From NCBI RefSeq assembly GCF_003096595.1, contig NZ_QEKO01000002.1:435064-499063 (forward strand): 64,000 nt of DNA. The letters are read 5' to 3'. The DNA is from Pusillimonas noertemannii (lineage in GTDB: Bacteria > Pseudomonadota > Gammaproteobacteria > Burkholderiales > Burkholderiaceae_B). Positions 1 through 64,000 of this stretch are shown here, one piece after another; within the stretch, counting starts at the first letter, position 1, and each line of letters opens with the position of its first letter. Position numbers and translations under genes: made by a program. The notes under the pieces are model-generated. The model did not search any database and was not told where the DNA came from. It worked only from the letters and a program-made list of their open reading frames with translations.

Positions 1-1254
1 GAAGCCGTCGGACGTGAGCGCAGCAAGGTTGGCTTCCGGCGCCTTGAAGTAGCCGCGCAAGGAAGAAGGCCCCCGAAAGCAGAGTTCGCCCATTTGGCCC
101 GGAGGAACAGGAGTTTCCGATTCTGGAGCCAACACCCGGATCTCGTCGAACGGGCAGCCGGACGCACCATTCGTGCCGTGGCGCACGCGCTCGGGCATGG
201 AGGGGCCCGACCCCAGCAGCAGCCCCTCGGTGATCCCGAACAGATTGCTGCAGGGCACATTGATCTTGGCTTCGAGCATGTCCGCGCGAGTCATGGTGAA
301 GAACAGCTTCAGGCTCGACAGGTCGTGCTTGTGCAGGTCGGGGTAGGCCATGATCTGCGGCGCGATCGGGCCGATGGACGCAATGTGGGAAACCCGGTGC
401 GTCTCGACCAGCGTGAGCATGCGCGCAATGTCCACCCCCGGCATGAGGATGGTGCTGCGGCCCAGAACGAACGTGGGCATCAGGGCATACAGCTGGCCCG
501 CGTTGTGCATGAGGGGCAGCGCCCACAGGAAAACGCTGTTTTCGTCCATCTCGTAGTTGCGCGCGCAGAATGCGGCGTGGGAAAGATACTCTCCGTGGAA
601 GCGGGGAATGATCTTGGGCACGCCGGTGGTTCCGCCGGACAGCTGGAAGCTCAGCACGTCCGCGGGCGAGATGCGAACCTGGGCCAGCCGCGCCCGGGCG
701 GAGGCGGCGTCATGGGTTTCGATCAACGACATGATCGTGGCGCCCGGCTCGGGCGCGCGCGAACCCGAGAAGACCAGATGCTGGATCTGGTGCGCATCGG
801 CCATCGACTGGGCAAAACCCACCATGTCGAAGCTGCCGGGTGTATCGGACTGGACGAAATAGCCCCTTGCCTGGCTCAGCCGCGCCAGCTGGCCGATCTC
901 GACTTCGCGGTATTGCGGAATGGCGCACACGGGAACGATGCCCGCCTTGAAGCAGGCGACCACCGCCAGGGCCGTCTCGATGTTGTTTCCCATCTGGAAG
1001 ATGGCCCGATCGGCCGGCCGCAGGCCCAGGTCGAGCAGCGCCGCGGCCAGGCGGTCGGTCAGTTCGTCGAGCTCGCCGAACGTGACGCTGCCGCTGTCGG
1101 TAAGCAAGGCCATCTTGTCGGAAAGTCGGGCGGCGGTTTGCCGCAGCATGTCGCCGACCGTTACGTCCATCCATGCCCCGTTGGCAAGATATTCGCTTGC
1201 ACGTCCGGGCTCTTCATATTGGACGCCGTCGATGCGATTCATCGGTCCGGTCAT
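1..1254 (-). CDS. AMP-dependent acyl-CoA/aryl-acid ligase (partial, C-terminus outside window)
   Basis: The frame runs from an ATG at 1254-1252 to the window edge with no stop, giving 418 N-terminal residues of a protein that is usually about 540 long. An adenylate-forming enzyme activates a carboxylic acid with ATP and then usually passes it to CoA. The P-loop signature LSGGTTGVPK lies near residues 205-214, preceded by the usual N-terminal AMP-binding fold and followed by an acyl-pocket region containing GITEG. It resembles dihydroxybenzoate-AMP ligase-like and cyclohexanecarboxylate/aryl-CoA ligases more than acetyl-CoA synthetase. The start is supported by AGGAGA just upstream (AAAAGGAGACAGAGCA). 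It is the third gene of an operon with the hydrolase (41-bp gap) and the VOC dioxygenase, so it probably activates the acid released upstream. The substrate cannot be told from sequence. Confidence 0.88.
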   Translation of the reverse strand, partial: MTGPMNRIDGVQYEEPGRASEYLANGAWMDVTVGDMLRQTAARLSDKMALLTDSGSVTFGELDELTDRLAAALLDLGLRPADRAIFQMGNNIETALAVVACFKAGIVPVCAIPQYREVEIGQLARLSQARGYFVQSDTPGSFDMVGFAQSMADAHQIQHLVFSGSRAPEPGATIMSLIETHDAASARARLAQVRISPADVLSFQLSGGTTGVPKIIPRFHGEYLSHAAFCARNYEMDENSVFLWALPLMHNAGQLYALMPTFVLGRSTILMPGVDIARMLTLVETHRVSHIASIGPIAPQIMAYPDLHKHDLSSLKLFFTMTRADMLEAKINVPCSNLFGITEGLLLGSGPSMPERVRHGTNGASGCPFDEIRVLAPESETPVPPGQMGELCFRGPSSLRGYFKAPEANLAALTSDGF

Positions 1255-1295
1255 TGCTCTGTCTCCTTTTATTTGTCGTTGGCCCAGGCGCCGCA

Positions 1296-2543
1296 CTATA
1301 CGAAACCGCGGCTGGCCAGCCAGTCGGCCATGTGCCGGGCCGCCGCCAGCCGGCCCGAGTCTTCTTCGCCTGGAACCGGGCGGCCGTGGTGGTCTCCGCG
1401 CACACGGACATGCTGTTTGTCGCTTGCCCCGATCCACGAGAAGATCTCCTGGACCTGGAGCGGGAAGGTGGTTTGATCGCCGGTGTACTCGATCAGCAGC
1501 GCGGGCATCGTCACCGAAGGCGCGGTGTTTTCGAGCGCCGCATGCGACGAGACACCCGACCACGTGGACAGCCATGACTCAGGCGAACACAGACGGCCGA
1601 AGCCCACGGCGCCGTAGTTCGACACCAGCGGATCGGCGCCCCAGATGGAACCCGGCGCGCGGTCCGAAGGATCGAGGCTGAGGTCCAGGCAGCGCAGGTC
1701 GGCATCGGTGCGCCAGACGGTCATGATCGGCGTATGGGCAGCCTGCAGGCGCACGGCGCGATCGCTTTCGCCCTCTTTCACCCGCCGGCGCGCCGATTGC
1801 CGGCGTTCGATCAACCCCCGGGCGAGTTCATCAAGGCGTTCGACCCGGGCGCGCTGCGCCTTGCGGTAGCGTTGGATGAAGTCATCGGCATAGCGTGATT
1901 CCCCGGGCGCCGCGACGTAGCCGTTGTCCGGGTTGAACGGATCGAGCCCGGAGTCGACCGACAAGGCGTCGTGCTCATCACTCACCGAGGGGTCGATGCA
2001 GCCCATGAGCAGCCGCCCCTGCCCGGGATGGGGGGCCAGATAGATCATGCCGTCCACCTGCGGCATGCTTGTGCCGGCGAACCCGGTGGGCTTGCCCACC
2101 ACCGATTTTGCCAGCCGCTGCTCTGGCGCCAGCGACGACTGCTGAATGTAGTAGCTGTAAACGCCGGATCCGCCCGAATTGCCGATGAGGACGATTTTCT
2201 CGAAACCCCGGCCACGCAGGAAATCAATGCCCGCGGCTGCGTCCACGACCGCCTGCTCGTGCTCCAGCCGCAGGTCGTTGCCGATGGAGCGCGCACCTTG
2301 CGTCCAGACCGCCATGCCGCACTCGAGCAGGGCCGGCACCAGGTAATGCGCGCCGAAATATTCGCGGGGGTGCATCAGGCAGGCGACGTTGCGGGGCCGG
2401 CCCCGGACATAAAGCGTACCCAGCACGGCAGCGCCGTCCTGCGTCCGTAGAGTGAATGCCCTGGTTTCCGTGTCGGCGGGCGGAGACTGTGGATACCAGT
2501 CGATACCCAGGGAAGGCCGTTGGCTTTTGCGCGGTTCAGTCAT
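1296..2543 (-). CDS. alpha/beta-fold hydrolase
   Basis: This 415-residue protein has the nucleophile elbow GNSGGSG, placing the catalytic Ser near residue 123. A likely acid residue is Asp356 in EYTGDQ and a likely His is at 385-386 in GDHHGRP. There is no signal peptide, so it should be cytosolic. The reading frame is open further upstream, but the chosen ATG (MTEPRKSQ) places the start 40 bp after the end of the dioxygenase gene, and the upstream extension looks non-coding. An insertion-rich lid of about 150 residues between nucleophile and acid makes it longer than simple C-C bond hydrolases. In an operon between a ring-cleavage-type enzyme and a CoA ligase, it plausibly cleaves an ester, lactone or ring-fission product. 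This role is inferred from context. Confidence 0.8.
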   Translation of the reverse strand: MTEPRKSQRPSLGIDWYPQSPPADTETRAFTLRTQDGAAVLGTLYVRGRPRNVACLMHPREYFGAHYLVPALLECGMAVWTQGARSIGNDLRLEHEQAVVDAAAGIDFLRGRGFEKIVLIGNSGGSGVYSYYIQQSSLAPEQRLAKSVVGKPTGFAGTSMPQVDGMIYLAPHPGQGRLLMGCIDPSVSDEHDALSVDSGLDPFNPDNGYVAAPGESRYADDFIQRYRKAQRARVERLDELARGLIERRQSARRRVKEGESDRAVRLQAAHTPIMTVWRTDADLRCLDLSLDPSDRAPGSIWGADPLVSNYGAVGFGRLCSPESWLSTWSGVSSHAALENTAPSVTMPALLIEYTGDQTTFPLQVQEIFSWIGASDKQHVRVRGDHHGRPVPGEEDSGRLAAARHMADWLASRGFV

Positions 2544-2583
2544 GATGAGGTCCGTTGCGTTCTGACAGGGCTGGCTTTGACGC

Positions 2584-3477
2584 TTACTCGGGCGCGATCC
2601 GCACTTTGTCGCGGTCGAAGCACTCGATCCGGCCATGCAGGCCGCCGGTGAAGAGCCCATACCAGATGGCCGGCTTCAGGTTCAGGGTTTTGCGCTTGAA
2701 CTCCAGGACGTCCTGCGCCTCGATGAGCAGATAGTTGCGTCCCGCCGGGCTGACCTTGCAATCGCTTCGGCCGCGGGCGTCTTCGACCAGCGAGGCGAAC
2801 TCGGGTACGTCGAGAACATACAGGCGAACCGCCGGGCGCGCCGATGCCGCGGATCCGCCGAGCTCGGCTTCCAGCAAGCTGGCCTTCTTGTTCCATACCG
2901 CGTCGATGGACGGCTGTTCGGCCTTCGGCTCGCCCCCTTCGGCCTCGAGCCGGATGGCCGCCTCGAGCGTCAGCGCGGCGTCCGTTGCGTCGATCTCGTC
3001 CACGGGCCGCAGCTTGCGCGTGATTTCAATGAAGTAGCCGTTCGGGTCGCGAAAGTAGATCGATTCGATGACTTCGTGCGCGGTGGTGGACGAAACTTCG
3101 ACGCCCTTGCCTTCAAGTTTTTCCTTCCAGGCCAGAAGTTCTTCTTTGGTGTCCACCAGCCAGGAAGTATGCGTGGCGTCGAACAGGTGGTCGGAGGGCA
3201 CGGGCGGCTGGCCAGGCCTGTCTTTCATACCCTCAGGCTCTTTGCTGCCCAGGTAATAGAAGAAGGCGATGGTGCTGCCCTTGCCGCTGTCGAAGAAGAA
3301 ATGCAGGAAGTCGGGATGCGTGGCCGGCCCCCAGCCGCGCGCCGAAATCGTGTGGATGAGCGGCAGGCCGAGCGTATCGCGATAGAACTCGACGGTTTCC
3401 TTCAGTTTCCAGGTTGGCCGCGCGGTGTGGTCAACGCCGTGGAGCCGAAGCTCGGCAAGAGTGTCATGACTGGTCAC
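2584..3477 (-). CDS. VOC-family (glyoxalase/extradiol dioxygenase-fold) protein
   Basis: The protein has 297 residues from a GTG start that follows GGAGAC with suitable spacing. An N-terminal VOC module (residues about 10-155) keeps a metal-binding triad typical of the fold: His17 in GVDHTA, a second His in DATHTSWLV and Glu in GYFIEI next to the FRDPNGY signature. The C-terminal 130 residues are less typical and include a segment resembling a degenerate second VOC half. Such proteins are extradiol ring-cleaving dioxygenases, glyoxalases or isomerases, and cytosolic. It is the first gene of the operon and lies divergent from the TetR gene, with one of two palindromic operators just upstream. 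I call the fold with confidence; dioxygenase activity is inference. Confidence 0.78.
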   Translation of the reverse strand: MTSHDTLAELRLHGVDHTARPTWKLKETVEFYRDTLGLPLIHTISARGWGPATHPDFLHFFFDSGKGSTIAFFYYLGSKEPEGMKDRPGQPPVPSDHLFDATHTSWLVDTKEELLAWKEKLEGKGVEVSSTTAHEVIESIYFRDPNGYFIEITRKLRPVDEIDATDAALTLEAAIRLEAEGGEPKAEQPSIDAVWNKKASLLEAELGGSAASARPAVRLYVLDVPEFASLVEDARGRSDCKVSPAGRNYLLIEAQDVLEFKRKTLNLKPAIWYGLFTGGLHGRIECFDRDKVRIAPE

Positions 3478-3583
3478 GGTAGTCTCCTTGGCAATTTGAA
3501 GAAGCGCCTTGAAGGCCGGCTGTCGTTTCGCGGGCCTACCAAGGCTTTTCATTCGCTGTTTATATACATAATAGACTAAAAAC

Positions 3584-3597
3584 TGACACATGCGTCA
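3584..3597. promoter_or_regulatory. TetR operator copy 1
   Basis: TGACACATGCGTCA is a 14-bp palindrome (one mismatched pair) 107 bp upstream of the dioxygenase start codon, overlapping its presumed -35 hexamer. The same sequence in reverse complement recurs at 3738-3751. Confidence 0.6.
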
Positions 3598-3737
3598 AAT
3601 AAATTGCAAAATTCTTGAAATCAGCCATGTTTCGCCTAATGCGAAATGGCCGGGCGCGTACGGTGAATGGGGATTTTTCCTATGAAAAACAAAGGACATG
3701 AAGCTTTTCAACGATTATTCATAATTCGTCGAAAAAC

Positions 3738-3751
3738 TGACGCATGTGTTA
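3738..3751. promoter_or_regulatory. TetR operator copy 2
   Basis: TGACGCATGTGTTA matches the reverse complement of the first copy at 13 of 14 positions. It lies 29 bp upstream of the tetR start codon, as expected for an autoregulatory site. Confidence 0.6.
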
Positions 3752-3779
3752 GAGTACGGTTTTGCGGGATGAAATCGGC

Positions 3780-4478
3780 ATGGCAAGGAAAACGGCAAAA
3801 ATCAATGTGGTTCCCCAGGCGATACTGGAAACCGCTTCGAACCTGTTCATCAGGCGCGGCTACGAAGGAACCACCATGCAGGACATCGCCCTGGAACTGG
3901 GCATTTCCCGCTCCGCCCTTTATTACTACTTCAAGAACAAAGAAGAGATTCTCGCCAGCCTCACCGAAGGGCTGACCATCGCCGCCCAGCAATTGGCTTC
4001 GCAGGTGGTCGAACAAGGCAAGGCGCCCGAAGAAGCGCTGCGCGAACTGGTTCACCAGCATGCCAGGCTCATCCTGTTCCGCCCCGTCCAGTTCAGGGTG
4101 GTGGAACGGGCCGAAGGCTCGCTGCCCGAAGCGCAGCAAAAAATCGCCGAGTCGGCCCGCCGCATACTGCTGCAGAAATTCACCGAAGTCATTCAGCGCG
4201 GCATAGACAATGGCCGCTTTCGCCTGGTCAATGCCAAGATGGCGGCATTCGCCATCATCGGCATGTGCAACTGGACGGCCTGGTGGTTCAAGGCCGATGG
4301 TGCCAAAACCGCCGAGGAAGTCGCTGACATGCTGGCCGACTTCAGCCTGCACGCCCTCGAGCGCGGCGAAGTGAAAAAGGGCATGAAAGTCGGCGTGGAC
4401 GAATCATTGCGCATGCTCGAAGAAAACCTCAGCCAGTTGAAAGAAGTCATCGATTCCCAAGGGCGGATTCGGGAATAA
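3780..4478 (+). CDS. TetR-family transcriptional regulator
   Basis: The 232-residue protein has an N-terminal TetR DNA-binding domain. The helix-turn-helix is near residues 27-48 (IALELGISRSALYYYFKNKE), followed by a C-terminal ligand-binding domain of the type seen in regulators of acyl-CoA or aromatic catabolism. I chose the ATG of MARKTAKI; a TTG six codons earlier is possible. It is divergent from the dioxygenase/hydrolase/ligase operon and shares palindromic operators with it, so it probably represses that operon and itself until an effector such as an acyl-CoA or aromatic intermediate binds. The effector is unknown. Confidence 0.9.
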   Translation: MARKTAKINVVPQAILETASNLFIRRGYEGTTMQDIALELGISRSALYYYFKNKEEILASLTEGLTIAAQQLASQVVEQGKAPEEALRELVHQHARLILFRPVQFRVVERAEGSLPEAQQKIAESARRILLQKFTEVIQRGIDNGRFRLVNAKMAAFAIIGMCNWTAWWFKADGAKTAEEVADMLADFSLHALERGEVKKGMKVGVDESLRMLEENLSQLKEVIDSQGRIRE

Positions 4479-4577
4479 ACGGCAAGGCGGCAACGCATTC
4501 GGACGGATAGCCACAACGGCGAGCGCCAAACCGAATAAACTGTCGCATCGCCGCCCATCAACAGCCCAGGACGCCCC

Positions 4578-5768
4578 ATGAGTTTTGCCGCGCTCGGATC
4601 GCTTCTTGTCGCCATCTTCATGCAGCTCGTGGGCGGCTATGTCAATCGCAGGATTCCCCTTCTTTCCCGCTACAACATTCCCGACCCCATCACCGGCGGC
4701 CTGATCTTCGCCGTGCTGGCTTCGCTGGCGCTCGAGTTCTTCGACTTCCATATTGTGTTCGACCAGTCGATCAAGCCTTTGCTGCTGCTGATGTTCTTTG
4801 CCGGCGTTGGCCTGTGCGCCGACCTGCGCATGCTCAAGCGGGGCGGCAAGGCGCTGCCCATTTTTCTGGCGCTGCTGCTGCCTTTCATCCTTATCCAGAA
4901 CCTGACGGGCGTGGCCATGGCCCGGCTGCTCGACCTGCACCCTGTTTTCGGGCTGGTGGCCGGCTCCATCACCCTGACAGGCGGGCACGGCACGGCGGCG
5001 GCCTACACCGACGGCTTCGCCCAGATCAACAACCTTCAGATGGTGGTCGAGCTGGGCATGATGCTGGCCACGGTGGGCCTGGTCGTCGGGGGCATCATCG
5101 GCGGGCCGGTGGCGCAGTACCTGATCAAGCGGCATGGCCTGCGCTCGGCGGCCGAAGAAGCCGCCGAAACCCATGTTTTCCATGAATCGCCCGCGCCCAT
5201 AACCACCCACTCCGTGCTGGTGGCGCTGGCGGGCGTGCTTACCGCGGTGATAGGCGGGCAATGGCTGGCGGCGCTGTTCTCGGACATTCCGGTGACCGTG
5301 CCCGAGTTCCTCTGGTGCATGGTGCTGGGCATTGCCATCCGCAACCTGCTGCCCGTCGCGGGCATCCAGGTCGATGACAGGCCGGCCGAGATCATCTCCA
5401 GCGTATCGCTTTCGCTGTTCCTGGTCATGACGATGATGGCGCTTGACCTGCTCGACGTAGCCCGGTCGGCCGGGCCCTTCCTGCTGATCGTGCTGGTGCA
5501 GGTGATCGTGGTCATTGTCTACGCCCTGCTGGTGTGCTTCCGTTTCATGGGACGCGACTATGAGGCCTCGGTCACCACGGCGGCCTTCCTGGGTTTCAGC
5601 ATGGGCACCACCGCCACGGCAATGGCCAATATGCAGGCCATCGCAGCCAAGCACGGGCCCGCCCCCACCAGCTTCCTCATCGTGCCGCTTGCCGGGGCGT
5701 TCTTCGTGGACATCATCAACGCCTTCGTGATCACGATCATGCTGTCCCTACCGTTTGTCGGAGGCTGA
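4578..5768 (+). CDS. gltS: sodium/glutamate symporter (GltS family)
   Basis: This 396-residue inner-membrane protein has about ten hydrophobic segments arranged as two inverted halves. Family signatures include GGLIFAVLA near the N-terminus, the re-entrant-loop motif TGGHGTAAAYT, and its partner GFSMGTTATAMANM in the second half. GltS proteins import glutamate with sodium. Length and motifs are normal for the family. A TAXI-type solute-binding lipoprotein starts one base after the stop, so the two are co-transcribed and probably translationally coupled. That pairing is unusual because GltS is not known to need a binding protein. Confidence 0.9.
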   Translation: MSFAALGSLLVAIFMQLVGGYVNRRIPLLSRYNIPDPITGGLIFAVLASLALEFFDFHIVFDQSIKPLLLLMFFAGVGLCADLRMLKRGGKALPIFLALLLPFILIQNLTGVAMARLLDLHPVFGLVAGSITLTGGHGTAAAYTDGFAQINNLQMVVELGMMLATVGLVVGGIIGGPVAQYLIKRHGLRSAAEEAAETHVFHESPAPITTHSVLVALAGVLTAVIGGQWLAALFSDIPVTVPEFLWCMVLGIAIRNLLPVAGIQVDDRPAEIISSVSLSLFLVMTMMALDLLDVARSAGPFLLIVLVQVIVVIVYALLVCFRFMGRDYEASVTTAAFLGFSMGTTATAMANMQAIAAKHGPAPTSFLIVPLAGAFFVDIINAFVITIMLSLPFVGG

Positions 5769-5769
5769 C

Positions 5770-7248
5770 GTGAAACAGCTGTTCGCCTGCCTGCTGCTTG
5801 TACTGCTTGCCGCCTGCGGCCGCGGGCCCGACGTCGACATCGTGCGCGTCGACGTCGCCGCCCAGCTCGAAGAGGCCATGCCCGGCCAGGGCATCGAGAT
5901 CGTCTCCCTGGTCCGGCGCGGCTCGCAAAGAGATTCCGACGCCCCCCAGGGCGAAACAAGGCGCGTGGTCTACTTCGATACCGAGCTGAAGCTGGACCGG
6001 GACATCGACTTCGGCGCCTGGAATTCGCCCGGCATCTCGGCCCTGGTGTCGGCGCTGGGCGCGGGGCCCCGGGGCATAAGCGGCGTCACTTCGGGTGGTA
6101 ATCGGGCGGGGGACCTCATCCAGGTGCGCGGCACGGCACTGTATCGTCAGGAAGGAGATCAATGGACGCTGGTCGCACCGGCGGGCTACAAGCCCCCCAC
6201 CCCGGCGGCTGGGCTCTCAGGCGACCAGACCGACGGGCCGGGCGCAACACTGGCGGCCATCCGCTCGGCGCTCGATGCCTTCCCCCTTGATACATCGCCC
6301 GAGCAGAACCGCATCATCCAGGACGAGCTGATGATGGCAAGGCAGAACATCGAAGCGCGCCTGGCGCGAAACGCCAAGGGCTACGCCATTGCGGCGGGCG
6401 CCGAGCATGGGCAATACCTGCGCGTGGCCCGGGCGCTGTTCCCGCTGGATTCGCGCGTGGTGCCGCTGATCACGCGGGGAAGCGAAGAGAACCTGGAGCT
6501 GCTGCGGGCCGGCACGGTCTCGCTCGCCCTGTCTCAGGGCGATGCCGCCCAGGACGCCTACGAAGGCGCCGGTGTCTTTGCCGGGCACGGCCCCCACGCT
6601 GCCTTGCGCAGCCTGGGCAGCCTGTATCCCGAGCCCATGCACGTGCTGGTGGCCGCCGACAGCGGCCTGGCATCCCTGGCAGAACTGCGCGGCAAACGGG
6701 TTGCCATCGGCGAAGCGGGCGCCGCATCAAGAACGACGGCGCTGCGCGTGCTGCAGGCCCATGGCCTGGAGCTGGACGACATCGAACCGCTCGAGCTGAG
6801 CATAGGCGACGCCTTCACAGCACTGAAGCAGGGCCGGGCCGACGCCCTGATGCAGGTCATCGGCACGCCCGCGGACGACGTCCGCGAACTGCTGGTGGGC
6901 ACGCCGCTGCGCCTGTTGCCGCTGTCGGACGAGGCGGCGGCCCGGCTGGTGGACGAGCACGACGGCTATTTCAAATACACGATTGCGCGCGGAACCTATC
7001 CCGGCCAGGCCCGGAACATCCCGACCATCGCCACCGCGGCGCTGCTGCTGACCGACACCACGCTTTCCGACGCCGAGATCGACGCCCTGACCCGGCACGT
7101 CTTTGAAAGCGGCCGCGACTACCCCCGCAAGGGCAGCGCCCAGGGCGCCCTCATATCGCCGGCCACCAGCGCGGTGGGGCTCTCGGTGCCGCTGCACCCG
7201 GCGGCGGCCCGGGCGCTGGAAGAGCTGGCCGCGGCCAGCGGCAAATAA
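5770..7248 (+). CDS. TAXI-family (TRAP-type) solute-binding lipoprotein
   Basis: The protein has 492 residues from a GTG start 1 bp after gltS. The N-terminus is a lipoprotein signal (lipobox LAAC, Cys16), so it should be anchored in the periplasm. Residues about 200-490 form a TAXI solute-receptor domain (AAGAEHGQYLRVARALFP, the LRGKRVAIGEAGA region, and the YFKYTIARGTYPGQ motif). About 180 residues between the lipobox and this domain match nothing I recognise and are longer than usual. TAXI proteins normally feed a TRAP permease, but none is present here. Adjacent GltS is the only transporter nearby, so it may be a glutamate-like sensor or an accessory binding protein. That role is inferred. 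Confidence 0.8.
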   Translation: MKQLFACLLLVLLAACGRGPDVDIVRVDVAAQLEEAMPGQGIEIVSLVRRGSQRDSDAPQGETRRVVYFDTELKLDRDIDFGAWNSPGISALVSALGAGPRGISGVTSGGNRAGDLIQVRGTALYRQEGDQWTLVAPAGYKPPTPAAGLSGDQTDGPGATLAAIRSALDAFPLDTSPEQNRIIQDELMMARQNIEARLARNAKGYAIAAGAEHGQYLRVARALFPLDSRVVPLITRGSEENLELLRAGTVSLALSQGDAAQDAYEGAGVFAGHGPHAALRSLGSLYPEPMHVLVAADSGLASLAELRGKRVAIGEAGAASRTTALRVLQAHGLELDDIEPLELSIGDAFTALKQGRADALMQVIGTPADDVRELLVGTPLRLLPLSDEAAARLVDEHDGYFKYTIARGTYPGQARNIPTIATAALLLTDTTLSDAEIDALTRHVFESGRDYPRKGSAQGALISPATSAVGLSVPLHPAAARALEELAAASGK

Positions 7249-7366
7249 AGCGGTGCGCTCCGGCCAGCCAATGGCGCCCGAAGAGCGCCGGACCGGGCCG
7301 GGGGACGCCGGGGCGGGGAATCGCCGGTGTTAAGCTACGGCGCATCAATGTAAAGAGACCTGCATC

Positions 7367-7951
7367 ATGGCCCAGGACGACAGCCATCTCGCCGAAACCC
7401 GCATCCGGTCCGAATCTGTTTACGAGGGCAGTTTCCTGAAGGCGCGCCGCGACACCGTCCGCCTGCCCGACGGCGCCACCGCCCAGCGCGAGTACATTGT
7501 GCACCCGGGCGCAGTGGTCATCATCCCGATGCTCGACGACGGAACGGTGCTGATGGAAAGGCAGTTCCGCTACCCGGTGGGCCGGGTCATGACGGAGTTC
7601 CCGGCCGGCAAGCTCGATGCAGGCGAAGACCCGCTGGCCTGCGCCCGCCGTGAGCTTCTCGAAGAGACGGGCTACACGGCGCGGCAATGGGCGCATGCGG
7701 GCGACCTGCACCTTGCCATCGCCTACTCCACCGAAGTCATACATATTTTCTTTGCGCGCGAGCTGACGCAGGGAAAGCAGCAGCTCGATCAGGATGAATT
7801 CCTGGAGGTCATCACCCTGCCCGCCGGCGAACTGCTGCAGGCCTGCCGCCAGGGCGGCGTGACCGACGCGAAGACGCTTACCTGCACCCTATGGCTGCAG
7901 AACGTGCTGTCGGGCGCATGGACGCTCGACTGGCGGCATGTAAACGCATGA
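7367..7951 (+). CDS. NUDIX hydrolase, ADP-ribose pyrophosphatase type
   Basis: The cytosolic protein has 194 residues. The NUDIX box is complete: it begins GKLDAGEDP and ends RRELLEETGY near residues 85-107, with the metal-binding Glu residues in REXXEE. The preceding EYIVHPGAVVIIPMLDDG and the VLMERQFRYPVGR segment are typical of ADP-ribose pyrophosphatases (NudF group), which split ADP-ribose to AMP and ribose-5-phosphate. The ATG follows AAGAGACCTGCATC, a modest ribosome binding site. It stands alone, and substrate specificity is by family resemblance only. Confidence 0.88.
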   Translation: MAQDDSHLAETRIRSESVYEGSFLKARRDTVRLPDGATAQREYIVHPGAVVIIPMLDDGTVLMERQFRYPVGRVMTEFPAGKLDAGEDPLACARRELLEETGYTARQWAHAGDLHLAIAYSTEVIHIFFARELTQGKQQLDQDEFLEVITLPAGELLQACRQGGVTDAKTLTCTLWLQNVLSGAWTLDWRHVNA

Positions 7952-8042
7952 AACGCGCGCGCCGATCACACCTTTCGTCCGCCAAAGTGCGTTAACCTGT
8001 CAAAACCGTAACAGCAAATTCAACGATTCAAGGAGCAAATAC

Positions 8043-8324
8043 ATGGCTCAAGCCTCAGCCCGCCACATCCTCGTCAGCACCGAAGAAAAAGCCAACGAAC
8101 TGAAATCGGCCATCGAAAACGGCGCCGACTTCGGCCAGGTGGCCAAAGAGAATTCCAGCTGCCCCTCCAGCCGCGACGGCGGCAACCTGGGCACTTTCGG
8201 CCGCGGCCAGATGGTTCCCGAATTCGACCAGGTCGTATTCAGCGCCCCCGTCGGCGTGGTGCAAGGTCCCGTCAAGACCCAATTTGGCTATCACCTGGTC
8301 GAAGTCACCAACCGCCAGGACTGA
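8043..8324 (+). CDS. ppiC: parvulin-type peptidyl-prolyl cis-trans isomerase
   Basis: This 93-residue protein is almost exactly one rotamase domain (ASARHILVSTEEKA at the start, GGNLGTFGRGQMVPEFD in the middle, VKTQFGYHLVEV at the end). There is no signal peptide, so it is a cytosolic PpiC-like foldase, matching E. coli PpiC in length. The start follows AAGGAGCAAATAC, a good ribosome binding site. A strong rho-independent terminator follows about 80 bp downstream, so it is a single-gene transcript or the last gene after the NUDIX hydrolase. Confidence 0.93.
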   Translation: MAQASARHILVSTEEKANELKSAIENGADFGQVAKENSSCPSSRDGGNLGTFGRGQMVPEFDQVVFSAPVGVVQGPVKTQFGYHLVEVTNRQD

Positions 8325-8401
8325 TCTCCTTCCCAAAAGGCGCCGTCCCGCGCCTTCGGGCCGTCACCCTTTCTTTGCAAGGCGCTTGCCTTGAAGATGG
8401 C

Positions 8402-8439
8402 CAAAAAAATCCCAGGATCTGTTGTCCTGGGATTTTTTC
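8402..8439 (+). terminator. bidirectional rho-independent terminator
   Basis: An A-tract, then ATCCCAGGA, a short loop, TCCTGGGAT and a T-tract form a stem ending in six T's on the plus strand and seven on the minus strand. It serves ppiC and can also stop transcription coming from the minus-strand lipoprotein gene. Confidence 0.9.
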
Positions 8440-8523
8440 ATGCCCGGCCTGGACTCAAGGCGCTCGCGCGGCCGCAGCTTGAACGCAGATGCCGGCCAGC
8501 GCGCGGCCAAGGCCTGCCGGCGA

Positions 8524-8739
8524 TCACTCGACTTCGCGGATGTCGCGCACTTCGGACTTGTTGATGCGCGTCTCGGCACCGTCCCGCTCGTAGGTGATGA
8601 AATCCTTGTCCTCACCCACCTCGGGGCGGTCATTGGTGACGATGGTCTGGCCGTCCCGGGTGGTCATTTCATGCGGCGACGAGCAGGCTGCCAGCAAACC
8701 CATGACAGAAGCGGCGAGCAAAAGGTTTTTGATGTTCAT
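8524..8739 (-). CDS. YgdI/YgdR-family small lipoprotein
   Basis: The 71-residue precursor has a lipobox LLAAC (Cys19) and then a short domain with the family core TTRDGQTIVTNDRPEV and INKSEVRDIREVE at the end. YgdI/YgdR-like lipoproteins are periplasmic SH3-like proteins of unknown function. The ATG is preceded by GGGAGAA at a good distance. Convergent with ppiC; the two share the terminator between them. Confidence 0.88.
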   Translation of the reverse strand: MNIKNLLLAASVMGLLAACSSPHEMTTRDGQTIVTNDRPEVGEDKDFITYERDGAETRINKSEVRDIREVE

Positions 8740-8903
8740 GCTTGTTTCTCCCGTGTGGAACCAGCATTCACCGTAGCAAAGCCCCGCGCCGCCGTTGTAA
8801 GAGACTGTGTGTATTGGCACAAGGCCATACGCGGCAGATTCGGCCCGCCCACCTTGGCCCGGACTGGCGGCGCAAGGTTTTGTGCGCTTTGTAACAGCGG
8901 CAT

Positions 8904-9740
8904 TTACGCCTCGCGGCGCAACGGGTCCTGGCGGTAGTAACGGGCCAGCAGCTCGTACCATTGCGGCAAGGCCTGCGAGAGCGGCAAGGGCTGAACGAAA
9001 AATGCCTCGGAACTGACTGCGAAGAACTCGGCTTCGTCGGTGGCCGCGTAGGGGTCCAGCGGCAATTGCTCGTACCAGGGCGATGCTTCGTCCGACTCGG
9101 GATCGACATCGGGCGGAATGGCCTCTTCGACCACGTCCAGCGCCTGGTTGAAGCGCTCGAACGAATCGTCCAGCACCCGGCGCCAATGACGCGGGTCGAT
9201 GTCCGGATGGGCGCCCAGGCCGGGCATGCCGTCGGCCTCGCCCGCGTACAGATCAAGCTTGTGGGCGAACTCGTGGATAACGACATTGACCCCGCCGTCT
9301 TCGGCGCGGGAAAGATCGTCCCAGGAAAGAATCACCGGCCCGCCCTCCCAGGCCTCGCCCGAGGCCTCCATCATGTATTCATGCACGACGCCGCTTTCGT
9401 CCATGTCGCTGCGGGGAATGAGAAAACCGCCGGGATAGACGATGATTTCCGTCCAGCCCTCGTAAAGCCGGGTGTCGAGCTGCAATATGGGCAGGGCCGC
9501 CTGGATGGCGATGGAAAGCATCATGGCGTCGGTCACTTCGAGCCCGCCGGCGCCGCTGAAGGTTTTGCTGGCCAGAAGCCAGGCGCTGCGGGCGCGCAAG
9601 GCATCTTGCTCTTGCGGCGCAAGGCCGGCCAGAAAAGGCAGGCCGGCCATGGCATGCCGCCAGTCGTCGTGATCGATGCGGGCGAGCGCGCGCTCGACGT
9701 CGCGCTGCGTGGCGCCCCGGCCCGCGAGCCATCTGAACAT
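8904..9740 (-). CDS. mtfA: MtfA/M90-family zinc metallopeptidase
   Basis: The protein has 278 residues from the ATG giving MFRWLAGRG, the usual start for this family; the frame is open further upstream but without family resemblance. The zinc-binding HEFAHKLD (HEXXH) lies near residues 150-157, with the downstream motif typical of the anthrax-lethal-factor-like fold ([14 protein letters not shown]). In E. coli MtfA binds the glucose repressor Mlc and has aminopeptidase activity. Cytosolic. It is divergent from the methyltransferase gene, with about 110 bp between starts. The active-site residues look intact. Confidence 0.9.
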
Positions 9741-9852
9741 GCCGAACACCAGGAAAATGAATGCGTCGCTGATACTACCATACGCTCCTGGCCGCCCGCC
9801 TTGTTGTCTACAATGGCCCGACATCCATCATCACAGCAAGGAAGCAGACACC

Positions 9853-10512
9853 ATGGACGCCGAATTCTGGCTCGGGCGCTGGCGCGAAGGACGCACCCAT
9901 TTTCATCAGCCACAGGTCATGCCGCTTTTGCGCAAGCACTGGCCGGCCCTCGAGGTGCCCCCGGGCGCCCGCGTGCTTGTGCCCCTGTGCGGCAAGTCGC
10001 TGGACATGCCCTGGCTGGCATCGCAGGGCTTTCAAGTGCTTGGGGTGGAAATTTCAGAACTGGCCGTCGAGCAGTTCTTCGCCGAACACGGCCTGCAGCC
10101 GGCCATGCACGATTCGGACCAGGGCCGCCATTATGCCGCCGGCAATATCGAGCTCATTTGCGGCGACATCTTCAAGCTGAGCGCGCAGACGCTGGCCGGC
10201 TGCCAGGGTGTCTACGACCGGGCCGCGCTGATCGCCCTGCCGGCCGACATGAGGCCAGCTTATGTCGACCACGTATACGGCCACTTGCCGCAGGGTTGCA
10301 AAGGCCTGCTCATTACGCTTGACTACCCTCAGGACGAAATGAACGGCCCGCCCTTTTCGGTACCGGACGAAGAAATCCGCGCGCTCTTTTCCGGGCGTAC
10401 TTCGGCAAGCCTGCTTGAACGGCGCGACATCCTGAAGGAAGAAGACAAATTCCTGCGTGCCGGCGTGCAGCGGCTGGACACCGCGGTGTACAAGCTGGAA
10501 ACAGGAAAGTAA
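9853..10512 (+). CDS. tpm: thiopurine S-methyltransferase
   Basis: The 219-residue SAM-dependent methyltransferase starts at an ATG behind AAGGAAGCAGACACC. The SAM-binding motif is [16 protein letters not shown] near residues 40-55, preceded by the family N-terminus [14 protein letters not shown]. The later motif [11 protein letters not shown] is also diagnostic. Bacterial TPMTs methylate selenium and tellurium oxyanions as well as thiopurines. Length is normal. No neighbour suggests a dedicated substrate. Confidence 0.92.
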
Positions 10513-10593
10513 TCGCATACCCCCGTGCGCGGCATGGGGACTCACCCCCGCGCCGCAAGGCCCGCAGGGGCCCAAACAAAAAAAAGAGCGACC

Positions 10594-11202
10594 ATGCATC
10601 GAACGCTGTATCTTGCTGCCCTCTTGAGCCTGGCGCTGGCAGGCTGCGCCACCGTGCCGCCTTCAAGCCCCGAGAACCTGTGCGAGATCTTTCGCGAGAA
10701 ACCCGACTGGCACAAGGCGGCCCTTGCGGCGGAAAAGAAATGGGGCGTGCCCCCGCAGATTCCCATGGCGATGATGTACCAGGAATCAAGCTTCAGGCAC
10801 GATGCCAAGCCGCCCCGTTATTATTTTCTGGGCTTCATCCCCTGGGGCCGCGTGAGCTCGGCCTACGGCTATGCCCAGGCCAAGGACGAGACCTGGGCCG
10901 ACTACAAGCGCGAAGCCGGCGGATGGCTGGCCAGCCGCGACGACTTCGATGATTCCGTCGACTTCATGGGCTGGTATATCAGCAAGTCGCAGCGGCTCAA
11001 CGGGGTATCGAAATGGGATGCCTACGGCCAATACCTCAATTACCATGAAGGCTGGACGGGCTACCGCAATCGCAGCTACGAACGCAAGGCCTGGCTCAAG
11101 AACGTCGCCGGCCAGGTGCAGGCCCGGGCCGAGCGCTTTGGCGCGCAGTACCGCGGCTGCAAAGATTCGCTCTCCAGGGGCGGCCTGTTCGGGCTGTTCT
11201 GA
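10594..11202 (+). CDS. SLT-domain lipoprotein (lytic transglycosylase-like)
   Basis: The 202-residue precursor has lipobox LAGC (Cys18), so it is likely an outer-membrane lipoprotein. A soluble lytic transglycosylase-type domain follows, with a candidate catalytic Glu64 in MYQESSFRHDA and the AYGYAQAK and YNRSY-like stretches (GYRNRSY) typical of the fold. These enzymes cleave murein with formation of an anhydro bond. The start follows AAAAAGAGCGACC. It is the only cell-wall gene in its surroundings; the role is by family. Confidence 0.85.
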   Translation: MHRTLYLAALLSLALAGCATVPPSSPENLCEIFREKPDWHKAALAAEKKWGVPPQIPMAMMYQESSFRHDAKPPRYYFLGFIPWGRVSSAYGYAQAKDETWADYKREAGGWLASRDDFDDSVDFMGWYISKSQRLNGVSKWDAYGQYLNYHEGWTGYRNRSYERKAWLKNVAGQVQARAERFGAQYRGCKDSLSRGGLFGLF

Positions 11203-11233
11203 GCCGCTCAACCCTAACGCACAGAGACACGCC

Positions 11234-12178
11234 ATGATCATCAGCAAGCAGCAGGACGTTACCCAAGCCGTACTCCAGGAACTCGATCGCGCACCCGACG
11301 CGCGCTTCAAGGAACTGATGTCGGTGGCCGTGCGGCATTTGCACGATTTCGCGCGCGAAACCCGGCTGACCGAAGCCGAGTTCCACAAGATGTGCGCCTA
11401 TATTGCAAGGCTGGGCCAGCTTACCACCCCGTCGCACAACGAGGTCGTACTGGCCGCGGGCTCGCTTGGCCTGTCTTCGCTGGTCTGTCTGCTGAACAAC
11501 GGCGAACACGGCCAGACCGACACCACGGCGAATCTCATGGGGCCGTTCTGGCGCATGGATTCGCCCCTTACCGAAAATGGCGGCTCCATCGTGCGCTCCA
11601 GCACCTCGGGCGCACCGGTGTTCGTCGATGCCTGGGTGCGCGATCGCGAGGGCAAACCGGTGGCCGGCGCCGAAGTCGACGTCTGGCAGGCTTCGGGCGA
11701 AGGCTTCTATGAAAACCAGGACCCCCAGCAGGCGGACATGAACCTGCGGGGCAAGTTCACCACTGATGCCCAGGGCCACATCTGGTTCCGCACCGTCAAG
11801 CCGGTGGGCTACCCCATACCGATATCGGGCGTGGTGGGCGAACTGCTGCGCGCCCAGGGGCGGCACAACATGCGGCCGGCGCACATCCACTTCATGATCC
11901 ACAAGCCGGGTTTCAAGACGCAGTTCTCGCAGGTGTATTCGTCGGACGACCCCAACCTGGAAACCGACGTCCAGTTCGGCGTGACGCGCGCGCTCGTGGC
12001 CGACTACGTGCTGCACGAAGACGAACCAGCGCCCCAGCCCGATGTGTCCGGGTCATGGTATTCGCTCGAGCGCCATTTCATCATCGAGCCGGGCGAGGCC
12101 ACTTTGCCCAAGCCGCCCATCACCGGCAAGGCGGAAGGCCCCCGGCCCCAGCTTGCCGTGCTGACGCGATCGGAATAA
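11234..12178 (+). CDS. intradiol ring-cleavage dioxygenase, hydroxyquinol 1,2-dioxygenase type
   Basis: The 314-residue protein has an N-terminal all-helical dimerisation domain (about residues 1-100, ending LMGPFWR) followed by the intradiol beta-sandwich. The Fe(III) ligands of the family are visible: Tyr in GEGFYENQD, Tyr in VGYPIPISG, and both His in RPAHIHF. These enzymes insert O2 between the two hydroxylated carbons of catechol or hydroxyquinol. The sequence resembles hydroxyquinol 1,2-dioxygenases, but catechol 1,2-dioxygenase cannot be excluded. No maleylacetate reductase or hydroxylase lies nearby, so it is an orphan here. NnrU follows after 21 bp. Confidence 0.85.
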   Translation: MIISKQQDVTQAVLQELDRAPDARFKELMSVAVRHLHDFARETRLTEAEFHKMCAYIARLGQLTTPSHNEVVLAAGSLGLSSLVCLLNNGEHGQTDTTANLMGPFWRMDSPLTENGGSIVRSSTSGAPVFVDAWVRDREGKPVAGAEVDVWQASGEGFYENQDPQQADMNLRGKFTTDAQGHIWFRTVKPVGYPIPISGVVGELLRAQGRHNMRPAHIHFMIHKPGFKTQFSQVYSSDDPNLETDVQFGVTRALVADYVLHEDEPAPQPDVSGSWYSLERHFIIEPGEATLPKPPITGKAEGPRPQLAVLTRSE

Positions 12179-12199
12179 TCGCAACCCTGGAGGAGCCTC

Positions 12200-12769
12200 A
12201 TGTTGATCCTGATACTCGGCCTGATTGTTTTTCTGGGCATCCACTCTGTACTGATCGTAAAGCCCGGCCTGGGGCAGAGCATGATCGCCCGCCACGGCGA
12301 GAACGCCTGGAAAGGCGTGTACACGGTCATTGCCATCATCGGCCTTCTGCTGGTCATCTACGGCTACAGTATTGCCAGGCTAAGCGCCCTTGTGGCCTAC
12401 GTTCCGCCGGCGGGCCTGCGCCACCTGACCCACCTGCTGATGCTGCCGGTGTTCATCCTGCTGTTCGCCACCTATTTTCCGGGCCGCATCAAATCGGTCT
12501 CGCGGCATCCCATGCTGTTGGCGACCATACTCTGGGCGCTGGCACACCTGCTGTCCAACGGCCACTGGGCCGACGTCCTGCTGTTCGGAGGCTTCCTGGT
12601 GTGGGCGGTGGCAGACATGATCTCGATGTCCAAAAGGCCCCCCAAACACATTCCCACGGTGCCGGCCGGCCGCTTCAACGACGGCATCTGTATTATCGGC
12701 GGGCTGGTCGTCTACGCGCTGTTCGTCGGCGGACTGCATCGCTGGCTGTTCGGCGTCGCGCCGATGTAA
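12200..12769 (+). CDS. NnrU-family integral membrane protein
   Basis: The 189-residue protein has about five to six hydrophobic segments and the family landmarks LGIHSVLIVKP near the N-terminus, GRIKSVSRHPMLLA in the middle and a GDxxLFGGFLVWAVAD-like segment. NnrU proteins are linked by name to nitrite/nitric oxide metabolism, and some relatives are 15-cis-zeta-carotene isomerases. The actual function in most bacteria is unsettled. The start follows TGGAGGAGCCTC, a strong ribosome binding site, and the gene probably shares a transcript with the dioxygenase upstream. Confidence 0.85.
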   Translation: MLILILGLIVFLGIHSVLIVKPGLGQSMIARHGENAWKGVYTVIAIIGLLLVIYGYSIARLSALVAYVPPAGLRHLTHLLMLPVFILLFATYFPGRIKSVSRHPMLLATILWALAHLLSNGHWADVLLFGGFLVWAVADMISMSKRPPKHIPTVPAGRFNDGICIIGGLVVYALFVGGLHRWLFGVAPM

Positions 12770-12879
12770 GGCCGGGGCAGCCGCCCCTCAAAACGACGAA
12801 AGTGTGTCGCGAGCACCACGGTTTATGCGGCCGTGGGCGCTGTGGCACCCGCTTGCCCTTTACAGCTCATATCCCACCA

Positions 12880-12898
12880 GACAATAATAAGTATTCTC
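12880..12898. promoter_or_regulatory. candidate Fur box
   Basis: GACAATAATAAGTATTCTC agrees with the classical 19-bp Fur box at 14 positions by my count. It lies 57 bp upstream of the TonB-receptor start codon. This supports iron-repressed expression of the receptor and its PepSY partner. Confidence 0.6.
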
Positions 12899-12955
12899 AT
12901 TTCAAAAAATAAGAAACAGCCGCGTCGCTGTCACGCAATCAGGGAATTCCTTCGC

Positions 12956-15181
12956 ATGCCTACCTTCATTCGCCCGGCGCCGGCCGGCCTCTCGTCAGTC
13001 GCGCCCTCGCAGCCCCGGCTCGCCCTTTCGGCCGGCGGCATTCTTGCCGCCCTGGTGGCCCTGGCCCTGCCCGCCTTGTCACAGGCGCAAACAGTGGCCA
13101 CGCCGCCCACCACCATGCAGGCGATCACTGTCACGGGCAGCGCCCCGCTCAACAACGCCACCCCTCCGGCCTTCACGGGCGGGCTGGTGGCGCGCGGCGG
13201 GCAAGCCGGCGTTCTGGGCAATATGGACTACATGGACATGCCCTTTACGCAGACCAGCTATACGGCCAAGCTGATCGAGAACCAGCAGGCGCGCACGCTG
13301 GGCGAAGTGCTTAAAAACGACCCGTCGGTGCAGACGGGCCTGGGCTACGGCAACCAGGCCGAATCCTACGTCATACGCGGGCTGCCTCTATACAACGACG
13401 ACCTTTCCTTCAACGGCCTGTACGGCATTTTGCCGCGCCAGGTCCTGCCGACTGAAATGATAGAGCGCGTCGAAGTGTTCAAGGGCGCCAGCGCCTTCCT
13501 GAACGGCGCGGCGCCGGGCGGCAGCGGCCTGGGCGGCGTTCTCAACATCCAGCCCAAGCGCGCCCAAGACGACCCGCTTACTCGTTTCACGCTCGACTAC
13601 ACCAGCCGCGGCCAAGCCGGCGGCGGCGTCGATATTGGCCGCCGCTGGGGCGAGGACAACCGCTACGGCGTTCGCATCAATGCCGCGCACCGCGACGGGG
13701 AGACCGAGGTGGATAACGCCGACGCGCGCACCTCAGTGGCCACCATCGGGCTGGACTTCCGTGGAGATAAGCTACGCGCCTCGCTTGACGCCGGCTATCA
13801 ACGTGTACGCTTCGACCACCCGCGCCCCAACGTCTACCTCGACGGCCCCGTGCCCGACGTACCCGACAACGATGTCAATTATGGGCAGTCGTGGGCCTAC
13901 AGCACCATGAGAAGCACTTTTGGTGTGGCCCGGGCCGAATACGACCTGGCCCCTTCCTGGACTACCTATGCCGCAGTCGGCGTCAGCCGCGACAAAGAAT
14001 ACGGCGTTTATTCTTCTCCCACAGTCGACGGCACGGGCGTGGGCACCACCGGTCTGCTCGAGGTCCCTTACCAACGCGATTCCGTCACCGGCGAAGTGGG
14101 CCTGCGCGGCGAATTCAAGACAGGCAGCGTGGGCCATCGGGTCAACCTGGCCTACTCGGCCCTGAACACCACCGCGAGGCAGGCCTGGGAAATGGCATGG
14201 GGCGGCCTTCCCGCCGTCAACATCCACGAAGGCACCGCGGTCGCCCGCCCCGTGGCCAACCTGGCAGGCGGCGACATGGGCGACCCCAATGTCTCTCGCC
14301 GTACCCAGTTGCGCAGCCTGGCTCTGTCCGACACGCTTTCCCTGCTTGACGGCGACCTGCTGCTGACACTGGGCGGACGCTACCAGGCCATCACCGACAA
14401 CGGCTACAACATCACCACCAACGAGCAAGAAAGCCACTACAACGACTCCATCGTCACGCCGGTGATCGGCGTGGTGTTCCGCCCATGGGACACGGTGTCG
14501 CTCTACGCCAACTACATCGAAGGCCTGACGCAGGGCGGCGTGGCCCCCATAGATGGCACAGCCGTCAATGGCGGAGAAGTGCTGGCCCCGTACCGCACCA
14601 AGCAGATCGAGGCGGGCGTCAAGGTTGACTTGGGCGACTTGGGTGGCAGCCTGGGCGTGTTCCAGATAGAAAAGCCCGAGGCATTTACCGACGCCTCCGG
14701 CGTATTCGGCACGCACGGCGAACAGCGCAACCGCGGAGTCGAGCTGAGCGTCTACGGCGAGCCCATAGAGGGCTGGAGGCTGTTGGGCGGCGCCACCTGG
14801 ATGCAGCCCAAGCTGCGCAATACGGCTGATGGCACCAACGACGGCAATGACGCGGCCGGCGTGTCGCGCTTCACCGCCGTGCTGGGCAGCGAGTGGGACA
14901 TTGCCGCTGTGCCGGGCCTGAGCCTGCAGGCCAATGTGCGCTACCAGGGTTCGCAATACACCAGCGCGGCAAACCGGTATAAGATCGACAGCTGGACCCG
15001 GCTCGACCTGGGTGCAGCCTACCGCACAAAAGTCTCGGGCCACAATGTGGTGCTGCGCGCCGCAATCGACAACGTCACAGACCGCCGCTACTGGGCCACG
15101 GTGGGCACGATCGCCGCCAATGGCGCACTGACCCAGGGCCGCGGCCGGGTGTTCAAGCTTTCGATGTCGGCCGATTTCTAA
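12956..15181 (+). CDS. TonB-dependent siderophore receptor
   Basis: The 741-residue outer-membrane receptor has a signal peptide ending near ALSQA. A TonB-box-like ITVTGS follows, then a plug domain (about residues 60-200; TLGEVLKNDPSVQTG, FKGASAFLNG) and a 22-strand-type barrel ending in FKLSMSADF with the terminal Phe needed for barrel insertion. Receptors of this class import ferric siderophores (hydroxamate or catecholate) using TonB energy. The candidate Fur box upstream and the PepSY membrane protein downstream support an iron role. The ligand cannot be deduced. I chose the ATG of MPTFIRP because upstream codons have no ribosome binding site. Confidence 0.92.
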   Translation: MPTFIRPAPAGLSSVAPSQPRLALSAGGILAALVALALPALSQAQTVATPPTTMQAITVTGSAPLNNATPPAFTGGLVARGGQAGVLGNMDYMDMPFTQTSYTAKLIENQQARTLGEVLKNDPSVQTGLGYGNQAESYVIRGLPLYNDDLSFNGLYGILPRQVLPTEMIERVEVFKGASAFLNGAAPGGSGLGGVLNIQPKRAQDDPLTRFTLDYTSRGQAGGGVDIGRRWGEDNRYGVRINAAHRDGETEVDNADARTSVATIGLDFRGDKLRASLDAGYQRVRFDHPRPNVYLDGPVPDVPDNDVNYGQSWAYSTMRSTFGVARAEYDLAPSWTTYAAVGVSRDKEYGVYSSPTVDGTGVGTTGLLEVPYQRDSVTGEVGLRGEFKTGSVGHRVNLAYSALNTTARQAWEMAWGGLPAVNIHEGTAVARPVANLAGGDMGDPNVSRRTQLRSLALSDTLSLLDGDLLLTLGGRYQAITDNGYNITTNEQESHYNDSIVTPVIGVVFRPWDTVSLYANYIEGLTQGGVAPIDGTAVNGGEVLAPYRTKQIEAGVKVDLGDLGGSLGVFQIEKPEAFTDASGVFGTHGEQRNRGVELSVYGEPIEGWRLLGGATWMQPKLRNTADGTNDGNDAAGVSRFTAVLGSEWDIAAVPGLSLQANVRYQGSQYTSAANRYKIDSWTRLDLGAAYRTKVSGHNVVLRAAIDNVTDRRYWATVGTIAANGALTQGRGRVFKLSMSADF

Positions 15182-15200
15182 AGCCATACGCCGTTAACGG

Positions 15201-15235
15201 GGCCGGCGGCGCACCTTATGCGCAGCCGGCCTTTT
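15201..15235 (+). terminator. rho-independent terminator after siderophore receptor
   Basis: The arm GGCCGGCGGCGC, a 7-nt loop and the arm GCGCAGCCGGCC followed by TTTT form a GC-rich hairpin 20 bp after the receptor stop. It would reduce transcription into the PepSY gene that starts 28 bp later, so the two genes may be expressed at unequal levels. Confidence 0.8.
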
Positions 15236-15262
15236 ACACATCTCGACCACACTGTTTTCCAA

Positions 15263-16513
15263 ATGCGAGCTGCCTGTATCCTGATCCACCGTTGGCTGGG
15301 CCTGTTCATCGCCCTCTTCCTCATCGTCGCCGGCCTGACCGGCGCGATCACTTCATGGGACCATGAAATCGACGAGTGGCTGAACGCCGACATCATGAAG
15401 GTGGACAGCCGCGGCCCCCTGCGCGACCCCATCGAGCTTGCAGCCCTGGTCGAAGCCGACGATCCTCGCGTCGAGATCAGCTATATTTCGCTGGCGCTAG
15501 AAGAAGGCCATGCGGCGAGCTTCCTCGTCCGCCCGCGCATCGACGAGGCAAGCGGCAAACCCTACGCGCTCGACTACAACACGGTCTTCGTAGACCCCGT
15601 CACCGGCGAAATCACCGGCCGGCGCGATTCCCAGGCCGCCTCGTTTTCGCGCCGCAGCCTGATGCCCTTCGTGCGCAACATCCATGAAAGCCTGCACATA
15701 CCTGCCTTCTGGGGCACCGACCGCTGGGGCTACTGGCTGATGGGCGGCATCGCCCTGATCTGGCTGCTGGACAGTTTCGTGGCCTTCTACCTGACCTGGC
15801 CGCGCCGGCTGCGTGATACGGCGGCGCGGCAGCATCGGCATCGCCGGCTGGGCCAGTGGCTTTCGCGCTGGAAGCCCTCATGGCTGGTGCGATGGCAGGC
15901 CGGCGGGTTCAAGCTGAACTTCGACCTGCATCGCGCGGGCGGCCTGTGGGTATGGGGCATTATCCTTATCGTAGCGTTCACGTCGTTTTCGCTGAACCTG
16001 TACAAGGAAGTGTTCTACCCGGCCATGTCGCTGGTGTCGCAGACCACGCCGGGCCCTTATGAAACGCAAACCCCCGCTCCATATGGAAGCCGAACGGTGC
16101 CCAGGCTCAGTTTCCAGGAGGCCGTGGACATCGCCCGCACAGAAGCCGAGCGGCGCGGCTTCAAGTTTCCCCCGTCCGGCATCTACTACGGCGGCGGCTA
16201 CAACTTCTACAACGTGTCGTTCTTTGATCCCGCCAACGAACTGGGCGCCGCGGGCATGGGCTTGTCGAACCTGTACATAGACGCCGAGGACGGCTCGGTG
16301 CTGGGACAGCACCGGCCCTGGCACGGCACGACGGCCGACGTCTTCGTGCAACTGCAGCTGCCCCTGCACTCAGGCAGAATACTTGGCATGCCCGGCCGCA
16401 TCATGATGTCCATCATGGGCCTCATCGTGGTCATGCTTTCGATCACGGGCATCATTGTCTGGAATCGCAAGCGCGTGGCGCGCCGCGCCGCCCGGCTGCA
16501 AGGCGGCCACTAG
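15263..16513 (+). CDS. PepSY-associated transmembrane protein (iron-uptake type)
   Basis: The 416-residue inner-membrane protein has four main membrane segments: the N-terminal helix (LFIALFLIVAGLTGAIT), one near residue 160, one near 235 and one at the C-terminus. A periplasmic PepSY region lies between. Proteins of this family sit beside TonB siderophore receptors and some have been shown to act as ferric-siderophore reductases. Conserved His residues near the membrane ends (IHRWLG, NIHESLH, DLHRAGG) could bind haem. The ATG of MRAACILIHRW is chosen; an ATG 15 codons earlier is possible. It is separated from the receptor by a terminator. Confidence 0.85.
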   Translation: MRAACILIHRWLGLFIALFLIVAGLTGAITSWDHEIDEWLNADIMKVDSRGPLRDPIELAALVEADDPRVEISYISLALEEGHAASFLVRPRIDEASGKPYALDYNTVFVDPVTGEITGRRDSQAASFSRRSLMPFVRNIHESLHIPAFWGTDRWGYWLMGGIALIWLLDSFVAFYLTWPRRLRDTAARQHRHRRLGQWLSRWKPSWLVRWQAGGFKLNFDLHRAGGLWVWGIILIVAFTSFSLNLYKEVFYPAMSLVSQTTPGPYETQTPAPYGSRTVPRLSFQEAVDIARTEAERRGFKFPPSGIYYGGGYNFYNVSFFDPANELGAAGMGLSNLYIDAEDGSVLGQHRPWHGTTADVFVQLQLPLHSGRILGMPGRIMMSIMGLIVVMLSITGIIVWNRKRVARRAARLQGGH

Positions 16514-16624
16514 CACAGGCCTGCCTGCATAAGCCATCGGCGGCCAGCCGGCAGCCCTCTGCCCCGGCACTCGGCCCCGAAGAACGCTGCGGAAACCGGC
16601 GAGCATGCCCGATAAGGCATTCAT

Positions 16625-16653
16625 GGCGCACCGGCGGATGCCGGGCGCCTTTT
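16625..16653 (+). terminator. rho-independent terminator after PepSY gene
   Basis: GGCGC and CCGGC pair with GCCGG and GCGCC (one bulged A, 4-nt loop), followed by TTTT. It lies between the convergent PepSY and PagL genes. Confidence 0.75.
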
Positions 16654-16665
16654 GCCGCGCCAGCC

Positions 16666-17250
16666 TTAGAACTGATAGGTATAAGAGACTTCGATCAGGT
16701 CGAGGCCCGGATTGGGGGTCTTGATGCTGGCGTTCGAGACATGGGTGTAGCGCAGGCCGAAACGATGCGCGTCGCCCACCAGGATACCGCCGCCGATGTG
16801 CGAGGTGAACTGAAAACGGGTGCTGAGTTGCTTGCCGGCGAAGTGGGCGCGGCTGAGCAGCGACGGGCCCACGCCCGCTTCAAGATAGTAGGTGTCGCTT
16901 GGCCACCAGCGCAGCATCGGCACGGCGGACACCTGCCACATGCTGTCGGGCTCGCGGTTGCCGCTGGCCTTCCAGTAGCTTGCGCCCAGCTCTACATTGA
17001 GGTCTATGCGGCCGTTATTGCTGAAGTCGTATCGCCACAGGGACGGCGTTTCGTAGGCCAGGCCCAGGCGCTGGTACTTGGAGTGGTAGCCGTACTGCAG
17101 CGAAAAGCCCTGGCCCGGCGCGGCGGCCTGGTGGCGCGGAGCGGCGGTTTGAGCGTGTACGGGCGAGCCAAGCAAGGCAAGGGCCAGCGCGGCGGCCAGC
17201 ATGGCGGGCGGCGCCGCGCGCGCCGTACGCATGGAAGCGTAGGTGTTCAT
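16666..17250 (-). CDS. pagL: lipid A 3-O-deacylase (PagL family)
   Basis: The 194-residue precursor has a signal peptide ending near SPVHA and then an eight-strand outer-membrane barrel ending in VSYTYQF with the terminal Phe. The catalytic motif of PagL is present near the C-terminus: RYTHVSNASIK, with the essential His and Ser two residues apart. PagL removes the 3-linked acyl chain of lipid A in the outer membrane and thereby alters endotoxin activity. Length is close to Bordetella PagL. The start at 17250 is the first of two nearby ATGs. Confidence 0.9.
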   Translation of the reverse strand: MNTYASMRTARAAPPAMLAAALALALLGSPVHAQTAAPRHQAAAPGQGFSLQYGYHSKYQRLGLAYETPSLWRYDFSNNGRIDLNVELGASYWKASGNREPDSMWQVSAVPMLRWWPSDTYYLEAGVGPSLLSRAHFAGKQLSTRFQFTSHIGGGILVGDAHRFGLRYTHVSNASIKTPNPGLDLIEVSYTYQF

Positions 17251-17358
17251 ATTGTTGTTTTCCTCTTGTTATGAATGCTTTATGGATGCTGTAAACGGAT
17301 AGCAAGCAACGTGCCGGGCAGCCTTGAAGATTCAAGCGCCGGCGGGCTGTGCCAGATA

Positions 17359-17685
17359 TCAGAAAGCATCCACCTTCCACTCATACTCTACCGCCACTTC
17401 TCCGAGTACGCGCAGGCGCGCAAGAGGGTCCATGTCGAGCGCCTGAAGCAGGCGGCTGTTGAAACCTTCAAGCGTGGCCTTGGCGCGATCGGCGAACTCG
17501 GGATCGACCGCCTGGTCTTCGTACTTGATGACGTAGGTTTGCGCGGCAACCCCCACGACGAAGTACAGCCCGGCATTGTCGGGATCGGCTTTCATGAGCT
17601 CGAAAGCCTCCTTGAAGAAGAGCTTGAACGAGTCGCTGCCCGACTCGGAATGCGCAAAGCGCTCGGTGATTTCTTTGAACGTCAT
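17359..17685 (-). CDS. conserved hypothetical protein
   Basis: This 108-residue, acidic, probably cytosolic protein has no signal peptide or membrane segment. The ATG (MTFKEITERF) is preceded by CGGAG ten bases upstream; a TTG seven codons earlier is an alternative. I recognise no domain. The composition (regular amphipathic helices such as DSFKLFFKEAFELMK) and normal codon bias suggest a real folded protein. It lies upstream of pagL on the same strand, 108 bp away, and may be co-transcribed with it. No function is proposed. Confidence 0.65.
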   Translation of the reverse strand: MTFKEITERFAHSESGSDSFKLFFKEAFELMKADPDNAGLYFVVGVAAQTYVIKYEDQAVDPEFADRAKATLEGFNSRLLQALDMDPLARLRVLGEVAVEYEWKVDAF

Positions 17686-17843
17686 TGGATGATGACTCCG
17701 CTTCAAGACAAACTGAAAACCTGGGCCGCAGCGGGCAAGCCGCGGCGATCTGTGTATGCTAAATCAAAAATGCCTTGTGCGCCGGATGCAGGGGGGTTCC
17801 GCCTCGCCTGAAACGGTTGCAACAGCCTTTTTCGAATGGGACA

Positions 17844-18743
17844 CTAAAATCCGGCCAGCAACTGGCGAAGGTGCCGGGCGCCCGCCTTGCCCTTGTAGGC
17901 ATGCCGCCACAGCTTCGAGATCATGTTCTCGTACAGCCGCAGCGCCTGAGGCGACTCGGTGACGGTGGCGATGCCGTTGCGCACATTGGGCAGTTCGGCC
18001 AGCCTGAACGGACTGACGGCCAGCGCCTTTCTGCGCCCCATGGTGAACACCTGGAAGGTCGAGGCGGGCATGGTGTCGTCGACCAGCGCAATCTGCACGT
18101 GCAGGGGCTCGCTTTCCATCAACTCGGCCATGTGCTCGACTTCGGCTCGCGCCGCCGCCTGGCGCGCCTTGCGGGTGCGCGCGGGCAGGTCCATGCGGCC
18201 CACCAGGCCGTTGTACAGGAAACGTTCGAGCTCGCGCAGGCCCACCAGGCTGATCAGATGGGGTTTCCGCTGCTCGAATGCTTCTTTGCGCTCGGCGATC
18301 AGGCGTATCAGCTCGTCGACCTCTTTCTGCTTGAGCACGCCGCCTGTTTCGCGCGGCGTGGCCTCGAGCAGCATGGACCGCATGTGCTCCAGGTAATGGT
18401 CGGACGTGAGCAGCAGCGAAACGGGTTCGAAATGCGCAAAAATGCGCTCGGACTTTTGCTCGAGCTGGCGCATCCGCTCGAACAGCCCCATGGCGTTCGA
18501 GTAATACTCGACCTCGACCCCAAGCAGCGATGCCAGCGATGTATCGAGCAGGTGGGCAAGGCGCTCGAGCATTTCGATCTTGACGATCTCGCCCTTTTCC
18601 ATGCGGTAGACCACCGCGCGCGACACGCCCAGGCGCTCGGCCACGTCTTCGGCCTGCAAGCCCGCACCGACACGATAGGCCCTGAGCCGGTTGCCCAGTG
18701 CCGCGTAATCGATGGTCGACTTGAACGTACGCGTGGCGCTCAT
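17844..18743 (-). CDS. XRE-family transcriptional regulator of the orotate operon
   Basis: The 299-residue protein has an N-terminal Cro/C1-type helix-turn-helix near residues 15-65 (GAGLQAEDVAERLGVSRAVVYRMEKGE). A 230-residue C-terminal region of unknown fold follows, too long for a simple repressor and probably effector-binding. It overlaps the stop of the phosphoribosyltransferase gene by 4 bp (ATGA), so it is the last gene of the seven-gene operon and is translationally coupled. By position it should regulate the operon in response to orotate or a pathway intermediate. That is inference; no operator is proven. Confidence 0.82.
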   Translation of the reverse strand: MSATRTFKSTIDYAALGNRLRAYRVGAGLQAEDVAERLGVSRAVVYRMEKGEIVKIEMLERLAHLLDTSLASLLGVEVEYYSNAMGLFERMRQLEQKSERIFAHFEPVSLLLTSDHYLEHMRSMLLEATPRETGGVLKQKEVDELIRLIAERKEAFEQRKPHLISLVGLRELERFLYNGLVGRMDLPARTRKARQAAARAEVEHMAELMESEPLHVQIALVDDTMPASTFQVFTMGRRKALAVSPFRLAELPNVRNGIATVTESPQALRLYENMISKLWRHAYKGKAGARHLRQLLAGF

Positions 18744-19432
18744 CTGGGAGGGCCTGCCTCGGCATATGACGCGCGTCCGCCGCGATCTCGCGACCACGCG
18801 GCCGGGTCGTCGAGGAAATCCGCCAGCTCGTCCAGCACCGGCCCGGAAAAATCGCCGCGCTCGCGCGCGACGGCCAGCACGTCTTTCCAGGTGGCCAGCG
18901 CATGAACCTCGACCCCCAGGGGGACGAGCAACTGATCGGTGGGAAAAGTGCCGTAGTCGAAAACGATGAACAAGTCGCTGACATGCGCGCCGCAGGCGGA
19001 CAGCGCCTGGCAGAAGCGCAGCTTGGACTGCCCCCCCGCCATCATGTCGTCGACCAGCAGCACCTTGGAGCCCGGTTCGAGCACGCCTTCGACCTGGCTC
19101 TGCCCCGCCTGCTTCTTGCGCACGTACTGCATGGGCAGGTTCAGCGCCTCGGCCAGCCAGGCCGCCAGTGCGATGCCGCTGGCTTCGCCGCCAACGACCG
19201 AGGAAATGCCCTTCAGCGCGCCCTTGGCCGCAAGCAGAGCCTGCGCACGCCTGACGATGTCGCGGCGCAGGTCCGGAAAAGAGATGAGGCGGCGGCAGTC
19301 GATATAGACGGGACTGGCCCACCCCGAAGGCAGGCGAAAGGGCTCGTCGGTGCGCGCCGTGACACAGCCTGCATCCAGCAATGCAGCCGCGACGGCTTTC
19401 GAGTCGGGATCGGGCGTGTAGTGCTTGGTCAC
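18740..19432 (-). CDS. orotate phosphoribosyltransferase (second-copy type)
   Basis: The 230-residue cytosolic enzyme starts at GTG behind GGAGACATC. It joins orotate to PRPP to give OMP. The PRPP-binding loop is KVLLVDDMMAGGQSK near residues 125-139, and family features include LPSGWASPVYIDCRRLIS at the N-terminal orotate pocket and VVGGEASGIALAAWLA. It differs from housekeeping PyrE in the loop (DDMMAGGQS rather than the usual EDVxTTGGS) and in a longer C-terminus. In this operon it can salvage imported orotate into the pyrimidine nucleotide pool, or act as an orotate sensor with the overlapping XRE gene. A separate biosynthetic pyrE is expected elsewhere in the genome. Confidence 0.85.
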   Translation of the reverse strand: MTKHYTPDPDSKAVAAALLDAGCVTARTDEPFRLPSGWASPVYIDCRRLISFPDLRRDIVRRAQALLAAKGALKGISSVVGGEASGIALAAWLAEALNLPMQYVRKKQAGQSQVEGVLEPGSKVLLVDDMMAGGQSKLRFCQALSACGAHVSDLFIVFDYGTFPTDQLLVPLGVEVHALATWKDVLAVARERGDFSGPVLDELADFLDDPAAWSRDRGGRASYAEAGPPR

Positions 19433-19475
19433 GATGTCTCCACTTTCCGGGAACGGCGAACCCGCCGTTCATGGC

Positions 19476-20933
19476 CTAACTGTTTTCGTCTCCCGCCTCG
19501 GGCGGATCAATATGCCGAGCGCGGTTGACCAGCTCGTACACGCGCGGCTGCGTCAGCACCTCGTGGCGCAGGGCGTCATCGAGCTCGGTTTCGGTCATCA
19601 GCCGGCGGCGCAGGATGACGTCCCGCACATTGGTGCCATTGGCATAGGCCTCGGCCGCCACCGCGGTGGCCTCTTCGTACCCGATGAAGGGATTGAGCGC
19701 CGTCACCAGCGAGATCGATCGGTCTAGATTGCTCTTGAGCCGGTCGGGATTGGCCGTGATGCCCTTGACGCACAGGTCGGCGAGCGTGGTGCAGCCATTG
19801 GCAAGATGCTTGAAGCTGCGGAACAGCGCGTTGGCGATAATGGGCTCGAAGGCATTGAGCTGCAGCTGGCCCGCCTCGGCCGCCATGGTAACGGTAAGGT
19901 CATTGCCGATAACCTCGAAGGCGATCTGGTTGACCACTTCGGGGATGACGGGATTGACCTTGCCAGGCATGATGGAAGACCCCGCCTGCATGGGCGGCAG
20001 GTTGATTTCACCAAAACCCGAGCGCGGCCCGCTGGACAGCAGGCGCAAGTCGTTGCAGGTTTTAGAGAGCTTTACGGCAATGCGCTTCAAGATACCCGAC
20101 AACTGCACGAAACCGCCGCAATCCTGGGTGGCCTCGATCAGGTTGGGTGCGGTATGCAGCGACAGCCCGGTAATCTGGTTCAGGGCGGCAAGCGCCTTGC
20201 CCGCGTAATCCGGATGGGCGGTGATGCCCGTGCCGATGGCCGTCGCCCCCAGGTTGATTTCACTGATCAGGCGCTTGGCTTCGTCCAGCCTTGTGATGTC
20301 TTCCTCGAGCATCAGCGCATAGGTGGAAAACTCTTGTCCCAGGGTCATGGGCACCGCGTCCTGCAATTGCGTGCGGCCTATCTTTAGCAGGGGCGAGAAC
20401 TCCAGCGCCTTGGCATGAAACGCCGCGCGCAGATGCTCCATGGCGGCCAGCAGGCTGTCCATGGAAAACAGCGCCGCGATGCGCAGCGCCGTGGGGTAGA
20501 CGTCGTTGGTGCTTTGCGCCATGTTGACGTCTTCGTTGGGATGCAAATGCCTGTACTGGCCGCGTTCATGCCCCAGGAGCTCGAGCGCGCGGTTGCAGAT
20601 GACCTCGTTGGCGTTCATGTTGGTCGACGTGCCCGCGCCGCCCTGGATCACGTCCACGACGAACTGGTCGTGCAGCGATCCGGCGCGGATCTCTTCGCAT
20701 GCCGCAACGATGGCCTCGCATTTTTTTGTGGCCAGCAGGCCAAGCTCGGTATTGGCCTGGGCCGCGGCCTGCTTGACCGAGGCCAATGCCACCACCAGCT
20801 CGGGAAAGATGGAAACCGATGTGCCCGTAATCTGGAAATTCTCGCACGCGCGCAGGGTGTGCACACCATAATAGGCATCGATAGGTACTTCGCGCTCGCC
20901 CAGGAGGTCGCGCTCGATGCGAAACTCGCTCAT
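19476..20933 (-). CDS. aspA: aspartate ammonia-lyase
   Basis: The 485-residue member of the aspartase/fumarase superfamily catalyses L-aspartate -> fumarate + ammonia in the cytosol. The flexible active-site loop GSSIMPGKVNPVIPEVVNQ is present. Its NPVIPEVVNQ tail is the aspartase rather than the fumarase form. The other conserved regions are STNDVYPTA and GRTQLQDAVPMTLGQE. The start follows TGAGGCTTAT, and the carboxylase-like M20 gene ends only 7 bp upstream. In the operon it is the final step, sending the carbon of orotate into the TCA cycle as fumarate and releasing ammonia. Confidence 0.92.
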   Translation of the reverse strand: MSEFRIERDLLGEREVPIDAYYGVHTLRACENFQITGTSVSIFPELVVALASVKQAAAQANTELGLLATKKCEAIVAACEEIRAGSLHDQFVVDVIQGGAGTSTNMNANEVICNRALELLGHERGQYRHLHPNEDVNMAQSTNDVYPTALRIAALFSMDSLLAAMEHLRAAFHAKALEFSPLLKIGRTQLQDAVPMTLGQEFSTYALMLEEDITRLDEAKRLISEINLGATAIGTGITAHPDYAGKALAALNQITGLSLHTAPNLIEATQDCGGFVQLSGILKRIAVKLSKTCNDLRLLSSGPRSGFGEINLPPMQAGSSIMPGKVNPVIPEVVNQIAFEVIGNDLTVTMAAEAGQLQLNAFEPIIANALFRSFKHLANGCTTLADLCVKGITANPDRLKSNLDRSISLVTALNPFIGYEEATAVAAEAYANGTNVRDVILRRRLMTETELDDALRHEVLTQPRVYELVNRARHIDPPEAGDENS

Positions 20934-20940
20934 ATAAGCC

Positions 20941-22197
20941 TCAAGATAATTGGTTCAGGGCGTCGGCCAATACCTGTACGCCCAACATGAAATCTTCGAT
21001 CTCCATTGCTTCGCGAGGGTTATGGGAACCGTTCTGGTTGCGCACGAACAGCATGCCGCTGGGTATGCCGGCGTTGGCAAACAGCGACGCGTCGTGTCCC
21101 GCGCCACTGGGAATCACTTCGTAGGGCACGCCGCGCTGTTCACAAGCTTTGGACAAAATATCGCAGATTTGGGTGTCCATAGTAGCCGGTTCGCTGAATA
21201 CGCGCCTGTCGAATTCGAATTTCACCCCTCTTTCGCGGCTGATCGCCGCACATTCGGCGCGCATCAACTGATAGAAAGCCTCGAGCGTGTCGGTGCTTTT
21301 GCTGCGGGCCTCCAGGCTGAAGCTTACCCGCCCCGGAATGCGTGAAATGGAGTGTTCGGCCGGATCGGTCTGCACGATGCCTGCTGTGACCACGAGATCG
21401 GTGCCGCGCTCGAGCAGCACGCGCCAATGCTCGTCCAGCCGCATGACAAGGTCGGACACCGCGAACATGGCATCGTGGCGCAGCCAGCGGGGCACGACGC
21501 CGGAATGCTGGGCATCGCCCAGGCATTCGATGCGATTGTGGCGGATATTGCCCCGGATGCCCGACACCACCGCCACGGGCAGGCCACGCGCCACCATGAC
21601 AGGTCCCTGCTCGATGTGCAATTCAAGATAGGCAAGAATGTGCCCGAGGTCGACCAGGACCTCTTGTTCACGTATGGCCTGGACGTCGGCGCCGACACGC
21701 TCCATGTATTGCGCCAGCGTATCGCCCGTGCTGCGCTGGGTAAGATCGAGGTCGGCCTGGCCGAGCTTGCCCAGCAGCGCGCTGGAACCCATGTAGGCCT
21801 TGCCGAACCAGGCGCTTTCTTCGCCCCGAAACGCAACCACCCGCAGCGGCGGCCCCTTGCCGCCGCCTTCGCGCTGGCGTGCGATAAGGCACAGCAGGCC
21901 GGCCACCACCCCCGCCAGCCCGTCGTAGTTGCCGCCCTGGGGCACTGAGTCGATGTGGGAACCCACCCAGACCGCCGGCGTATCGGCGGCAAGGTCGGGG
22001 GGGCTGAACAGAATATTGGCGGCCCGGTCGGCCTCGACCGCAAGGCCCTCGGCCTGGGCCAGCCGGGTCAGGTAGTCGCCCGCCGCCGATTCGCCCTGAC
22101 CATAGCTTTCGCGGGTAACGCCCACGCCGTCGAACGACATCTCGCGGACGTCGTTGAAGATTTGCTCGGCCAGTTCGCGATACTGCATGAGATCCAT
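20941..22197 (-). CDS. M20-family N-carbamoyl-amino-acid hydrolase; proposed N-carbamoyl-L-aspartate hydrolase (ureidosuccinase)
   Basis: The 418-residue cytosolic metallohydrolase belongs to the HyuC/beta-ureidopropionase/allantoate amidohydrolase branch of M20. Metal-binding residues are visible in order: His and Asp in VGSHIDSVPQGGNYDG, Glu-Glu in FRGEESAWF, His in LELHIEQGP and His in NGSHNPREA. Its amide substrates are N-carbamoyl compounds, which it splits to amino acid, CO2 and ammonia. Between a dihydroorotate dehydrogenase and an aspartase, the fitting substrate is N-carbamoyl-L-aspartate. The start follows CGGAGAACACG. The family assignment is firm; the specific substrate is inferred from neighbours. 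Confidence 0.85.
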   Translation of the reverse strand: MDLMQYRELAEQIFNDVREMSFDGVGVTRESYGQGESAAGDYLTRLAQAEGLAVEADRAANILFSPPDLAADTPAVWVGSHIDSVPQGGNYDGLAGVVAGLLCLIARQREGGGKGPPLRVVAFRGEESAWFGKAYMGSSALLGKLGQADLDLTQRSTGDTLAQYMERVGADVQAIREQEVLVDLGHILAYLELHIEQGPVMVARGLPVAVVSGIRGNIRHNRIECLGDAQHSGVVPRWLRHDAMFAVSDLVMRLDEHWRVLLERGTDLVVTAGIVQTDPAEHSISRIPGRVSFSLEARSKSTDTLEAFYQLMRAECAAISRERGVKFEFDRRVFSEPATMDTQICDILSKACEQRGVPYEVIPSGAGHDASLFANAGIPSGMLFVRNQNGSHNPREAMEIEDFMLGVQVLADALNQLS

Positions 22198-22216
22198 CGT
22201 GTTCTCCGACTTGGCC

Positions 22217-23167
22217 CTAACCCGACTGCTGGGCGAAGCGCAGCCAGCGGTCGGTCAATTGTCGGTCGAGCTTGACCTGGCCGGTGAGCTCGCTGATGCG
22301 CTCGACGCCCATTTCGTCGCAGTAGGCGTGCAGGCCGTCGATGATTTTCTGCATGACCCCCGGGTCGATGAACGAGGCTGTGCCCACCTGCACCGCCGTG
22401 GCACCGGCCAGCATGAACTCGACCGCGTCCTCGGCGCAGCGTATGCCGCCGCAGCCGATGATGGGAATGTGCACGCTGCGATAGCACTGGTGCACCATGC
22501 GCAGCGCAACCGGCTTGATCGCGGGCCCCGACAGGCCGCCCATGACGTTGCCCAGCTTGGGTTTGCGGGTGCGCACGTCGATCGACATGCCCAGCATGGT
22601 GTTGCCCATGACGATGCCGTCGGCGCCGGCCTCTTCGGCCGCCTTGGCCACCACGGCCACATGGGAGGCGTTGGGCGTCAGCTTGGCCCAGAACGGATGG
22701 CTGGTATGGCGCCTTATCGCGCTGACCGCCTTGTAGGTAGTGTCGGGGTCCATGGCAAAGGCCATGCCGTCCGCCTCGAGATTGGGGCAGGAGATATTGG
22801 CTTCGATCACGGCCACCTCGGGCAGCGACATCTCGGCCACGGCCTGCGCAAATTCGTCGACGGTGTCGGCCGAGATGGAAACCACCACGGGCGTGTCGTA
22901 GCGGGTATAGGGCGGCAGCACTTCGCGCCGGTAGTAGTCGAGCCCCTTGCTGGGAATGCCGATGGAATTGAGCATGCCGCTGGGGGTTTCGGCCACGCGC
23001 GGCGTGGGGTTGCCGGCCCGGCTTTTGGGCGACACGCTTTTGATCACCAGCGCCCCCAGATTATTGAAATCGAGCGCCTCGGAGTATTCGATGGCGAAGC
23101 AGCCTGACGCCGGCATGACCGGATTGCGCAGCTTCAGGTCGCCCACCTTGACATTGAGCTTAGCCAA
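22217..23167 (-). CDS. dihydroorotate dehydrogenase, class 1B catalytic subunit (probably running as orotate reductase)
   Basis: The 316-residue FMN enzyme has the class 1 catalytic Cys in EANISCPNLEADG and the FMN-phosphate site IIGCGGI with GATAVQVGTASF. The stretch GGLSGPAIKPVALRMV is characteristic of PyrDB. I place the start at a TTG overlapping the end of the pyrK gene, because GGGGAGG lies 6 bp upstream and the family N-terminus (LNVKVGDLKLRNPV) begins right after. Class 1B enzymes use the PyrK partner and NAD(H). With aspartase and carbamoylase downstream, the direction is likely orotate -> dihydroorotate, as in orotate-fermenting clostridia. Soluble heterotetramer expected. Confidence 0.88.
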   Translation of the reverse strand: MAKLNVKVGDLKLRNPVMPASGCFAIEYSEALDFNNLGALVIKSVSPKSRAGNPTPRVAETPSGMLNSIGIPSKGLDYYRREVLPPYTRYDTPVVVSISADTVDEFAQAVAEMSLPEVAVIEANISCPNLEADGMAFAMDPDTTYKAVSAIRRHTSHPFWAKLTPNASHVAVVAKAAEEAGADGIVMGNTMLGMSIDVRTRKPKLGNVMGGLSGPAIKPVALRMVHQCYRSVHIPIIGCGGIRCAEDAVEFMLAGATAVQVGTASFIDPGVMQKIIDGLHAYCDEMGVERISELTGQVKLDRQLTDRWLRFAQQSG

Positions 23168-24011
23168 ATTCGACCTCCCCGACGACGTCGCGTATAGAGA
23201 AAACCGGCCCTTCGCGACAGACCCGCAGAAACTGCTTGTCGCCCTCGGCGGTGTCGAACAGGCGCACACAGGAAAGACAGACACCCATGCCGCAGGCCAT
23301 GCGCTGTTCCATGGCAACCTGGCCAAGCACGTCGGGATAGTCGGCCAGCACCCGCTGCAACAGCATCAGCAGGCGATGCGAGCCACAGGTATAGACCGCG
23401 TCGTGGCTGTGCTGCTCAAGCTGCCGGCGTACCAGCGCCTCGACCGCGTCGACGTCGGACGAGCCGTCGCTGTCGTAGACACAGTGCACATCGGCCGGGG
23501 CGCCGCGCAGGAACTCGTCGCGCATGAGGTCTTTGGGCGCGCGCGCCGACATGATGGCGGTAACGGCAATGCCCCGGTCCGCCGCCATTTGCACCAGCGG
23601 CGCCATGGTGGCCAGCCCCACGCCCCGCGCCACCACCATAATGCGCTTGAATTCCGGCCCAAGAAAAAAGGTATTGCCCAGCGGGCCGACGATATCCATA
23701 TGGTCGCCCACGGCCAGATCGGAGATGGCCAGGGTGCCCAGTCCCGTAACGTTGTACAGGAACTCCAGGGTCTCGGGCTGCGGGCCCATGCCGTAGACGC
23801 TCATGGGCCTTAGCAGGAAGGGCTGCAGGTCGTCGCTGACGGGGCACTTGAGCTGATAGAACTGGCCCGCCCGCGTCGCCCGGGCCAATGGGCCGGGCGC
23901 GCGCAGGCGAAGATATTTGTAGCGGTCGTTGACCCAACGGTGCTCGGCTACTTCGCAGCGATGAGAGGCGACGCTCTCGGCGTTGCGCTGGAAACCTTCT
24001 GCCTGCGTCAT
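23160..24011 (-). CDS. dihydroorotate dehydrogenase electron-transfer subunit (PyrK-like)
   Basis: The 283-residue flavo-iron-sulfur protein has an FAD-binding motif LLRPMSVYG near residue 68 and a nicotinamide domain with VARGVGLATMAPL. A C-terminal [2Fe-2S] site with four Cys in CGMGVCLSC and RVCREGPVF matches PyrK. It passes electrons between NAD(H) and the FMN of the catalytic subunit. The start follows CAGGAGAGGCGCA, and the stop overlaps the pyrD start by 8 bp, so the pair is translationally coupled. The N-terminal 25 residues are longer than in standard PyrK. Confidence 0.88.
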   Translation of the reverse strand: MTQAEGFQRNAESVASHRCEVAEHRWVNDRYKYLRLRAPGPLARATRAGQFYQLKCPVSDDLQPFLLRPMSVYGMGPQPETLEFLYNVTGLGTLAISDLAVGDHMDIVGPLGNTFFLGPEFKRIMVVARGVGLATMAPLVQMAADRGIAVTAIMSARAPKDLMRDEFLRGAPADVHCVYDSDGSSDVDAVEALVRRQLEQHSHDAVYTCGSHRLLMLLQRVLADYPDVLGQVAMEQRMACGMGVCLSCVRLFDTAEGDKQFLRVCREGPVFSIRDVVGEVEFG

Positions 24012-24060
24012 TGCGCCTCTCCTGAGTGGGCGGCCCGGGCCGCCCGTACTGCTTTCGACA

Positions 24061-25302
24061 TTACTTCAGCTCCACACCCTTGAGTTCGGGAATGAGGAAT
24101 ATGGTGGCCAGCATGGCCAGGACATAGATGGATGCCAGCAAGGCGATGGCGACGTGGAACGAGTACGCCATGGCCAGCGCGCCGATCACCACGGGGCCGA
24201 AGCCGCCGATGCCGCGGCCGATATTGAACAGCACGTTTTGTGCCGTGGCGCGGGCTTCGGTGGGATAGGCCTCGGAAATAAGGGCCCCGTAGCCGCCCAG
24301 CATGCCGTTGACGAACAGACCCATGAGGGCGCCGGCCCACAGCATGGTAGAGGGATCGGTAAGCTGCGAGTAGTACAGCACCATGACCACGGCGCCAGCC
24401 TGGAACATGATGAAGCTGGGCTTGCGGCCGATGCGGTCGGCAAGCTGTCCGAACACCCAGATGCCGATGGCCATGCCCACGATGGTGACGGATGTCCACA
24501 TGGCCGACTTGGTAAGGGTAAAGCCCAGTTCGGTGGACAAATAGCTGGGCATCCAGATCATGATGCCGAAGTAGCCGAAGTTCTGCACGCCGCACAGGAT
24601 GATGATGCCTATGCTGATCTTGGTGGTGGCGGCGTCTTTGACCAGCAGCCTGAACGAGCGGCCCAGCGAGCCCTTTTCCTTGGCCTTGCGCACGAAGACC
24701 TCGGGCTCGTGCAGGCGGTTGCGGATATACCAGGCGACAAGGGCGGGGATGATGCCCACCAGGAACATGCCGCGCCAGCCGATGTGGGGCAGCAGCAAGG
24801 GCGTGAGCAGCGCCGCGCCCAGCACGCCCGCCTGCCAGCCCAGCGCCACGTACGAAGACACCCGGGCGCGATGCTTGGCCGGCCAGGCCTCGGCGGCCAA
24901 CGCCATGCCGATGCCGAACTCGCCCCCCAGGCCCAGCCCGGCGATGGTGCGGTAGACGAGCAGGTCCCAGTAGCCTTGCGCAAAGGCGCAAAGCCCGGTA
25001 AAGACCGCGAACAGCACGATGGTCCAGGTAAGCACCCGCACGCGCCCGTAGTAGTCGCTGAGCGAGCCGAAGATGATGCCGCCGGCCACGGCGCCCACCA
25101 GGGTCCAGGTAACGAGCGAGCCGGCCTGGCTCGGGGTCAGCATCAGTTCGGCCGAGATGGCCGCCAGCATGAAGCCGAGAATCAGCAGGTCGAAGCCGTC
25201 CATGGCGTAGCCAACGGCCGACCCGGCAAGGGCCTTCCACCCATAGCGGGTGACTTTGTCTTGGTCGACGACATGGGTCGCCGGTTCGGTCTGAGCTTGC
25301 AC
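24061..25302 (-). CDS. MFS transporter, AAHS (aromatic acid:H+ symporter) type; proposed orotate importer
   Basis: The 413-residue inner-membrane carrier has about twelve hydrophobic segments. The AAHS signature MDGFDLLILGFML is in the first helix, GSLSDYYGRVRVL forms the cytoplasmic loop 2-3 motif, and QLADRIGRKPSF its repeat. The family carries aromatic carboxylates with protons. The start is GTG behind ACAGGAGTAGAACC. As the first gene of the operon, its likely cargo is orotate, a planar carboxylated pyrimidine. The cargo is inferred from the enzymes behind it. Confidence 0.85.
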   Translation of the reverse strand: MQAQTEPATHVVDQDKVTRYGWKALAGSAVGYAMDGFDLLILGFMLAAISAELMLTPSQAGSLVTWTLVGAVAGGIIFGSLSDYYGRVRVLTWTIVLFAVFTGLCAFAQGYWDLLVYRTIAGLGLGGEFGIGMALAAEAWPAKHRARVSSYVALGWQAGVLGAALLTPLLLPHIGWRGMFLVGIIPALVAWYIRNRLHEPEVFVRKAKEKGSLGRSFRLLVKDAATTKISIGIIILCGVQNFGYFGIMIWMPSYLSTELGFTLTKSAMWTSVTIVGMAIGIWVFGQLADRIGRKPSFIMFQAGAVVMVLYYSQLTDPSTMLWAGALMGLFVNGMLGGYGALISEAYPTEARATAQNVLFNIGRGIGGFGPVVIGALAMAYSFHVAIALLASIYVLAMLATIFLIPELKGVELK

Positions 25303-25440
25303 GGTTCTACTCCTGTGAAGGATGTTTGAATATTGAATATGCGGGCATCAGCGTGCCCTCCCACTCCTGTATATTTTTCGATATTAGTCTTTTTTTTGAG
25401 ATTCATAAACCCAAAAAAACTGGGGTTAACACTGATATTT
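25303..25440 (-). promoter_or_regulatory. AT-rich promoter region of the orotate operon
   Basis: This AT-rich stretch upstream of the transporter contains ATATTGAATAT (25330-25340), a palindrome around one base, and a second imperfect dyad ATATTTTTCGATAT (25371-25384). Both are candidate sites for the XRE regulator. Farther up, AACCC and GGGTT flank an A-run (25408-25427). No promoter hexamers are clear enough to name. Confidence 0.35.
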
Positions 25441-25522
25441 CAGGGAATTGACCCATTATTTCCGCCTAAGAATGCGGGCGGAACGGGTAGCGCCAGCAGT
25501 TCTTGCGCCCGCAAGCGGGATG

Positions 25523-25657
25523 CTAGCCGGCGCTATCGAGGAAGTGTTCCAGCACGACGTTGAAGGTGTCAGGGTCTTCCCAGTAGGGGGCATGCGCCGT
25601 GCGGGGAATGACTTCAAAATCGGCCTTGCGCAAGAGGCGGCGGGTTTTGAGCCGCCG
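25523..25657 (-). pseudogene. C-terminal remnant of an alpha/beta hydrolase
   Basis: In the minus frame directly behind the stop of the small membrane protein gene, about 40 residues (ending with HAPYWEDPDTFNVV and LEHFLDSAG, then a stop) read like the catalytic-His C-terminus of an alpha/beta hydrolase. No start codon or body of such a gene precedes it. It is a fossil left after deletion of most of the gene, with the small membrane gene now fused upstream at a TGA. Confidence 0.6.
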
Positions 25658-25825
25658 TCAGCCAAAAAGCTCGATCGCCTTGGTAATGACCGCGTAAACG
25701 ATCGCCAGGAGGCCAAGCCCCAGAAGCACGAGGCCCAGATTGCGATCGCGCAGGCCAAAGCCGATGAAGGTGAAGATCACTCCAAGCACGGCCAGCAGCA
25801 GCAATGTCGAATTATGGAAAAACAT
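25658..25825 (-). CDS. small membrane protein
   Basis: The 55-residue protein has a very strong ribosome binding site (GGGAGGGG 5 bp before the ATG). Two hydrophobic segments (LLLLAVLGVIFTFIGFG and LGLVLLGLGLLAIVYAVI) are separated by LRDRNL, so it is a small two-helix inner-membrane protein. I recognise no named family. Its stop codon adjoins a hydrolase remnant in the same frame. Function unknown. Confidence 0.65.
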   Translation of the reverse strand: MFFHNSTLLLLAVLGVIFTFIGFGLRDRNLGLVLLGLGLLAIVYAVITKAIELFG

Positions 25826-25936
25826 ATACCCCTCCCTTGAAAGCGCGGTCATGGCGCACTATGGATCGTAGCAAAAAGGCCGTTGGCGTTCTTGACGAAC
25901 GTCAAACCTCTTCGCCGCAGGGGGGCGTCGCGCTAC

Positions 25937-26770
25937 CTATTTGAAGGAGTGGCTTCTTCGGTACGCGGTCGGGGTAACCCCGAAATAGTCGCGAAAGGCC
26001 GTGGTGAAGTTGGCGGCGCTGGAGTAGCCGGTCTCGATCGCGACGTCGGTAATGGGCAGCCCCGTCCGGACCAGCAGGCGTGCCGCTTTGCTCATGCGCC
26101 TGCCGCGCACCAGCTCGAACAGGCTGCCGCCCGTCTGCGACTTGACCACCGATGCTATCCGGCGCTGCGAAACACCCAGGCTTCTAGCCAGTTCCGCCAA
26201 TGACGGGGGGTGCTCCACTCCGTCGAAGACCATGCGCCGGATGGCGCGAAACAGCACGTCGTCATGGTGGTAGAGGTCGCTGCCGGCCGCCTTTACCGCC
26301 TCATGGTGCGCAGCAGGGTCTACGGCGTTCGCCCCGCCGTTGTCAGCGCCGGCCCGCCCGCCTCGCGCGCCGCCCGCTGCCGGTCCCTTCTGGCCCGCCG
26401 CCAACCGTGTATGGATGTCGATTCTTTCAATGACTTCAGCCGGCTCGAAAGGCTTGGCAATGTAGTCGACCGCGCCCGCGCGCAAGCCCGCCAGGCGCAT
26501 CGCCGGTTCGGCCGACTCGGAAAGAAACATGAGGGGAATGTGTTCGGTCTGTGCATTGGCGGCCAGCATCCGCACCAGCGTCAGGCCGTCCATTCTGGGA
26601 AGCTGGCTCTCGAGCACGATGACGTCGGGCAGCATGGCCACGGCGCGCGCGTATCCCGCCGATCCGTCGTAGGCAACGGTGGGGCGGTGACCTTGTTCCT
26701 TCAGCGCTTCGATCAGCGGGCGAAGTTGGTGTGGATTATCGTCGATCAGCAGAATCTGAAGCGCAGCCAT
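25937..26770 (-). CDS. AraC-family regulator with N-terminal receiver domain
   Basis: The 277-residue protein has a response-regulator receiver fold at residues 5-120 (ILLIDDNPHQ, MFLSESAE, VDYIAKPF), a Gly/Ala-rich linker near 130-155 and a C-terminal AraC DNA-binding domain at about 180-275 (LGVSQRRIASVVKSQ, DVAIETGYSSAANFTTAFRDYFG). The acidic pocket DD and the Lys are kept. However, the position that normally carries the phospho-acceptor Asp is Glu54 (VIVLESQLPRMDG), a change that often mimics phosphorylation. No histidine kinase is adjacent. The start is MAALQILLID; the long upstream frame has no regulator homology. An inverted repeat lies just upstream. Confidence 0.85.
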   Translation of the reverse strand: MAALQILLIDDNPHQLRPLIEALKEQGHRPTVAYDGSAGYARAVAMLPDVIVLESQLPRMDGLTLVRMLAANAQTEHIPLMFLSESAEPAMRLAGLRAGAVDYIAKPFEPAEVIERIDIHTRLAAGQKGPAAGGARGGRAGADNGGANAVDPAAHHEAVKAAGSDLYHHDDVLFRAIRRMVFDGVEHPPSLAELARSLGVSQRRIASVVKSQTGGSLFELVRGRRMSKAARLLVRTGLPITDVAIETGYSSAANFTTAFRDYFGVTPTAYRRSHSFK

Positions 26771-26791
26771 CTGAACCAGTAGTAAACCAGC

Positions 26792-26818
26792 AATGAAACA
26801 GTATTGTCTGGTTTCATT
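26792..26818. promoter_or_regulatory. inverted repeat upstream of the AraC-type regulator
   Basis: AATGAAAC and GTTTCATT, perfect 8-bp arms with an 11-bp spacer, start 22 bp upstream of the regulator start codon. AACCAG/CTGGTT motifs around it overlap. This is a plausible autoregulatory operator. Confidence 0.5.
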
Positions 26819-27043
26819 TTGCGACCAGATTGCTAGAACCACCTTTGAAATCAAGCAGTAAAACTTTGAAATCATGGCGGTTCGCACGCCAGAATGTCAA
26901 CAAATGTTAAACCGCCCTCAATTGGCTTATGGGCGCCGGCAGGCCCACAAAACCCGCCGACAAGTCCGCCTTGCGAATCGCGCTGCGCCTAGAGCCTGTC
27001 GACATAAAAGGACAGCCTTTTCAGCTATTGGTGTGGACAGGTC

Positions 27044-27949
27044 CTAGTCTGCGGGGTCGGCAAAAACCTCGACCACCAGGTCGCGGAACCACTGAATGGC
27101 CGGGTCGGACTCAAACCGCTTGCTCCAGTGCAGCGATACGGTGAAATCGCGCAGGGGAAACGCAGGCTCGATGATGGCGTAAGGCCCTTCCTGGGCAAAG
27201 GTGCGCGCAATGTTGCGCGGCATGACCACGCCCAGGTCGGTGGCCCGCACGATGGCGGGCAGCACCACGAAATGCTCGGTGGTAAGCCGAAGCCGGTCTT
27301 CCAGGCCCAGCAAATGAAGGATGCGCAGGGTTTCCCTGTGCGTGCGCACCGCGACGAATTCGAGTTCGCGCAGGTCTTCCAGCGGCACTTCGTTCTTGCG
27401 GCGCTTCAGGAAGGGGTTGCCGCTGCGCAGCAGGACGATATAGCGGTCGTCGAACAGCTTGACGCGGCGCGTTTCGCGAACCTGAGGCAGGAAACCGAAG
27501 GCGAAGTCCAGGCGGGCGTCGTCCAGGGCATCGGTGATCTCCGTTGCGGCAACGGGCCGCGTATCGATGCGCACGCCCGGAGCCCGTTCGCGCAGCGCCT
27601 GCAGCAAGGCGGGCAGGAAGCGGCCTTCGCCGATGTCGCTCATGTGTATGCGGAACACCCGTCTCGACTGCGCCGGGTCGAACGAAGCGGCCTCGGTCAG
27701 GGCCAGCTCGAGCGCCCCCAGCGACTGCCGCACTACTCCCGCCAGCCTGTCGGCCCTCGGGGTGGGCCGCACGCCCGCCGCGTGGCGCACGAAAAGAGGG
27801 TCGTCGAGCACCATGCGCAAGCGCGAAAGCCCCTGGCTGGCCGCGGGCTGGCTGATGTCGAGCGCCTCGGCGGCCCGGCTGACGTTGCGGGTTCGGTAGA
27901 TGGCATCGAACAGCCGCAACAGGTTGAGGTCGATATCCTTGATATTCAT
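27044..27949 (-). CDS. LysR-family transcriptional regulator
   Basis: The 301-residue protein has an N-terminal winged helix-turn-helix (residues 4-63; DLNLLRLFDAIYRTRNVSRAAEALDISQPAASQGLSRL region) and a C-terminal periplasmic-binding-like effector domain. It is divergent from the benzoylformate decarboxylase gene, with about 120 bp between starts containing an inverted repeat, the usual layout for a LysR regulator and its target. By context it likely activates the decarboxylase/aldehyde dehydrogenase cassette in response to benzoylformate, mandelate or a related aromatic. The effector is inferred. Confidence 0.9.
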   Translation of the reverse strand: MNIKDIDLNLLRLFDAIYRTRNVSRAAEALDISQPAASQGLSRLRMVLDDPLFVRHAAGVRPTPRADRLAGVVRQSLGALELALTEAASFDPAQSRRVFRIHMSDIGEGRFLPALLQALRERAPGVRIDTRPVAATEITDALDDARLDFAFGFLPQVRETRRVKLFDDRYIVLLRSGNPFLKRRKNEVPLEDLRELEFVAVRTHRETLRILHLLGLEDRLRLTTEHFVVLPAIVRATDLGVVMPRNIARTFAQEGPYAIIEPAFPLRDFTVSLHWSKRFESDPAIQWFRDLVVEVFADPAD

Positions 27950-27956
27950 TTATCTA

Positions 27957-27989
27957 ATAATCCATATTATTTTTATCTTATTGGATTAT
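27957..27989. promoter_or_regulatory. candidate LysR binding site
   Basis: ATAATCC and GGATTAT lie 19 bp apart in an AT-rich stretch between the divergent LysR and decarboxylase genes, next to the LysR start codon. Partial repeats TTATCTAAT and TTATCTTAT lie beside it. Confidence 0.45.
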
Positions 27990-28069
27990 GAATGTCCAGG
28001 CCACATAATCAACAAGCAGCCGGTCGACACCCGGCAACACCTGCAACGCACATCAAGGAATCACCCCCT

Positions 28070-29689
28070 ATGTCAGGCCAGCCGTCCTCCCTTCGCGCCA
28101 CCGCGGCCGCGGACACCGCCCGCCCCACCGTGCGCGACGCCGTGCTCGACCTTCTGCGCTCTTTCGGCATGACCACCATTTTCGGCAACCCGGGTTCCAC
28201 CGAACTGGCGCTTTTCCTCGATTTTCCCGACGACTTCAGCTACCAGTTGGGCCTGCAAGAGGCCGTGGTGGTGGGCATGGCCGACGGCTATGCCCAGGCC
28301 ACGCGCAAGGCCGCCTTCGTCAACCTGCATTCGGCGGCAGGCGTGGGCAACGCCATGGGCGCGATATTCACCGCCTACAAAAATGCCACGCCCCTGGTCA
28401 TCTCGGCCGGCCAGCAGGCTCGCTCCATCCTGCCCTACGACCCCTTTCTGTCGTCGTCCGACCCCACTCACCTGGCCATGCCCTACGTAAAGTACAGCGT
28501 CGAACCCGCCCGCGCCGAAGACGTGCCCCAGGCGATCGCGCGCGCCTACTACATGGCAACCCAGGCGCCCTGCGGGCCGGTGCTGGTGTCCATACCTTCC
28601 GACGACTGGAACCGGCCCTGCGACTATCTGCAGCCGCGCACGGTCAGCACCACCGCCTGGCCACAGCCCGAGATCCTTGCCCAGGTGGCCGAGATGCTCA
28701 ACCACTGCGAGCGGCCCGCCTTTGTGGTGGGCACGGGCGTAGACCGCGACGGCGCCTGGAATGAAACCGTGCAATTGGCCGAGCGGCACAATGCCCGCGT
28801 GTGGATCGCCCCCATGTCGGCTCGCTGCGGCTTTCCGGGCGACCACCCCCTCTTTGCCGGCTACCTGCCCGCCGAACGCGCCAAGATCGTCGGCTCTCTG
28901 GGCGGCCACGACGCCATACTGGTTCTGGGCGCGCCCGCCTTCACCTACCACATCGAAGGCGAAGGCCCCCACCTGCCGGCGGGCGCCAGCCTGGCGCAAG
29001 TCATCGACGACCCGGCCATTGCCGCCTGGGCGCCCGTAGGCACGGCCATGGTATGTGGGGTACGGGCGGGTATCTCGGCCCTGCTGCAGGCCTCGAGCCC
29101 GCCGAAGCGGCCCGCTCCGCCCCTGCGGCAAAAGGCGCCGCGCGCCGAGCCCTCTTCCCCCATGCCGGTGGCCTACCTGCTGCAAACACTCGACGAAGTG
29201 CGCGCACCCGACACCGTCATCGTCGAAGAATCGCCCAGCGCCCGCCCGGTCATGCACCGCTACATGCCCATCTACCAAAGCGAAACCTTCTACACCATGG
29301 CCAGCGGCGGGCTGGGCTATGGCCTGGCCGCCACCGTGGGCGTGGCCCTGGGCATGCCCGGCAAGCGCGTCATCGGCCTGGTCGGCGACGGCTCAAGCAT
29401 GTATTCCATCCAGGCCCTGTGGAACGCCGTTCAGCTTCAACTGCCCATCACTTTCATCATCATCAACAACCAGCGCTATGCCGCCCTGCAAGAGTTCGCC
29501 CATACCTTCGGCTTCAAGCCGGGCGAGCACCTGCAAGGATCCGAACTGCCCGGCCTCGATTTCGTCGCGCTGGCCAAGGGACACGGATGCGAAGCCTTGC
29601 GGGTCGAAGACCCCGCCCTGCTGGCCGACACATTGAAATCCGCCTTGCAATCCAAAGGGCCCATCCTGGTCGAGGTTCGGGTGGCCTAG
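28070..29689 (+). CDS. mdlC: benzoylformate decarboxylase (ThDP-dependent)
   Basis: The 539-residue cytosolic enzyme has three ThDP-enzyme domains. The N-terminal Pyr domain contains IFGNPGSTELALF, the catalytic Glu-type region (QLGLQEAVVVGMADGYAQ) and NLHSAAGVGNAMGAI, which is typical of benzoylformate decarboxylase. The C-terminal PP domain has the GDGSSMYS...NNQRY ThDP motif. It converts benzoylformate to benzaldehyde and CO2. The start follows CAAGGAATCACCCCCT. The aldehyde dehydrogenase two genes on completes oxidation to benzoate. Oxalyl-CoA or acetolactate-type activity is less likely given the HSAAGVGNA motif. Confidence 0.88.
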   Translation: MSGQPSSLRATAAADTARPTVRDAVLDLLRSFGMTTIFGNPGSTELALFLDFPDDFSYQLGLQEAVVVGMADGYAQATRKAAFVNLHSAAGVGNAMGAIFTAYKNATPLVISAGQQARSILPYDPFLSSSDPTHLAMPYVKYSVEPARAEDVPQAIARAYYMATQAPCGPVLVSIPSDDWNRPCDYLQPRTVSTTAWPQPEILAQVAEMLNHCERPAFVVGTGVDRDGAWNETVQLAERHNARVWIAPMSARCGFPGDHPLFAGYLPAERAKIVGSLGGHDAILVLGAPAFTYHIEGEGPHLPAGASLAQVIDDPAIAAWAPVGTAMVCGVRAGISALLQASSPPKRPAPPLRQKAPRAEPSSPMPVAYLLQTLDEVRAPDTVIVEESPSARPVMHRYMPIYQSETFYTMASGGLGYGLAATVGVALGMPGKRVIGLVGDGSSMYSIQALWNAVQLQLPITFIIINNQRYAALQEFAHTFGFKPGEHLQGSELPGLDFVALAKGHGCEALRVEDPALLADTLKSALQSKGPILVEVRVA

Positions 29690-29800
29690 TTACCCCGGGG
29701 GCCGCAGCCTGCGGCTTCCGGGCCCTTAGAAGAAACGCTTTTTCAGCTCGGGCCGTTCACCCACAGCGGCCGCAATATCTATAACCACACGGAGACAAGC

Positions 29801-30808
29801 ATGAAAACAGCCTATTCCCCACGCAGACGCCACTTGCTCGGACGCGGCCTGACGCTGGCCGCCCTGGCCACGACCGTACTGGCGCTGGCTCCCGCCCCGG
29901 CGCCGGCCCAGCAATGGCCCAGCAAGCCGGTCACCGTCATCGTCAACTTCCCGCCGGGCGGCGCGGCCGACAAGATCGCGCGCGCCATCACCCAGCCGCT
30001 CAGCGAAACGCTGGGACAGTCGTTCGTGGTCGAAAACAAGGCGGGGGCGGGCGGCAACATCGGCGGCGACGCGGCCGCCAAGGCCGCTCCCGACGGCTAT
30101 ACCTTCCTGATGTCCTCGGGCGGCATGGTGTCGATCAACCCGCTCATCTACGACAACATGACCTTCGACCCCAAGAAAGACCTCGAACCCGTGGCGGCGG
30201 CCGCGCGGGTGATCGTCTACCTCGAGACCAAGCCCGACGTCCCCGTCAACAACGTGCAGGAATTCATCGACTATCTCAAGAAGAATCCGGGCAAGCTCAA
30301 TTACGGTTCGCCGGGCAACGGCTCTTCGCCGCACCTGGCGGGCGAGCTCTTCAAGGAAAAGGCGGGCGTCGACGCGGTGCATATCCCCTATCGGGGCGCG
30401 GCGCCGGCCATGCGCGACTTGCTGGGCGGCCAGATCGACTTCATGTTCGATCCGGGCATAGGCCTTTCCAGCGTCGAGGCCGGCAAGCTCAAGCTGCTGG
30501 CCATCGGCAGCATGCACCGCTCCAGCCGCTTCCCCGACGTGCCCACTCTGCACGAAGCGGGCCTGACCGACTTCGACGCCGACACCTACTTCGGCTTCTA
30601 CGCTCCGGCCGGCACGCCGCCCGAGATCATCAAGAAGATGAACGCCGAAATCAACAAGATCGTGAACTCCGACAAGTTCAAGGAAACCCTTGCCGTCATG
30701 GGCTCTGAACCAGCCTCCATGACGCCGGAGGAGTTCGGCCAGAAGGCGGTCGACGATGCCGAGCGCTTCGGCAAACTGATACGCGAACGCCACATAATGG
30801 GCGGCTGA
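29801..30808 (+). CDS. Bug/TctC-family periplasmic solute-binding protein (orphan)
   Basis: The 335-residue precursor has an Arg-rich N-region (RRRHLLGRG) resembling a twin-arginine signal and cleavage near APAPAQQ. The mature part shows the Bug fold: WPSKPVTVIVNFPPGGAADKIAR at the start of the mature chain, GAGGNIGGDAAAKAAPDGYT, and YGSPGNGSSPHLAGELF. Bug proteins bind carboxylates for tripartite tricarboxylate transporters. No TctA/TctB membrane genes are present here, as is common in this family. Inside a benzoylformate cassette it may bind an aromatic oxo-acid and deliver it to another permease or serve as a sensor. Confidence 0.9.
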   Translation: MKTAYSPRRRHLLGRGLTLAALATTVLALAPAPAPAQQWPSKPVTVIVNFPPGGAADKIARAITQPLSETLGQSFVVENKAGAGGNIGGDAAAKAAPDGYTFLMSSGGMVSINPLIYDNMTFDPKKDLEPVAAAARVIVYLETKPDVPVNNVQEFIDYLKKNPGKLNYGSPGNGSSPHLAGELFKEKAGVDAVHIPYRGAAPAMRDLLGGQIDFMFDPGIGLSSVEAGKLKLLAIGSMHRSSRFPDVPTLHEAGLTDFDADTYFGFYAPAGTPPEIIKKMNAEINKIVNSDKFKETLAVMGSEPASMTPEEFGQKAVDDAERFGKLIRERHIMGG

Positions 30809-30867
30809 CCCTCCGGGCCCACCATGGGTTATGCTTGCCTCAAACCACACATTTCCTGGAGGAAAAA

Positions 30868-32319
30868 ATGTCATCGATCTCCATGCTCATCAACGGCCAG
30901 CAGAAAGCGGCAAGCAACGGCGCCACGTTCGAGCGCCGCAACCCGCTCGACGGCAAGGTAGCCACCACGGCGCCCGCCGCCACGGCCGAAGATGCGGTGG
31001 CGGCCGTCGAAGCGGCGTCCAAGGCCTTCCCGGCCTGGGCGGCCATGGGCCCGACCGAGCGCCGTGGCCTGCTCATCAAGGCGGGCCAGGCGCTCAAGGC
31101 CAAAGAACAGGCCTTCATCGAGGCCGTGGCAAACGAAACCGGCGCCTCGGCCATGTGGGCGGGCTTCAACGTGCAGCTGGCCGCCAACATGCTGGTCGAG
31201 GCCGGCTCGCTTACCACGCAGATCCATGGCGAGGTCATCCCTTCTGATGTTCCGGGCAGCCTTTCCATGGGCGTGCGCCAGCCGGCCGGCGTCGTGCTGG
31301 GCATGGCGCCCTGGAATGCACCCGTCATCCTGGGCGTGCGCGCCATCGCCACCCCGCTGGCCTGCGGCAACACCGTCATTCTCAAGGGCTCTGAAATCTG
31401 CCCGGCCACCCATGGCCTCATCATCGAGGCGCTCAATGAGGCCGGCTTCCCCGAAGGCGTGGTCAACTTCATCACCAATGCCCCCGCCGACGCCGGCGAA
31501 ATCGTCGAGGCCATCATCGCCCACCCGGCCGTGCGCCGGGTCAACTTCACCGGCTCCACCCGCGTGGGCAGAATCATTGCCGGCACTTGCGCCAAATACC
31601 TCAAGCCCTCGGTGCTTGAACTGGGCGGCAAGGCGCCGCTGGTCGTGCTCGACGACGCCGACCTCGACGACGCCGTCAATGCCGCGGCCTTCGGCGCTTT
31701 CGCCAATTCCGGCCAGATCTGCATGTCCACCGAGCGCATCGTCGTCGACCAGAAAGTCGCCGACGACTTCGTCTCTCGCCTTACCGAAAAGGCCAAGGGC
31801 CTGCCCCTGGGCGACCCTCGCCAAGGGCCGGTCGTGCTGGGTTCGGTGGTCGACATGGCAACGGTCGAACGCTGCAACGCCCTTATCGACGACGCGCTGG
31901 CCAAGGGAGGCAAGCTGCTTTGCGGCGGCAAGGCCGAAAACACGCTGATCCCCGCCACGCTTATCGACCACGTCACGCCCGACATGAAAATCTACAGCGA
32001 TGAATCGTTCGGGCCGGTCAAGGGCATCGTGCGGGTCAACGGCGTCGAAGAAGCCATTGCCGTGGCCAACGACAATGACTACGGCCTGTCGGCAGCCGTG
32101 TTCGGCAAAGACTCTTCCCGCGCGTGGCAGGTGGCGGCGCGCATACAGTCGGGCATATGCCACGTCAACGGCCCCACCGTCCACGACGAGGCGCAAATGC
32201 CGTTCGGCGGCGTCAAGGGCAGCGGCTTCGGCCGTTTCGGCGGCAAGGCGGGCATACACGAGTTCACCGAGCTGCGCTGGATCTCCATCCAGACCACCCC
32301 GCGCCACTATCCGTTCTAG
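30868..32319 (+). CDS. aldehyde dehydrogenase, aromatic-aldehyde type (benzaldehyde dehydrogenase proposed)
   Basis: The 483-residue NAD(P)-dependent enzyme has an N-terminal cofactor domain with MAPWNAPVILGVRAIATPL, the catalytic Glu in LELGGKAPLVVLDDAD and the catalytic Cys in NSGQICMSTERI near residue 288. It resembles salicylaldehyde/vanillin dehydrogenases of the NahF group. In the cassette it should oxidise the benzaldehyde made by the decarboxylase. The start follows CTGGAGGAAAAA, an excellent ribosome binding site. The TAG stop is shared with the left CTAG of an inverted-repeat element. Confidence 0.88.
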   Translation: MSSISMLINGQQKAASNGATFERRNPLDGKVATTAPAATAEDAVAAVEAASKAFPAWAAMGPTERRGLLIKAGQALKAKEQAFIEAVANETGASAMWAGFNVQLAANMLVEAGSLTTQIHGEVIPSDVPGSLSMGVRQPAGVVLGMAPWNAPVILGVRAIATPLACGNTVILKGSEICPATHGLIIEALNEAGFPEGVVNFITNAPADAGEIVEAIIAHPAVRRVNFTGSTRVGRIIAGTCAKYLKPSVLELGGKAPLVVLDDADLDDAVNAAAFGAFANSGQICMSTERIVVDQKVADDFVSRLTEKAKGLPLGDPRQGPVVLGSVVDMATVERCNALIDDALAKGGKLLCGGKAENTLIPATLIDHVTPDMKIYSDESFGPVKGIVRVNGVEEAIAVANDNDYGLSAAVFGKDSSRAWQVAARIQSGICHVNGPTVHDEAQMPFGGVKGSGFGRFGGKAGIHEFTELRWISIQTTPRHYPF

Positions 32320-32372
32320 TGTTCTGTTTGGTTAATTGTGTGCTTATGCAAATTAGCCAAACAGGACACTAG
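32316..32372. repeat. MITE-like inverted repeat, copy A (57 bp)
   Basis: Arms begin CTAGTGTTCTGTTTGG and, on the other strand, CTAGTGTCCTGTTTGG; they match at about 20 of 22 positions around a short centre. CTAG lies at both ends, as a 4-bp target duplication would. The left CTAG contains the stop codon of the aldehyde dehydrogenase gene. Related copies lie at 54547-54712 and 62597-62623. Confidence 0.75.
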
Positions 32373-32456
32373 GCCTTTCCACCCAGCCGGCCTGGGGCGG
32401 CACGCAAATCCCTTCGGACTGCGTGGCCGCCCCGGGCCGTTTAACAAGGCGCCTCC

Positions 32457-33743
32457 GTGGCCCGCGAAACACTCTCCAGCCCTCGTCCCTCGCTTCCCGA
32501 TTCGCGGCAGGCCGTCATGCGCCTGCTCGTTACCCTGGCCCTGATGACCATAGGCACGACCGGCATGTATATCATGGCCGTCGTGCTGCCCGCCGTACAG
32601 GCTGATTTCAACTCGGGGCGCGGGGTGGCTTCTCTGCCCTACACCATCATGATGGTGGGCTTTGGGCTGGGCGGCATACTCATGGGTTATCTCTCCGACC
32701 GCCACGGTGTCACGGCACCCCTGCTGGTGGGCGCGGTAGGCCTGGGGTCGGGGTATATTTTGTCGGCCATGGCCGGCAACATCTGGGTTTTCATTGCGCT
32801 GCACGGCCTGCTTCTGGGCGCGCTGGGCGGGGCTTGCGCCTTTGCGCCCCTGGTGGCCGATACTTCATTGTGGTTCGTGCGCTATCGGGGCCTGGCCGTG
32901 GCCGTGGCGGCCAGCGGCAACTACTTAAGCGGCACCATCGCGCCACCCATTGTGCAGCACTTCGTGCAGGAAGTCGGCTGGCGCCAAACCTATGTCTACC
33001 TGGGCCTGTTCAGCCTGGTCACCATGGCGGGGCTGGCGATGCTGATGCGCGCGCCTCCGCCAAAGGACCATGGCGGCGTTCCGCAGGGCAAGAACCGCCC
33101 ACGTCACCTGGCCCGGGCGGCGGCGGCCAGCGACCGCCCCTTCGGGATGTCGCCGGGACGGGCCCAACTGCTGCTCAGCATCGCGGGGGTCGCCTGCTGC
33201 GTAGCTATGGCGATGCCCCAGGTGCACATTGTGGCCTACTGCATGGACCTGGGCTTCAGCCCGGCGCGGGGCGCCGAGATGCTTTCGCTGATGCTTGCCT
33301 GCGGCATTGCCAGCCGGCTGTTCTTCGGGGCGGTGTGCGACCGCATCGGAGGCTTGCGAACGCTGCTGCTTACGTCGTTTCTGCAGATGATTGCGCTGTT
33401 CATGTTCCTGCCGACGAGGGGGCTGGTGTCGCTGTATGTGGTTTCAGCGATGTTCGGGCTGTTCCAGGGGGGTATTGTTCCCACGTATGCGATTATTGTG
33501 CGCGAGTATTTTTCGCCGCGCGAGGCGGGGGCCCGGGTGGGCACGGTGATCATGGCGACGATGCTGGGGATGGCGCTTGGGGGCTGGCTGCCGGGCAAGG
33601 TTTATGACGCGACGCATTCTTACTTCATGGCGTTTGTGTTTTGCATTGGGTGGAATTTGTTGAACCTGGGGATTGTGGCTTACCTGTTTTATCGCAGCCG
33701 GCCTTCGGCGCCAACGGCCGGCGCGCCGGTGCGGGCGACGTGA
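32457..33743 (+). CDS. MFS transporter
   Basis: The 428-residue inner-membrane carrier has about twelve hydrophobic segments. MGYLSDRHGVTAP forms the loop 2-3 motif, AVAASGNYLSGTIAPP the helix 5 region, and GAVCDRIGGLRTLLL the repeat of the loop motif. It resembles monocarboxylate/oxalate-formate antiporter-like MFS proteins. The start is a GTG preceded by AAGG. As the last gene of the benzoylformate cassette it may import the aromatic acid. The last 300 bp switch from C-ending to G/T-ending codons, unlike the rest of the gene. Confidence 0.85.
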   Translation: MARETLSSPRPSLPDSRQAVMRLLVTLALMTIGTTGMYIMAVVLPAVQADFNSGRGVASLPYTIMMVGFGLGGILMGYLSDRHGVTAPLLVGAVGLGSGYILSAMAGNIWVFIALHGLLLGALGGACAFAPLVADTSLWFVRYRGLAVAVAASGNYLSGTIAPPIVQHFVQEVGWRQTYVYLGLFSLVTMAGLAMLMRAPPPKDHGGVPQGKNRPRHLARAAAASDRPFGMSPGRAQLLLSIAGVACCVAMAMPQVHIVAYCMDLGFSPARGAEMLSLMLACGIASRLFFGAVCDRIGGLRTLLLTSFLQMIALFMFLPTRGLVSLYVVSAMFGLFQGGIVPTYAIIVREYFSPREAGARVGTVIMATMLGMALGGWLPGKVYDATHSYFMAFVFCIGWNLLNLGIVAYLFYRSRPSAPTAGAPVRAT

Positions 33744-34151
33744 TGTTTCCTGGATCTACCCAGGGAAATGCATTTTGAGTTCTTGACCCGGGCGTGGGTC
33801 GCCAAAGAACTACCTGTCCGGCTGAACCTTACGCGTCGGTCCGCACGAGGTGTTCTTAACCCGGGCCCGTGGCGGTGCACCTTTTCCAGTCCGCATCATG
33901 CGGCCCTTCGGGCTTCCCGAATTTCTCTGGGTTGGTCGGGCGGCGGCAGAACTCAACCTCGCCGCTACGCGTCTCGGGATTCAGACAGGCTGTCGCCGAA
34001 AGCCCCCGACCGACCCAGAGAAATTCGGCGCATGCTGGACGGACTGAAAAAGGTGCACCGCCACGGGCCCTCGACTTTAGCGTGAAGCGACGCTCGGTAC
34101 TTCGTTCCGCGAGTTATATAGTCCGCCGACTTTTTATCAATCGATTGAAAA
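33744..34151. other. 408-bp gene-free interval
   Basis: No gene is supported here. Most of it is a large inverted repeat (33863-34070). Short hairpins precede it (CCTGG/CCAGG near 33750, GACCC/GGGTC near 33787). A frame of 105 codons crosses the repeat but has no ribosome binding site and reads as repeat sequence. Confidence 0.6.
33863..34070. repeat. large imperfect inverted repeat element
   Basis: The outer arms (33863-33893 and 34040-34070) start GGGCCCGTGGCGGTGCACC and agree at 30 of 31 bases. The inner arms (33916-33940 and 34005-34028, with CCGAATTTCTCTGGGT) also pair. The centre holds smaller dyads. The whole could fold into a long cruciform or RNA hairpin between the convergent MFS and ilvD genes. 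Confidence 0.7.
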
Positions 34152-35840
34152 TCAGAAATTATCCAACACCGCGCCGGTGCTGGCACTGGAACAATTGAAC
34201 GCGAACTTGGCTTGTACGCCCCGGGTGTAGCGGGGCTGGGGCGGGGTCCAGTGTTCTCGGCGGCGGGCCAGTTCTTCGTCGGGCACGTTCAGCTGCAGCA
34301 GCTGCTGGTGTGCGTCGATGGTGATGGAATCGCCTTCTTCGACCAGGGCGATGCAGCCGCCCACCGCGGCCTCGGGGGCGACGTGGCCCACCACCATGCC
34401 CCAGGTTCCGCCCGAGAAGCGGCCGTCGGTGATGAGGCCGACGGAATCGCCCAGGCCGGCGCCGATGAGAGCGCTGGTGGGGGCCAGCATTTCTGGCATG
34501 CCGGGCCCGCCCTTGGGGCCGAGATAGCGCAGCACCATGATGTCGCCGGCCTTGATGCTGCCATGCAGAATGGCGGCCAGCGCGGACTGTTCGTCGTTGA
34601 AGACCCGCGCGGGGCCGGTCATGACGGGGGTTTTCAGGCCGGTGATCTTGGCAACGCAGCCTTCTGTGGAAAGGTTGCCCTTGAGGATGGCAAGGTGGCC
34701 CTGGGCGTACAGGGCCTTGTCGATTGTGCGGATGACGCTTTGGTCTTCAGAGGGTTTGTCCGGCAGGCCTTCCAGCTGCTGGGCCACAGTTTGGCCGGTA
34801 ATCGTCATGCAGTCGCCGTGCAGCAGGCCGGCGTCGAGCAGCAGCTTCATGACCATGGGCACGCCGCCGGCGCGATGGAAGTCTACCGCCAGGTAGTGGC
34901 CGCTGGGCTTCAGGTCGCACAGCACGGGCACTTTTTTACGCACGCGCTCGAAATCGTCGATGGTCCAGCGCACGCCCGCGGCGTGGGCGATGGCCAGGAA
35001 GTGAAGCACGGCATTGGTGGAGCCGCCGATGGCCATGATGACGCTGACGGCGTTTTCAATGGATTCGCGCGTGACGATGTCGCGCGCCTTGAGGTCGTTC
35101 TTGATGGCCTGCAGCAGCACCCGCGCCGATTCGGCGGCCGAAGCGGCCTTTTCGTCGTGCACATTGGCCATGGTCGACGAGTAAGGCAGGCTCATGCCCA
35201 TGGCCTCGAAGGCCGAGCTCATGGTGTTGGCGGTATACATGCCGCCACAGGAGCCTGGGCCGGGTATGGCGTGAAGCTCGATGCGCTTGAGCTCCTGGTT
35301 GCTGAGCCGGCCTGCTGCGTTTTCGCCCACGGCCTCGAACACGCTGACGATGTTCAGGTCTTTGCCGTCGAGCCTGCCCGGCAGGATGGTGCCGCCATAC
35401 ACATAGATGCCCGGCACGTTGGCGCGCAGCATGCCCATCATGCCGCCGGGCATGTTCTTGTCGCAGCCGCCGATGACCAGCACGCCGTCCATCCACTGCC
35501 CCTGCACGCAGGTTTCGACGCAGTCGGCGATGACTTCGCGCGAAACCAGGGAATACTTCATGCCCTCGGTGCCCATGGCCATGCCGTCGGAGATGGTGGG
35601 CGTGCCGAACACCTGGGCATTGCCGCCGCCGGCCGAAATGGCCGCAATGGCTGCGTCGGCCAGCTTCTGCAGCCCGCTGTTGCAGGGTGTGATGGTGCTG
35701 TGGCCGTTGGCCACGCCCACCATGGGCTTGGAGAAGTCTTCTTCGGTGTAGCCCAGGGCGTAATACATGGACCGGTTGGGCGCGCGTTCAGCCCCTTGCG
35801 TGATATGGGCCGAGCGCAGGCGGCGCTTTTCTTCTGGCAT
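34152..35840 (-). CDS. ilvD: dihydroxy-acid dehydratase, short ([2Fe-2S]-like) type
   Basis: The 562-residue cytosolic enzyme dehydrates 2,3-dihydroxy-isovalerate and -methylvalerate in valine, leucine and isoleucine synthesis. The cluster Cys residues are in [19 protein letters not shown] and [12 protein letters not shown]. The three-Cys pattern and length match the oxygen-stable [2Fe-2S] class. The start ([10 protein letters not shown]) follows GGAGACCGCC. A second, different DHAD lies 1 kb upstream on the same strand with an AEC permease between. This copy is the better candidate for the constitutive biosynthetic enzyme. Confidence 0.92.
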
Positions 35841-35979
35841 GGCGGTCTCCTGGTGCAAAAGGGCAGTTTGTCACCACAGCAAGCAGAGCGCAAGGGCGGC
35901 GATGCCGCGCATGCGCTCTGCTTGCTGCTTCAGTGGGCCAGGGCCGCAGCGGCATTGCCCATGGTGACGCCCAGGCGTG

Positions 35980-36864
35980 TTACCACCACACCAGGGTAGC
36001 CCACACGACCAGCGGTATGGTGGCGAGCGACATCACATTACCCAGCAACACCACGTTGGCGACGATGCGGGGGTCGGCGCGGTATTGTTCGCACAATAGG
36101 TAGTTGAGCACCGCGGGGGGCAGCAAAACCGACAGCACCACCAGACGCGACCATTCGGGCGTCAGGGGCAAAAGCCACAAGACGATGGGCAAGGTCAGCA
36201 GTCCGGCCAGCAGATAAAGCAGGTTGATGCGCAACGCCAGGCCCATGTTCTCGATACGATCTTGCGACAGCCTGACGCCCAGCGAGAACAGCATCAGCGG
36301 AATGGCGATCTGCCCCAGCATATCGACAAGGGTGGCGAAAAACGAGGGGAAGCTTTGGCGATACGGCGCCAGGCACACGCCCAGTACGGCCGCCCATACG
36401 TTCGGGTTGCGCAGCCACATCCAGCGGCTGCTGGCGCGCGACAGCAAGAACAGCCCCAGCGAAAAATGCAGCAGATTCGACAGTACGAACAGCACCACGA
36501 TGTCGCCCATCAGGTGCTTGCCATACGCCAGCATCATCAAGGGAATGCCGACATTGCCGGTGTTCCGGAACATGCCCGACACCAGGAAGGCCCTACGGGC
36601 CAGTTGCCGCTGGGGAACCAGAGCCAGCAGCAGGCCAGGCACGACGATGATCAGGATTCCTGCCGCAACCAGGGGCCAGCTGTGCGCCAGGTCGACGGGG
36701 TTGTCGAACAAGGCCGAGAACACCAGTGCCGGGCAAAACACCATCACGTTGGCGTGATTGATGAAGTCCATGTCCGGCCGGCGAGCCTGCCGCCTGCCGA
36801 ACAAAAAACCCAGGACGGCTATGGCCGCCACGGGTAAAACAATGTTCAGCAGTGTCAGGGGCAT
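35980..36864 (-). CDS. AEC-family (auxin efflux carrier) permease
   Basis: The 294-residue inner-membrane protein has about ten hydrophobic segments in two halves with a central cytoplasmic break. Landmarks are NHANVMVFCPALVFSALF in the N-terminal half, GMFRNTGNVGIPLMMLAYG in the third to fourth helices and AIPLMLFSLGVRLS in the second half. AEC carriers move dicarboxylates or amino-acid-like anions. It sits between two ilvD genes on the same strand. A branched-chain-acid-related substrate is possible but not shown. Confidence 0.88.
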   Translation of the reverse strand: MPLTLLNIVLPVAAIAVLGFLFGRRQARRPDMDFINHANVMVFCPALVFSALFDNPVDLAHSWPLVAAGILIIVVPGLLLALVPQRQLARRAFLVSGMFRNTGNVGIPLMMLAYGKHLMGDIVVLFVLSNLLHFSLGLFLLSRASSRWMWLRNPNVWAAVLGVCLAPYRQSFPSFFATLVDMLGQIAIPLMLFSLGVRLSQDRIENMGLALRINLLYLLAGLLTLPIVLWLLPLTPEWSRLVVLSVLLPPAVLNYLLCEQYRADPRIVANVVLLGNVMSLATIPLVVWATLVWW

Positions 36865-36897
36865 GCGCCGGCCATTGCGAACCTAGGCCTGTTGACG

Positions 36898-38763
36898 CTA
36901 GCGCCCGCGCAGCTGGCTGACGTCGCGCACCGCGCCGCGGTCGGCTGATGTCGCCAGAGCGGCATAGGCCTGCAGGGCCTGCGATACGTAGCGTTCGCGA
37001 TCGACCGGCTGCCAGGCCTTGTCGCCGCGCGCTTCCATCGCGGCGCGCCGGCCGGCGAGCTCTTGCTCGCTGATGGCCAGGTGGATGCGGCGATTGGGGA
37101 TGTCGATTTCGATGGTGTCGCCGTCGTTGACCAGGCCGATGTTGCCGCCTTCGGCCGCTTCGGGCGAAGCGTGGCCGATGACCAGGCCCGAAGAGCCGCC
37201 TGAAAAGCGGCCGTCGGTCAGCAGCGCGGAGCTTGCGCCCAGGCCCATGGACTTGAGATAAGAAGTGGGATAGAGCATTTCCTGCATGCCCGGGCCGCCC
37301 TTGGGGCCCTCGTAGCGGATGATGACCACGTGGCCTGCCTTGACCTCGCCGCCCAATATGCCCTCGACGGCGGATTCCTGGCTTTCGTAGACGCGCGCCG
37401 TGCCGGTGAAGGTCAGTATGCTTTCGTCCACGCCCGCCGTCTTGACGATGCAGCCCTTGGGCGCCAGGTTGCCGTACAGCACGGCCAGGCCGCCGTCCTG
37501 CGAATAGGCATGCTCGCGCGAACGCACGCAGCCGCCCTGGCGGTCGACATCGAGCGTGTCGTAGTAGCGGTCCTGGCTGAATGCCACCTGGGTGGGCACC
37601 CCGCCCGGCGCGGCGCGGTAGAAGTCCAGCACCTCGGCCGAGGCGTGGCCGCTGTTGACATCCCAGCGGTCGATGGCCTGGCGCAGGGTGCCGCTGTGAA
37701 CGTTGCCCACGTCGAGGTTGAGCAGGCCGGCGCGGGCCAGCTCGCCCAGAATGCCGAAGATGCCGCCGGCGCGATGGACGTCTTCCATGTGGTATTTGTC
37801 GGTGGCGGGCGCCACCTTGCTCAGGCAGGGGACACGGCGCGAAATACGGTCGATATCGGACATGGTGAAGTCGACGCCGGCCTCTTGGGCGGCGGCCAGC
37901 AAGTGCAGCACGGTGTTGGTGGAGCCGCCCATGGCAACGTCGAGGGCCATGGCGTTTTCAAAGGCCTGCACGGTGGCGATGCTGCGCGGCAATACCGAGG
38001 CGTCGTCCTGTTCGTAATAGCGCTTGCACAGCTCGACGGCCAGCTTGCCGGCGTTCTCGAACAGCGACTTGCGGCGCGCATGGGTGGCCAGCAGCGAGCC
38101 GTTGCCCGGCAGGGCCAGCCCAAGGGCCTCGGTAAGGCAGTTCATGGAGTTGGCGGTGAACATGCCCGAGCATGATCCGCAGGTGGGACAGGCGCTGCGC
38201 TCGATGGTCTCGACCTCGGCGTCGCTGACCTGGACGTCGGCCGCCTTGACCATGGCGTCGACCAGGTCGAGTTTCATCAGCACCTTCTTGGTGCCGGTGT
38301 CGATGACCTTGCCGGCCTCCATGGGGCCGCCCGACACGAAGACCACGGGAATATTCAGGCGCATGGCGGCCATCAGCATTCCCGGAGTGATCTTGTCGCA
38401 ATTGGAGATGCACACCATGGCGTCGGCGCAGTGCGCATTGACCATGTACTCGACGGAGTCGGCGATGAGTTCGCGCGAGGGCAGCGAATACAGCATGCCG
38501 CCATGCCCCATGGCGATGCCGTCGTCGACCGCGATGGTGTTGAATTCTTTGGCAACCCCGCCCGCGGCTTCGATCTGGCGCGCCACGAGCTGGCCGAGAT
38601 CCTTCAGGTGGACGTGGCCGGGCACGAACTGGGTGAAGGAATTGACCACGGCGATGATGGGTTTGTTGAAGTCGTCGTCTTTCATGCCGGTGGCGCGCCA
38701 AAGCGCGCGCGCGCCGGCCATGTTGCGGCCATGGGTCGAAGTGCGGGAACGGTATTGCGGCAT
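36898..38763 (-). CDS. ilvD: dihydroxy-acid dehydratase, E. coli ([4Fe-4S]) type
   Basis: The 621-residue protein is close in length and motif order to E. coli IlvD. It starts [19 protein letters not shown], has FVPGHVHL where the other copy has a cluster Cys, Cys in [11 protein letters not shown] and [17 protein letters not shown] in the cluster region. This oxygen-labile class makes the 2-oxo acids of valine and isoleucine. The chosen ATG follows GAGGCTCCAG; an ATG 11 codons upstream is less likely. A perfect 18-bp hairpin lies 47 bp upstream of the start, suggesting transcript-level control. Confidence 0.92.
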
Positions 38764-38809
38764 CTGGAGCCTCTGCAGCGGATTGCGGGTTGCCATTGCG
38801 GGTACGGAC

Positions 38810-38850
38810 GCTGGGCCGGCCCTCGGCTATTTGCCGAGGGCCGGCCCAGC
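38810..38850 (-). terminator. perfect 18-bp stem hairpin (terminator or leader structure)
   Basis: The arm GCTGGGCCGGCCCTCGGC and its exact complement are separated by 5 nt (TATTT). No T-tract follows on either strand. It lies between the symporter operon and the second ilvD, both on the minus strand. It could end the symporter transcript by pausing or act in the ilvD leader. Confidence 0.65.
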
Positions 38851-38909
38851 GCTCATATCCGTAACAAAGTGGAATAGTTCAAGTTTACCAAGTTATGGAC
38901 GGCGCCCGA

Positions 38910-39041
38910 TCAGATCATTTCCTCGCCCTTGCGGCGCGCTTCGCGCATGTCGCGGATGAGGGCGACGATCAGCATGGCCAGGACGGCCGCCGAGATGACG
39001 GGCCAGATCAATATATAGGCGCTAAGTCCCAATGCACTCAT
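38910..39041 (-). CDS. small transporter subunit (43-residue membrane protein)
   Basis: This single-helix protein (LIWPVISAAVLAMLIVALI), with a charged C-terminal tail RDMREARRKGEEM, overlaps the stop of the sodium:solute symporter by 4 bp (ATGA). It has AAGGAGAACAAAC before the ATG. Proteins of this size and shape are regularly found behind SSS-family symporters and are annotated as putative transporter small subunits. It is probably an inner-membrane partner stabilising or regulating the carrier. Confidence 0.75.
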   Translation of the reverse strand: MSALGLSAYILIWPVISAAVLAMLIVALIRDMREARRKGEEMI

Positions 39042-40678
39042 GTTTGTTCTCCTTGAAAAGCCACCACCCGCTCATTGAGCAGGTCGAAGTCGAAGCGCTC
39101 GCTGGAGCGCAGGCTGACCGCCACGCACACGATGGCGCTGACGCCATAGGCCGTAAGCGAGCTGATCAGCACCACGTAGTCGCGCAGGAAGCCGACGCTG
39201 AAGGGGGCCAGCACCGCCATGGTGAGCGCGCCCAGCACCATGCCCGTCGTCTTGCCGAAAAATCCGAAGGCCATCAGGCCCACCACGATGCCGCCGCCGA
39301 CCGAGGCCAGCAGTTCGAACAGCACGGCCAGGGGGCCTTGCAGCGAAACCAGCTCGAACCTGAGCAAGGCGAACGCCGCCACGGCGCTGATGACCGCACT
39401 GGTAAAGGCCTTGTTGCTGATGCGGTCCCAGTAGAAACTCATGATCACCGGAAATACGATGGCGCCCCACAGCGCGCCCACGAAGACGAGCATCACCAGG
39501 ATGTCCATGCGCAGGCTGGCGAAGATCACGCCCACCGTGGTTGCTATCACCATGGTCATGCGGCCCCAGAACAGCATGCGGGCCGGGTCGGGCCTGCCCC
39601 TGGCAAGGTTCTTGCCGTAGATGTCGGTCATCACGATGGCCGACAGGGCCGACAGGTCGGAGTCGGCCGTCGATGAAAGAGACCCCACCACCAGGATGAA
39701 GAACAGGCCGATGGCAAAAGGCGGCAGATAGGCCGAGGCCATTTGCGGGATGATGTTGTTGAGGTTGCCGCCGGCCGGTTCCAGGCCGATGAACAAGGCC
39801 AGCAGGCCCAGCATGCCCAGGCCGATGACGATGGCGCCATAGCCTATGGTGGCCGAGATGAAGGTGGGCTTGATCAGGTCTTCGCGCACGGCGAACAGGC
39901 GCTGGGCAATGGTCTGGTTGCCGATGGCGTAGGCAAGCACGGCGACCAGATAGGGGGCGCCCTGCCGCAGGAAAGCCTCGGAAGAGAAGAAATCGGCCTG
40001 CTGGACGGTCAGCGTCGACATATTGGCGGCCAGCATTTCGGTGCCGCCGACGTTGAAGAAGATGATGGGAATGATCACCACGGCGGAAATAATCATGGCC
40101 GCAAGCTGCGCGAAGTCGGTCATGACCGATGCGCGAAAACCCGACCAGATGGTGTACGAAAGCACCCCCACCGCCGCGATGACCACGCCCTGCACGAAGC
40201 TCAGGGGGCTCAGTATGGAAACCAGCGCGCCCGCGGCGGTGAAGTTGACCATGAGGCTGATGCAGCTACCCACCAGGTTGGACACGGCCATGATCAGCTG
40301 GCTGGACTTGCCATGCCTTGCGTGCATGACTTCGGCCAGGGTGTGCGCCTTGGGCGCCAGCTGGCGGAAGCGGCGCCCGAAGGGGTAGATGAACAATATC
40401 ATCAGCGCGCCCCAAAGGCCGTAGTGGATGGGGCCCGAGATGCCATAGCGAAAGCCGGCGCTCGCGCTGGCGTAGAAAGAAGCCGCCCATATCCAGGTCG
40501 CGATCATGCTGGCGGCCGACAGGCCGAAGCCGATGGCGTTGTTGGACACCATGTAGCCGTCGACGTTCTCGTTCTTCTGCCTGATCGTCAGCGACATCAA
40601 AAAAGTAGTCACGTAAAAGCCGACCAGCAGCAATACGGCGGTCAGCCCCGATAACTGAAACAACTCGCTGTCCTGCAT
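39038..40678 (-). CDS. sodium:solute symporter (SSS family)
   Basis: The 546-residue inner-membrane protein has about thirteen hydrophobic segments. Family features are DGYMVSNNAIGFGLSAASMIATW near the first unwound helix, the GSLSSTADSDLSALSAIVMTDIY segment in the region of the sodium-coordinating eighth helix, and the WSGFRASVMTDFAQ stretch. The SSS family takes up sugars, carboxylates, urea or amino acids with sodium; the substrate is not clear. It is translationally coupled to the 43-residue protein downstream. No enzyme gene is attached to hint at its cargo. Confidence 0.88.
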   Translation of the reverse strand: MQDSELFQLSGLTAVLLLVGFYVTTFLMSLTIRQKNENVDGYMVSNNAIGFGLSAASMIATWIWAASFYASASAGFRYGISGPIHYGLWGALMILFIYPFGRRFRQLAPKAHTLAEVMHARHGKSSQLIMAVSNLVGSCISLMVNFTAAGALVSILSPLSFVQGVVIAAVGVLSYTIWSGFRASVMTDFAQLAAMIISAVVIIPIIFFNVGGTEMLAANMSTLTVQQADFFSSEAFLRQGAPYLVAVLAYAIGNQTIAQRLFAVREDLIKPTFISATIGYGAIVIGLGMLGLLALFIGLEPAGGNLNNIIPQMASAYLPPFAIGLFFILVVGSLSSTADSDLSALSAIVMTDIYGKNLARGRPDPARMLFWGRMTMVIATTVGVIFASLRMDILVMLVFVGALWGAIVFPVIMSFYWDRISNKAFTSAVISAVAAFALLRFELVSLQGPLAVLFELLASVGGGIVVGLMAFGFFGKTTGMVLGALTMAVLAPFSVGFLRDYVVLISSLTAYGVSAIVCVAVSLRSSERFDFDLLNERVVAFQGEQT

Positions 40679-41268
40679 GAAACACGATCCCTTATGATTG
40701 ATTTTCTATGGACGACACAACGCACGGGCCGGCAAGCCGGCGCCGCGGCATCTGAAAGGCTCGTTGTCGACGGCCATACCAAAGGTTACGCAACACGCAA
40801 TGCGTGGCGGCGGCGCAAACCCTGCGATTGGGGTACTTGTGGCGTACCTTGCTGTACGTGGTTCGTACTTTTATGCGGCTCGAAGAACCGTTGAATCGGC
40901 CGATGGCCGTGCCACCGCGTGGTGGCAATTGACAAGACCCAAGCGAAATTCGCGAGTATTAGGGCCTGATTAAATGCTGTTGGGCGACAAAGCCGCAAAA
41001 CAGTCAAGCAACTAGTATAAGCCACGCTGACGCGCATTGTCTAGCCGACACGTGTGTACGCTTGATATTTTTCCAGCGTATGCACGCGAATCAGGCGAAA
41101 GATGCAAGCTCAACTATACTAAGGGGCCAGCCACTCTTCGCCTCTGCATGAGACGACCCTCCGCCTTCTCCATCTGTTCCCCATCCCCTTCTGCGGCCAT
41201 TGGCGCACTGCCCGGCGATCCGTCCGAGGCCGAGCCGCGACCCTCTTTTACAACCAACCCAAATCCCC
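40679..41268. other. 590-bp intergenic region upstream of symporter and TerC genes
   Basis: I see no convincing gene. Small structures are GCCGGCAAGCCGGC (40728-40741) and GCCACC/GGTGGC (40911-40926). AATTGACAAG (40926-40935) could be a -35 element toward TerC, and TATACT near 41115 a weak -10 element. There is no recognisable manganese (yybP-ykoY) riboswitch despite the TerC gene. Open frames of 60-90 codons on both strands lack ribosome binding sites. Confidence 0.4.
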
Positions 41269-42828
41269 ATGGACCTGCTATTTGATCCCAACGTCTGGAT
41301 TGGGCTGCTGACGCTCGTCGTGCTGGAAATCGTCCTCGGCATCGACAACCTGATCTTCATCGCCATCCTGGCCGAAAAGCTGCCGCCCCAGCAGCGCGAC
41401 AGGGCCCGTGTCATCGGCCTCTCGCTGGCGCTGCTGATGCGTCTTGGCCTGCTTTCAATCGTGTCCTGGCTTGTGACGCTGACGGCTCCCCTGTTCAGCA
41501 TCGCCGGCATGGCTTTCTCGGGCCGCGACCTGATACTGCTGCTTGGAGGCCTCTTTCTGCTTTTCAAGGCCACGTCCGAACTGCATGAGCGGCTCGAGGG
41601 CAAGACGCATGCGCACAGCCAGTCCAAGGCCTATGCCGGCTTCGGCGTGGTGGTCGCGCAGATCGTGGTGCTGGACGCCGTGTTTTCGCTGGACGCCGTC
41701 ATCACCGCCGTGGGCATGGTGGATGAACTGCCGGTGATGATGGCCGCCGTCGTCATATCCATAGGCATCATGCTGTGGGCCTCCAAGCCCCTGACACGCT
41801 TTGTAAGCGCCCACCCCACCGTGGTGGTGCTGTGCCTGAGCTTCCTGCTGATGATCGGCCTGAGCCTCACGGCCGAAGGCCTTGGATTCCATATTCCCAA
41901 GGGCTATCTGTACGCCGCCATCGGCTTTTCCATCGTCATCGAATTCTTCAACCAGCTGGCCCGCCGCAGCATTTTGCGCAATGAAGCCCGGCTTCCGCTG
42001 CGCGACCGCACCGCGGAGGCCGTCCTGCGCATACTGGGGGCGAAACGGCAGGCCGACGAAGTTGCCGGCGACATGGCGCCCGCCGACGAAAGCTCGGAAC
42101 CGCCCGCCTTCGGCGCCGAAGAGCGCAATATGGTCAGCGGCGTGCTGACCTTGGGCGAACGCACGGTGCGCACCATCATGACGCCCCGTTCCGACATCTC
42201 GTGGGTCGATGTAGACGACGACCCCGCCAAGACCATCAAGATGCTGCGCGACACGCCGCACAGCTTCTTTCCTGCAGGCCGGGGAGACCTGGACACCCTG
42301 CTTGGCGTGGTCCGCGCAAAAGACCTGCTGGCCGGGGTCCTGGACACGGGGCGGCTGGACGTGGCGGCTTCGCTGCGCCAGCCCATCGTCATCAACGAAC
42401 TGACGGGCGTGATCAAGGCCATGGAGACCCTGCGCAACTCGCATGGCCAACTGGCCCTGGTGGCCGACGAATACGGCACCATACAAGGCCTGGTCACGCC
42501 CATCGACATCCTCGAGGCCATCGCCGGCGAGTTTCCGGACGAGGACGAGCAACCTTCCATACAGGCCCTGGACGAAGGGTATTGGCGTGTGTCGGGCGCC
42601 ACCGACCTGCATCACCTGGAACAGGAGCTGGGCACAGGCTCGCTGTTCGATGACGACATCGACGTTTCATCGATCGCGGGCCTGGTCCTGGCCCGCCTGG
42701 ACAGCCTGCCCGAGCCCGGCTCGCGGGTGGAAATCGACGGATTCGAGTTCGAGGTCGCCGAGCTGCAGGGGCGGCGCATTACCCAACTGAGGGTGCGCAA
42801 GCTGCCGGACGACGACATGGCCGCCTAG
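41269..42828 (+). CDS. TerC-family membrane protein with CBS and CorC/HlyC domains
   Basis: The 519-residue protein has an N-terminal TerC-type membrane domain (about residues 1-230) with conserved acidic residues in [15 protein letters not shown] and [20 protein letters not shown] pair follows at about 300-430 ([32 protein letters not shown]), and a C-terminal transporter-associated (CorC/HlyC) domain ends the chain. This architecture equals E. coli YoaE/YegH. Members are implicated in metal-ion or membrane-protein homeostasis, without proven transport. I chose the ATG of [10 protein letters not shown]. Monocistronic. Confidence 0.9.
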
Positions 42829-42865
42829 GGGTCGAACGTGTAAAAGCAAGGGATATCACTGATGC

Positions 42866-42885
42866 GCACATGTACATACATGTGC
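42866..42885. promoter_or_regulatory. perfect palindrome upstream of small gene
   Basis: GCACATGTA, CA, TACATGTGC is a 20-bp inverted repeat with 9-bp perfect arms. A related ACATGCATGT follows at 42909-42918. Both lie upstream of the 56-codon gene and could be operators or an RNA hairpin. Confidence 0.45.
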
Positions 42886-42991
42886 CATCCTCTGGTAGCA
42901 CTGGTGAAACATGCATGTGCAAAGATGATGGCTCCGCAACGCCAGGGTCTTTCACCACCGAAAGGTCCTGGGTGGTCTAACAGGAAACTCA

Positions 42992-43162
42992 ATGTCTGCT
43001 ACACAGAAGACTCTCGCCCCGTATCGCACCTGGAAAGTCAAGCCGTATTCCCTCCCCCTTGAAACCCGCCTCGCCCAAGAGCGCGCCCAGCAGGCCCAGC
43101 CGCCAATGATCTCGCTGCACTCCAGCAAGCAAAGCAAGAAAGAAGAAAAAGCCGCGGCCTGA
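42992..43162 (+). CDS. small cytosolic protein, unknown function
   Basis: The 56-residue protein starts at an ATG behind ACAGGAAACTCA, a good ribosome binding site. It has the same C-ending codon preference as the neighbouring genes, which argues for real coding. The sequence starts MSATQKTLAPYRTWKV and ends in a Lys/Glu/Ala-rich tail (SKQSKKEEKAAA); no membrane segment or known domain. A weak hairpin ACCACC/GGTGGT (42954-42976) lies just before the ribosome binding site and an 8-bp hairpin (43208-43231) after the stop. I do not recognise it. Confidence 0.55.
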   Translation: MSATQKTLAPYRTWKVKPYSLPLETRLAQERAQQAQPPMISLHSSKQSKKEEKAAA

Positions 43163-43207
43163 TCGCCGCACAAAGCAGACAAGCGGCCCTCAACGCAAGA
43201 AACGCCA

Positions 43208-43231
43208 GCCTCGGCAGCTGAAAGCCGAGGC
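43208..43231. terminator. hairpin between small gene and hutC
   Basis: GCCTCGGC and GCCGAGGC pair perfectly around 8 nt. No T-run follows directly. It lies between convergent genes and may terminate both transcripts. Confidence 0.4.
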
Positions 43232-43287
43232 ATCAAGTACTGCTTTTCGCCTTAGGTAATGCCTGCTTCTTCGCCTTGAGCAATGCC

Positions 43288-43998
43288 CTATAGCTCGCCC
43301 GCCAACTGGTAGCGGCTGCCCGGGTACCACATGGTGGCTACCGACGCCACCTGCTCCAGCGACAGCGTCTTGCGCTTGAGCACCAGACAGGGCTCGCCCT
43401 CGGGAATGTGCAGCATAAGCGCAATATCGTGGGGGGCGCTCATGGCTTCCACGCTGTAGCGCACCCCCTGCAGCGGCGCGGCCGCCATCAGGTATTCATT
43501 GGGCGTCGTCACGCCAAAGTCCTGCTCGAGGTATTCGGGCGCCAGCACTGAATTCACCCACCTGTCCTCGGTCTGTATCGGCACGCCGTTATCGAAGTGC
43601 ACGATGATCGAGTGAAACAGCACATGCCCGGCGGGGACGCCGAACTGCTGCGTCAGGGGCTCTTGCGCCTTGCGCTGCTCGAGCAGATGCACTTCGCTGC
43701 TATGCATGTGGCCGCGGCCCCGCACCTCGTCGGCAATGCTTTTGATGGCGATGAGGGTCGCCTGGTATTTTTGCTGGGCCACATAGGTGCCCGAGCCCTG
43801 TATGCGCGTCAGCACCTGCTCGGCGGTCAGCTCTTTCACGGCCCGATTGACCGTCATGCGCGAAACACCGAACTTCTGGGCCAGCGCCTGCTCGCCCGGC
43901 ACCACGTCGCCTTCTTTCCAGCGCCCTTTCGCAATGCCCGCCAGCAGATAGTTCTTGATGCGCAGGTAGCGGGGTATCGCCACGTCGTCCTTGGCCAC
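43288..43998 (-). CDS. hutC: histidine utilisation repressor HutC (GntR/UTRA)
   Basis: The 236-residue protein has an N-terminal GntR winged helix-turn-helix (residues about 8-75; PGEQALAQKFGVSRMTVNRAVKEL) and a C-terminal UTRA effector domain (YLMAAAPLQGVRYSVEAMSA, LVLKRKTLS). HutC represses hut genes and is released by urocanate. It is divergent from the transporter and hut operon. A perfect AAGTTGT/ACAACTT palindrome in the shared promoter matches the style of known HutC operators. The start at 43998 follows GGAGACAGC. Confidence 0.92.
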   Translation of the reverse strand: MAKDDVAIPRYLRIKNYLLAGIAKGRWKEGDVVPGEQALAQKFGVSRMTVNRAVKELTAEQVLTRIQGSGTYVAQQKYQATLIAIKSIADEVRGRGHMHSSEVHLLEQRKAQEPLTQQFGVPAGHVLFHSIIVHFDNGVPIQTEDRWVNSVLAPEYLEQDFGVTTPNEYLMAAAPLQGVRYSVEAMSAPHDIALMLHIPEGEPCLVLKRKTLSLEQVASVATMWYPGSRYQLAGEL

Positions 43999-44044
43999 GC
44001 TGTCTCCTGGTAAATACTATTGATGCGTGAGATTTTATTTGATA

Positions 44045-44062
44045 AAGTTGTATAGACAACTT
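44045..44062. promoter_or_regulatory. HutC operator
   Basis: AAGTTGTATAGACAACTT has 7-bp perfect arms around ATAG, 47 bp from the hutC start. It resembles the TTGTATNTACAA type of HutC site reported in pseudomonads. One site in the divergent promoter can control both directions. Confidence 0.7.
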
Positions 44063-44200
44063 AGCATGAGAAGCGTCCTCAAGGCTACTCAGCCAAGTAA
44101 CAAAATTGGCCATTTGCAACGGCCGCAACCAAATCGCGGGCTTGTTCACATCCACACCGATGCAAAAAAGCGCGCGTGGTCAACCCCTCTGGAGACAATA

Positions 44201-45361
44201 ATGAAACGACTCGTCAGCACCCGCAAACTGGCCCTGGCCTTCGCGCTGTCCACCGCCTTCGCCGCGCCCGCCGCGCTGGCCGACATCAAGATCGGGCTCA
44301 ACGTGCCGCTAACCGGCTTTGCCGCCGCCGACGGCAACTCGGCCCATATCGGCGCCCAATTGGCCGTTGAAAAGGCCAATGCCCAAGGCGGCATCAACGG
44401 CGAAAAAATCGTCCTGGTCGTCTATGACGACCAGGCGTCCGCCAAAGAGGCCACGCCCATCGCCACCAAGCTCATTGAACGCGACAAGGTCGTGGGCGCC
44501 GTGTCGGGCTCGTACTCGGCCGCCACCCGCCCCTCCGCTCAGATCTTCCAGGCCGCCCAAGTGCCCTACGTGGTCGCCTACTCCATCGACCCCAGCGTTA
44601 CTCGCGCAGGCGACTATATGTTCCGCGTTTCGTCCATGGGCGAAGTACAGGGCCGCGGCGGCGCCAAGCTGGTCAACGAACTGGGCAAGAAGCGCGTCGT
44701 GCTCGTTACGCTCAAGAACGATTTCGGCCAGACCCTGGCCAGGGGCTTCAAAGAGGGCGCCAAGAAGTTCGACCTGGACATCGCCAGCGAATATGAATAC
44801 GACATCAAGGACCGCCAGTTCGGCTCGCTGATCGCCAAGATCAAGTCCGACAATCCCGAAGCCATCTATGCATCGGGCTACTACTTCAATGCCGGCCCGC
44901 TGGTCTCGCAGATGCGCGCGGCCGGCATCACGGTGCCCATCATTGGCCAGGAAGGCTACGACAGCGAGAAATTCATCGAGATCGCCGGCAAGGCCGCCGA
45001 GGGAACCTTGCTGGTCACCTCGCTCGACCGCGATTCCGATGTTGCAGAAACCAAGGAGTTCCTGCAAAAATTCCGGGAAAAGGCCAATTTTGGCGCCGAC
45101 ATGGTGGGAGCCGCCACCTACTCGGCCACAGCCATCCTTATCGAAGGCCTGCGCAAAACAGGCGGCAAGGGCGGCGCCGAACTGCGCGACGCCATCGCCC
45201 AGGGCAGCTACACCATGCCCATCGGCACGCTCCAGTTCAACGACCTGCACGAGGTCAACAAAGACCTGCAGGTCCAGATCGTGAAAGACGGCGCATTCCA
45301 TCGCCATTCGGTCCTGCACGACCCGGAACTGCTTGCCGCCCCGACCAAAGACAGCAAGTAA
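44201..45361 (+). CDS. ABC transporter substrate-binding protein, Liv type (hut-linked)
   Basis: The 386-residue precursor has a signal peptide ending near PAALA. The mature chain starts DIKIGLNVPLTGFAAADG, the standard opening of leucine/isoleucine/valine-type binding proteins, with the conserved VVGAVSGSYSAATRP ligand loop and a periplasmic two-lobe fold. The start follows CTGGAGACAATA. It is the first of five transporter genes placed between hutC and hutU, so the ligand is probably histidine or urocanate rather than branched-chain amino acids. Confidence 0.9.
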   Translation: MKRLVSTRKLALAFALSTAFAAPAALADIKIGLNVPLTGFAAADGNSAHIGAQLAVEKANAQGGINGEKIVLVVYDDQASAKEATPIATKLIERDKVVGAVSGSYSAATRPSAQIFQAAQVPYVVAYSIDPSVTRAGDYMFRVSSMGEVQGRGGAKLVNELGKKRVVLVTLKNDFGQTLARGFKEGAKKFDLDIASEYEYDIKDRQFGSLIAKIKSDNPEAIYASGYYFNAGPLVSQMRAAGITVPIIGQEGYDSEKFIEIAGKAAEGTLLVTSLDRDSDVAETKEFLQKFREKANFGADMVGAATYSATAILIEGLRKTGGKGGAELRDAIAQGSYTMPIGTLQFNDLHEVNKDLQVQIVKDGAFHRHSVLHDPELLAAPTKDSK

Positions 45362-45461
45362 GCCACGGGCGTGCGCCAACGCACGCCTTTCCCAAGCATG
45401 AAGCCGGGCCGACGCCCGCGGGCACCGCCCCGGCTTCCAAGAAGAACCTCCAGGAGCACCC

Positions 45462-46325
45462 ATGCTCTTCATCGAGCTCGTCGCCCAAGGACTCGTGCAA
45501 GGCAGCATCTATGCACTGATCGCCCTTGGCCTGACCCTGGTGTACGGACTGCTGCGCATCCTGCACATCGCACACGCCGCCCTGTTCACGCTGGGCGGCT
45601 ATATCGGCGTACTGGCCACCAACGCCACGGGCAGCCTGACGCTGGCCTGCATCTTCGCCATGCTGGGCGCGGGCATCGTAGGCGTGATCATCTATCGCCT
45701 GTGCTACGAACCCATACTGCGCCAGCCGCCGTTCGTGGCGCTGATCGCCTCCATCGGGCTGTACATCGCCTTCGAAGAAGCCTTCCGCATCATCTTCGGC
45801 GCAGCCGGCCTTACCTATGATGCGCCACCGCTGCAGCAGTACGTGTCGGTGTTCGGCAGCCTGCACTTCAGCCTGGCCGAACTCGTCGTGATGGGCAGCT
45901 CGCTGGCCATCATCGCCGCCCTGGGCTACCTGCAAACCCACACCCGGGTGGGCATCGCCTGCCAGGCCACGGTGTCCGACCCGCAAATGGCGCAGTCCTT
46001 CGGCATCCGCCTGCGCACGGTGCGCGACCTGAACTTCTTCGTGGGTTCGGCGCTGGCGGGCTTCGCCGGCGTATGGGTGGCCTTGCTGAACAACCTGGTC
46101 GAACCCACCATGGGCAGCGTGCCCTCGTACAAGGCGCTGGCCATCATCGTGCTGGGCGGCATGGGCTCCGTGCGCGGCACCCTGCTCGCGTCGCTGGTGC
46201 TGGGCGTGGCCGAATCGTTCGGCACCATCTATCTCGACCAATGGCTCGACCGCAACGCGATCGCCTTCGCCCTGCTCATTCTCGTACTCATGGTCCGTCC
46301 GCAGGGACTCTTCGCACGACGCTAG
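45462..46325 (+). CDS. ABC transporter permease, LivH type
   Basis: The 287-residue inner-membrane protein has about eight helices. Signatures are LVAQGLVQGSIYALIALGLTLVYGLLRI at the N-terminus and VLGGMGSVRGTLLASLVLGVAE in the coupling-helix region that contacts the ATPases. It forms a heterodimeric channel with the LivM-type gene 9 bp downstream. The start follows CCAGGAGCACCC. Its place in the hut cluster implies transport of histidine or urocanate. Confidence 0.92.
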   Translation: MLFIELVAQGLVQGSIYALIALGLTLVYGLLRILHIAHAALFTLGGYIGVLATNATGSLTLACIFAMLGAGIVGVIIYRLCYEPILRQPPFVALIASIGLYIAFEEAFRIIFGAAGLTYDAPPLQQYVSVFGSLHFSLAELVVMGSSLAIIAALGYLQTHTRVGIACQATVSDPQMAQSFGIRLRTVRDLNFFVGSALAGFAGVWVALLNNLVEPTMGSVPSYKALAIIVLGGMGSVRGTLLASLVLGVAESFGTIYLDQWLDRNAIAFALLILVLMVRPQGLFARR

Positions 46326-46334
46326 GGGCTGAAC

Positions 46335-47197
46335 ATGGCATATGAAATTTCTCTGCTTACCGCAATGGGCATCAGCGTCATCTTCGCGCTGTCGCTCAAT
46401 CTCATCACCGGCTTCTGCGGCCAGATCAGCCTGGGGCATGCGGCCTTCCTGGGTATAGGCGCGTACACCTCGGCCATGCTGTGCAAGGCGGGCCTGCCCT
46501 TCTTCGCCACACTGCCCGTGGCCATGCTGCTGGCGGGCATCGTGGGCATTGTCGTGGGGCTGGCCAGCCTGCGGGTGCGCGACGACTTCCTGGCCATTAC
46601 CACCATGGGGGTGGTCTTCCTGTTCGTCGGCATCGTGCGCCAGCAAGAATGGCTCGGAGGCGAAATGGGCATTTCGGGCATTCCCGGCTCGGGCCTCGAC
46701 CGGCTCGGCTTCATGTGGCTGGCCCTGGGCCTGGCCGCACTGGTGGCGGTGTTCTGCATCTACATCCAGAAGTCGTGGATGGGCCGGGTGTTCAACGGCG
46801 TGGCCGAAGACGAAGACACCATGCGCGTGCTGGGCGTGGATGTGCCGCGATACAAGCTGGCAGCCTTCGCCATGGGCACGGCCCTGGCCGGGCTGGCCGG
46901 CGCGCTTTACGGCCAGCATTTCAAGTATATCGGCCCCGAAAGCTTCGGCTTCATCGAATCCATCACCGTGCTGTCGATGGTGGTGTTCGGCGGAATCGGC
47001 TCCGTGCCCGGCGTGATCTTCGGCGCCGCGCTGCTGTCGGCGCTGCCGGCGTGGTTCCAGTTCATCGGCGACTACAAGCTGCTGGTCTACGGCGGCGTGC
47101 TCTTCCTGATGATGCGCTTCTCGCCCGGCGGCGTGGCCGGCATCGTGCGCTCGCTGCTGCAGCGTCGCAGCGCAGGCCATCAACCCGGAGCAAGCTC

Positions 47198-47201
<4 letters not shown>
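46335..47201 (+). CDS. ABC transporter permease, LivM type
   Basis: The 288-residue inner-membrane protein has the LivM hallmark LITGFCGQISLGHAAFLGIGAYTSA near residue 20 and the coupling-helix motif VVFGGIGSVPGVIFGAALL near residue 215. It pairs with the LivH-type permease. Its stop overlaps the ATG of the first ATPase gene (ATGA), so translation is coupled. Confidence 0.92.
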
Positions 47202-47984
<783 letters not shown>

Positions 47985-47992
<8 letters not shown>

Positions 47993-48689
47993 GCTCAAGA
48001 ACCTCACCTGCGGCTACGGCACCTTCGAAGCCGTGCACGACCTCTCGCTGGCCCTGCAGCCGGGCACCATTACGGCATTGCTGGGTGCGAACGGGGCGGG
48101 CAAGTCGTCCACGCTCATGTGCATTGCCGGCCACATACAGCTTCATGGCGGCAGCATCATGTTCGAAGGCCGCGACATCAGCACCCTGCCGGCGCACGAC
48201 CGCGTGCGCCTCGGCCTGGCCATTTCGCCGGAAGGCCGGCGGCTGTTCAAGGACCTGAGCGTCGAAGACAACCTGCGGGTGGGCGGCCTGATCCGCCCGC
48301 GTTCCGACTACGCCCACGACCGCGAACAAGTGCTGAGCCTGTTTCCACGGCTGGGCGAGCGCCTTGACTCCCTCGCCGGCAACCTGTCCGGAGGGGAACA
48401 GCAGATGCTGGCCATCGGACGCGCCCTCATGACCCGGCCCAAGCTGATCATGATCGACGAGCTTTCGCTGGGCCTCATGCCCAAGGTCATCGACCTTTGC
48501 TACCAGGCCCTGCACAAGCTGCGCGAAGACGGCATGGCCATCTTGCTGGTCGAACAGAACACCGACCGCGCGCTCAGCGTGGCCGACCAGGTATGCGTGC
48601 TTGAATCCGGCCGCACGGTGTGGCAGGGCAGCGCACAAGAGGCCGCCCGCGACCCCGACCTGGCCTCGGCCTACCTGGGCCTGCATTGA
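47985..48689 (+). CDS. ABC transporter ATP-binding protein, LivF type
   Basis: The 234-residue ATPase starts at a GTG behind CGGAGGCACACA, inside the end of the LivG-type gene. Walker A GANGAGKSS, signature NLSGGEQQMLAIGRAL, Walker B LIMIDELSLGLMP and the H-loop VEQNT are all intact. It completes the five-gene Liv-type importer of the hut cluster. The 71-bp gap to hutU suggests a single transcript. Confidence 0.92.
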
Positions 48690-48760
48690 ACAACCCGATT
48701 TCGGGGCGCCACCAAGCCGCCTGCTTCGCCTGACGCCCGAACCACAGAAAGGAAACCGCC

Positions 48761-50473
48761 ATGAACACCGTCGCCGAAAAAACCTCCACCGACCCCCGCT
48801 TCGACGCCAGCCGCAGCATCCGTGCGCCGCGCGGCAGCACGCTTAACTGCAAGAACTGGATCAGCGAGGCCGCCTACCGCATGATCCAGAACAATCTCGA
48901 CGCCGAGGTGGCCGAAGACCCGCAAAACCTGGTGGTGTATGGCGGCATAGGCCGTGCCGCGCGCAACTGGGAATGCTTCGACCAGATACTGGCCGAGCTC
49001 AAGCAATTGAACGAGGACGAATCCCTGCTTGTGCAGTCGGGCAAGCCCGTGGGCGTCTTCAAGACCCATCCCGACGCGCCCCGGGTGCTGATCGCCAACT
49101 CGAACCTGGTGCCGCAATGGGCCAACTGGGAACACTTCAACGAACTGGACCGCAAGGGCCTCTTCATGTACGGGCAAATGACGGCCGGCAGCTGGATATA
49201 CATCGGCAGCCAGGGCATTGTCCAGGGCACCTACGAAACCTTTGTCGAAGCGGGCCGCCAGCACTTCAATGGCGACTGGGCCGGCCGCTGGATACTTACC
49301 GCGGGCCTGGGCGGCATGGGCGGCGCGCAGCCGCTGGCGGCCACCCTGGCGGGCGCCGTGTCGCTGACGGTCGAATGCCAGCAAAGCCGCATCGATTTCC
49401 GCCTGCGCACGCGCTATGTCGACAAGCAGGCCAAAGACCTCGACGAAGCGCTGGAGATGGTGCGCCACCACTGCGAGCGCAAAGAAGCGGTGTCCATCGC
49501 CCTGCTGGGCAACGCCGCCGACATCCTGCCCGAGCTGGCCCGGCGCGCCAAAGAAGGCGGCATGAAGCCCGACCTGGTCACCGACCAGACCTCGGCGCAC
49601 GACCTGGTCAATGGCTACTTGCCCAAGGGCTGGACCCTGCAGCAATGGGAAGACGCGCGCAAAGACCCGGCCCGGCATGGCGAGCTGACCGAACAGGCGC
49701 GCCAGTCGTGCGCGGTGCACGTGCAGGCCATGCTCGACTTCCATTCCCTGGGCGTGCCCGCCGTCGACTACGGCAACAACATCCGCCAGGTTGCCTCCGA
49801 CGCCGGCGTGCGCAACGCCTTCGACTTCCCCGGCTTCGTGCCGGCCTACATCCGGCCGCTGTTCTGCGAGGGCAAGGGCCCCTTCCGCTGGGTTGCACTG
49901 TCGGGCGACCCCGAAGACATCTACCAGACAGACGCCAAGATCAAAGAGCTGTTCCCCGAGAACAAGCCGGTGACGCGCTGGCTGGACATGGCGCGCGAAC
50001 GCATCGCCTTCCAGGGCCTGCCCTCGCGCATCTGCTGGCTGGGGCTGGGCGAACGCCATGTGGCGGGCCTGGCCTTCAACGAAATGGTGAAGCGGGGCGA
50101 GCTCAAGGCGCCCATCGTCATCGGACGCGACCATCTTGACACCGGTTCGGTCGCCAGCCCCAACCGCGAAACCGAATCCATGCGCGACGGCACCGACGCC
50201 GTGTCCGACTGGCCCTTGCTGAACGCGCTGCTCAATACCGCCGGCGGCGCCAGCTGGGTGTCCTTCCACCATGGCGGCGGCGTGGGCATGGGCTATTCGC
50301 AGCATGCCGGCATGGTCATCGTGGCCGACGGCAGCGACGCGGCCGCCCGGCGGCTCGAGCGTGTGCTGATCAACGACTGCGGTTCGGGCGTCATGCGCCA
50401 CGCCGATGCCGGCTACCAGGCCGCCATCGACTGCGCCAAGCGCTTCGGCCTGCACCTTCCCATGATCAAGTAG
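48761..50473 (+). CDS. hutU: urocanate hydratase
   Basis: The 570-residue cytosolic NAD+-dependent enzyme converts urocanate to imidazolone-5-propionate. The N-terminal block ([19 protein letters not shown]), the [20 protein letters not shown] segment, the NAD-site region [16 protein letters not shown] and the C-terminal [18 protein letters not shown] match the family throughout. The length is normal. The start follows AAAGGAAACCGCC. It is the first enzyme of the cluster; histidine ammonia-lyase, which would make its substrate, is not here. Confidence 0.96.
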
Positions 50474-50486
50474 GCCGGGTTCCGCC

Positions 50487-51455
50487 ATGCATACTCCCGC
50501 CGACATGACGCAATGGAAGGGCCGCGTCGACGCGGCCGAGGGCCAGGCCGGGCGGCGCTGGCACCAGATAATGCAGCCCTGGGCCCCCGAAGCCGGCCAG
50601 GGCGTGGCCCTTACCGGCTTCGCCTGCGATGCCGGCGTGCATCGCAACCACGGCCGGCCCGGCGCGCGCAAGGGGCCCGGCGCCATCCGCTCGATGCTGA
50701 GCAATATGCCGGTACTCGACTGCCAGACGCTGTACGACGCCGGCGATATCGCGCCGGTCGCATCCGGCACGCACGACGGCCTGGAGCAGGCGCAAGATGA
50801 GCTTTCCAGCCACCTGGCCGGCCTGCTCGCCCAGGGCCTGCTGCCCATCACCCTGGGCGGCGGGCACGAGATCGCCTTCGGATCCTTCGAAGGGCTGGCG
50901 CGCCACCTTGCGGCTAGCTCGGGTTCGCCCCCCCGCATCGGCATCGTCAACCTGGATGCCCACTTCGACCTGCGGCAAGACGACCGCGCCAGTTCGGGCA
51001 CACCCTTTCGGCAGATCGCCGAAAACTGCCGGCAGCGCGGCTGGCCATTCAACTATTGCTGCCTGGGCGTCAGCCGCTATGCCAACACGCAGGCGCTGTT
51101 CGACCGCGCCGAATCGCTGGGGGTCGGCTGGATGCTCGACGAAGAGCTGGGCACTTCCGATCGCACGAACGCGCTGTCGCGGCTCGACGCCTTCCTCCAT
51201 TCCGTCGACCACGTGTACTTCACCATCTGCCTGGACGTGCTCCCCGCCTGTGTGGCCCCGGGGGTCAGCGCCCCCGCGGCGCGCGGCGTGCCGCTTGAAG
51301 TGGTGGAAGCCCTGGCCGACCACGTTGCCGCGTCGGGCAAGATGCGCCTGGCGGATATCGCCGAGCTGAATCCCGATTTCGACATCGACCATCGCAGTGC
51401 GCGCGTGGCCGCCCGGCTGGTCGCCCGCATCGCAAACCAGGCGGGTGCCTTATGA
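50487..51455 (+). CDS. hutG: formimidoylglutamase (arginase/ureohydrolase family)
   Basis: The 322-residue cytosolic Mn-dependent enzyme hydrolyses N-formimidoyl-L-glutamate to glutamate and formamide. Metal-binding motifs are [15 protein letters not shown] and a variant of the third motif ([18 protein letters not shown]), where CLD supplies the Asp. The arginase-type HutG means the pathway runs in four steps without HutF. The start at MHTPADM is chosen; a second ATG six codons on is possible. The stop overlaps the hutI start. Confidence 0.93.
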
Positions 51456-52678
51456 GCCACGCTACCCGCGACTGGGATTCACTCTGGCTGAACGTCCACC
51501 TGGCTACCATGAGGCCCGGCGCCGGCTATGGCGAGATCACCGACGGCGCCATCGCCGTGCATGAGGGCAAGATAGCCTGGATCGGCCCACGCAACGCGCT
51601 TCCGGCCGGAGCCCGGGCCGGGCAGGAACACGATGGCGGCGGGGCCTGGCTTACGCCCGGCCTTATCGACTGCCACACCCACGCCGTCTACGCGGGCAAC
51701 CGCAGCGACGAATGGGAAGCCCGGCTCAACGGCGTGCCCTACGAGCAGATCGCGCGTCAGGGCGGCGGCATCGTTTCTACCGTGCGTGCCACCCGCGCGG
51801 CCAGCTTCGATGAACTGCTGCAGGCCAGCCTGCCCCGGGTGCGCGCCCTGATGGCCGAAGGCCTCACCACGCTCGAGATCAAGTCCGGCTATGGCCTCGA
51901 CCTGGCCAACGAAGAAAAAATGCTGCGCGTGGCACGCGAGATCGGCCGGCTTACGGGCCTGGACGTGCGCACCACCTTTCTGGGCGCCCATGCCCTGCCG
52001 CCCGAATACGCCGGCCGGGCCGACGACTACATCGGCGAAGTATGCGAGACCATGCTGCCGGCCCTGGCCGGGCAAGGCCTGGTCGACGCCGTGGATGCCT
52101 TCTGCGAAAACATCGGCTTTACCCCGGCGCAGACTGAACGCGTGTTCCTGGCCGCGAAGCAGCACGGGCTGCCTGTCAAGCTGCATGCCGAACAGCTTTC
52201 CGACCAGGGCGGGGCCCAGCTTACCGCCCGGTATGGCGGGTTATCGGCCGACCATCTCGAACATCTTTCCGCCGAAGGCATCGCCGCCATGGCCGCAGCC
52301 GGAACGGTTGCCGTCCTTCTGCCGGGCGCCTTCTATTTTTTGCGCGACACCCGCTTGCCTCCCGTCGAGGCGCTGCGCCAGGCCGGCGTGCCCATGGCCA
52401 TCGCCACCGACTGCAATCCCGGCACCTCGCCCATGACCTCGCTGCTGCTGGCCATGAACATGGCCTGCACGGTTTTCCGCCTGACACCCCGGGAAGCGCT
52501 GGCCGGCGCTACCCTGAATGCGGCGCGGGCCCTGGGGCTGGCAGAATCCATCGGCAGCCTGGAAGTGGGCAAGAAAGCCGACTTTGCCTTGTGGAATATC
52601 GACAGGCCGGGCGACCTGGCCTACGCCATGGGGTTCAATCCCTGCGCACTATCCGTGAAGGCCGGGGAAATACGCTAG
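51452..52678 (+). CDS. hutI: imidazolonepropionase
   Basis: The 408-residue amidohydrolase opens the imidazolone ring to give N-formimidoyl-L-glutamate. The metal-binding HTH motif [13 protein letters not shown] is near residue 73, [15 protein letters not shown] provides the later His, and [13 protein letters not shown] the final Asp. It overlaps hutG by 4 bp (ATGA) and is the last gene of the hut transcript. Length and motifs are normal. Confidence 0.95.
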
Positions 52679-52723
52679 GTTTATTCCGCGCCGCATGCCC
52701 GTCGGCTTCAGCATCTGGCCCGC

Positions 52724-54022
52724 TCAGCTCGTAAGCGCCAGCCCCCCATTCAGCCGGCGGTTTATCTCGCGGCGCATGGCCGGTGGCGCGTCACGCAGCA
52801 GGCCAGGCCAGTCTGCTTGTGCCTGGCGAACACGGGCTTTGGCGATCTGCAGCACCCGGCTGCGGCGCACGATGCCTGCTTGCGCAAGCATGGCATCCAG
52901 GTGGTGCCAGCCGAGCTTGTGCAACTTGGCATCGATGGCGCGATTGATGCCATAGTCGGTGCCTGGCACTTCAGAGAAGAATGAGCTTACGCTGACCGGG
53001 TCGTATAGTGGCGCCAGTTCCGGGGTGGCTCCGTCGCGATAAAGCAAGGACCAGTTCTTCAGATGGGCGTCTGTATTGCCCATCAGGATGAACGCCACAT
53101 ACCGGTTCACGAACTCTTGTACATCGTGCACAGGCTCGGCCGACAGTTGGTCCAGAATGCGCACGATGGCCACGAAGTCCGGCTCGATTCCCTTTCCGTA
53201 CTTATGCCTGGGTTCGTAGCCAAGCACCTGCGCAAACTCTTCCATATGGATTCGGGCCCCGCCTTCGCCGCGGTCGAACCGCTTGACCGCAAGTATTTCG
53301 GGAAAAGCCACCGCTTCAGGAAGCTGCGCTTCGTCGCGCGAGATGAGTTCGGCCTGGGCGCAGGCCAGCCCCAAAGACCGCGTCAATTGGTAGCCCGTGT
53401 ACTCGTTTTGCACCAGGTCGGGATGCCGGATGGAAGGCAGCTTCAGAATGAAAGAACCCGCCTGGCCATGTCGGCGCACGACATAGCGGCGACCGTCACG
53501 AATGGCTGAAAACTTGGTCACGACGCCTGGAATGGCCGCGGCGTCTTCAACCGGCAGATCGACGAAGCCGGGCTCCAGCACATCGAGGCCCAAAGAGGTA
53601 TGCCACAAACGCACAGGGTCGGGAATGCCCTCTTCAAGCGGAACGGGTTCTACCTCGACGCCCCCCATGAGGTCGTGGCCCGCGGCGGCCAATAGCTCGA
53701 ACTCGTCATCGAGCCGACAGCCCCTTTCTTGGGCAAGCCGTTCGCGATTGTGGCCCTCGGGCAATAGGTTCTGGAAGAACGAAGGCCATCTGCCGTTGTT
53801 GCGCACCAGGCGGGCGTCTCGCATTGCCGTAAGAATGGCACGCGTACGCTCTTCGTCTGCCCCCTGGTAGCTAAGCGACAGCACCGGACGATTTTTATCC
53901 TGGACGTACTCTTGATCGAAGGAAACCCGCAGAACGTCGCCGTACTGCGAAAGGTATCCGATAGGTCGCTTGCCCTGCGGCCCATGAAGGTACAGGCGAA
54001 GATAGCGGATGAAGGTGCTCAT
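52724..54022 (-). CDS. hipA: HipA-family serine/threonine kinase toxin
   Basis: The 432-residue protein has an N-terminal HipA domain (about residues 5-115; GYLSQYGDVLRVSFD, FFQNLLPEGHNRERLAQ) and a C-terminal kinase core. The ATP-binding segment SFILKLPS, the catalytic NTDAHLKNWSLLY and the metal-binding LAPLYDPVS are present. The usual SGxQxK motif, which in E. coli carries the regulatory autophosphorylated Ser, reads IPGVVTKFSAI and lacks that Ser and Gln. E. coli HipA phosphorylates glutamyl-tRNA synthetase and causes persistence. It overlaps hipB by 4 bp. Confidence 0.88.
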   Translation of the reverse strand: MSTFIRYLRLYLHGPQGKRPIGYLSQYGDVLRVSFDQEYVQDKNRPVLSLSYQGADEERTRAILTAMRDARLVRNNGRWPSFFQNLLPEGHNRERLAQERGCRLDDEFELLAAAGHDLMGGVEVEPVPLEEGIPDPVRLWHTSLGLDVLEPGFVDLPVEDAAAIPGVVTKFSAIRDGRRYVVRRHGQAGSFILKLPSIRHPDLVQNEYTGYQLTRSLGLACAQAELISRDEAQLPEAVAFPEILAVKRFDRGEGGARIHMEEFAQVLGYEPRHKYGKGIEPDFVAIVRILDQLSAEPVHDVQEFVNRYVAFILMGNTDAHLKNWSLLYRDGATPELAPLYDPVSVSSFFSEVPGTDYGINRAIDAKLHKLGWHHLDAMLAQAGIVRRSRVLQIAKARVRQAQADWPGLLRDAPPAMRREINRRLNGGLALTS

Positions 54023-54333
54023 CGCTTTGCGGACGTGGAAAGCAGATCGTCAATAATGGATGCGGGCGCATCGACCCCCGCGGGCTGGCCAAGAGTGCGT
54101 CCCCCCGAACGGGCGAAGGCCTCGAGGTCTTGCCGCAGCGCGCTGGGAACAAGCATGAGCTCCATTCCCAGGGCTCTTGCCAGCACAATAAGCGTGGAAA
54201 GGCGCGGATCGGATGCGCCCGATTCCATCTTTTGCACGGCCATGCGGCTCAAGCCCGCCCTTTCGGCCACAGCCGCCTGGCTTAGCTTCTGGTCTTGGCG
54301 CGCTTGGGCATACTCTGTAAGCAGCTGAACCAT
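54019..54333 (-). CDS. hipB: HipB-type antitoxin / XRE regulator
   Basis: The 104-residue DNA-binding protein has an XRE helix-turn-helix near residues 18-65 (AAVAERAGLSRMAVQKMESG). The C-terminal tail is longer than the minimal HipB (GGRTLGQPAGVDAPASII). HipB neutralises HipA and represses the operon. Three palindromes with the pattern GATNATN4ATNATC upstream are its probable operators. It is translationally coupled to hipA (ATGA). Confidence 0.88.
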   Translation of the reverse strand: MVQLLTEYAQARQDQKLSQAAVAERAGLSRMAVQKMESGASDPRLSTLIVLARALGMELMLVPSALRQDLEAFARSGGRTLGQPAGVDAPASIIDDLLSTSAKR

Positions 54334-54347
54334 TGTTTGCTCCGAAA

Positions 54348-54363
54348 GATCATTGAAATGATC
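54348..54363. promoter_or_regulatory. HipB operator O1
   Basis: GATCATTGAAATGATC is the core of a 22-bp perfect palindrome (54345-54366, arms AAAGATCATT and AATGATCTTT, 2-bp centre). It starts 15 bp upstream of the hipB start codon. Confidence 0.65.
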
Positions 54364-54377
54364 TTTTATTGGTTAAA

Positions 54378-54393
54378 GATAATTAAAATTATC
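54378..54393. promoter_or_regulatory. HipB operator O2
   Basis: GATAATTAAAATTATC is a perfect palindrome with the same GATNATT/AATNATC halves as O1, 30 bp away centre to centre, about three helical turns. Confidence 0.6.
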
Positions 54394-54421
54394 ATCCATT
54401 GCTGGTTGCGTCAATTCAAAT

Positions 54422-54437
54422 GATTATATAAATGATC
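54422..54437. promoter_or_regulatory. HipB operator O3 (weaker)
   Basis: GATTATATAAATGATC keeps the GAT and ATGATC halves with mismatches in the centre, 44 bp from O2 (about four helical turns). Confidence 0.45.
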
Positions 54438-54546
54438 TTTTCATATTAAAAGCTAATTACTATTAGCTTTTTCCCATACCAATAAAGTCTTCTCCCGGCT
54501 TGAGCCGCGTGCATAATAGAAAGCAGACACTCAATGCCTTGATCGC

Positions 54547-54712
54547 CTAGTGTGCTGTTTGATTAGTTTGTGCACTTATATTCGGATGCCTGAGCTTGTC
54601 AGGCAAGGCGCAAACCACAGCGATAGCCGTAGCTATCGCGAGGATTTGCAACGCAGCATGGCGAGTTCAGGCGCCGAAGATAAGTATTCGAATTAGTCAA
54701 ACAGCACACTAG
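54547..54712. repeat. MITE-like inverted repeat, copy B (166 bp)
   Basis: Terminal arms begin CTAGTGTGCTGTTTGA on both strands and match at about 20 of 22 positions. The interior contains nested stems, including GCGATAGC/GCTATCGC and GCAAA/TTTGC. CTAG ends flank it. It sits directly upstream of the putA start region, and its right end is followed at once by GGGG and the GTG start. Confidence 0.75.
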
Positions 54713-54721
54713 GGGGTCGGC

Positions 54722-54788
54722 GTGAGCACATCCAGCGTGGCATCTCTGCAAAAACAGCTCGCCCAATCGTCCGGCGCGCCGCCCTTGC
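54722..54788 (+). pseudogene. putA: original 5' end of putA, now out of frame
   Basis: A GTG behind AGGGGGTCGGC opens MSTSSVASLQKQLAQSSG, then the 13-bp duplication shifts the frame away from the main putA reading frame. Removing one repeat joins it perfectly (APPLR then DAVAAAH), so this was the native N-terminus. Confidence 0.75.
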
Positions 54789-54801
54789 GCGCCGCCCTTG
54801 C
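54776..54801. repeat. 13-bp tandem duplication causing putA frameshift
   Basis: GCGCCGCCCTTGC occurs twice in direct succession (54776-54788 and 54789-54801). Thirteen is not a multiple of three, so it separates the start codon region from the rest of putA. It could arise and revert by strand slippage. Confidence 0.85.
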
Positions 54802-57800
54802 GCGACGCCGTCGCCGCCGCGCACCTCATGTCCGAACCCCAGGCTGTCGAAGGCCTGCTGGCCCGGGCCGGGCCCCTGAAGCAGCAGGCCAGGCCCATCC
54901 ACATCCTGGCCGGTCGCCTGGCCACCGCGTGGCGCGAACAGAAGGCCTCCGGCCAGAACGACCTGACACAAAGCCTGCTGCAGGAATTCTCGCTGTCAGA
55001 CAAAGAAGGCATTGCATTGATGTGCCTGGCCGAAGCACTGCTGCGCATCCCAGACAAACAGACTCGCAACGCCCTCATCCGCGACAAGATCTCCGCCGGC
55101 GACTGGCAACGGCATTTGGGCGCCTCTGCCTCGACCTTCGTCAATGCGGCCGCCTGGGGCCTGCTTGTCACCGGCCGGCTGGTCTCCGATCATGAAAGCG
55201 GGCTGGCTGGCTCATTGGCACGGCTGGCGGCCAGGGGCGGCGAACCCCTGATTCGCGCCGCCGTCGACGTGGCCCTGCGCAAGATCGGAGAACAGTTCGT
55301 CGCCGGCCAGACCATCGCCGAAGCCTTGTCCCGCTCACAAGAGCCCGAGCAGGCGGGTTTTCGCCATTCTTACGACATGCTGGGCGAAGCCGCCCTGACC
55401 AGCGCCGACGCTCAGCGCTATATGCAGGCTTACGAACAAGCCATCCATGCCATCGGCAAAGCGGGAAACCGCCGCGGCATCTACGAGGGGCCCGGAATTT
55501 CAGTCAAGCTGTCTGCGCTGCACCCCCGCTACAGCCGGGCCAAGATCGACCGTGTCATGACCGAGCTGTACGCACGGCTGCAACACCTGGCCGTGCTGGC
55601 AAAGCACTATGACATGGGCTTGAACATCGACGCCGAAGAAGCCGACCGGCTGGAAATCTCGCTGCGCCTCGTCGAGCGGCTGCGCCTCGATCCCCTGCTG
55701 GCCGGCTGGGACGGAATGGGAGTCGCCGTCCAGGCCTACCAGAAGCGATGCCCGCAGGTCGTGGACTTTTTACTCGATCTGGCGCGGCGCAGCAGGCACC
55801 GCCTGATGATCAGATTGGTAAAAGGCGCTTATTGGGACACCGAGATCAAGCGCGCTCAAGTGGGCGGCCTGCCCGACTACCCCGTGTTCACCCGCAAGGC
55901 GCACACCGACCTGGCGTATCTCGTCTGCGCGCAGACGCTGCTTTCCGAGCCCAAGCTCTGCTACCCGCAGTTCGGCACCCACAATGTCCATACCGTGGCG
56001 GCCATCCATGAAATGGCCCAAGCGGCTGCCGAGCCGCGCGAATACGAGTTCCAGTGCCTGCACGGAATGGGCGAGACCCTGTACCGGCAGGTAGCCGGCC
56101 CCACCTCGGAAGGCAAGCTTGGCCACGCCTGCCGCATTTACGCGCCGGTGGGCACGCACGACACCTTGCTGGCCTACCTGGCCAGGCGCCTGCTGGAAAA
56201 CGGCGCCAACACCTCGTTCGTCAACCAGATTTCCGACCCCTCGCGCTCGATCGACTCGCTCATCCAGGATCCTGTCCACACTATCGAGCGGGCGGGCGAG
56301 GTAGACGGCAGAATCGGGCTTCCTCATCCGCGGATACCCCTGCCGGCGGCCCTGTTCGGCCCAAGCCGCGTCAATTCCGCCGGCGCCGACCTGAACAGCG
56401 AGCACACCATCGCCGCGCTGACGGCGTACTTGCTGGATGAGGAAAGAAGCCAATGGCATGCCGCGCCGATCATCAACGGGCAAGACGCGCCAGGGCAGCG
56501 CCGCGCCGTACTCAACCCCGCCAGGCGATCCGAGATTGTCGGGTACGCAAGCGAAGCGACCGCCACGCAAGTATCCCAGGCTGTGGCCATAGCGGCACAA
56601 GGCTGGTTCCAATGGTCGCAGGCGGCGCCCGCCTCGCGCGCCGCCATACTGGAAGCCGCTGCAACCGCTCTTGAACGAGACACCCATCTGTTCATGGCGA
56701 TGCTGATACGGGAAGCCGCCAGAACCTCTGCCAATGCCCTGGCCGAAGTTCGCGAAGCGGTGGATTTCCTGCGCTTCTATGCGCGGCAGGCCAGAAGCTT
56801 TGCCCGCGGCACGCATGAGTCCTGGGGACCAGTGGCCTGCATCAGTCCCTGGAATTTTCCGCTTTCAATCTTTACCGGGCAGATCGCCGCCGCCCTGGCC
56901 GCCGGCAATACGGTTCTGGCCAAGCCCGCCGGACAGACCCCGCTCGTTGCCCATGCAATGGTCCGGCTGCTGCTGAACGCCGGTGTCCCCGCGACGGCCC
57001 TGCAGCTGTTACCCGGCGCCGGTGGGGCGGTCGGCTCGGCCCTGGTCGCCGACGAACGCATCAAGGGGGTCTTGTTTACAGGCTCGACCGACGTGGCAAA
57101 AACGCTTGCCAGGCAGATCGCCGGGCGTCTCGATGCCCGGGGACGCCAGGTGCCGCTGATCGCGGAAACCGGCGGGCAGAACGCCATGCTGGTGGATTCA
57201 TCGGCCCTGCCCGAGCAAGTTGTCGGCGACGTAATGGCGTCGGCATTCGACAGCGCGGGCCAGCGCTGCTCGGCCTTGCGCGTGCTCTGCCTGCAGGACG
57301 ACATTGCCGAACCCGTGCTGCGGATGCTGAAAGGCGCGATGGCCCAGCAGGCCATCGGCGAACCCATCCTGCTGGCGACCGACATCGGGCCGGTCATCGA
57401 CGGCCACGCCAAAGCGCGCATCATGCGCCACATCGAACAGCTCAAAGCCCAGGGATGCGCCGTTTTCCAGGCGCACGACCAGAACGAACTGGATCGGCTC
57501 GACGGTGCTTTCATCGCCCCCACCCTGATCGAAATTCCATCCGTACTTCGACTTGAAGACGAGGTATTCGGCCCCGTGCTGCATCTGGTTCGCTACAAGC
57601 GCCAGGATTCCGACTCGCTGATCCAGCACATCAACAGCCTGGGCTACGGGCTGACTTTCGGCCTGCACAGCCGCATCGACGAAACCATCGCCAAGGCCTC
57701 CAGCCAGGCCAGGGCCGGCAACATCTATGTCAATCGCAATATCGTCGGCGCGGTGGTGGGTGTGCAGCCGTTCGGAGGAGAAGGGCTATCGGGCACCGGC

Positions 57801-58466
57801 CCCAAGGCGGGCGGCCCCTTGTACCTGCTGAGGCTGCTGTCGCAAAAGCCCGCCTCGGCGGCGATGCGGGCCCTGGAATCGCCGGACGTGACGATATCGG
57901 TCGACACATCGAGCCGAAACGCCATGCAGGGCGAACTTGCGCAGTTGCAAGACTGGGCACTGCAACATCAGCGCCCCGCCCTGGCCAAGGCCTGCCAGCT
58001 TTTTGCGGCAAACACCCCTTCAGGGACCAGGTATACGCTTCCCGGCCCCACGGGCGAACTCAACACGTACAGCCTGCATCCCAAGGGTCCGATATTGTGC
58101 CTGGGCCAAAGCGATGACGATTTGCTGATGCAGCTTGCTGCCACCGTGGCGGTAGGCAGCCATGCCCTGGTGCTTTCAGAGCACGCCGCCCCCCTTTCCC
58201 GCCTGCCCCACCGGGTGCTTGACCGCGTACATGTTGTCGAAGACTGGCAAGGCCAACGTTTCGAGGCCGCACTGTTTCATGGTTCCCGGCCGGCGGCCAC
58301 GGAACTGGCCCATGCCCTGGCCGGGCAAGAGGGGCCGATCATCGCCTTGATCGCCCTGGATGCGGGCTGCGCGCAAATTCCCCTGGAGCGGCTCGTGGTC
58401 GAGCGGAGCATCAGCATCAATACCGCGGCAGCGGGCGGCAACCCCGCTTTATTGACCATGAACTGA
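54798..58466 (+). CDS. putA: bifunctional proline dehydrogenase / L-glutamate gamma-semialdehyde dehydrogenase (5'-frameshifted)
   Basis: The intact main frame gives 1222 residues; with the lost N-terminus the full form would be 1243. PutA oxidises proline to glutamate at the membrane surface. The proline dehydrogenase barrel covers about residues 160-480 (GPGISVKLSALHPRY, VRLVKGAYWDTEIKRAQ, LLENGANTSFVNQI). The P5C dehydrogenase covers about 560-1040 (PWNFPLSIFTGQIAAALAAG, catalytic Cys in SAGQRCSALR). A C-terminal PutA-specific tail follows. The ribbon-helix-helix DNA-binding domain of larger PutAs is absent. Initiation would need TTG 54798 or ATG 54828, neither with a ribosome binding site, so expression is doubtful. 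Confidence 0.9.
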   Translation: MRDAVAAAHLMSEPQAVEGLLARAGPLKQQARPIHILAGRLATAWREQKASGQNDLTQSLLQEFSLSDKEGIALMCLAEALLRIPDKQTRNALIRDKISAGDWQRHLGASASTFVNAAAWGLLVTGRLVSDHESGLAGSLARLAARGGEPLIRAAVDVALRKIGEQFVAGQTIAEALSRSQEPEQAGFRHSYDMLGEAALTSADAQRYMQAYEQAIHAIGKAGNRRGIYEGPGISVKLSALHPRYSRAKIDRVMTELYARLQHLAVLAKHYDMGLNIDAEEADRLEISLRLVERLRLDPLLAGWDGMGVAVQAYQKRCPQVVDFLLDLARRSRHRLMIRLVKGAYWDTEIKRAQVGGLPDYPVFTRKAHTDLAYLVCAQTLLSEPKLCYPQFGTHNVHTVAAIHEMAQAAAEPREYEFQCLHGMGETLYRQVAGPTSEGKLGHACRIYAPVGTHDTLLAYLARRLLENGANTSFVNQISDPSRSIDSLIQDPVHTIERAGEVDGRIGLPHPRIPLPAALFGPSRVNSAGADLNSEHTIAALTAYLLDEERSQWHAAPIINGQDAPGQRRAVLNPARRSEIVGYASEATATQVSQAVAIAAQGWFQWSQAAPASRAAILEAAATALERDTHLFMAMLIREAARTSANALAEVREAVDFLRFYARQARSFARGTHESWGPVACISPWNFPLSIFTGQIAAALAAGNTVLAKPAGQTPLVAHAMVRLLLNAGVPATALQLLPGAGGAVGSALVADERIKGVLFTGSTDVAKTLARQIAGRLDARGRQVPLIAETGGQNAMLVDSSALPEQVVGDVMASAFDSAGQRCSALRVLCLQDDIAEPVLRMLKGAMAQQAIGEPILLATDIGPVIDGHAKARIMRHIEQLKAQGCAVFQAHDQNELDRLDGAFIAPTLIEIPSVLRLEDEVFGPVLHLVRYKRQDSDSLIQHINSLGYGLTFGLHSRIDETIAKASSQARAGNIYVNRNIVGAVVGVQPFGGEGLSGTGPKAGGPLYLLRLLSQKPASAAMRALESPDVTISVDTSSRNAMQGELAQLQDWALQHQRPALAKACQLFAANTPSGTRYTLPGPTGELNTYSLHPKGPILCLGQSDDDLLMQLAATVAVGSHALVLSEHAAPLSRLPHRVLDRVHVVEDWQGQRFEAALFHGSRPAATELAHALAGQEGPIIALIALDAGCAQIPLERLVVERSISINTAAAGGNPALLTMN

Positions 58467-58571
58467 CACTTTTCAAGGCGGCCTGATCACCTCCGGACCG
58501 ATTCACAAAGATCGCCTCCGGCCCGATTTCCGGGCACTGCGGCGAGTGCGCCAATTGCCCCAAAAGACCTA

Positions 58572-59432
58572 ATGGCATATCATTTACGGCGTACAACATC
58601 GTCCGCATTCGATATGCCCTCTACCTCTATTTCCGACACCCACCACGAAGAAGCAAGACTCAGTTCGTCTTCTCCGTTGCCCCTGTACCACCGCGTATAC
58701 CTGCTGCTGCGCGAACGCATCGTCAACAGCACATATGGGCCCGGCGACACGCTGCCTTCAGAGGCAGAGCTGATGAACGCGTTCGGCGTCAGCCGCATTA
58801 CGGTCCAGCGTGCGCTCAACACGCTGGCCGGCGAAGGTTTCGTCACACGCGCGCGGGGCCGCGGCACCACCGTGACCCAAGAGGCGGCCTCGCTGCAAGT
58901 TGATCGCCCGATCGCGGCAAGCATGAACGGGCTTCTGGTCAATCTTTCGAACATCGGCCAGGGCACGACGGTCAAGCTCATCCACTTCGGCTATCAGCGA
59001 GCGTCGCGGTCGGTCGCCCAGGCATTGGACATCGAGCCGGGCACGTCCATACAGAAAGCGACGCGCGTGCGTTTTCTCAGGGGCGAGCCGTTTTCCCAAT
59101 CGGTCAGCCACGTCATTGAAGAAGTGGGCCGCTCGTACTCGCGCAAAGATCTCGAAACCCATACACTCATCGGCCTGATCCAGCGCGCACGCGTCATACA
59201 TCGGGTGGAACAGTCTATCGTCAGCACCCTGGCCGACGACACGCAGGCCCGGCTGCTGCAGACCCACGTGGGAGCCCCGCTTCTGAAACTGAGCCGGGTA
59301 TTCTTCGATCCGCAGAACCTGCCGATCAACGTCGCCGAGATCTACTATCACCCCGATCGCTTCGAGTTCCGCGTGACCTGGACCAGGGACGCCGACAACC
59401 AGATGCAGGTCGATCTTCATTCGTCACTCTGA
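58572..59432 (+). CDS. GntR-family regulator with UTRA domain
   Basis: The 286-residue protein has an N-terminal GntR winged helix-turn-helix near residues 36-102 (PLYHRVYLLLRERI, LPSEAELMNAFGVSRITVQRALNTL) and a C-terminal UTRA effector domain (residues about 130-275). An ATG 14 codons on is an alternative start; neither has a strong ribosome binding site. It precedes the old-yellow-enzyme gene on the same strand by 147 bp and probably controls it. The effector is unknown. Confidence 0.87.
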   Translation: MAYHLRRTTSSAFDMPSTSISDTHHEEARLSSSSPLPLYHRVYLLLRERIVNSTYGPGDTLPSEAELMNAFGVSRITVQRALNTLAGEGFVTRARGRGTTVTQEAASLQVDRPIAASMNGLLVNLSNIGQGTTVKLIHFGYQRASRSVAQALDIEPGTSIQKATRVRFLRGEPFSQSVSHVIEEVGRSYSRKDLETHTLIGLIQRARVIHRVEQSIVSTLADDTQARLLQTHVGAPLLKLSRVFFDPQNLPINVAEIYYHPDRFEFRVTWTRDADNQMQVDLHSSL

Positions 59433-59531
59433 ATAGAGCCCGCCCGCTCGCAGGACTCCCCTGCTTCCCTGTTGCCCCACCGGGATAACCCGAATGGTCC
59501 GGCATGACCATCTCTTCATATGATATAACAA

Positions 59532-59559
59532 CCGATCTTTAATACATTAGAAGGATCGG
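59532..59559. promoter_or_regulatory. inverted repeat upstream of the flavin oxidoreductase
   Basis: CCGATCTTT and AAGGATCGG pair at 8 of 9 positions around 10 bp, ending 20 bp before the ATG. It may be the binding site of the GntR regulator or a leader hairpin. Confidence 0.4.
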
Positions 59560-59579
59560 CGAGCTTCCGAGGAGTTTTC

Positions 59580-61595
59580 ATGCTTGGCGATTCTTTGCCG
59601 GTGCCGAAAGACGCGCTGGTGCTGCAGCCCATCCAGCTGGGTGGGCTTACCCTGCGCAACCGCATCTTCGTGCCGGCGCACACCACCAGCTACGGCAAAG
59701 ACCACCTTCCCTCCGATCAGCACTTGGCCTACCACGCCGCCCGGGCGCGCGGAGGAGTGGGCGCCATCATCTTCGAGGCCATCCGGGTGCAGGACAATTG
59801 CGTGGGCCGCCCCCAGGGGGTTGCGGGCTTCGAGCGCTCCTGTATCGAGCCTTTCTCGCGCATCGCCCGGGCGGTAAATGCCGAAGGCGCGCGGCTGCTG
59901 GGGCAGGTCATCCACCTGGGCCGGCAGGTGGACGGCGACTTCGAACGTACGGTCTCTTGGGCGCCCTCGGACATCCGCTGGTCCACCTCTTCGGCCATGC
60001 CCCACATCATGACCGAAGACGACATGCAGACCGTCATCGACGCCCATGTGCGCACCAGCCTGAACTTGGTCGAGGCGGGCCTGGACGGCATCGAGGTGCA
60101 GCTGGCCCACGGCCATCTGCTTCCGCAATTCCTTTCGCCTCTTTCCAACCAACGCGACGATGCCTATGGCGGAAGCCTGGAAAACCGCATGCGCTTTCCC
60201 CTGGCCGTGGTGGCCGCCATCCGCAAGGCGGTGGGCAACGATTTCTGCATGGGCGTGCGCCTGGGCGCCGAAGAGTTTTTGCCCGAAGCGCTGCACCTGG
60301 ATGAGGCGGTGGAGATCGCCAGGCGCCTTGCCCGGGCCGTGCGGCTGGACTTCGTCAATGTGTCGCACTCGGCCTATCACGCCAGCTATTCGCTTGCCAT
60401 GCAGATGGCCGACATGGCCATCGACCCGCAGCCCTTCCGCCAGTTTCCCGCAGCGGTGCGCAAAGCCCTGCATGACGACGGCCATCGCTTTCCGGTCATG
60501 GCCGTGTGCCGCTTCAGAACGCTGGACGAAGCAGAGGCCACCCTGCGGGCCGGCCACGCCGACATGGTCGGCATGGCGCGGGCACATATTGCGGAACCCG
60601 CCATCGTCAGGAAAACCATCGAAGGCCGCCAGGACGAGATCCGCCCCTGCATCAACTGCAACCAGGGCTGCGCCGGCATGCTGGAAAAGAATATTTCCAT
60701 ACGATGCCTGGTCAACCCGCGCACCGGCCTGGAAAGCCGGTGGGACGAAACGCAAGCACTGCCCAAAGCATCCAGGCCCGGCGCCATTGTCGTCGTGGGC
60801 GGCGGCCCCGGCGGCATGGAAGCCGCCGCCGAACTCGCGGCCCTGGGACATAAGGTGCAGCTCTGGGAAGCCGGCGATGCCCTGGGCGGCAAGCTGCAAT
60901 ACGCGGCGGCGCTTACGCTCCGCAACGAATGGGAACACCTGCTGTCCTTCCAGCGCATCCGCCTCGGCCGCCATGGCGTAACCCTGCGCCTGGGCACCCG
61001 CGCCGATGCCGCGACGCTGTGTGCCGCCCGCCCCGATGCAATCGTACTGGCCACCGGCTCACTACCGCGCCCCGCCCCGCTTGCCGGCGAAGGCAAGGTG
61101 TTTCGCCTTGCTGAAGCACTGGAGCAACTCGATCAGCTGGGCGGCTCCGTCGCCTTCGTCGACCTGACAGGCGAGTGGTCATCGCTGTCGGCCATCGAGC
61201 ATTTTGCGCAAACACGCCGTGTCAGCGTCCTGACCCCCGGCACCGCCTTTGCATGGCGAACCACCATTTACAGCAACCTGGCCACCCAGCGCCGGCTGCG
61301 CGAAAAAAAGGTTCGCATCATGCCCCTGCGAAAAGTGCACTCATGGGACGGCCGGACCCTTGTGGCGGAAGACGTCTCCACCGGCGAGAACCTGGAGCTC
61401 GCCGGCTTCGACAGCGTCGTCGTCGCCCAGTACGACATTGCCAACGACGGGCTTCATGCGCCCCTGCGCCAGGCGGGCATGGCGGTAACGCTCGTGGGAG
61501 ACTGCCTTGCGCCGCGCACGGCCCTGGAGGCCCTCTACGAGGGCGCCGAAGCGGCCCGAAAAATCCATTCCGCCCTTTCGGGCAACCACGATTAA
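59580..61595 (+). CDS. NADH:flavin oxidoreductase, 2,4-dienoyl-CoA reductase-like
   Basis: The 671-residue enzyme has an old-yellow-enzyme FMN barrel at about residues 10-350 (LRNRIFVPAHTTSYG, GIEVQLAHGHLLPQFLSP). A four-Cys [4Fe-4S] cluster is at about 357-378 (CINCNQGC, then a Cys in IRCLVNP). C-terminal FAD/NAD domains begin with IVVVGGGPGGMEAAAELAALG. This is the architecture of 2,4-dienoyl-CoA reductase and trimethylamine dehydrogenase. It likely reduces an unsaturated acid or N-compound in the cytosol. The start follows CGAGGAGTTTTC. The true substrate is unknown. Confidence 0.88.
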   Translation: MLGDSLPVPKDALVLQPIQLGGLTLRNRIFVPAHTTSYGKDHLPSDQHLAYHAARARGGVGAIIFEAIRVQDNCVGRPQGVAGFERSCIEPFSRIARAVNAEGARLLGQVIHLGRQVDGDFERTVSWAPSDIRWSTSSAMPHIMTEDDMQTVIDAHVRTSLNLVEAGLDGIEVQLAHGHLLPQFLSPLSNQRDDAYGGSLENRMRFPLAVVAAIRKAVGNDFCMGVRLGAEEFLPEALHLDEAVEIARRLARAVRLDFVNVSHSAYHASYSLAMQMADMAIDPQPFRQFPAAVRKALHDDGHRFPVMAVCRFRTLDEAEATLRAGHADMVGMARAHIAEPAIVRKTIEGRQDEIRPCINCNQGCAGMLEKNISIRCLVNPRTGLESRWDETQALPKASRPGAIVVVGGGPGGMEAAAELAALGHKVQLWEAGDALGGKLQYAAALTLRNEWEHLLSFQRIRLGRHGVTLRLGTRADAATLCAARPDAIVLATGSLPRPAPLAGEGKVFRLAEALEQLDQLGGSVAFVDLTGEWSSLSAIEHFAQTRRVSVLTPGTAFAWRTTIYSNLATQRRLREKKVRIMPLRKVHSWDGRTLVAEDVSTGENLELAGFDSVVVAQYDIANDGLHAPLRQAGMAVTLVGDCLAPRTALEALYEGAEAARKIHSALSGNHD

Positions 61596-61604
61596 GAAGA
61601 CAGC

Positions 61605-62600
61605 ATGAGCATACTTGTCACGGGCGCCTCGGGCTTTATCGGGTTGAACCTGCTGGAAACACTGCTGCGCAAGGGCGAAAAAGTCGTGGCCTTCAGCCAC
61701 GACGCCGTTCCGGAACACGCGCTGGCTCATCTGGCCCCGCTCGGGGGCTCGCTGGAATGGCTGCGCGGCGATGTCAGCGACCCCGACACGGTGCAGTCGC
61801 TGTTCGCCGGCCGCGATATCTCGCATGTGGTGCATGCGGCCACCATCACCGCCGGCCCGCAGCTGCCGCCCACTCAGGCGGAACGGGTGTTGAGAGTGAA
61901 CATCACCGGCACCCAGCTGATGCTGCAGGCAGCTCGCCAGGCTTCGGTCAAGCGTTTCGTGCTGATCAGTTCATCGGCCGTCAATGGCGATGCGCCGTTC
62001 GAGCCGCAACGGCTGGATGAAACGTCGTCGACGCGTCCGCTGGGGCTGTATGGCTATACCAAGCTGGCCACCGAACAACTGGCCCAGCTATGGCAGCAGC
62101 AATATGGGCTGGACGTGATTACCGCCAGGCTGACGGCCATCTTCGGCCCCTGGGAGCGCGACACCGGCGTGCGTGGCACGCTCAGCCCGCCGTTCCAGCT
62201 TGCCCTCGAAGCGCTGCGCGGCAGCCCCGCCACGATTTCCGCGCACGGCCGGCGCGACTGGACGTTGAGCACGGACATCGCCGCCGGCATCTGCACGCTG
62301 CTGTTCGCACCTTCCCCCCGGCACCGGCTGTACAACCTGGCCAGCGGCGAGCTCTGGCACCCGCGCATGCTCTGCCAGGCCCTGCAGGCCGTGTTCCCGC
62401 ACTGGTCATGGCAGGAATCCGAAGACGCTTCGGCCTGCACGGTGCAATACAACGACGACCTGAGCCGCCCGCGCATATCGCCTCTGCTGGGCGAACGGTA
62501 CAGCAGCGAGTTCCAGACAGCGTTCACCCCAGCCGCCCGCGCCGTGGAGATCTATGCGCGATGGGTGCACGAGCATTCCCGCTTTCTTCTCAACCCCTAG
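61605..62600 (+). CDS. NAD-dependent epimerase/dehydratase (extended SDR)
   Basis: The 331-residue cytosolic protein has a Rossmann nucleotide-binding site GASGFIGLNLLE at the N-terminus. The catalytic Tyr-Lys pair is in YGYTKLATEQ near residue 147, and Ser is in LISSSAVNG. The family interconverts or dehydrates sugar nucleotides, or reduces small carbonyl compounds. It begins 9 bp after the flavin enzyme, so both probably work on the same substrate. The stop TAG belongs to the CTAG of repeat copy C. Confidence 0.87.
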   Translation: MSILVTGASGFIGLNLLETLLRKGEKVVAFSHDAVPEHALAHLAPLGGSLEWLRGDVSDPDTVQSLFAGRDISHVVHAATITAGPQLPPTQAERVLRVNITGTQLMLQAARQASVKRFVLISSSAVNGDAPFEPQRLDETSSTRPLGLYGYTKLATEQLAQLWQQQYGLDVITARLTAIFGPWERDTGVRGTLSPPFQLALEALRGSPATISAHGRRDWTLSTDIAAGICTLLFAPSPRHRLYNLASGELWHPRMLCQALQAVFPHWSWQESEDASACTVQYNDDLSRPRISPLLGERYSSEFQTAFTPAARAVEIYARWVHEHSRFLLNP

Positions 62601-62623
62601 TGTCCTGTTTGGTCAAGACACTA
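62597..62623. repeat. MITE-like repeat, collapsed copy C
   Basis: CTAGTGTCCTGTTTGGTCAA followed by GACACTA retains the left arm of copies A and B and only the last bases of the right arm, forming TAGTGTC/GACACTA. The CTAG contains the epimerase stop codon. Confidence 0.6.
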
Positions 62624-62674
62624 TTGCAAGGGCTTACCACCCTGCCAGTTCATGCAACCAAGGAATCATCGACG

Positions 62675-63091
62675 ATGAAAGTACTTTACACAGCGGTCGC
62701 CACCGCAACAGGCGGCCGCCAGGGCCACGCCCAGAGCGAAGACGGCTCATTCAGCGCAAAGCTGGCGCGGCCGGTCGAAATCGGCGGCCCGGGCGGCGGC
62801 ACCAACCCCGAAGAGCTGTTCGCCTGCGGTTATGCCGCATGCTTTGCCAGCACGCTGGACCACCTTGCCAAGCTGCGCAAGATCGAACTGGGCGAAGTGA
62901 AGGTAAAGGCCTGGGTCAGCCTGGGCGTGGGCCCCGACGGCAAGTACGGGCTGCAGGCAAGGCTGCAGGCCGCCCTGCCCGATCTGCCCCGCGACAAGGC
63001 CGAGGAACTGCTTTCGGCCACCCACAATACCTGCCCCTACTCGGCCGCCATCCGGGGCAATGTAGAGGTTGAAGTCAGTCTGGCGCCCTGA
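62675..63091 (+). CDS. ohr: organic hydroperoxide resistance protein (Ohr/OsmC)
   Basis: The 138-residue cytosolic thiol peroxidase has both redox Cys residues of the family, in GYAACFASTL (peroxidatic) and NTCPYSAA (resolving). A family Arg is in SAKLARP and a Glu in GTNPEELFA. Ohr reduces organic and fatty-acid hydroperoxides using lipoylated proteins. The start follows AAGGAATCATCGACG. No OhrR repressor is adjacent. Confidence 0.92.
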   Translation: MKVLYTAVATATGGRQGHAQSEDGSFSAKLARPVEIGGPGGGTNPEELFACGYAACFASTLDHLAKLRKIELGEVKVKAWVSLGVGPDGKYGLQARLQAALPDLPRDKAEELLSATHNTCPYSAAIRGNVEVEVSLAP

Positions 63092-63099
63092 GCGAACCC

Positions 63100-63122
63100 G
63101 CCCCTGGCGCCTATGCCGGGGC
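63100..63122. terminator. hairpin between ohr and the PEP-mutase-like gene
   Basis: GCCCCTGGC and GCCGGGGC pair around 6 nt with one bulge, between convergent genes. There is no clear T-tract. Confidence 0.4.
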
Positions 63123-63125
63123 TGC

Positions 63126-63980
63126 CTAGGCGTAGCGCTCGCTGGACGCCAGCAGCGCCTTGGTTCCGATGACATCGTTCAGGCCATCGAAGTCGTACAT
63201 GTGGTCCTGGAACGGCTGGTTCGACTGGTTCTTGGCCAGCGACGCGTAGTACAGCTCGGCCGTATGCGCCAGGGCACGCACGATACCTCCGGGGAAGATC
63301 ACGACTCGAAAGCCCAGCTCGGACAGCTCGGCCGCGGATCGCAAGGGCGTATGCCCTCCCTCGACCATATTGGCCAGCAGGGGCGCCTTGCCCCCCAGCG
63401 AAGAAACGATCTGGCGCATCTGGTCCAGCGACCGGGGCGCCTCGACGAAGATCACATCGGCGCCGGCCTCTTGATAGGCGTGCGCGCGCTCCAGCGCCGC
63501 CTCGAAGCCTTCGACCGCAATCGCATCGGTGCGCGCGATGATCAGCGTCTCGTCGCTGGCGCGCGCATCGAGCGAAGCCTTGACCTTGCCCACCATCTCG
63601 GCCATGGGGATGAGCGATTTTCCGGTGAGATGGCCGCAACGCTTGGGCATGCTCTGGTCTTCCAGCTGAAGTGCGCTGGCGCCCGCGCGCTCGTACAGGC
63701 GCACGGTGCGCTGCACGTTCAGGGCGTTGCCGTGCCCGTTGTCGGCGTCGACGATCAGGGGTGTCTGCACCCGATCGCGAATGAGTGCAATGACTTCGGC
63801 GACCTCGGTCATGGTCACCAGCCCGATGTCGGGCCGCCCCAGCCGGGTATAGGCAACGCCCGCCCCGGTCAGGTACAAGGCCTTGAAGCCATGCCCGGAT
63901 GCAATCAATGCGGTCAATGCGTCATACACGCCCGGGGCGATCACGGTTTCGCCCTGGGACAGCAATTTCTTCAGCAGCAT
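63126..63980 (-). CDS. isocitrate lyase/PEP mutase superfamily enzyme (oxaloacetate/2-methylisocitrate-type lyase)
   Basis: The 284-residue TIM-barrel protein has the Mg-binding VDADNGHGNA and the catalytic Cys motif PKRCGHLTGK near residues 118-127. ARTDAIAVEGFE and VEAPRSLDQMRQI complete the active site. Members cleave a C-C bond (2-methylisocitrate, dimethylmalate), decarboxylate oxaloacetate or rearrange phosphoenolpyruvate. KRCGH fits a lyase. The start follows AGAGAGGACAT. Other genes of its unit lie beyond the window. Confidence 0.88.
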   Translation of the reverse strand: MLLKKLLSQGETVIAPGVYDALTALIASGHGFKALYLTGAGVAYTRLGRPDIGLVTMTEVAEVIALIRDRVQTPLIVDADNGHGNALNVQRTVRLYERAGASALQLEDQSMPKRCGHLTGKSLIPMAEMVGKVKASLDARASDETLIIARTDAIAVEGFEAALERAHAYQEAGADVIFVEAPRSLDQMRQIVSSLGGKAPLLANMVEGGHTPLRSAAELSELGFRVVIFPGGIVRALAHTAELYYASLAKNQSNQPFQDHMYDFDGLNDVIGTKALLASSERYA

Positions 63981-64000
63981 ATGTCCTCTCTTTCGACAGG

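Follow-up and report, generated by a model that had tools for sequence, protein, structure and literature searches.

Which carbamoyl compound is hydrolysed by the M20-family protein encoded at 20941–22197 on the minus strand of the 64,000-nucleotide stretch of Pusillimonas noertemannii DNA analysed here (the window)? The first-pass annotation had placed a carbamoylase gene at these coordinates, preceded by PyrDK and followed by aspartase, and both points held: the reading frame is open over exactly this interval and intact for 418 amino acids, the plus-strand reading being interrupted by stops; PyrK and a class 1B PyrD precede the gene and aspartase follows it. The physiological substrate predicted from this context is, with high probability, N-carbamoyl-L-aspartate, which would make the gene product a ureidosuccinase (EC 3.5.1.7), since the gene shares an operon with orotate-breakdown enzymes, including the dihydroorotase that makes this substrate, across many bacteria.

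The operon runs along the minus strand in the order MFS transporter, PyrK, PyrD (class 1B), M20 carbamoylase, aspartase, PyrE-like protein, XRE regulator and small protein. Its genes are separated by short gaps or overlap; from the ORF coordinates, 19 bp lie between PyrD and the M20 gene and 7 bp between the latter and AspA, and the PyrK and PyrD genes overlap by 8 bp. No promoter was found when the region ahead of the MFS gene was scanned. This first gene (24061–25302, GTG start) encodes a transporter of the aromatic acid/H+ symport type (PF07690, 208.6 bits; TIGR00895, 353 bits, below the cut-off of 418.6) that is a probable importer of orotate. The PyrK-like electron-transfer subunit (23160–24011), on which PyrK equivalogs score just 102–124 bits, under cut-off, possesses the C-terminal [2Fe-2S] domain (PF10418, DHODB iron-sulfur, 53 bits against a cut-off of 23.9) and its C-x4-C-x2-C...C motif. 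PyrD (22217–23167, TTG start) is a dihydroorotate dehydrogenase scoring 376 bits with NF005574 (cut-off 269), its catalytic Cys present in the sequence NISCPN. The pair thus conforms to class 1B PyrDK, but here it represents a second DHODH beside another one in the genome, placed in a catabolic cluster, and the cluster PyrD probably works, in the direction that we infer, as an NADH-driven orotate reductase. Downstream of the M20 gene follows aspartate ammonia-lyase (19476–20933), for which a fumarase identity was ruled out by a score of 743 bits with NF008909 (cut-off 510) and of 677 bits with the aspA profile TIGR00839, as against 486 with fumC. The series ends with the PyrE-like phosphoribosyltransferase (18740–19432, GTG start), the XRE-type helix-turn-helix regulator (17845–18741) and a conserved 108-residue protein (17359–17685; relatives at 30/76 of the loci described below), which is the last gene of the operon at many loci. 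Neither of the latter two has a Pfam or NCBIfam match; the C-terminal part of the regulator is uncharacterised, and a Klebsiella plasmid gene in the equivalent place is annotated as a helix-turn-helix regulator.

These genes suggest a route in which the MFS protein would import orotate, PyrDK would reduce it with NADH to dihydroorotate, a dihydroorotase would open the ring to yield N-carbamoyl-L-aspartate (the product of this enzyme in the catabolic direction), and the dinuclear-metal M20 enzyme, third in the operon's route, would hydrolyse the latter to L-aspartate, CO2 and NH3, after which aspartase would convert aspartate to fumarate and NH3. What is observed comprises the genes, with their order and its conservation, together with the catalytic residues and the modelled fold; which way PyrDK runs, and what the M20 enzyme and the transporter act on, we infer. 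The window's own cluster is devoid of a dihydroorotase, so that ring opening would fall to the single housekeeping PyrC, of the dimeric type, that the host genome encodes elsewhere, while many relatives would use a dedicated PyrC. Also present in this genome are a canonical PyrE besides the PyrE-like gene of the cluster, and just two DHO_dh-domain proteins, of which the second DHODH reads as class 2 by sequence. The PyrD and PyrE of the cluster are therefore additional to these separate housekeeping versions.

The host genome also bears upon a different view of the M20 protein, namely that it is a β-ureidopropionase or a general L-N-carbamoylase of the reductive uracil/hydantoin pathway that lies beside pyr genes by chance. 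Such enzymes are often broad, and have the superfamily, the carboxylate-binding Arg and the catalytic set in common with it. Nonetheless, neither of the DHO_dh-domain proteins is of the PreA type, the genome was found to contain no dihydropyrimidine dehydrogenase, and no hydantoinase/dihydropyrimidinase scored above cut-off (at best 39 bits against 393), so that the PreA/PreT plus dihydropyrimidinase combination expected of a β-ureidopropionase pathway did not turn up in this genome. These absences weaken the assignment to ureidopropionase, as do the recurrence of the PyrDK association through the clade and the position of a true PreA-linked relative in another clade, and we consider it quite improbable. 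That relative (L127), a paralogue only 29% identical to the window's protein that served as a context control, adjoins a gene for PreA (716 bits, cut-off 335), the dehydrogenase of the uracil pathway. This is the neighbour expected for a ureidopropionase, and context here does track function.

That the neighbours point to N-carbamoyl-L-aspartate had been argued from this one genome, in which the dihydroorotase lies outside the cluster, and it is comparative genomics that fills the gap and supports the argument. Neighbourhoods of up to 10 kb on either side were compared for 76 relatives in other genomes (39–93% identity), genes being assigned by direct similarity and counts referring to loci, with Pandoraea over-represented. 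PyrK and PyrD occur near the M20 gene at 61/76 loci, an MFS gene at 59, a PyrE-like gene at 44, a porin gene at 29, a dihydroorotase at 19 and aspartase at 18. This dihydroorotase is a PyrC of the dimeric type and is full length (TIGR00856, 452 bits, cut-off 293). The M20 enzyme is thus encoded together with enzymes that would supply its substrate and consume its product, a context that supports the assignment without defining it. The deepest branches of the clade (Bradyrhizobium, Tardiphaga, Acetobacteraceae and Rhodospirillales) carry PyrK-PyrD-M20-PyrC, which, on a midpoint-rooted tree, suggests that the ancestor already had this complete set and that loci devoid of PyrDK have been reduced. 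Plasmids carry the set as well. On a Klebsiella pneumoniae plasmid the order is PyrK-PyrD-M20-PyrC-regulator-small protein, the M20 protein being 58% identical to that of the window, and a Variovorax plasmid combines the dihydroorotase set with MFS and PyrE-like genes next to the M20 gene. The Klebsiella module (L134, NZ_CP085732.1) is located near lacYZ, and its PyrK and M20 proteins are annotated as 'hypothetical protein' and 'Zn-hydrolase', respectively. At least 99% identical M20 genes are found on 53 Klebsiella plasmid records, the full context being taken from one of them, and a nucleotide search with the window's M20 gene matched no E. coli genome.

Of 399 genomes sampled from the order, 26 encode a relative at E <= 1e-100, some of these belonging to a more distant group of 43–46% identity, at whose sampled loci the pyr genes searched for were all absent. 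An M20 group of 42–46% identity from another family of the order (L147–L151) has no pyr gene of those searched for in its vicinity. A scan of viral contigs returned only distant M20 relatives (27–43% identity), among them M20 carbamoylase relatives of 41–43% identity on three IMG/VR contigs of 137–188 kb classed as viral (L158–L160).

Membership of the protein in the M20 carbamoylases is clear from its scores with Pfam Peptidase_M20 (82 bits, cut-off 24.6) and with the hydantoinase/carbamoylase family TIGR01879 (281 bits, cut-off 204). Its AlphaFold2 model (pLDDT 92.3) predicts the fold of a catalytic plus a lid/dimerisation domain, and matches over its whole length the structures of L-N-carbamoylase 3n5f, allantoate amidohydrolase 1z2l and 8c46, the N-carbamoyl-β-alanine amidohydrolase RrCbetaAA. 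TM-scores with family structures range over 0.72–0.87, 8c46 being the top listed at 0.87, while identity to these three in the structure alignment is 24–33%; with them the protein shares the fold, bimetal site, Glu base and Gln/His/Arg substrate ligands. When 78 clade members were aligned with 32 other relatives (paralogues) and two solved structures, the metal ligands H81, D92, E127, H194 and H392 and the base E126 proved to be kept in 77–78/78 clade members and 32/32 paralogues, as are Q197, H231 and R298, in agreement with the earlier statement that all metal-ligand motifs are present. R298 corresponds by motif to Arg291 of RrCbetaAA, which binds the substrate carboxylate (PMC10952681), 8c46 itself being outside the alignment, and would be expected to bind the α-carboxylate.

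The presence of all these motifs does not establish specificity, for which arginines peculiar to the clade are the more relevant sign. No ureidosuccinase equivalog appears among the NCBIfam matches of the protein. The best-scoring subfamily is NF006771, 'allantoate amidohydrolase', at 396 bits narrowly under its cut-off of 399, and allantoate amidohydrolase is also the name that automatic annotation would give (PRK09290 families). However, the equivalog for the allantoate deiminase AllC (TIGR03176) reaches 197 bits against a cut-off of 598, the cluster has no purine genes, and the allantoinase-related profiles TIGR00857 and TIGR02033 gave weak matches only, with no sign of AllB by these profiles; for the three amidohydrolases inspected, Xaa-Pro dipeptidase was the best match. 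Allantoate as the substrate is thus exceedingly improbable.

The M20 proteins of the cluster form one clade (SH-aLRT 97), distinct from ErtE and from allantoate-type and ureidopropionase-type relatives, in a tree of 66 rows obtained by a quick search with some long branches and a midpoint root. Compared with known members of TIGR01879, HAGTTPM has become HSGVVPR in the window's protein, NVVPG has become SRIPG, the Arg of EEGxRF is replaced by Trp (EESAWF), and there are extra invariant arginines; against the other relatives in the alignment, S285 replaces a conserved Asn in the clade, and W130 an Arg. Near-invariant R215 (78/78), R237 (78/78) and R124 (77/78) are missing from most other M20 carbamoylases, position 237 being Met in 31/32 paralogues, and R286 is found in 73/78 clade members where other relatives have Val. 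By their positions in the alignment, one or more of R215, R237, R286 and R124 would be candidates for binding the second carboxylate. If the domain limits of RrCbetaAA at 213/331 (PMC10952681) carry over, R215 would lie close to the boundary between catalytic domain and lid.

Another candidate substrate is N-carbamoyl-L-glutamate or a further carbamoyl dicarboxylate. The best-scoring equivalog of the protein is in fact ErtE (NF058540, 283 bits), an N-carbamyl-L-glutamate amidohydrolase and likewise an M20 carbamoylase that acts upon a carbamoyl dicarboxylate. Yet this score is far under the cut-off of 520, ErtE members belong to a separate clade with Met at 237 and without R215 or R286, and the neighbours of the window's gene are pyrimidine and aspartate genes rather than glutamate genes. 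A sister M20 protein, 40% identical, is encoded on a Methylobacterium plasmid (L136, 5977–7233) adjoining the 5-oxoprolinase genes pxpABC, and perhaps serves a carbamoyl-glutamate or hydantoin-propionate route. It too has R237 and R124, with Lys at 286, which lends the glutamate alternative some substance; because these two arginines are common to the orotate clade and to a sister beside 5-oxoprolinase genes, they may be a general mark of dicarboxylate recognition, whereas R215 and R286 are specific to the orotate clade. Overall, carbamoyl-glutamate or another such dicarboxylate is very unlikely to be the substrate.

The PyrE-like protein scores 73 bits with the orotate phosphoribosyltransferase profile TIGR00336, below the cut-off of 106.8, and its catalytic loop is altered, the sequence VRKKQAGQSQVEG being devoid of the Lys and His residues of the canonical RKEAKDHG loop. 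The loop His is missing in 46/46 readable PyrE-like sequences and the second Lys in most, while the PRPP-type acidic motif is retained. It is possible that the protein is a sensor of orotate/PRPP, or a weak or changed enzyme. The gene accompanies M20 even at loci without PyrDK, and these loci count against a role in orotate catabolism: the Comamonas loci, a freshwater-type group (L066, L068–L070, L083, L139–L144) and L023 keep the M20 gene but have no PyrDK at the locus, the PyrE-like gene being retained in most cases and forming a two-gene pair with M20 in the freshwater-type group. Where whole genomes of this PyrDK-less group were searched no close PyrD was found, with the sole exception of a 45% match in the genome of L073. 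Such genomes, the hardest fact for the orotate-catabolism reading, may use external dihydroorotate or carbamoyl-aspartate, or may drain the biosynthetic pool.

The last of these options can be extended to the family as a whole, whereby hydrolysis of N-carbamoyl-L-aspartate would chiefly serve to drain or balance the biosynthetic pool and not to support growth on orotate, which, together with PRPP, would be sensed by the PyrE-like protein and the XRE regulator. This overlaps with the ureidosuccinase assignment, ascribing another role to hydrolysis of the same substrate, and the persistence of the PyrE-like/M20 pair at loci devoid of PyrDK or of the transporter speaks in its favour. Against it, M20 is accompanied at most loci by a transporter and an NADH-linked reductase, often with a porin gene as well, and the deepest branches harbour the complete catabolic set, making a primarily homeostatic role unlikely. 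With regard to ureidosuccinase in orotate catabolism, it should also be considered that aspartase is found at just 18 of the loci, that the window's own cluster has no dihydroorotase, and that the substrate range of M20 carbamoylases is often wide, so that preference in vitro could differ. 

The breakdown of orotate via dihydroorotate and ureidosuccinate to aspartate was reportedly worked out in the 1950s in Clostridium (Zymobacterium) oroticum. The reaction and pathway proposed here would be the same as in this orotate-fermenting organism, but the genes are found in beta- and alphaproteobacteria as well as on Klebsiella plasmids, and in some cases aspartase then follows. To our knowledge few if any sequences are linked to EC 3.5.1.7, and none to the enzyme of the Clostridium; a search of the open-access literature found no paper naming a gene for ureidosuccinase or orotate catabolism. 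A more ambitious proposal, which we regard as tentative and rather doubtful in its entirety, is that the clade is the first ureidosuccinase sequence family and the signature of an orotate-catabolic operon, widespread and carried on plasmids, that is under the control of a PyrE-derived phosphoribosyltransferase lacking the canonical loop residues and acting with the XRE regulator as an orotate/PRPP sensor. If the ureidosuccinase assignment is true, a gene would be assigned to a classical enzyme activity, and the list of genes that bacteria need to grow on orotate would be complete. Many database entries named 'Zn-dependent hydrolase' or 'allantoate amidohydrolase' would then be corrected, and the module found on Klebsiella plasmids would be explained. 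The M20 clade would, moreover, offer a test case for how the specificity of M20 carbamoylases shifts towards dicarboxylates.
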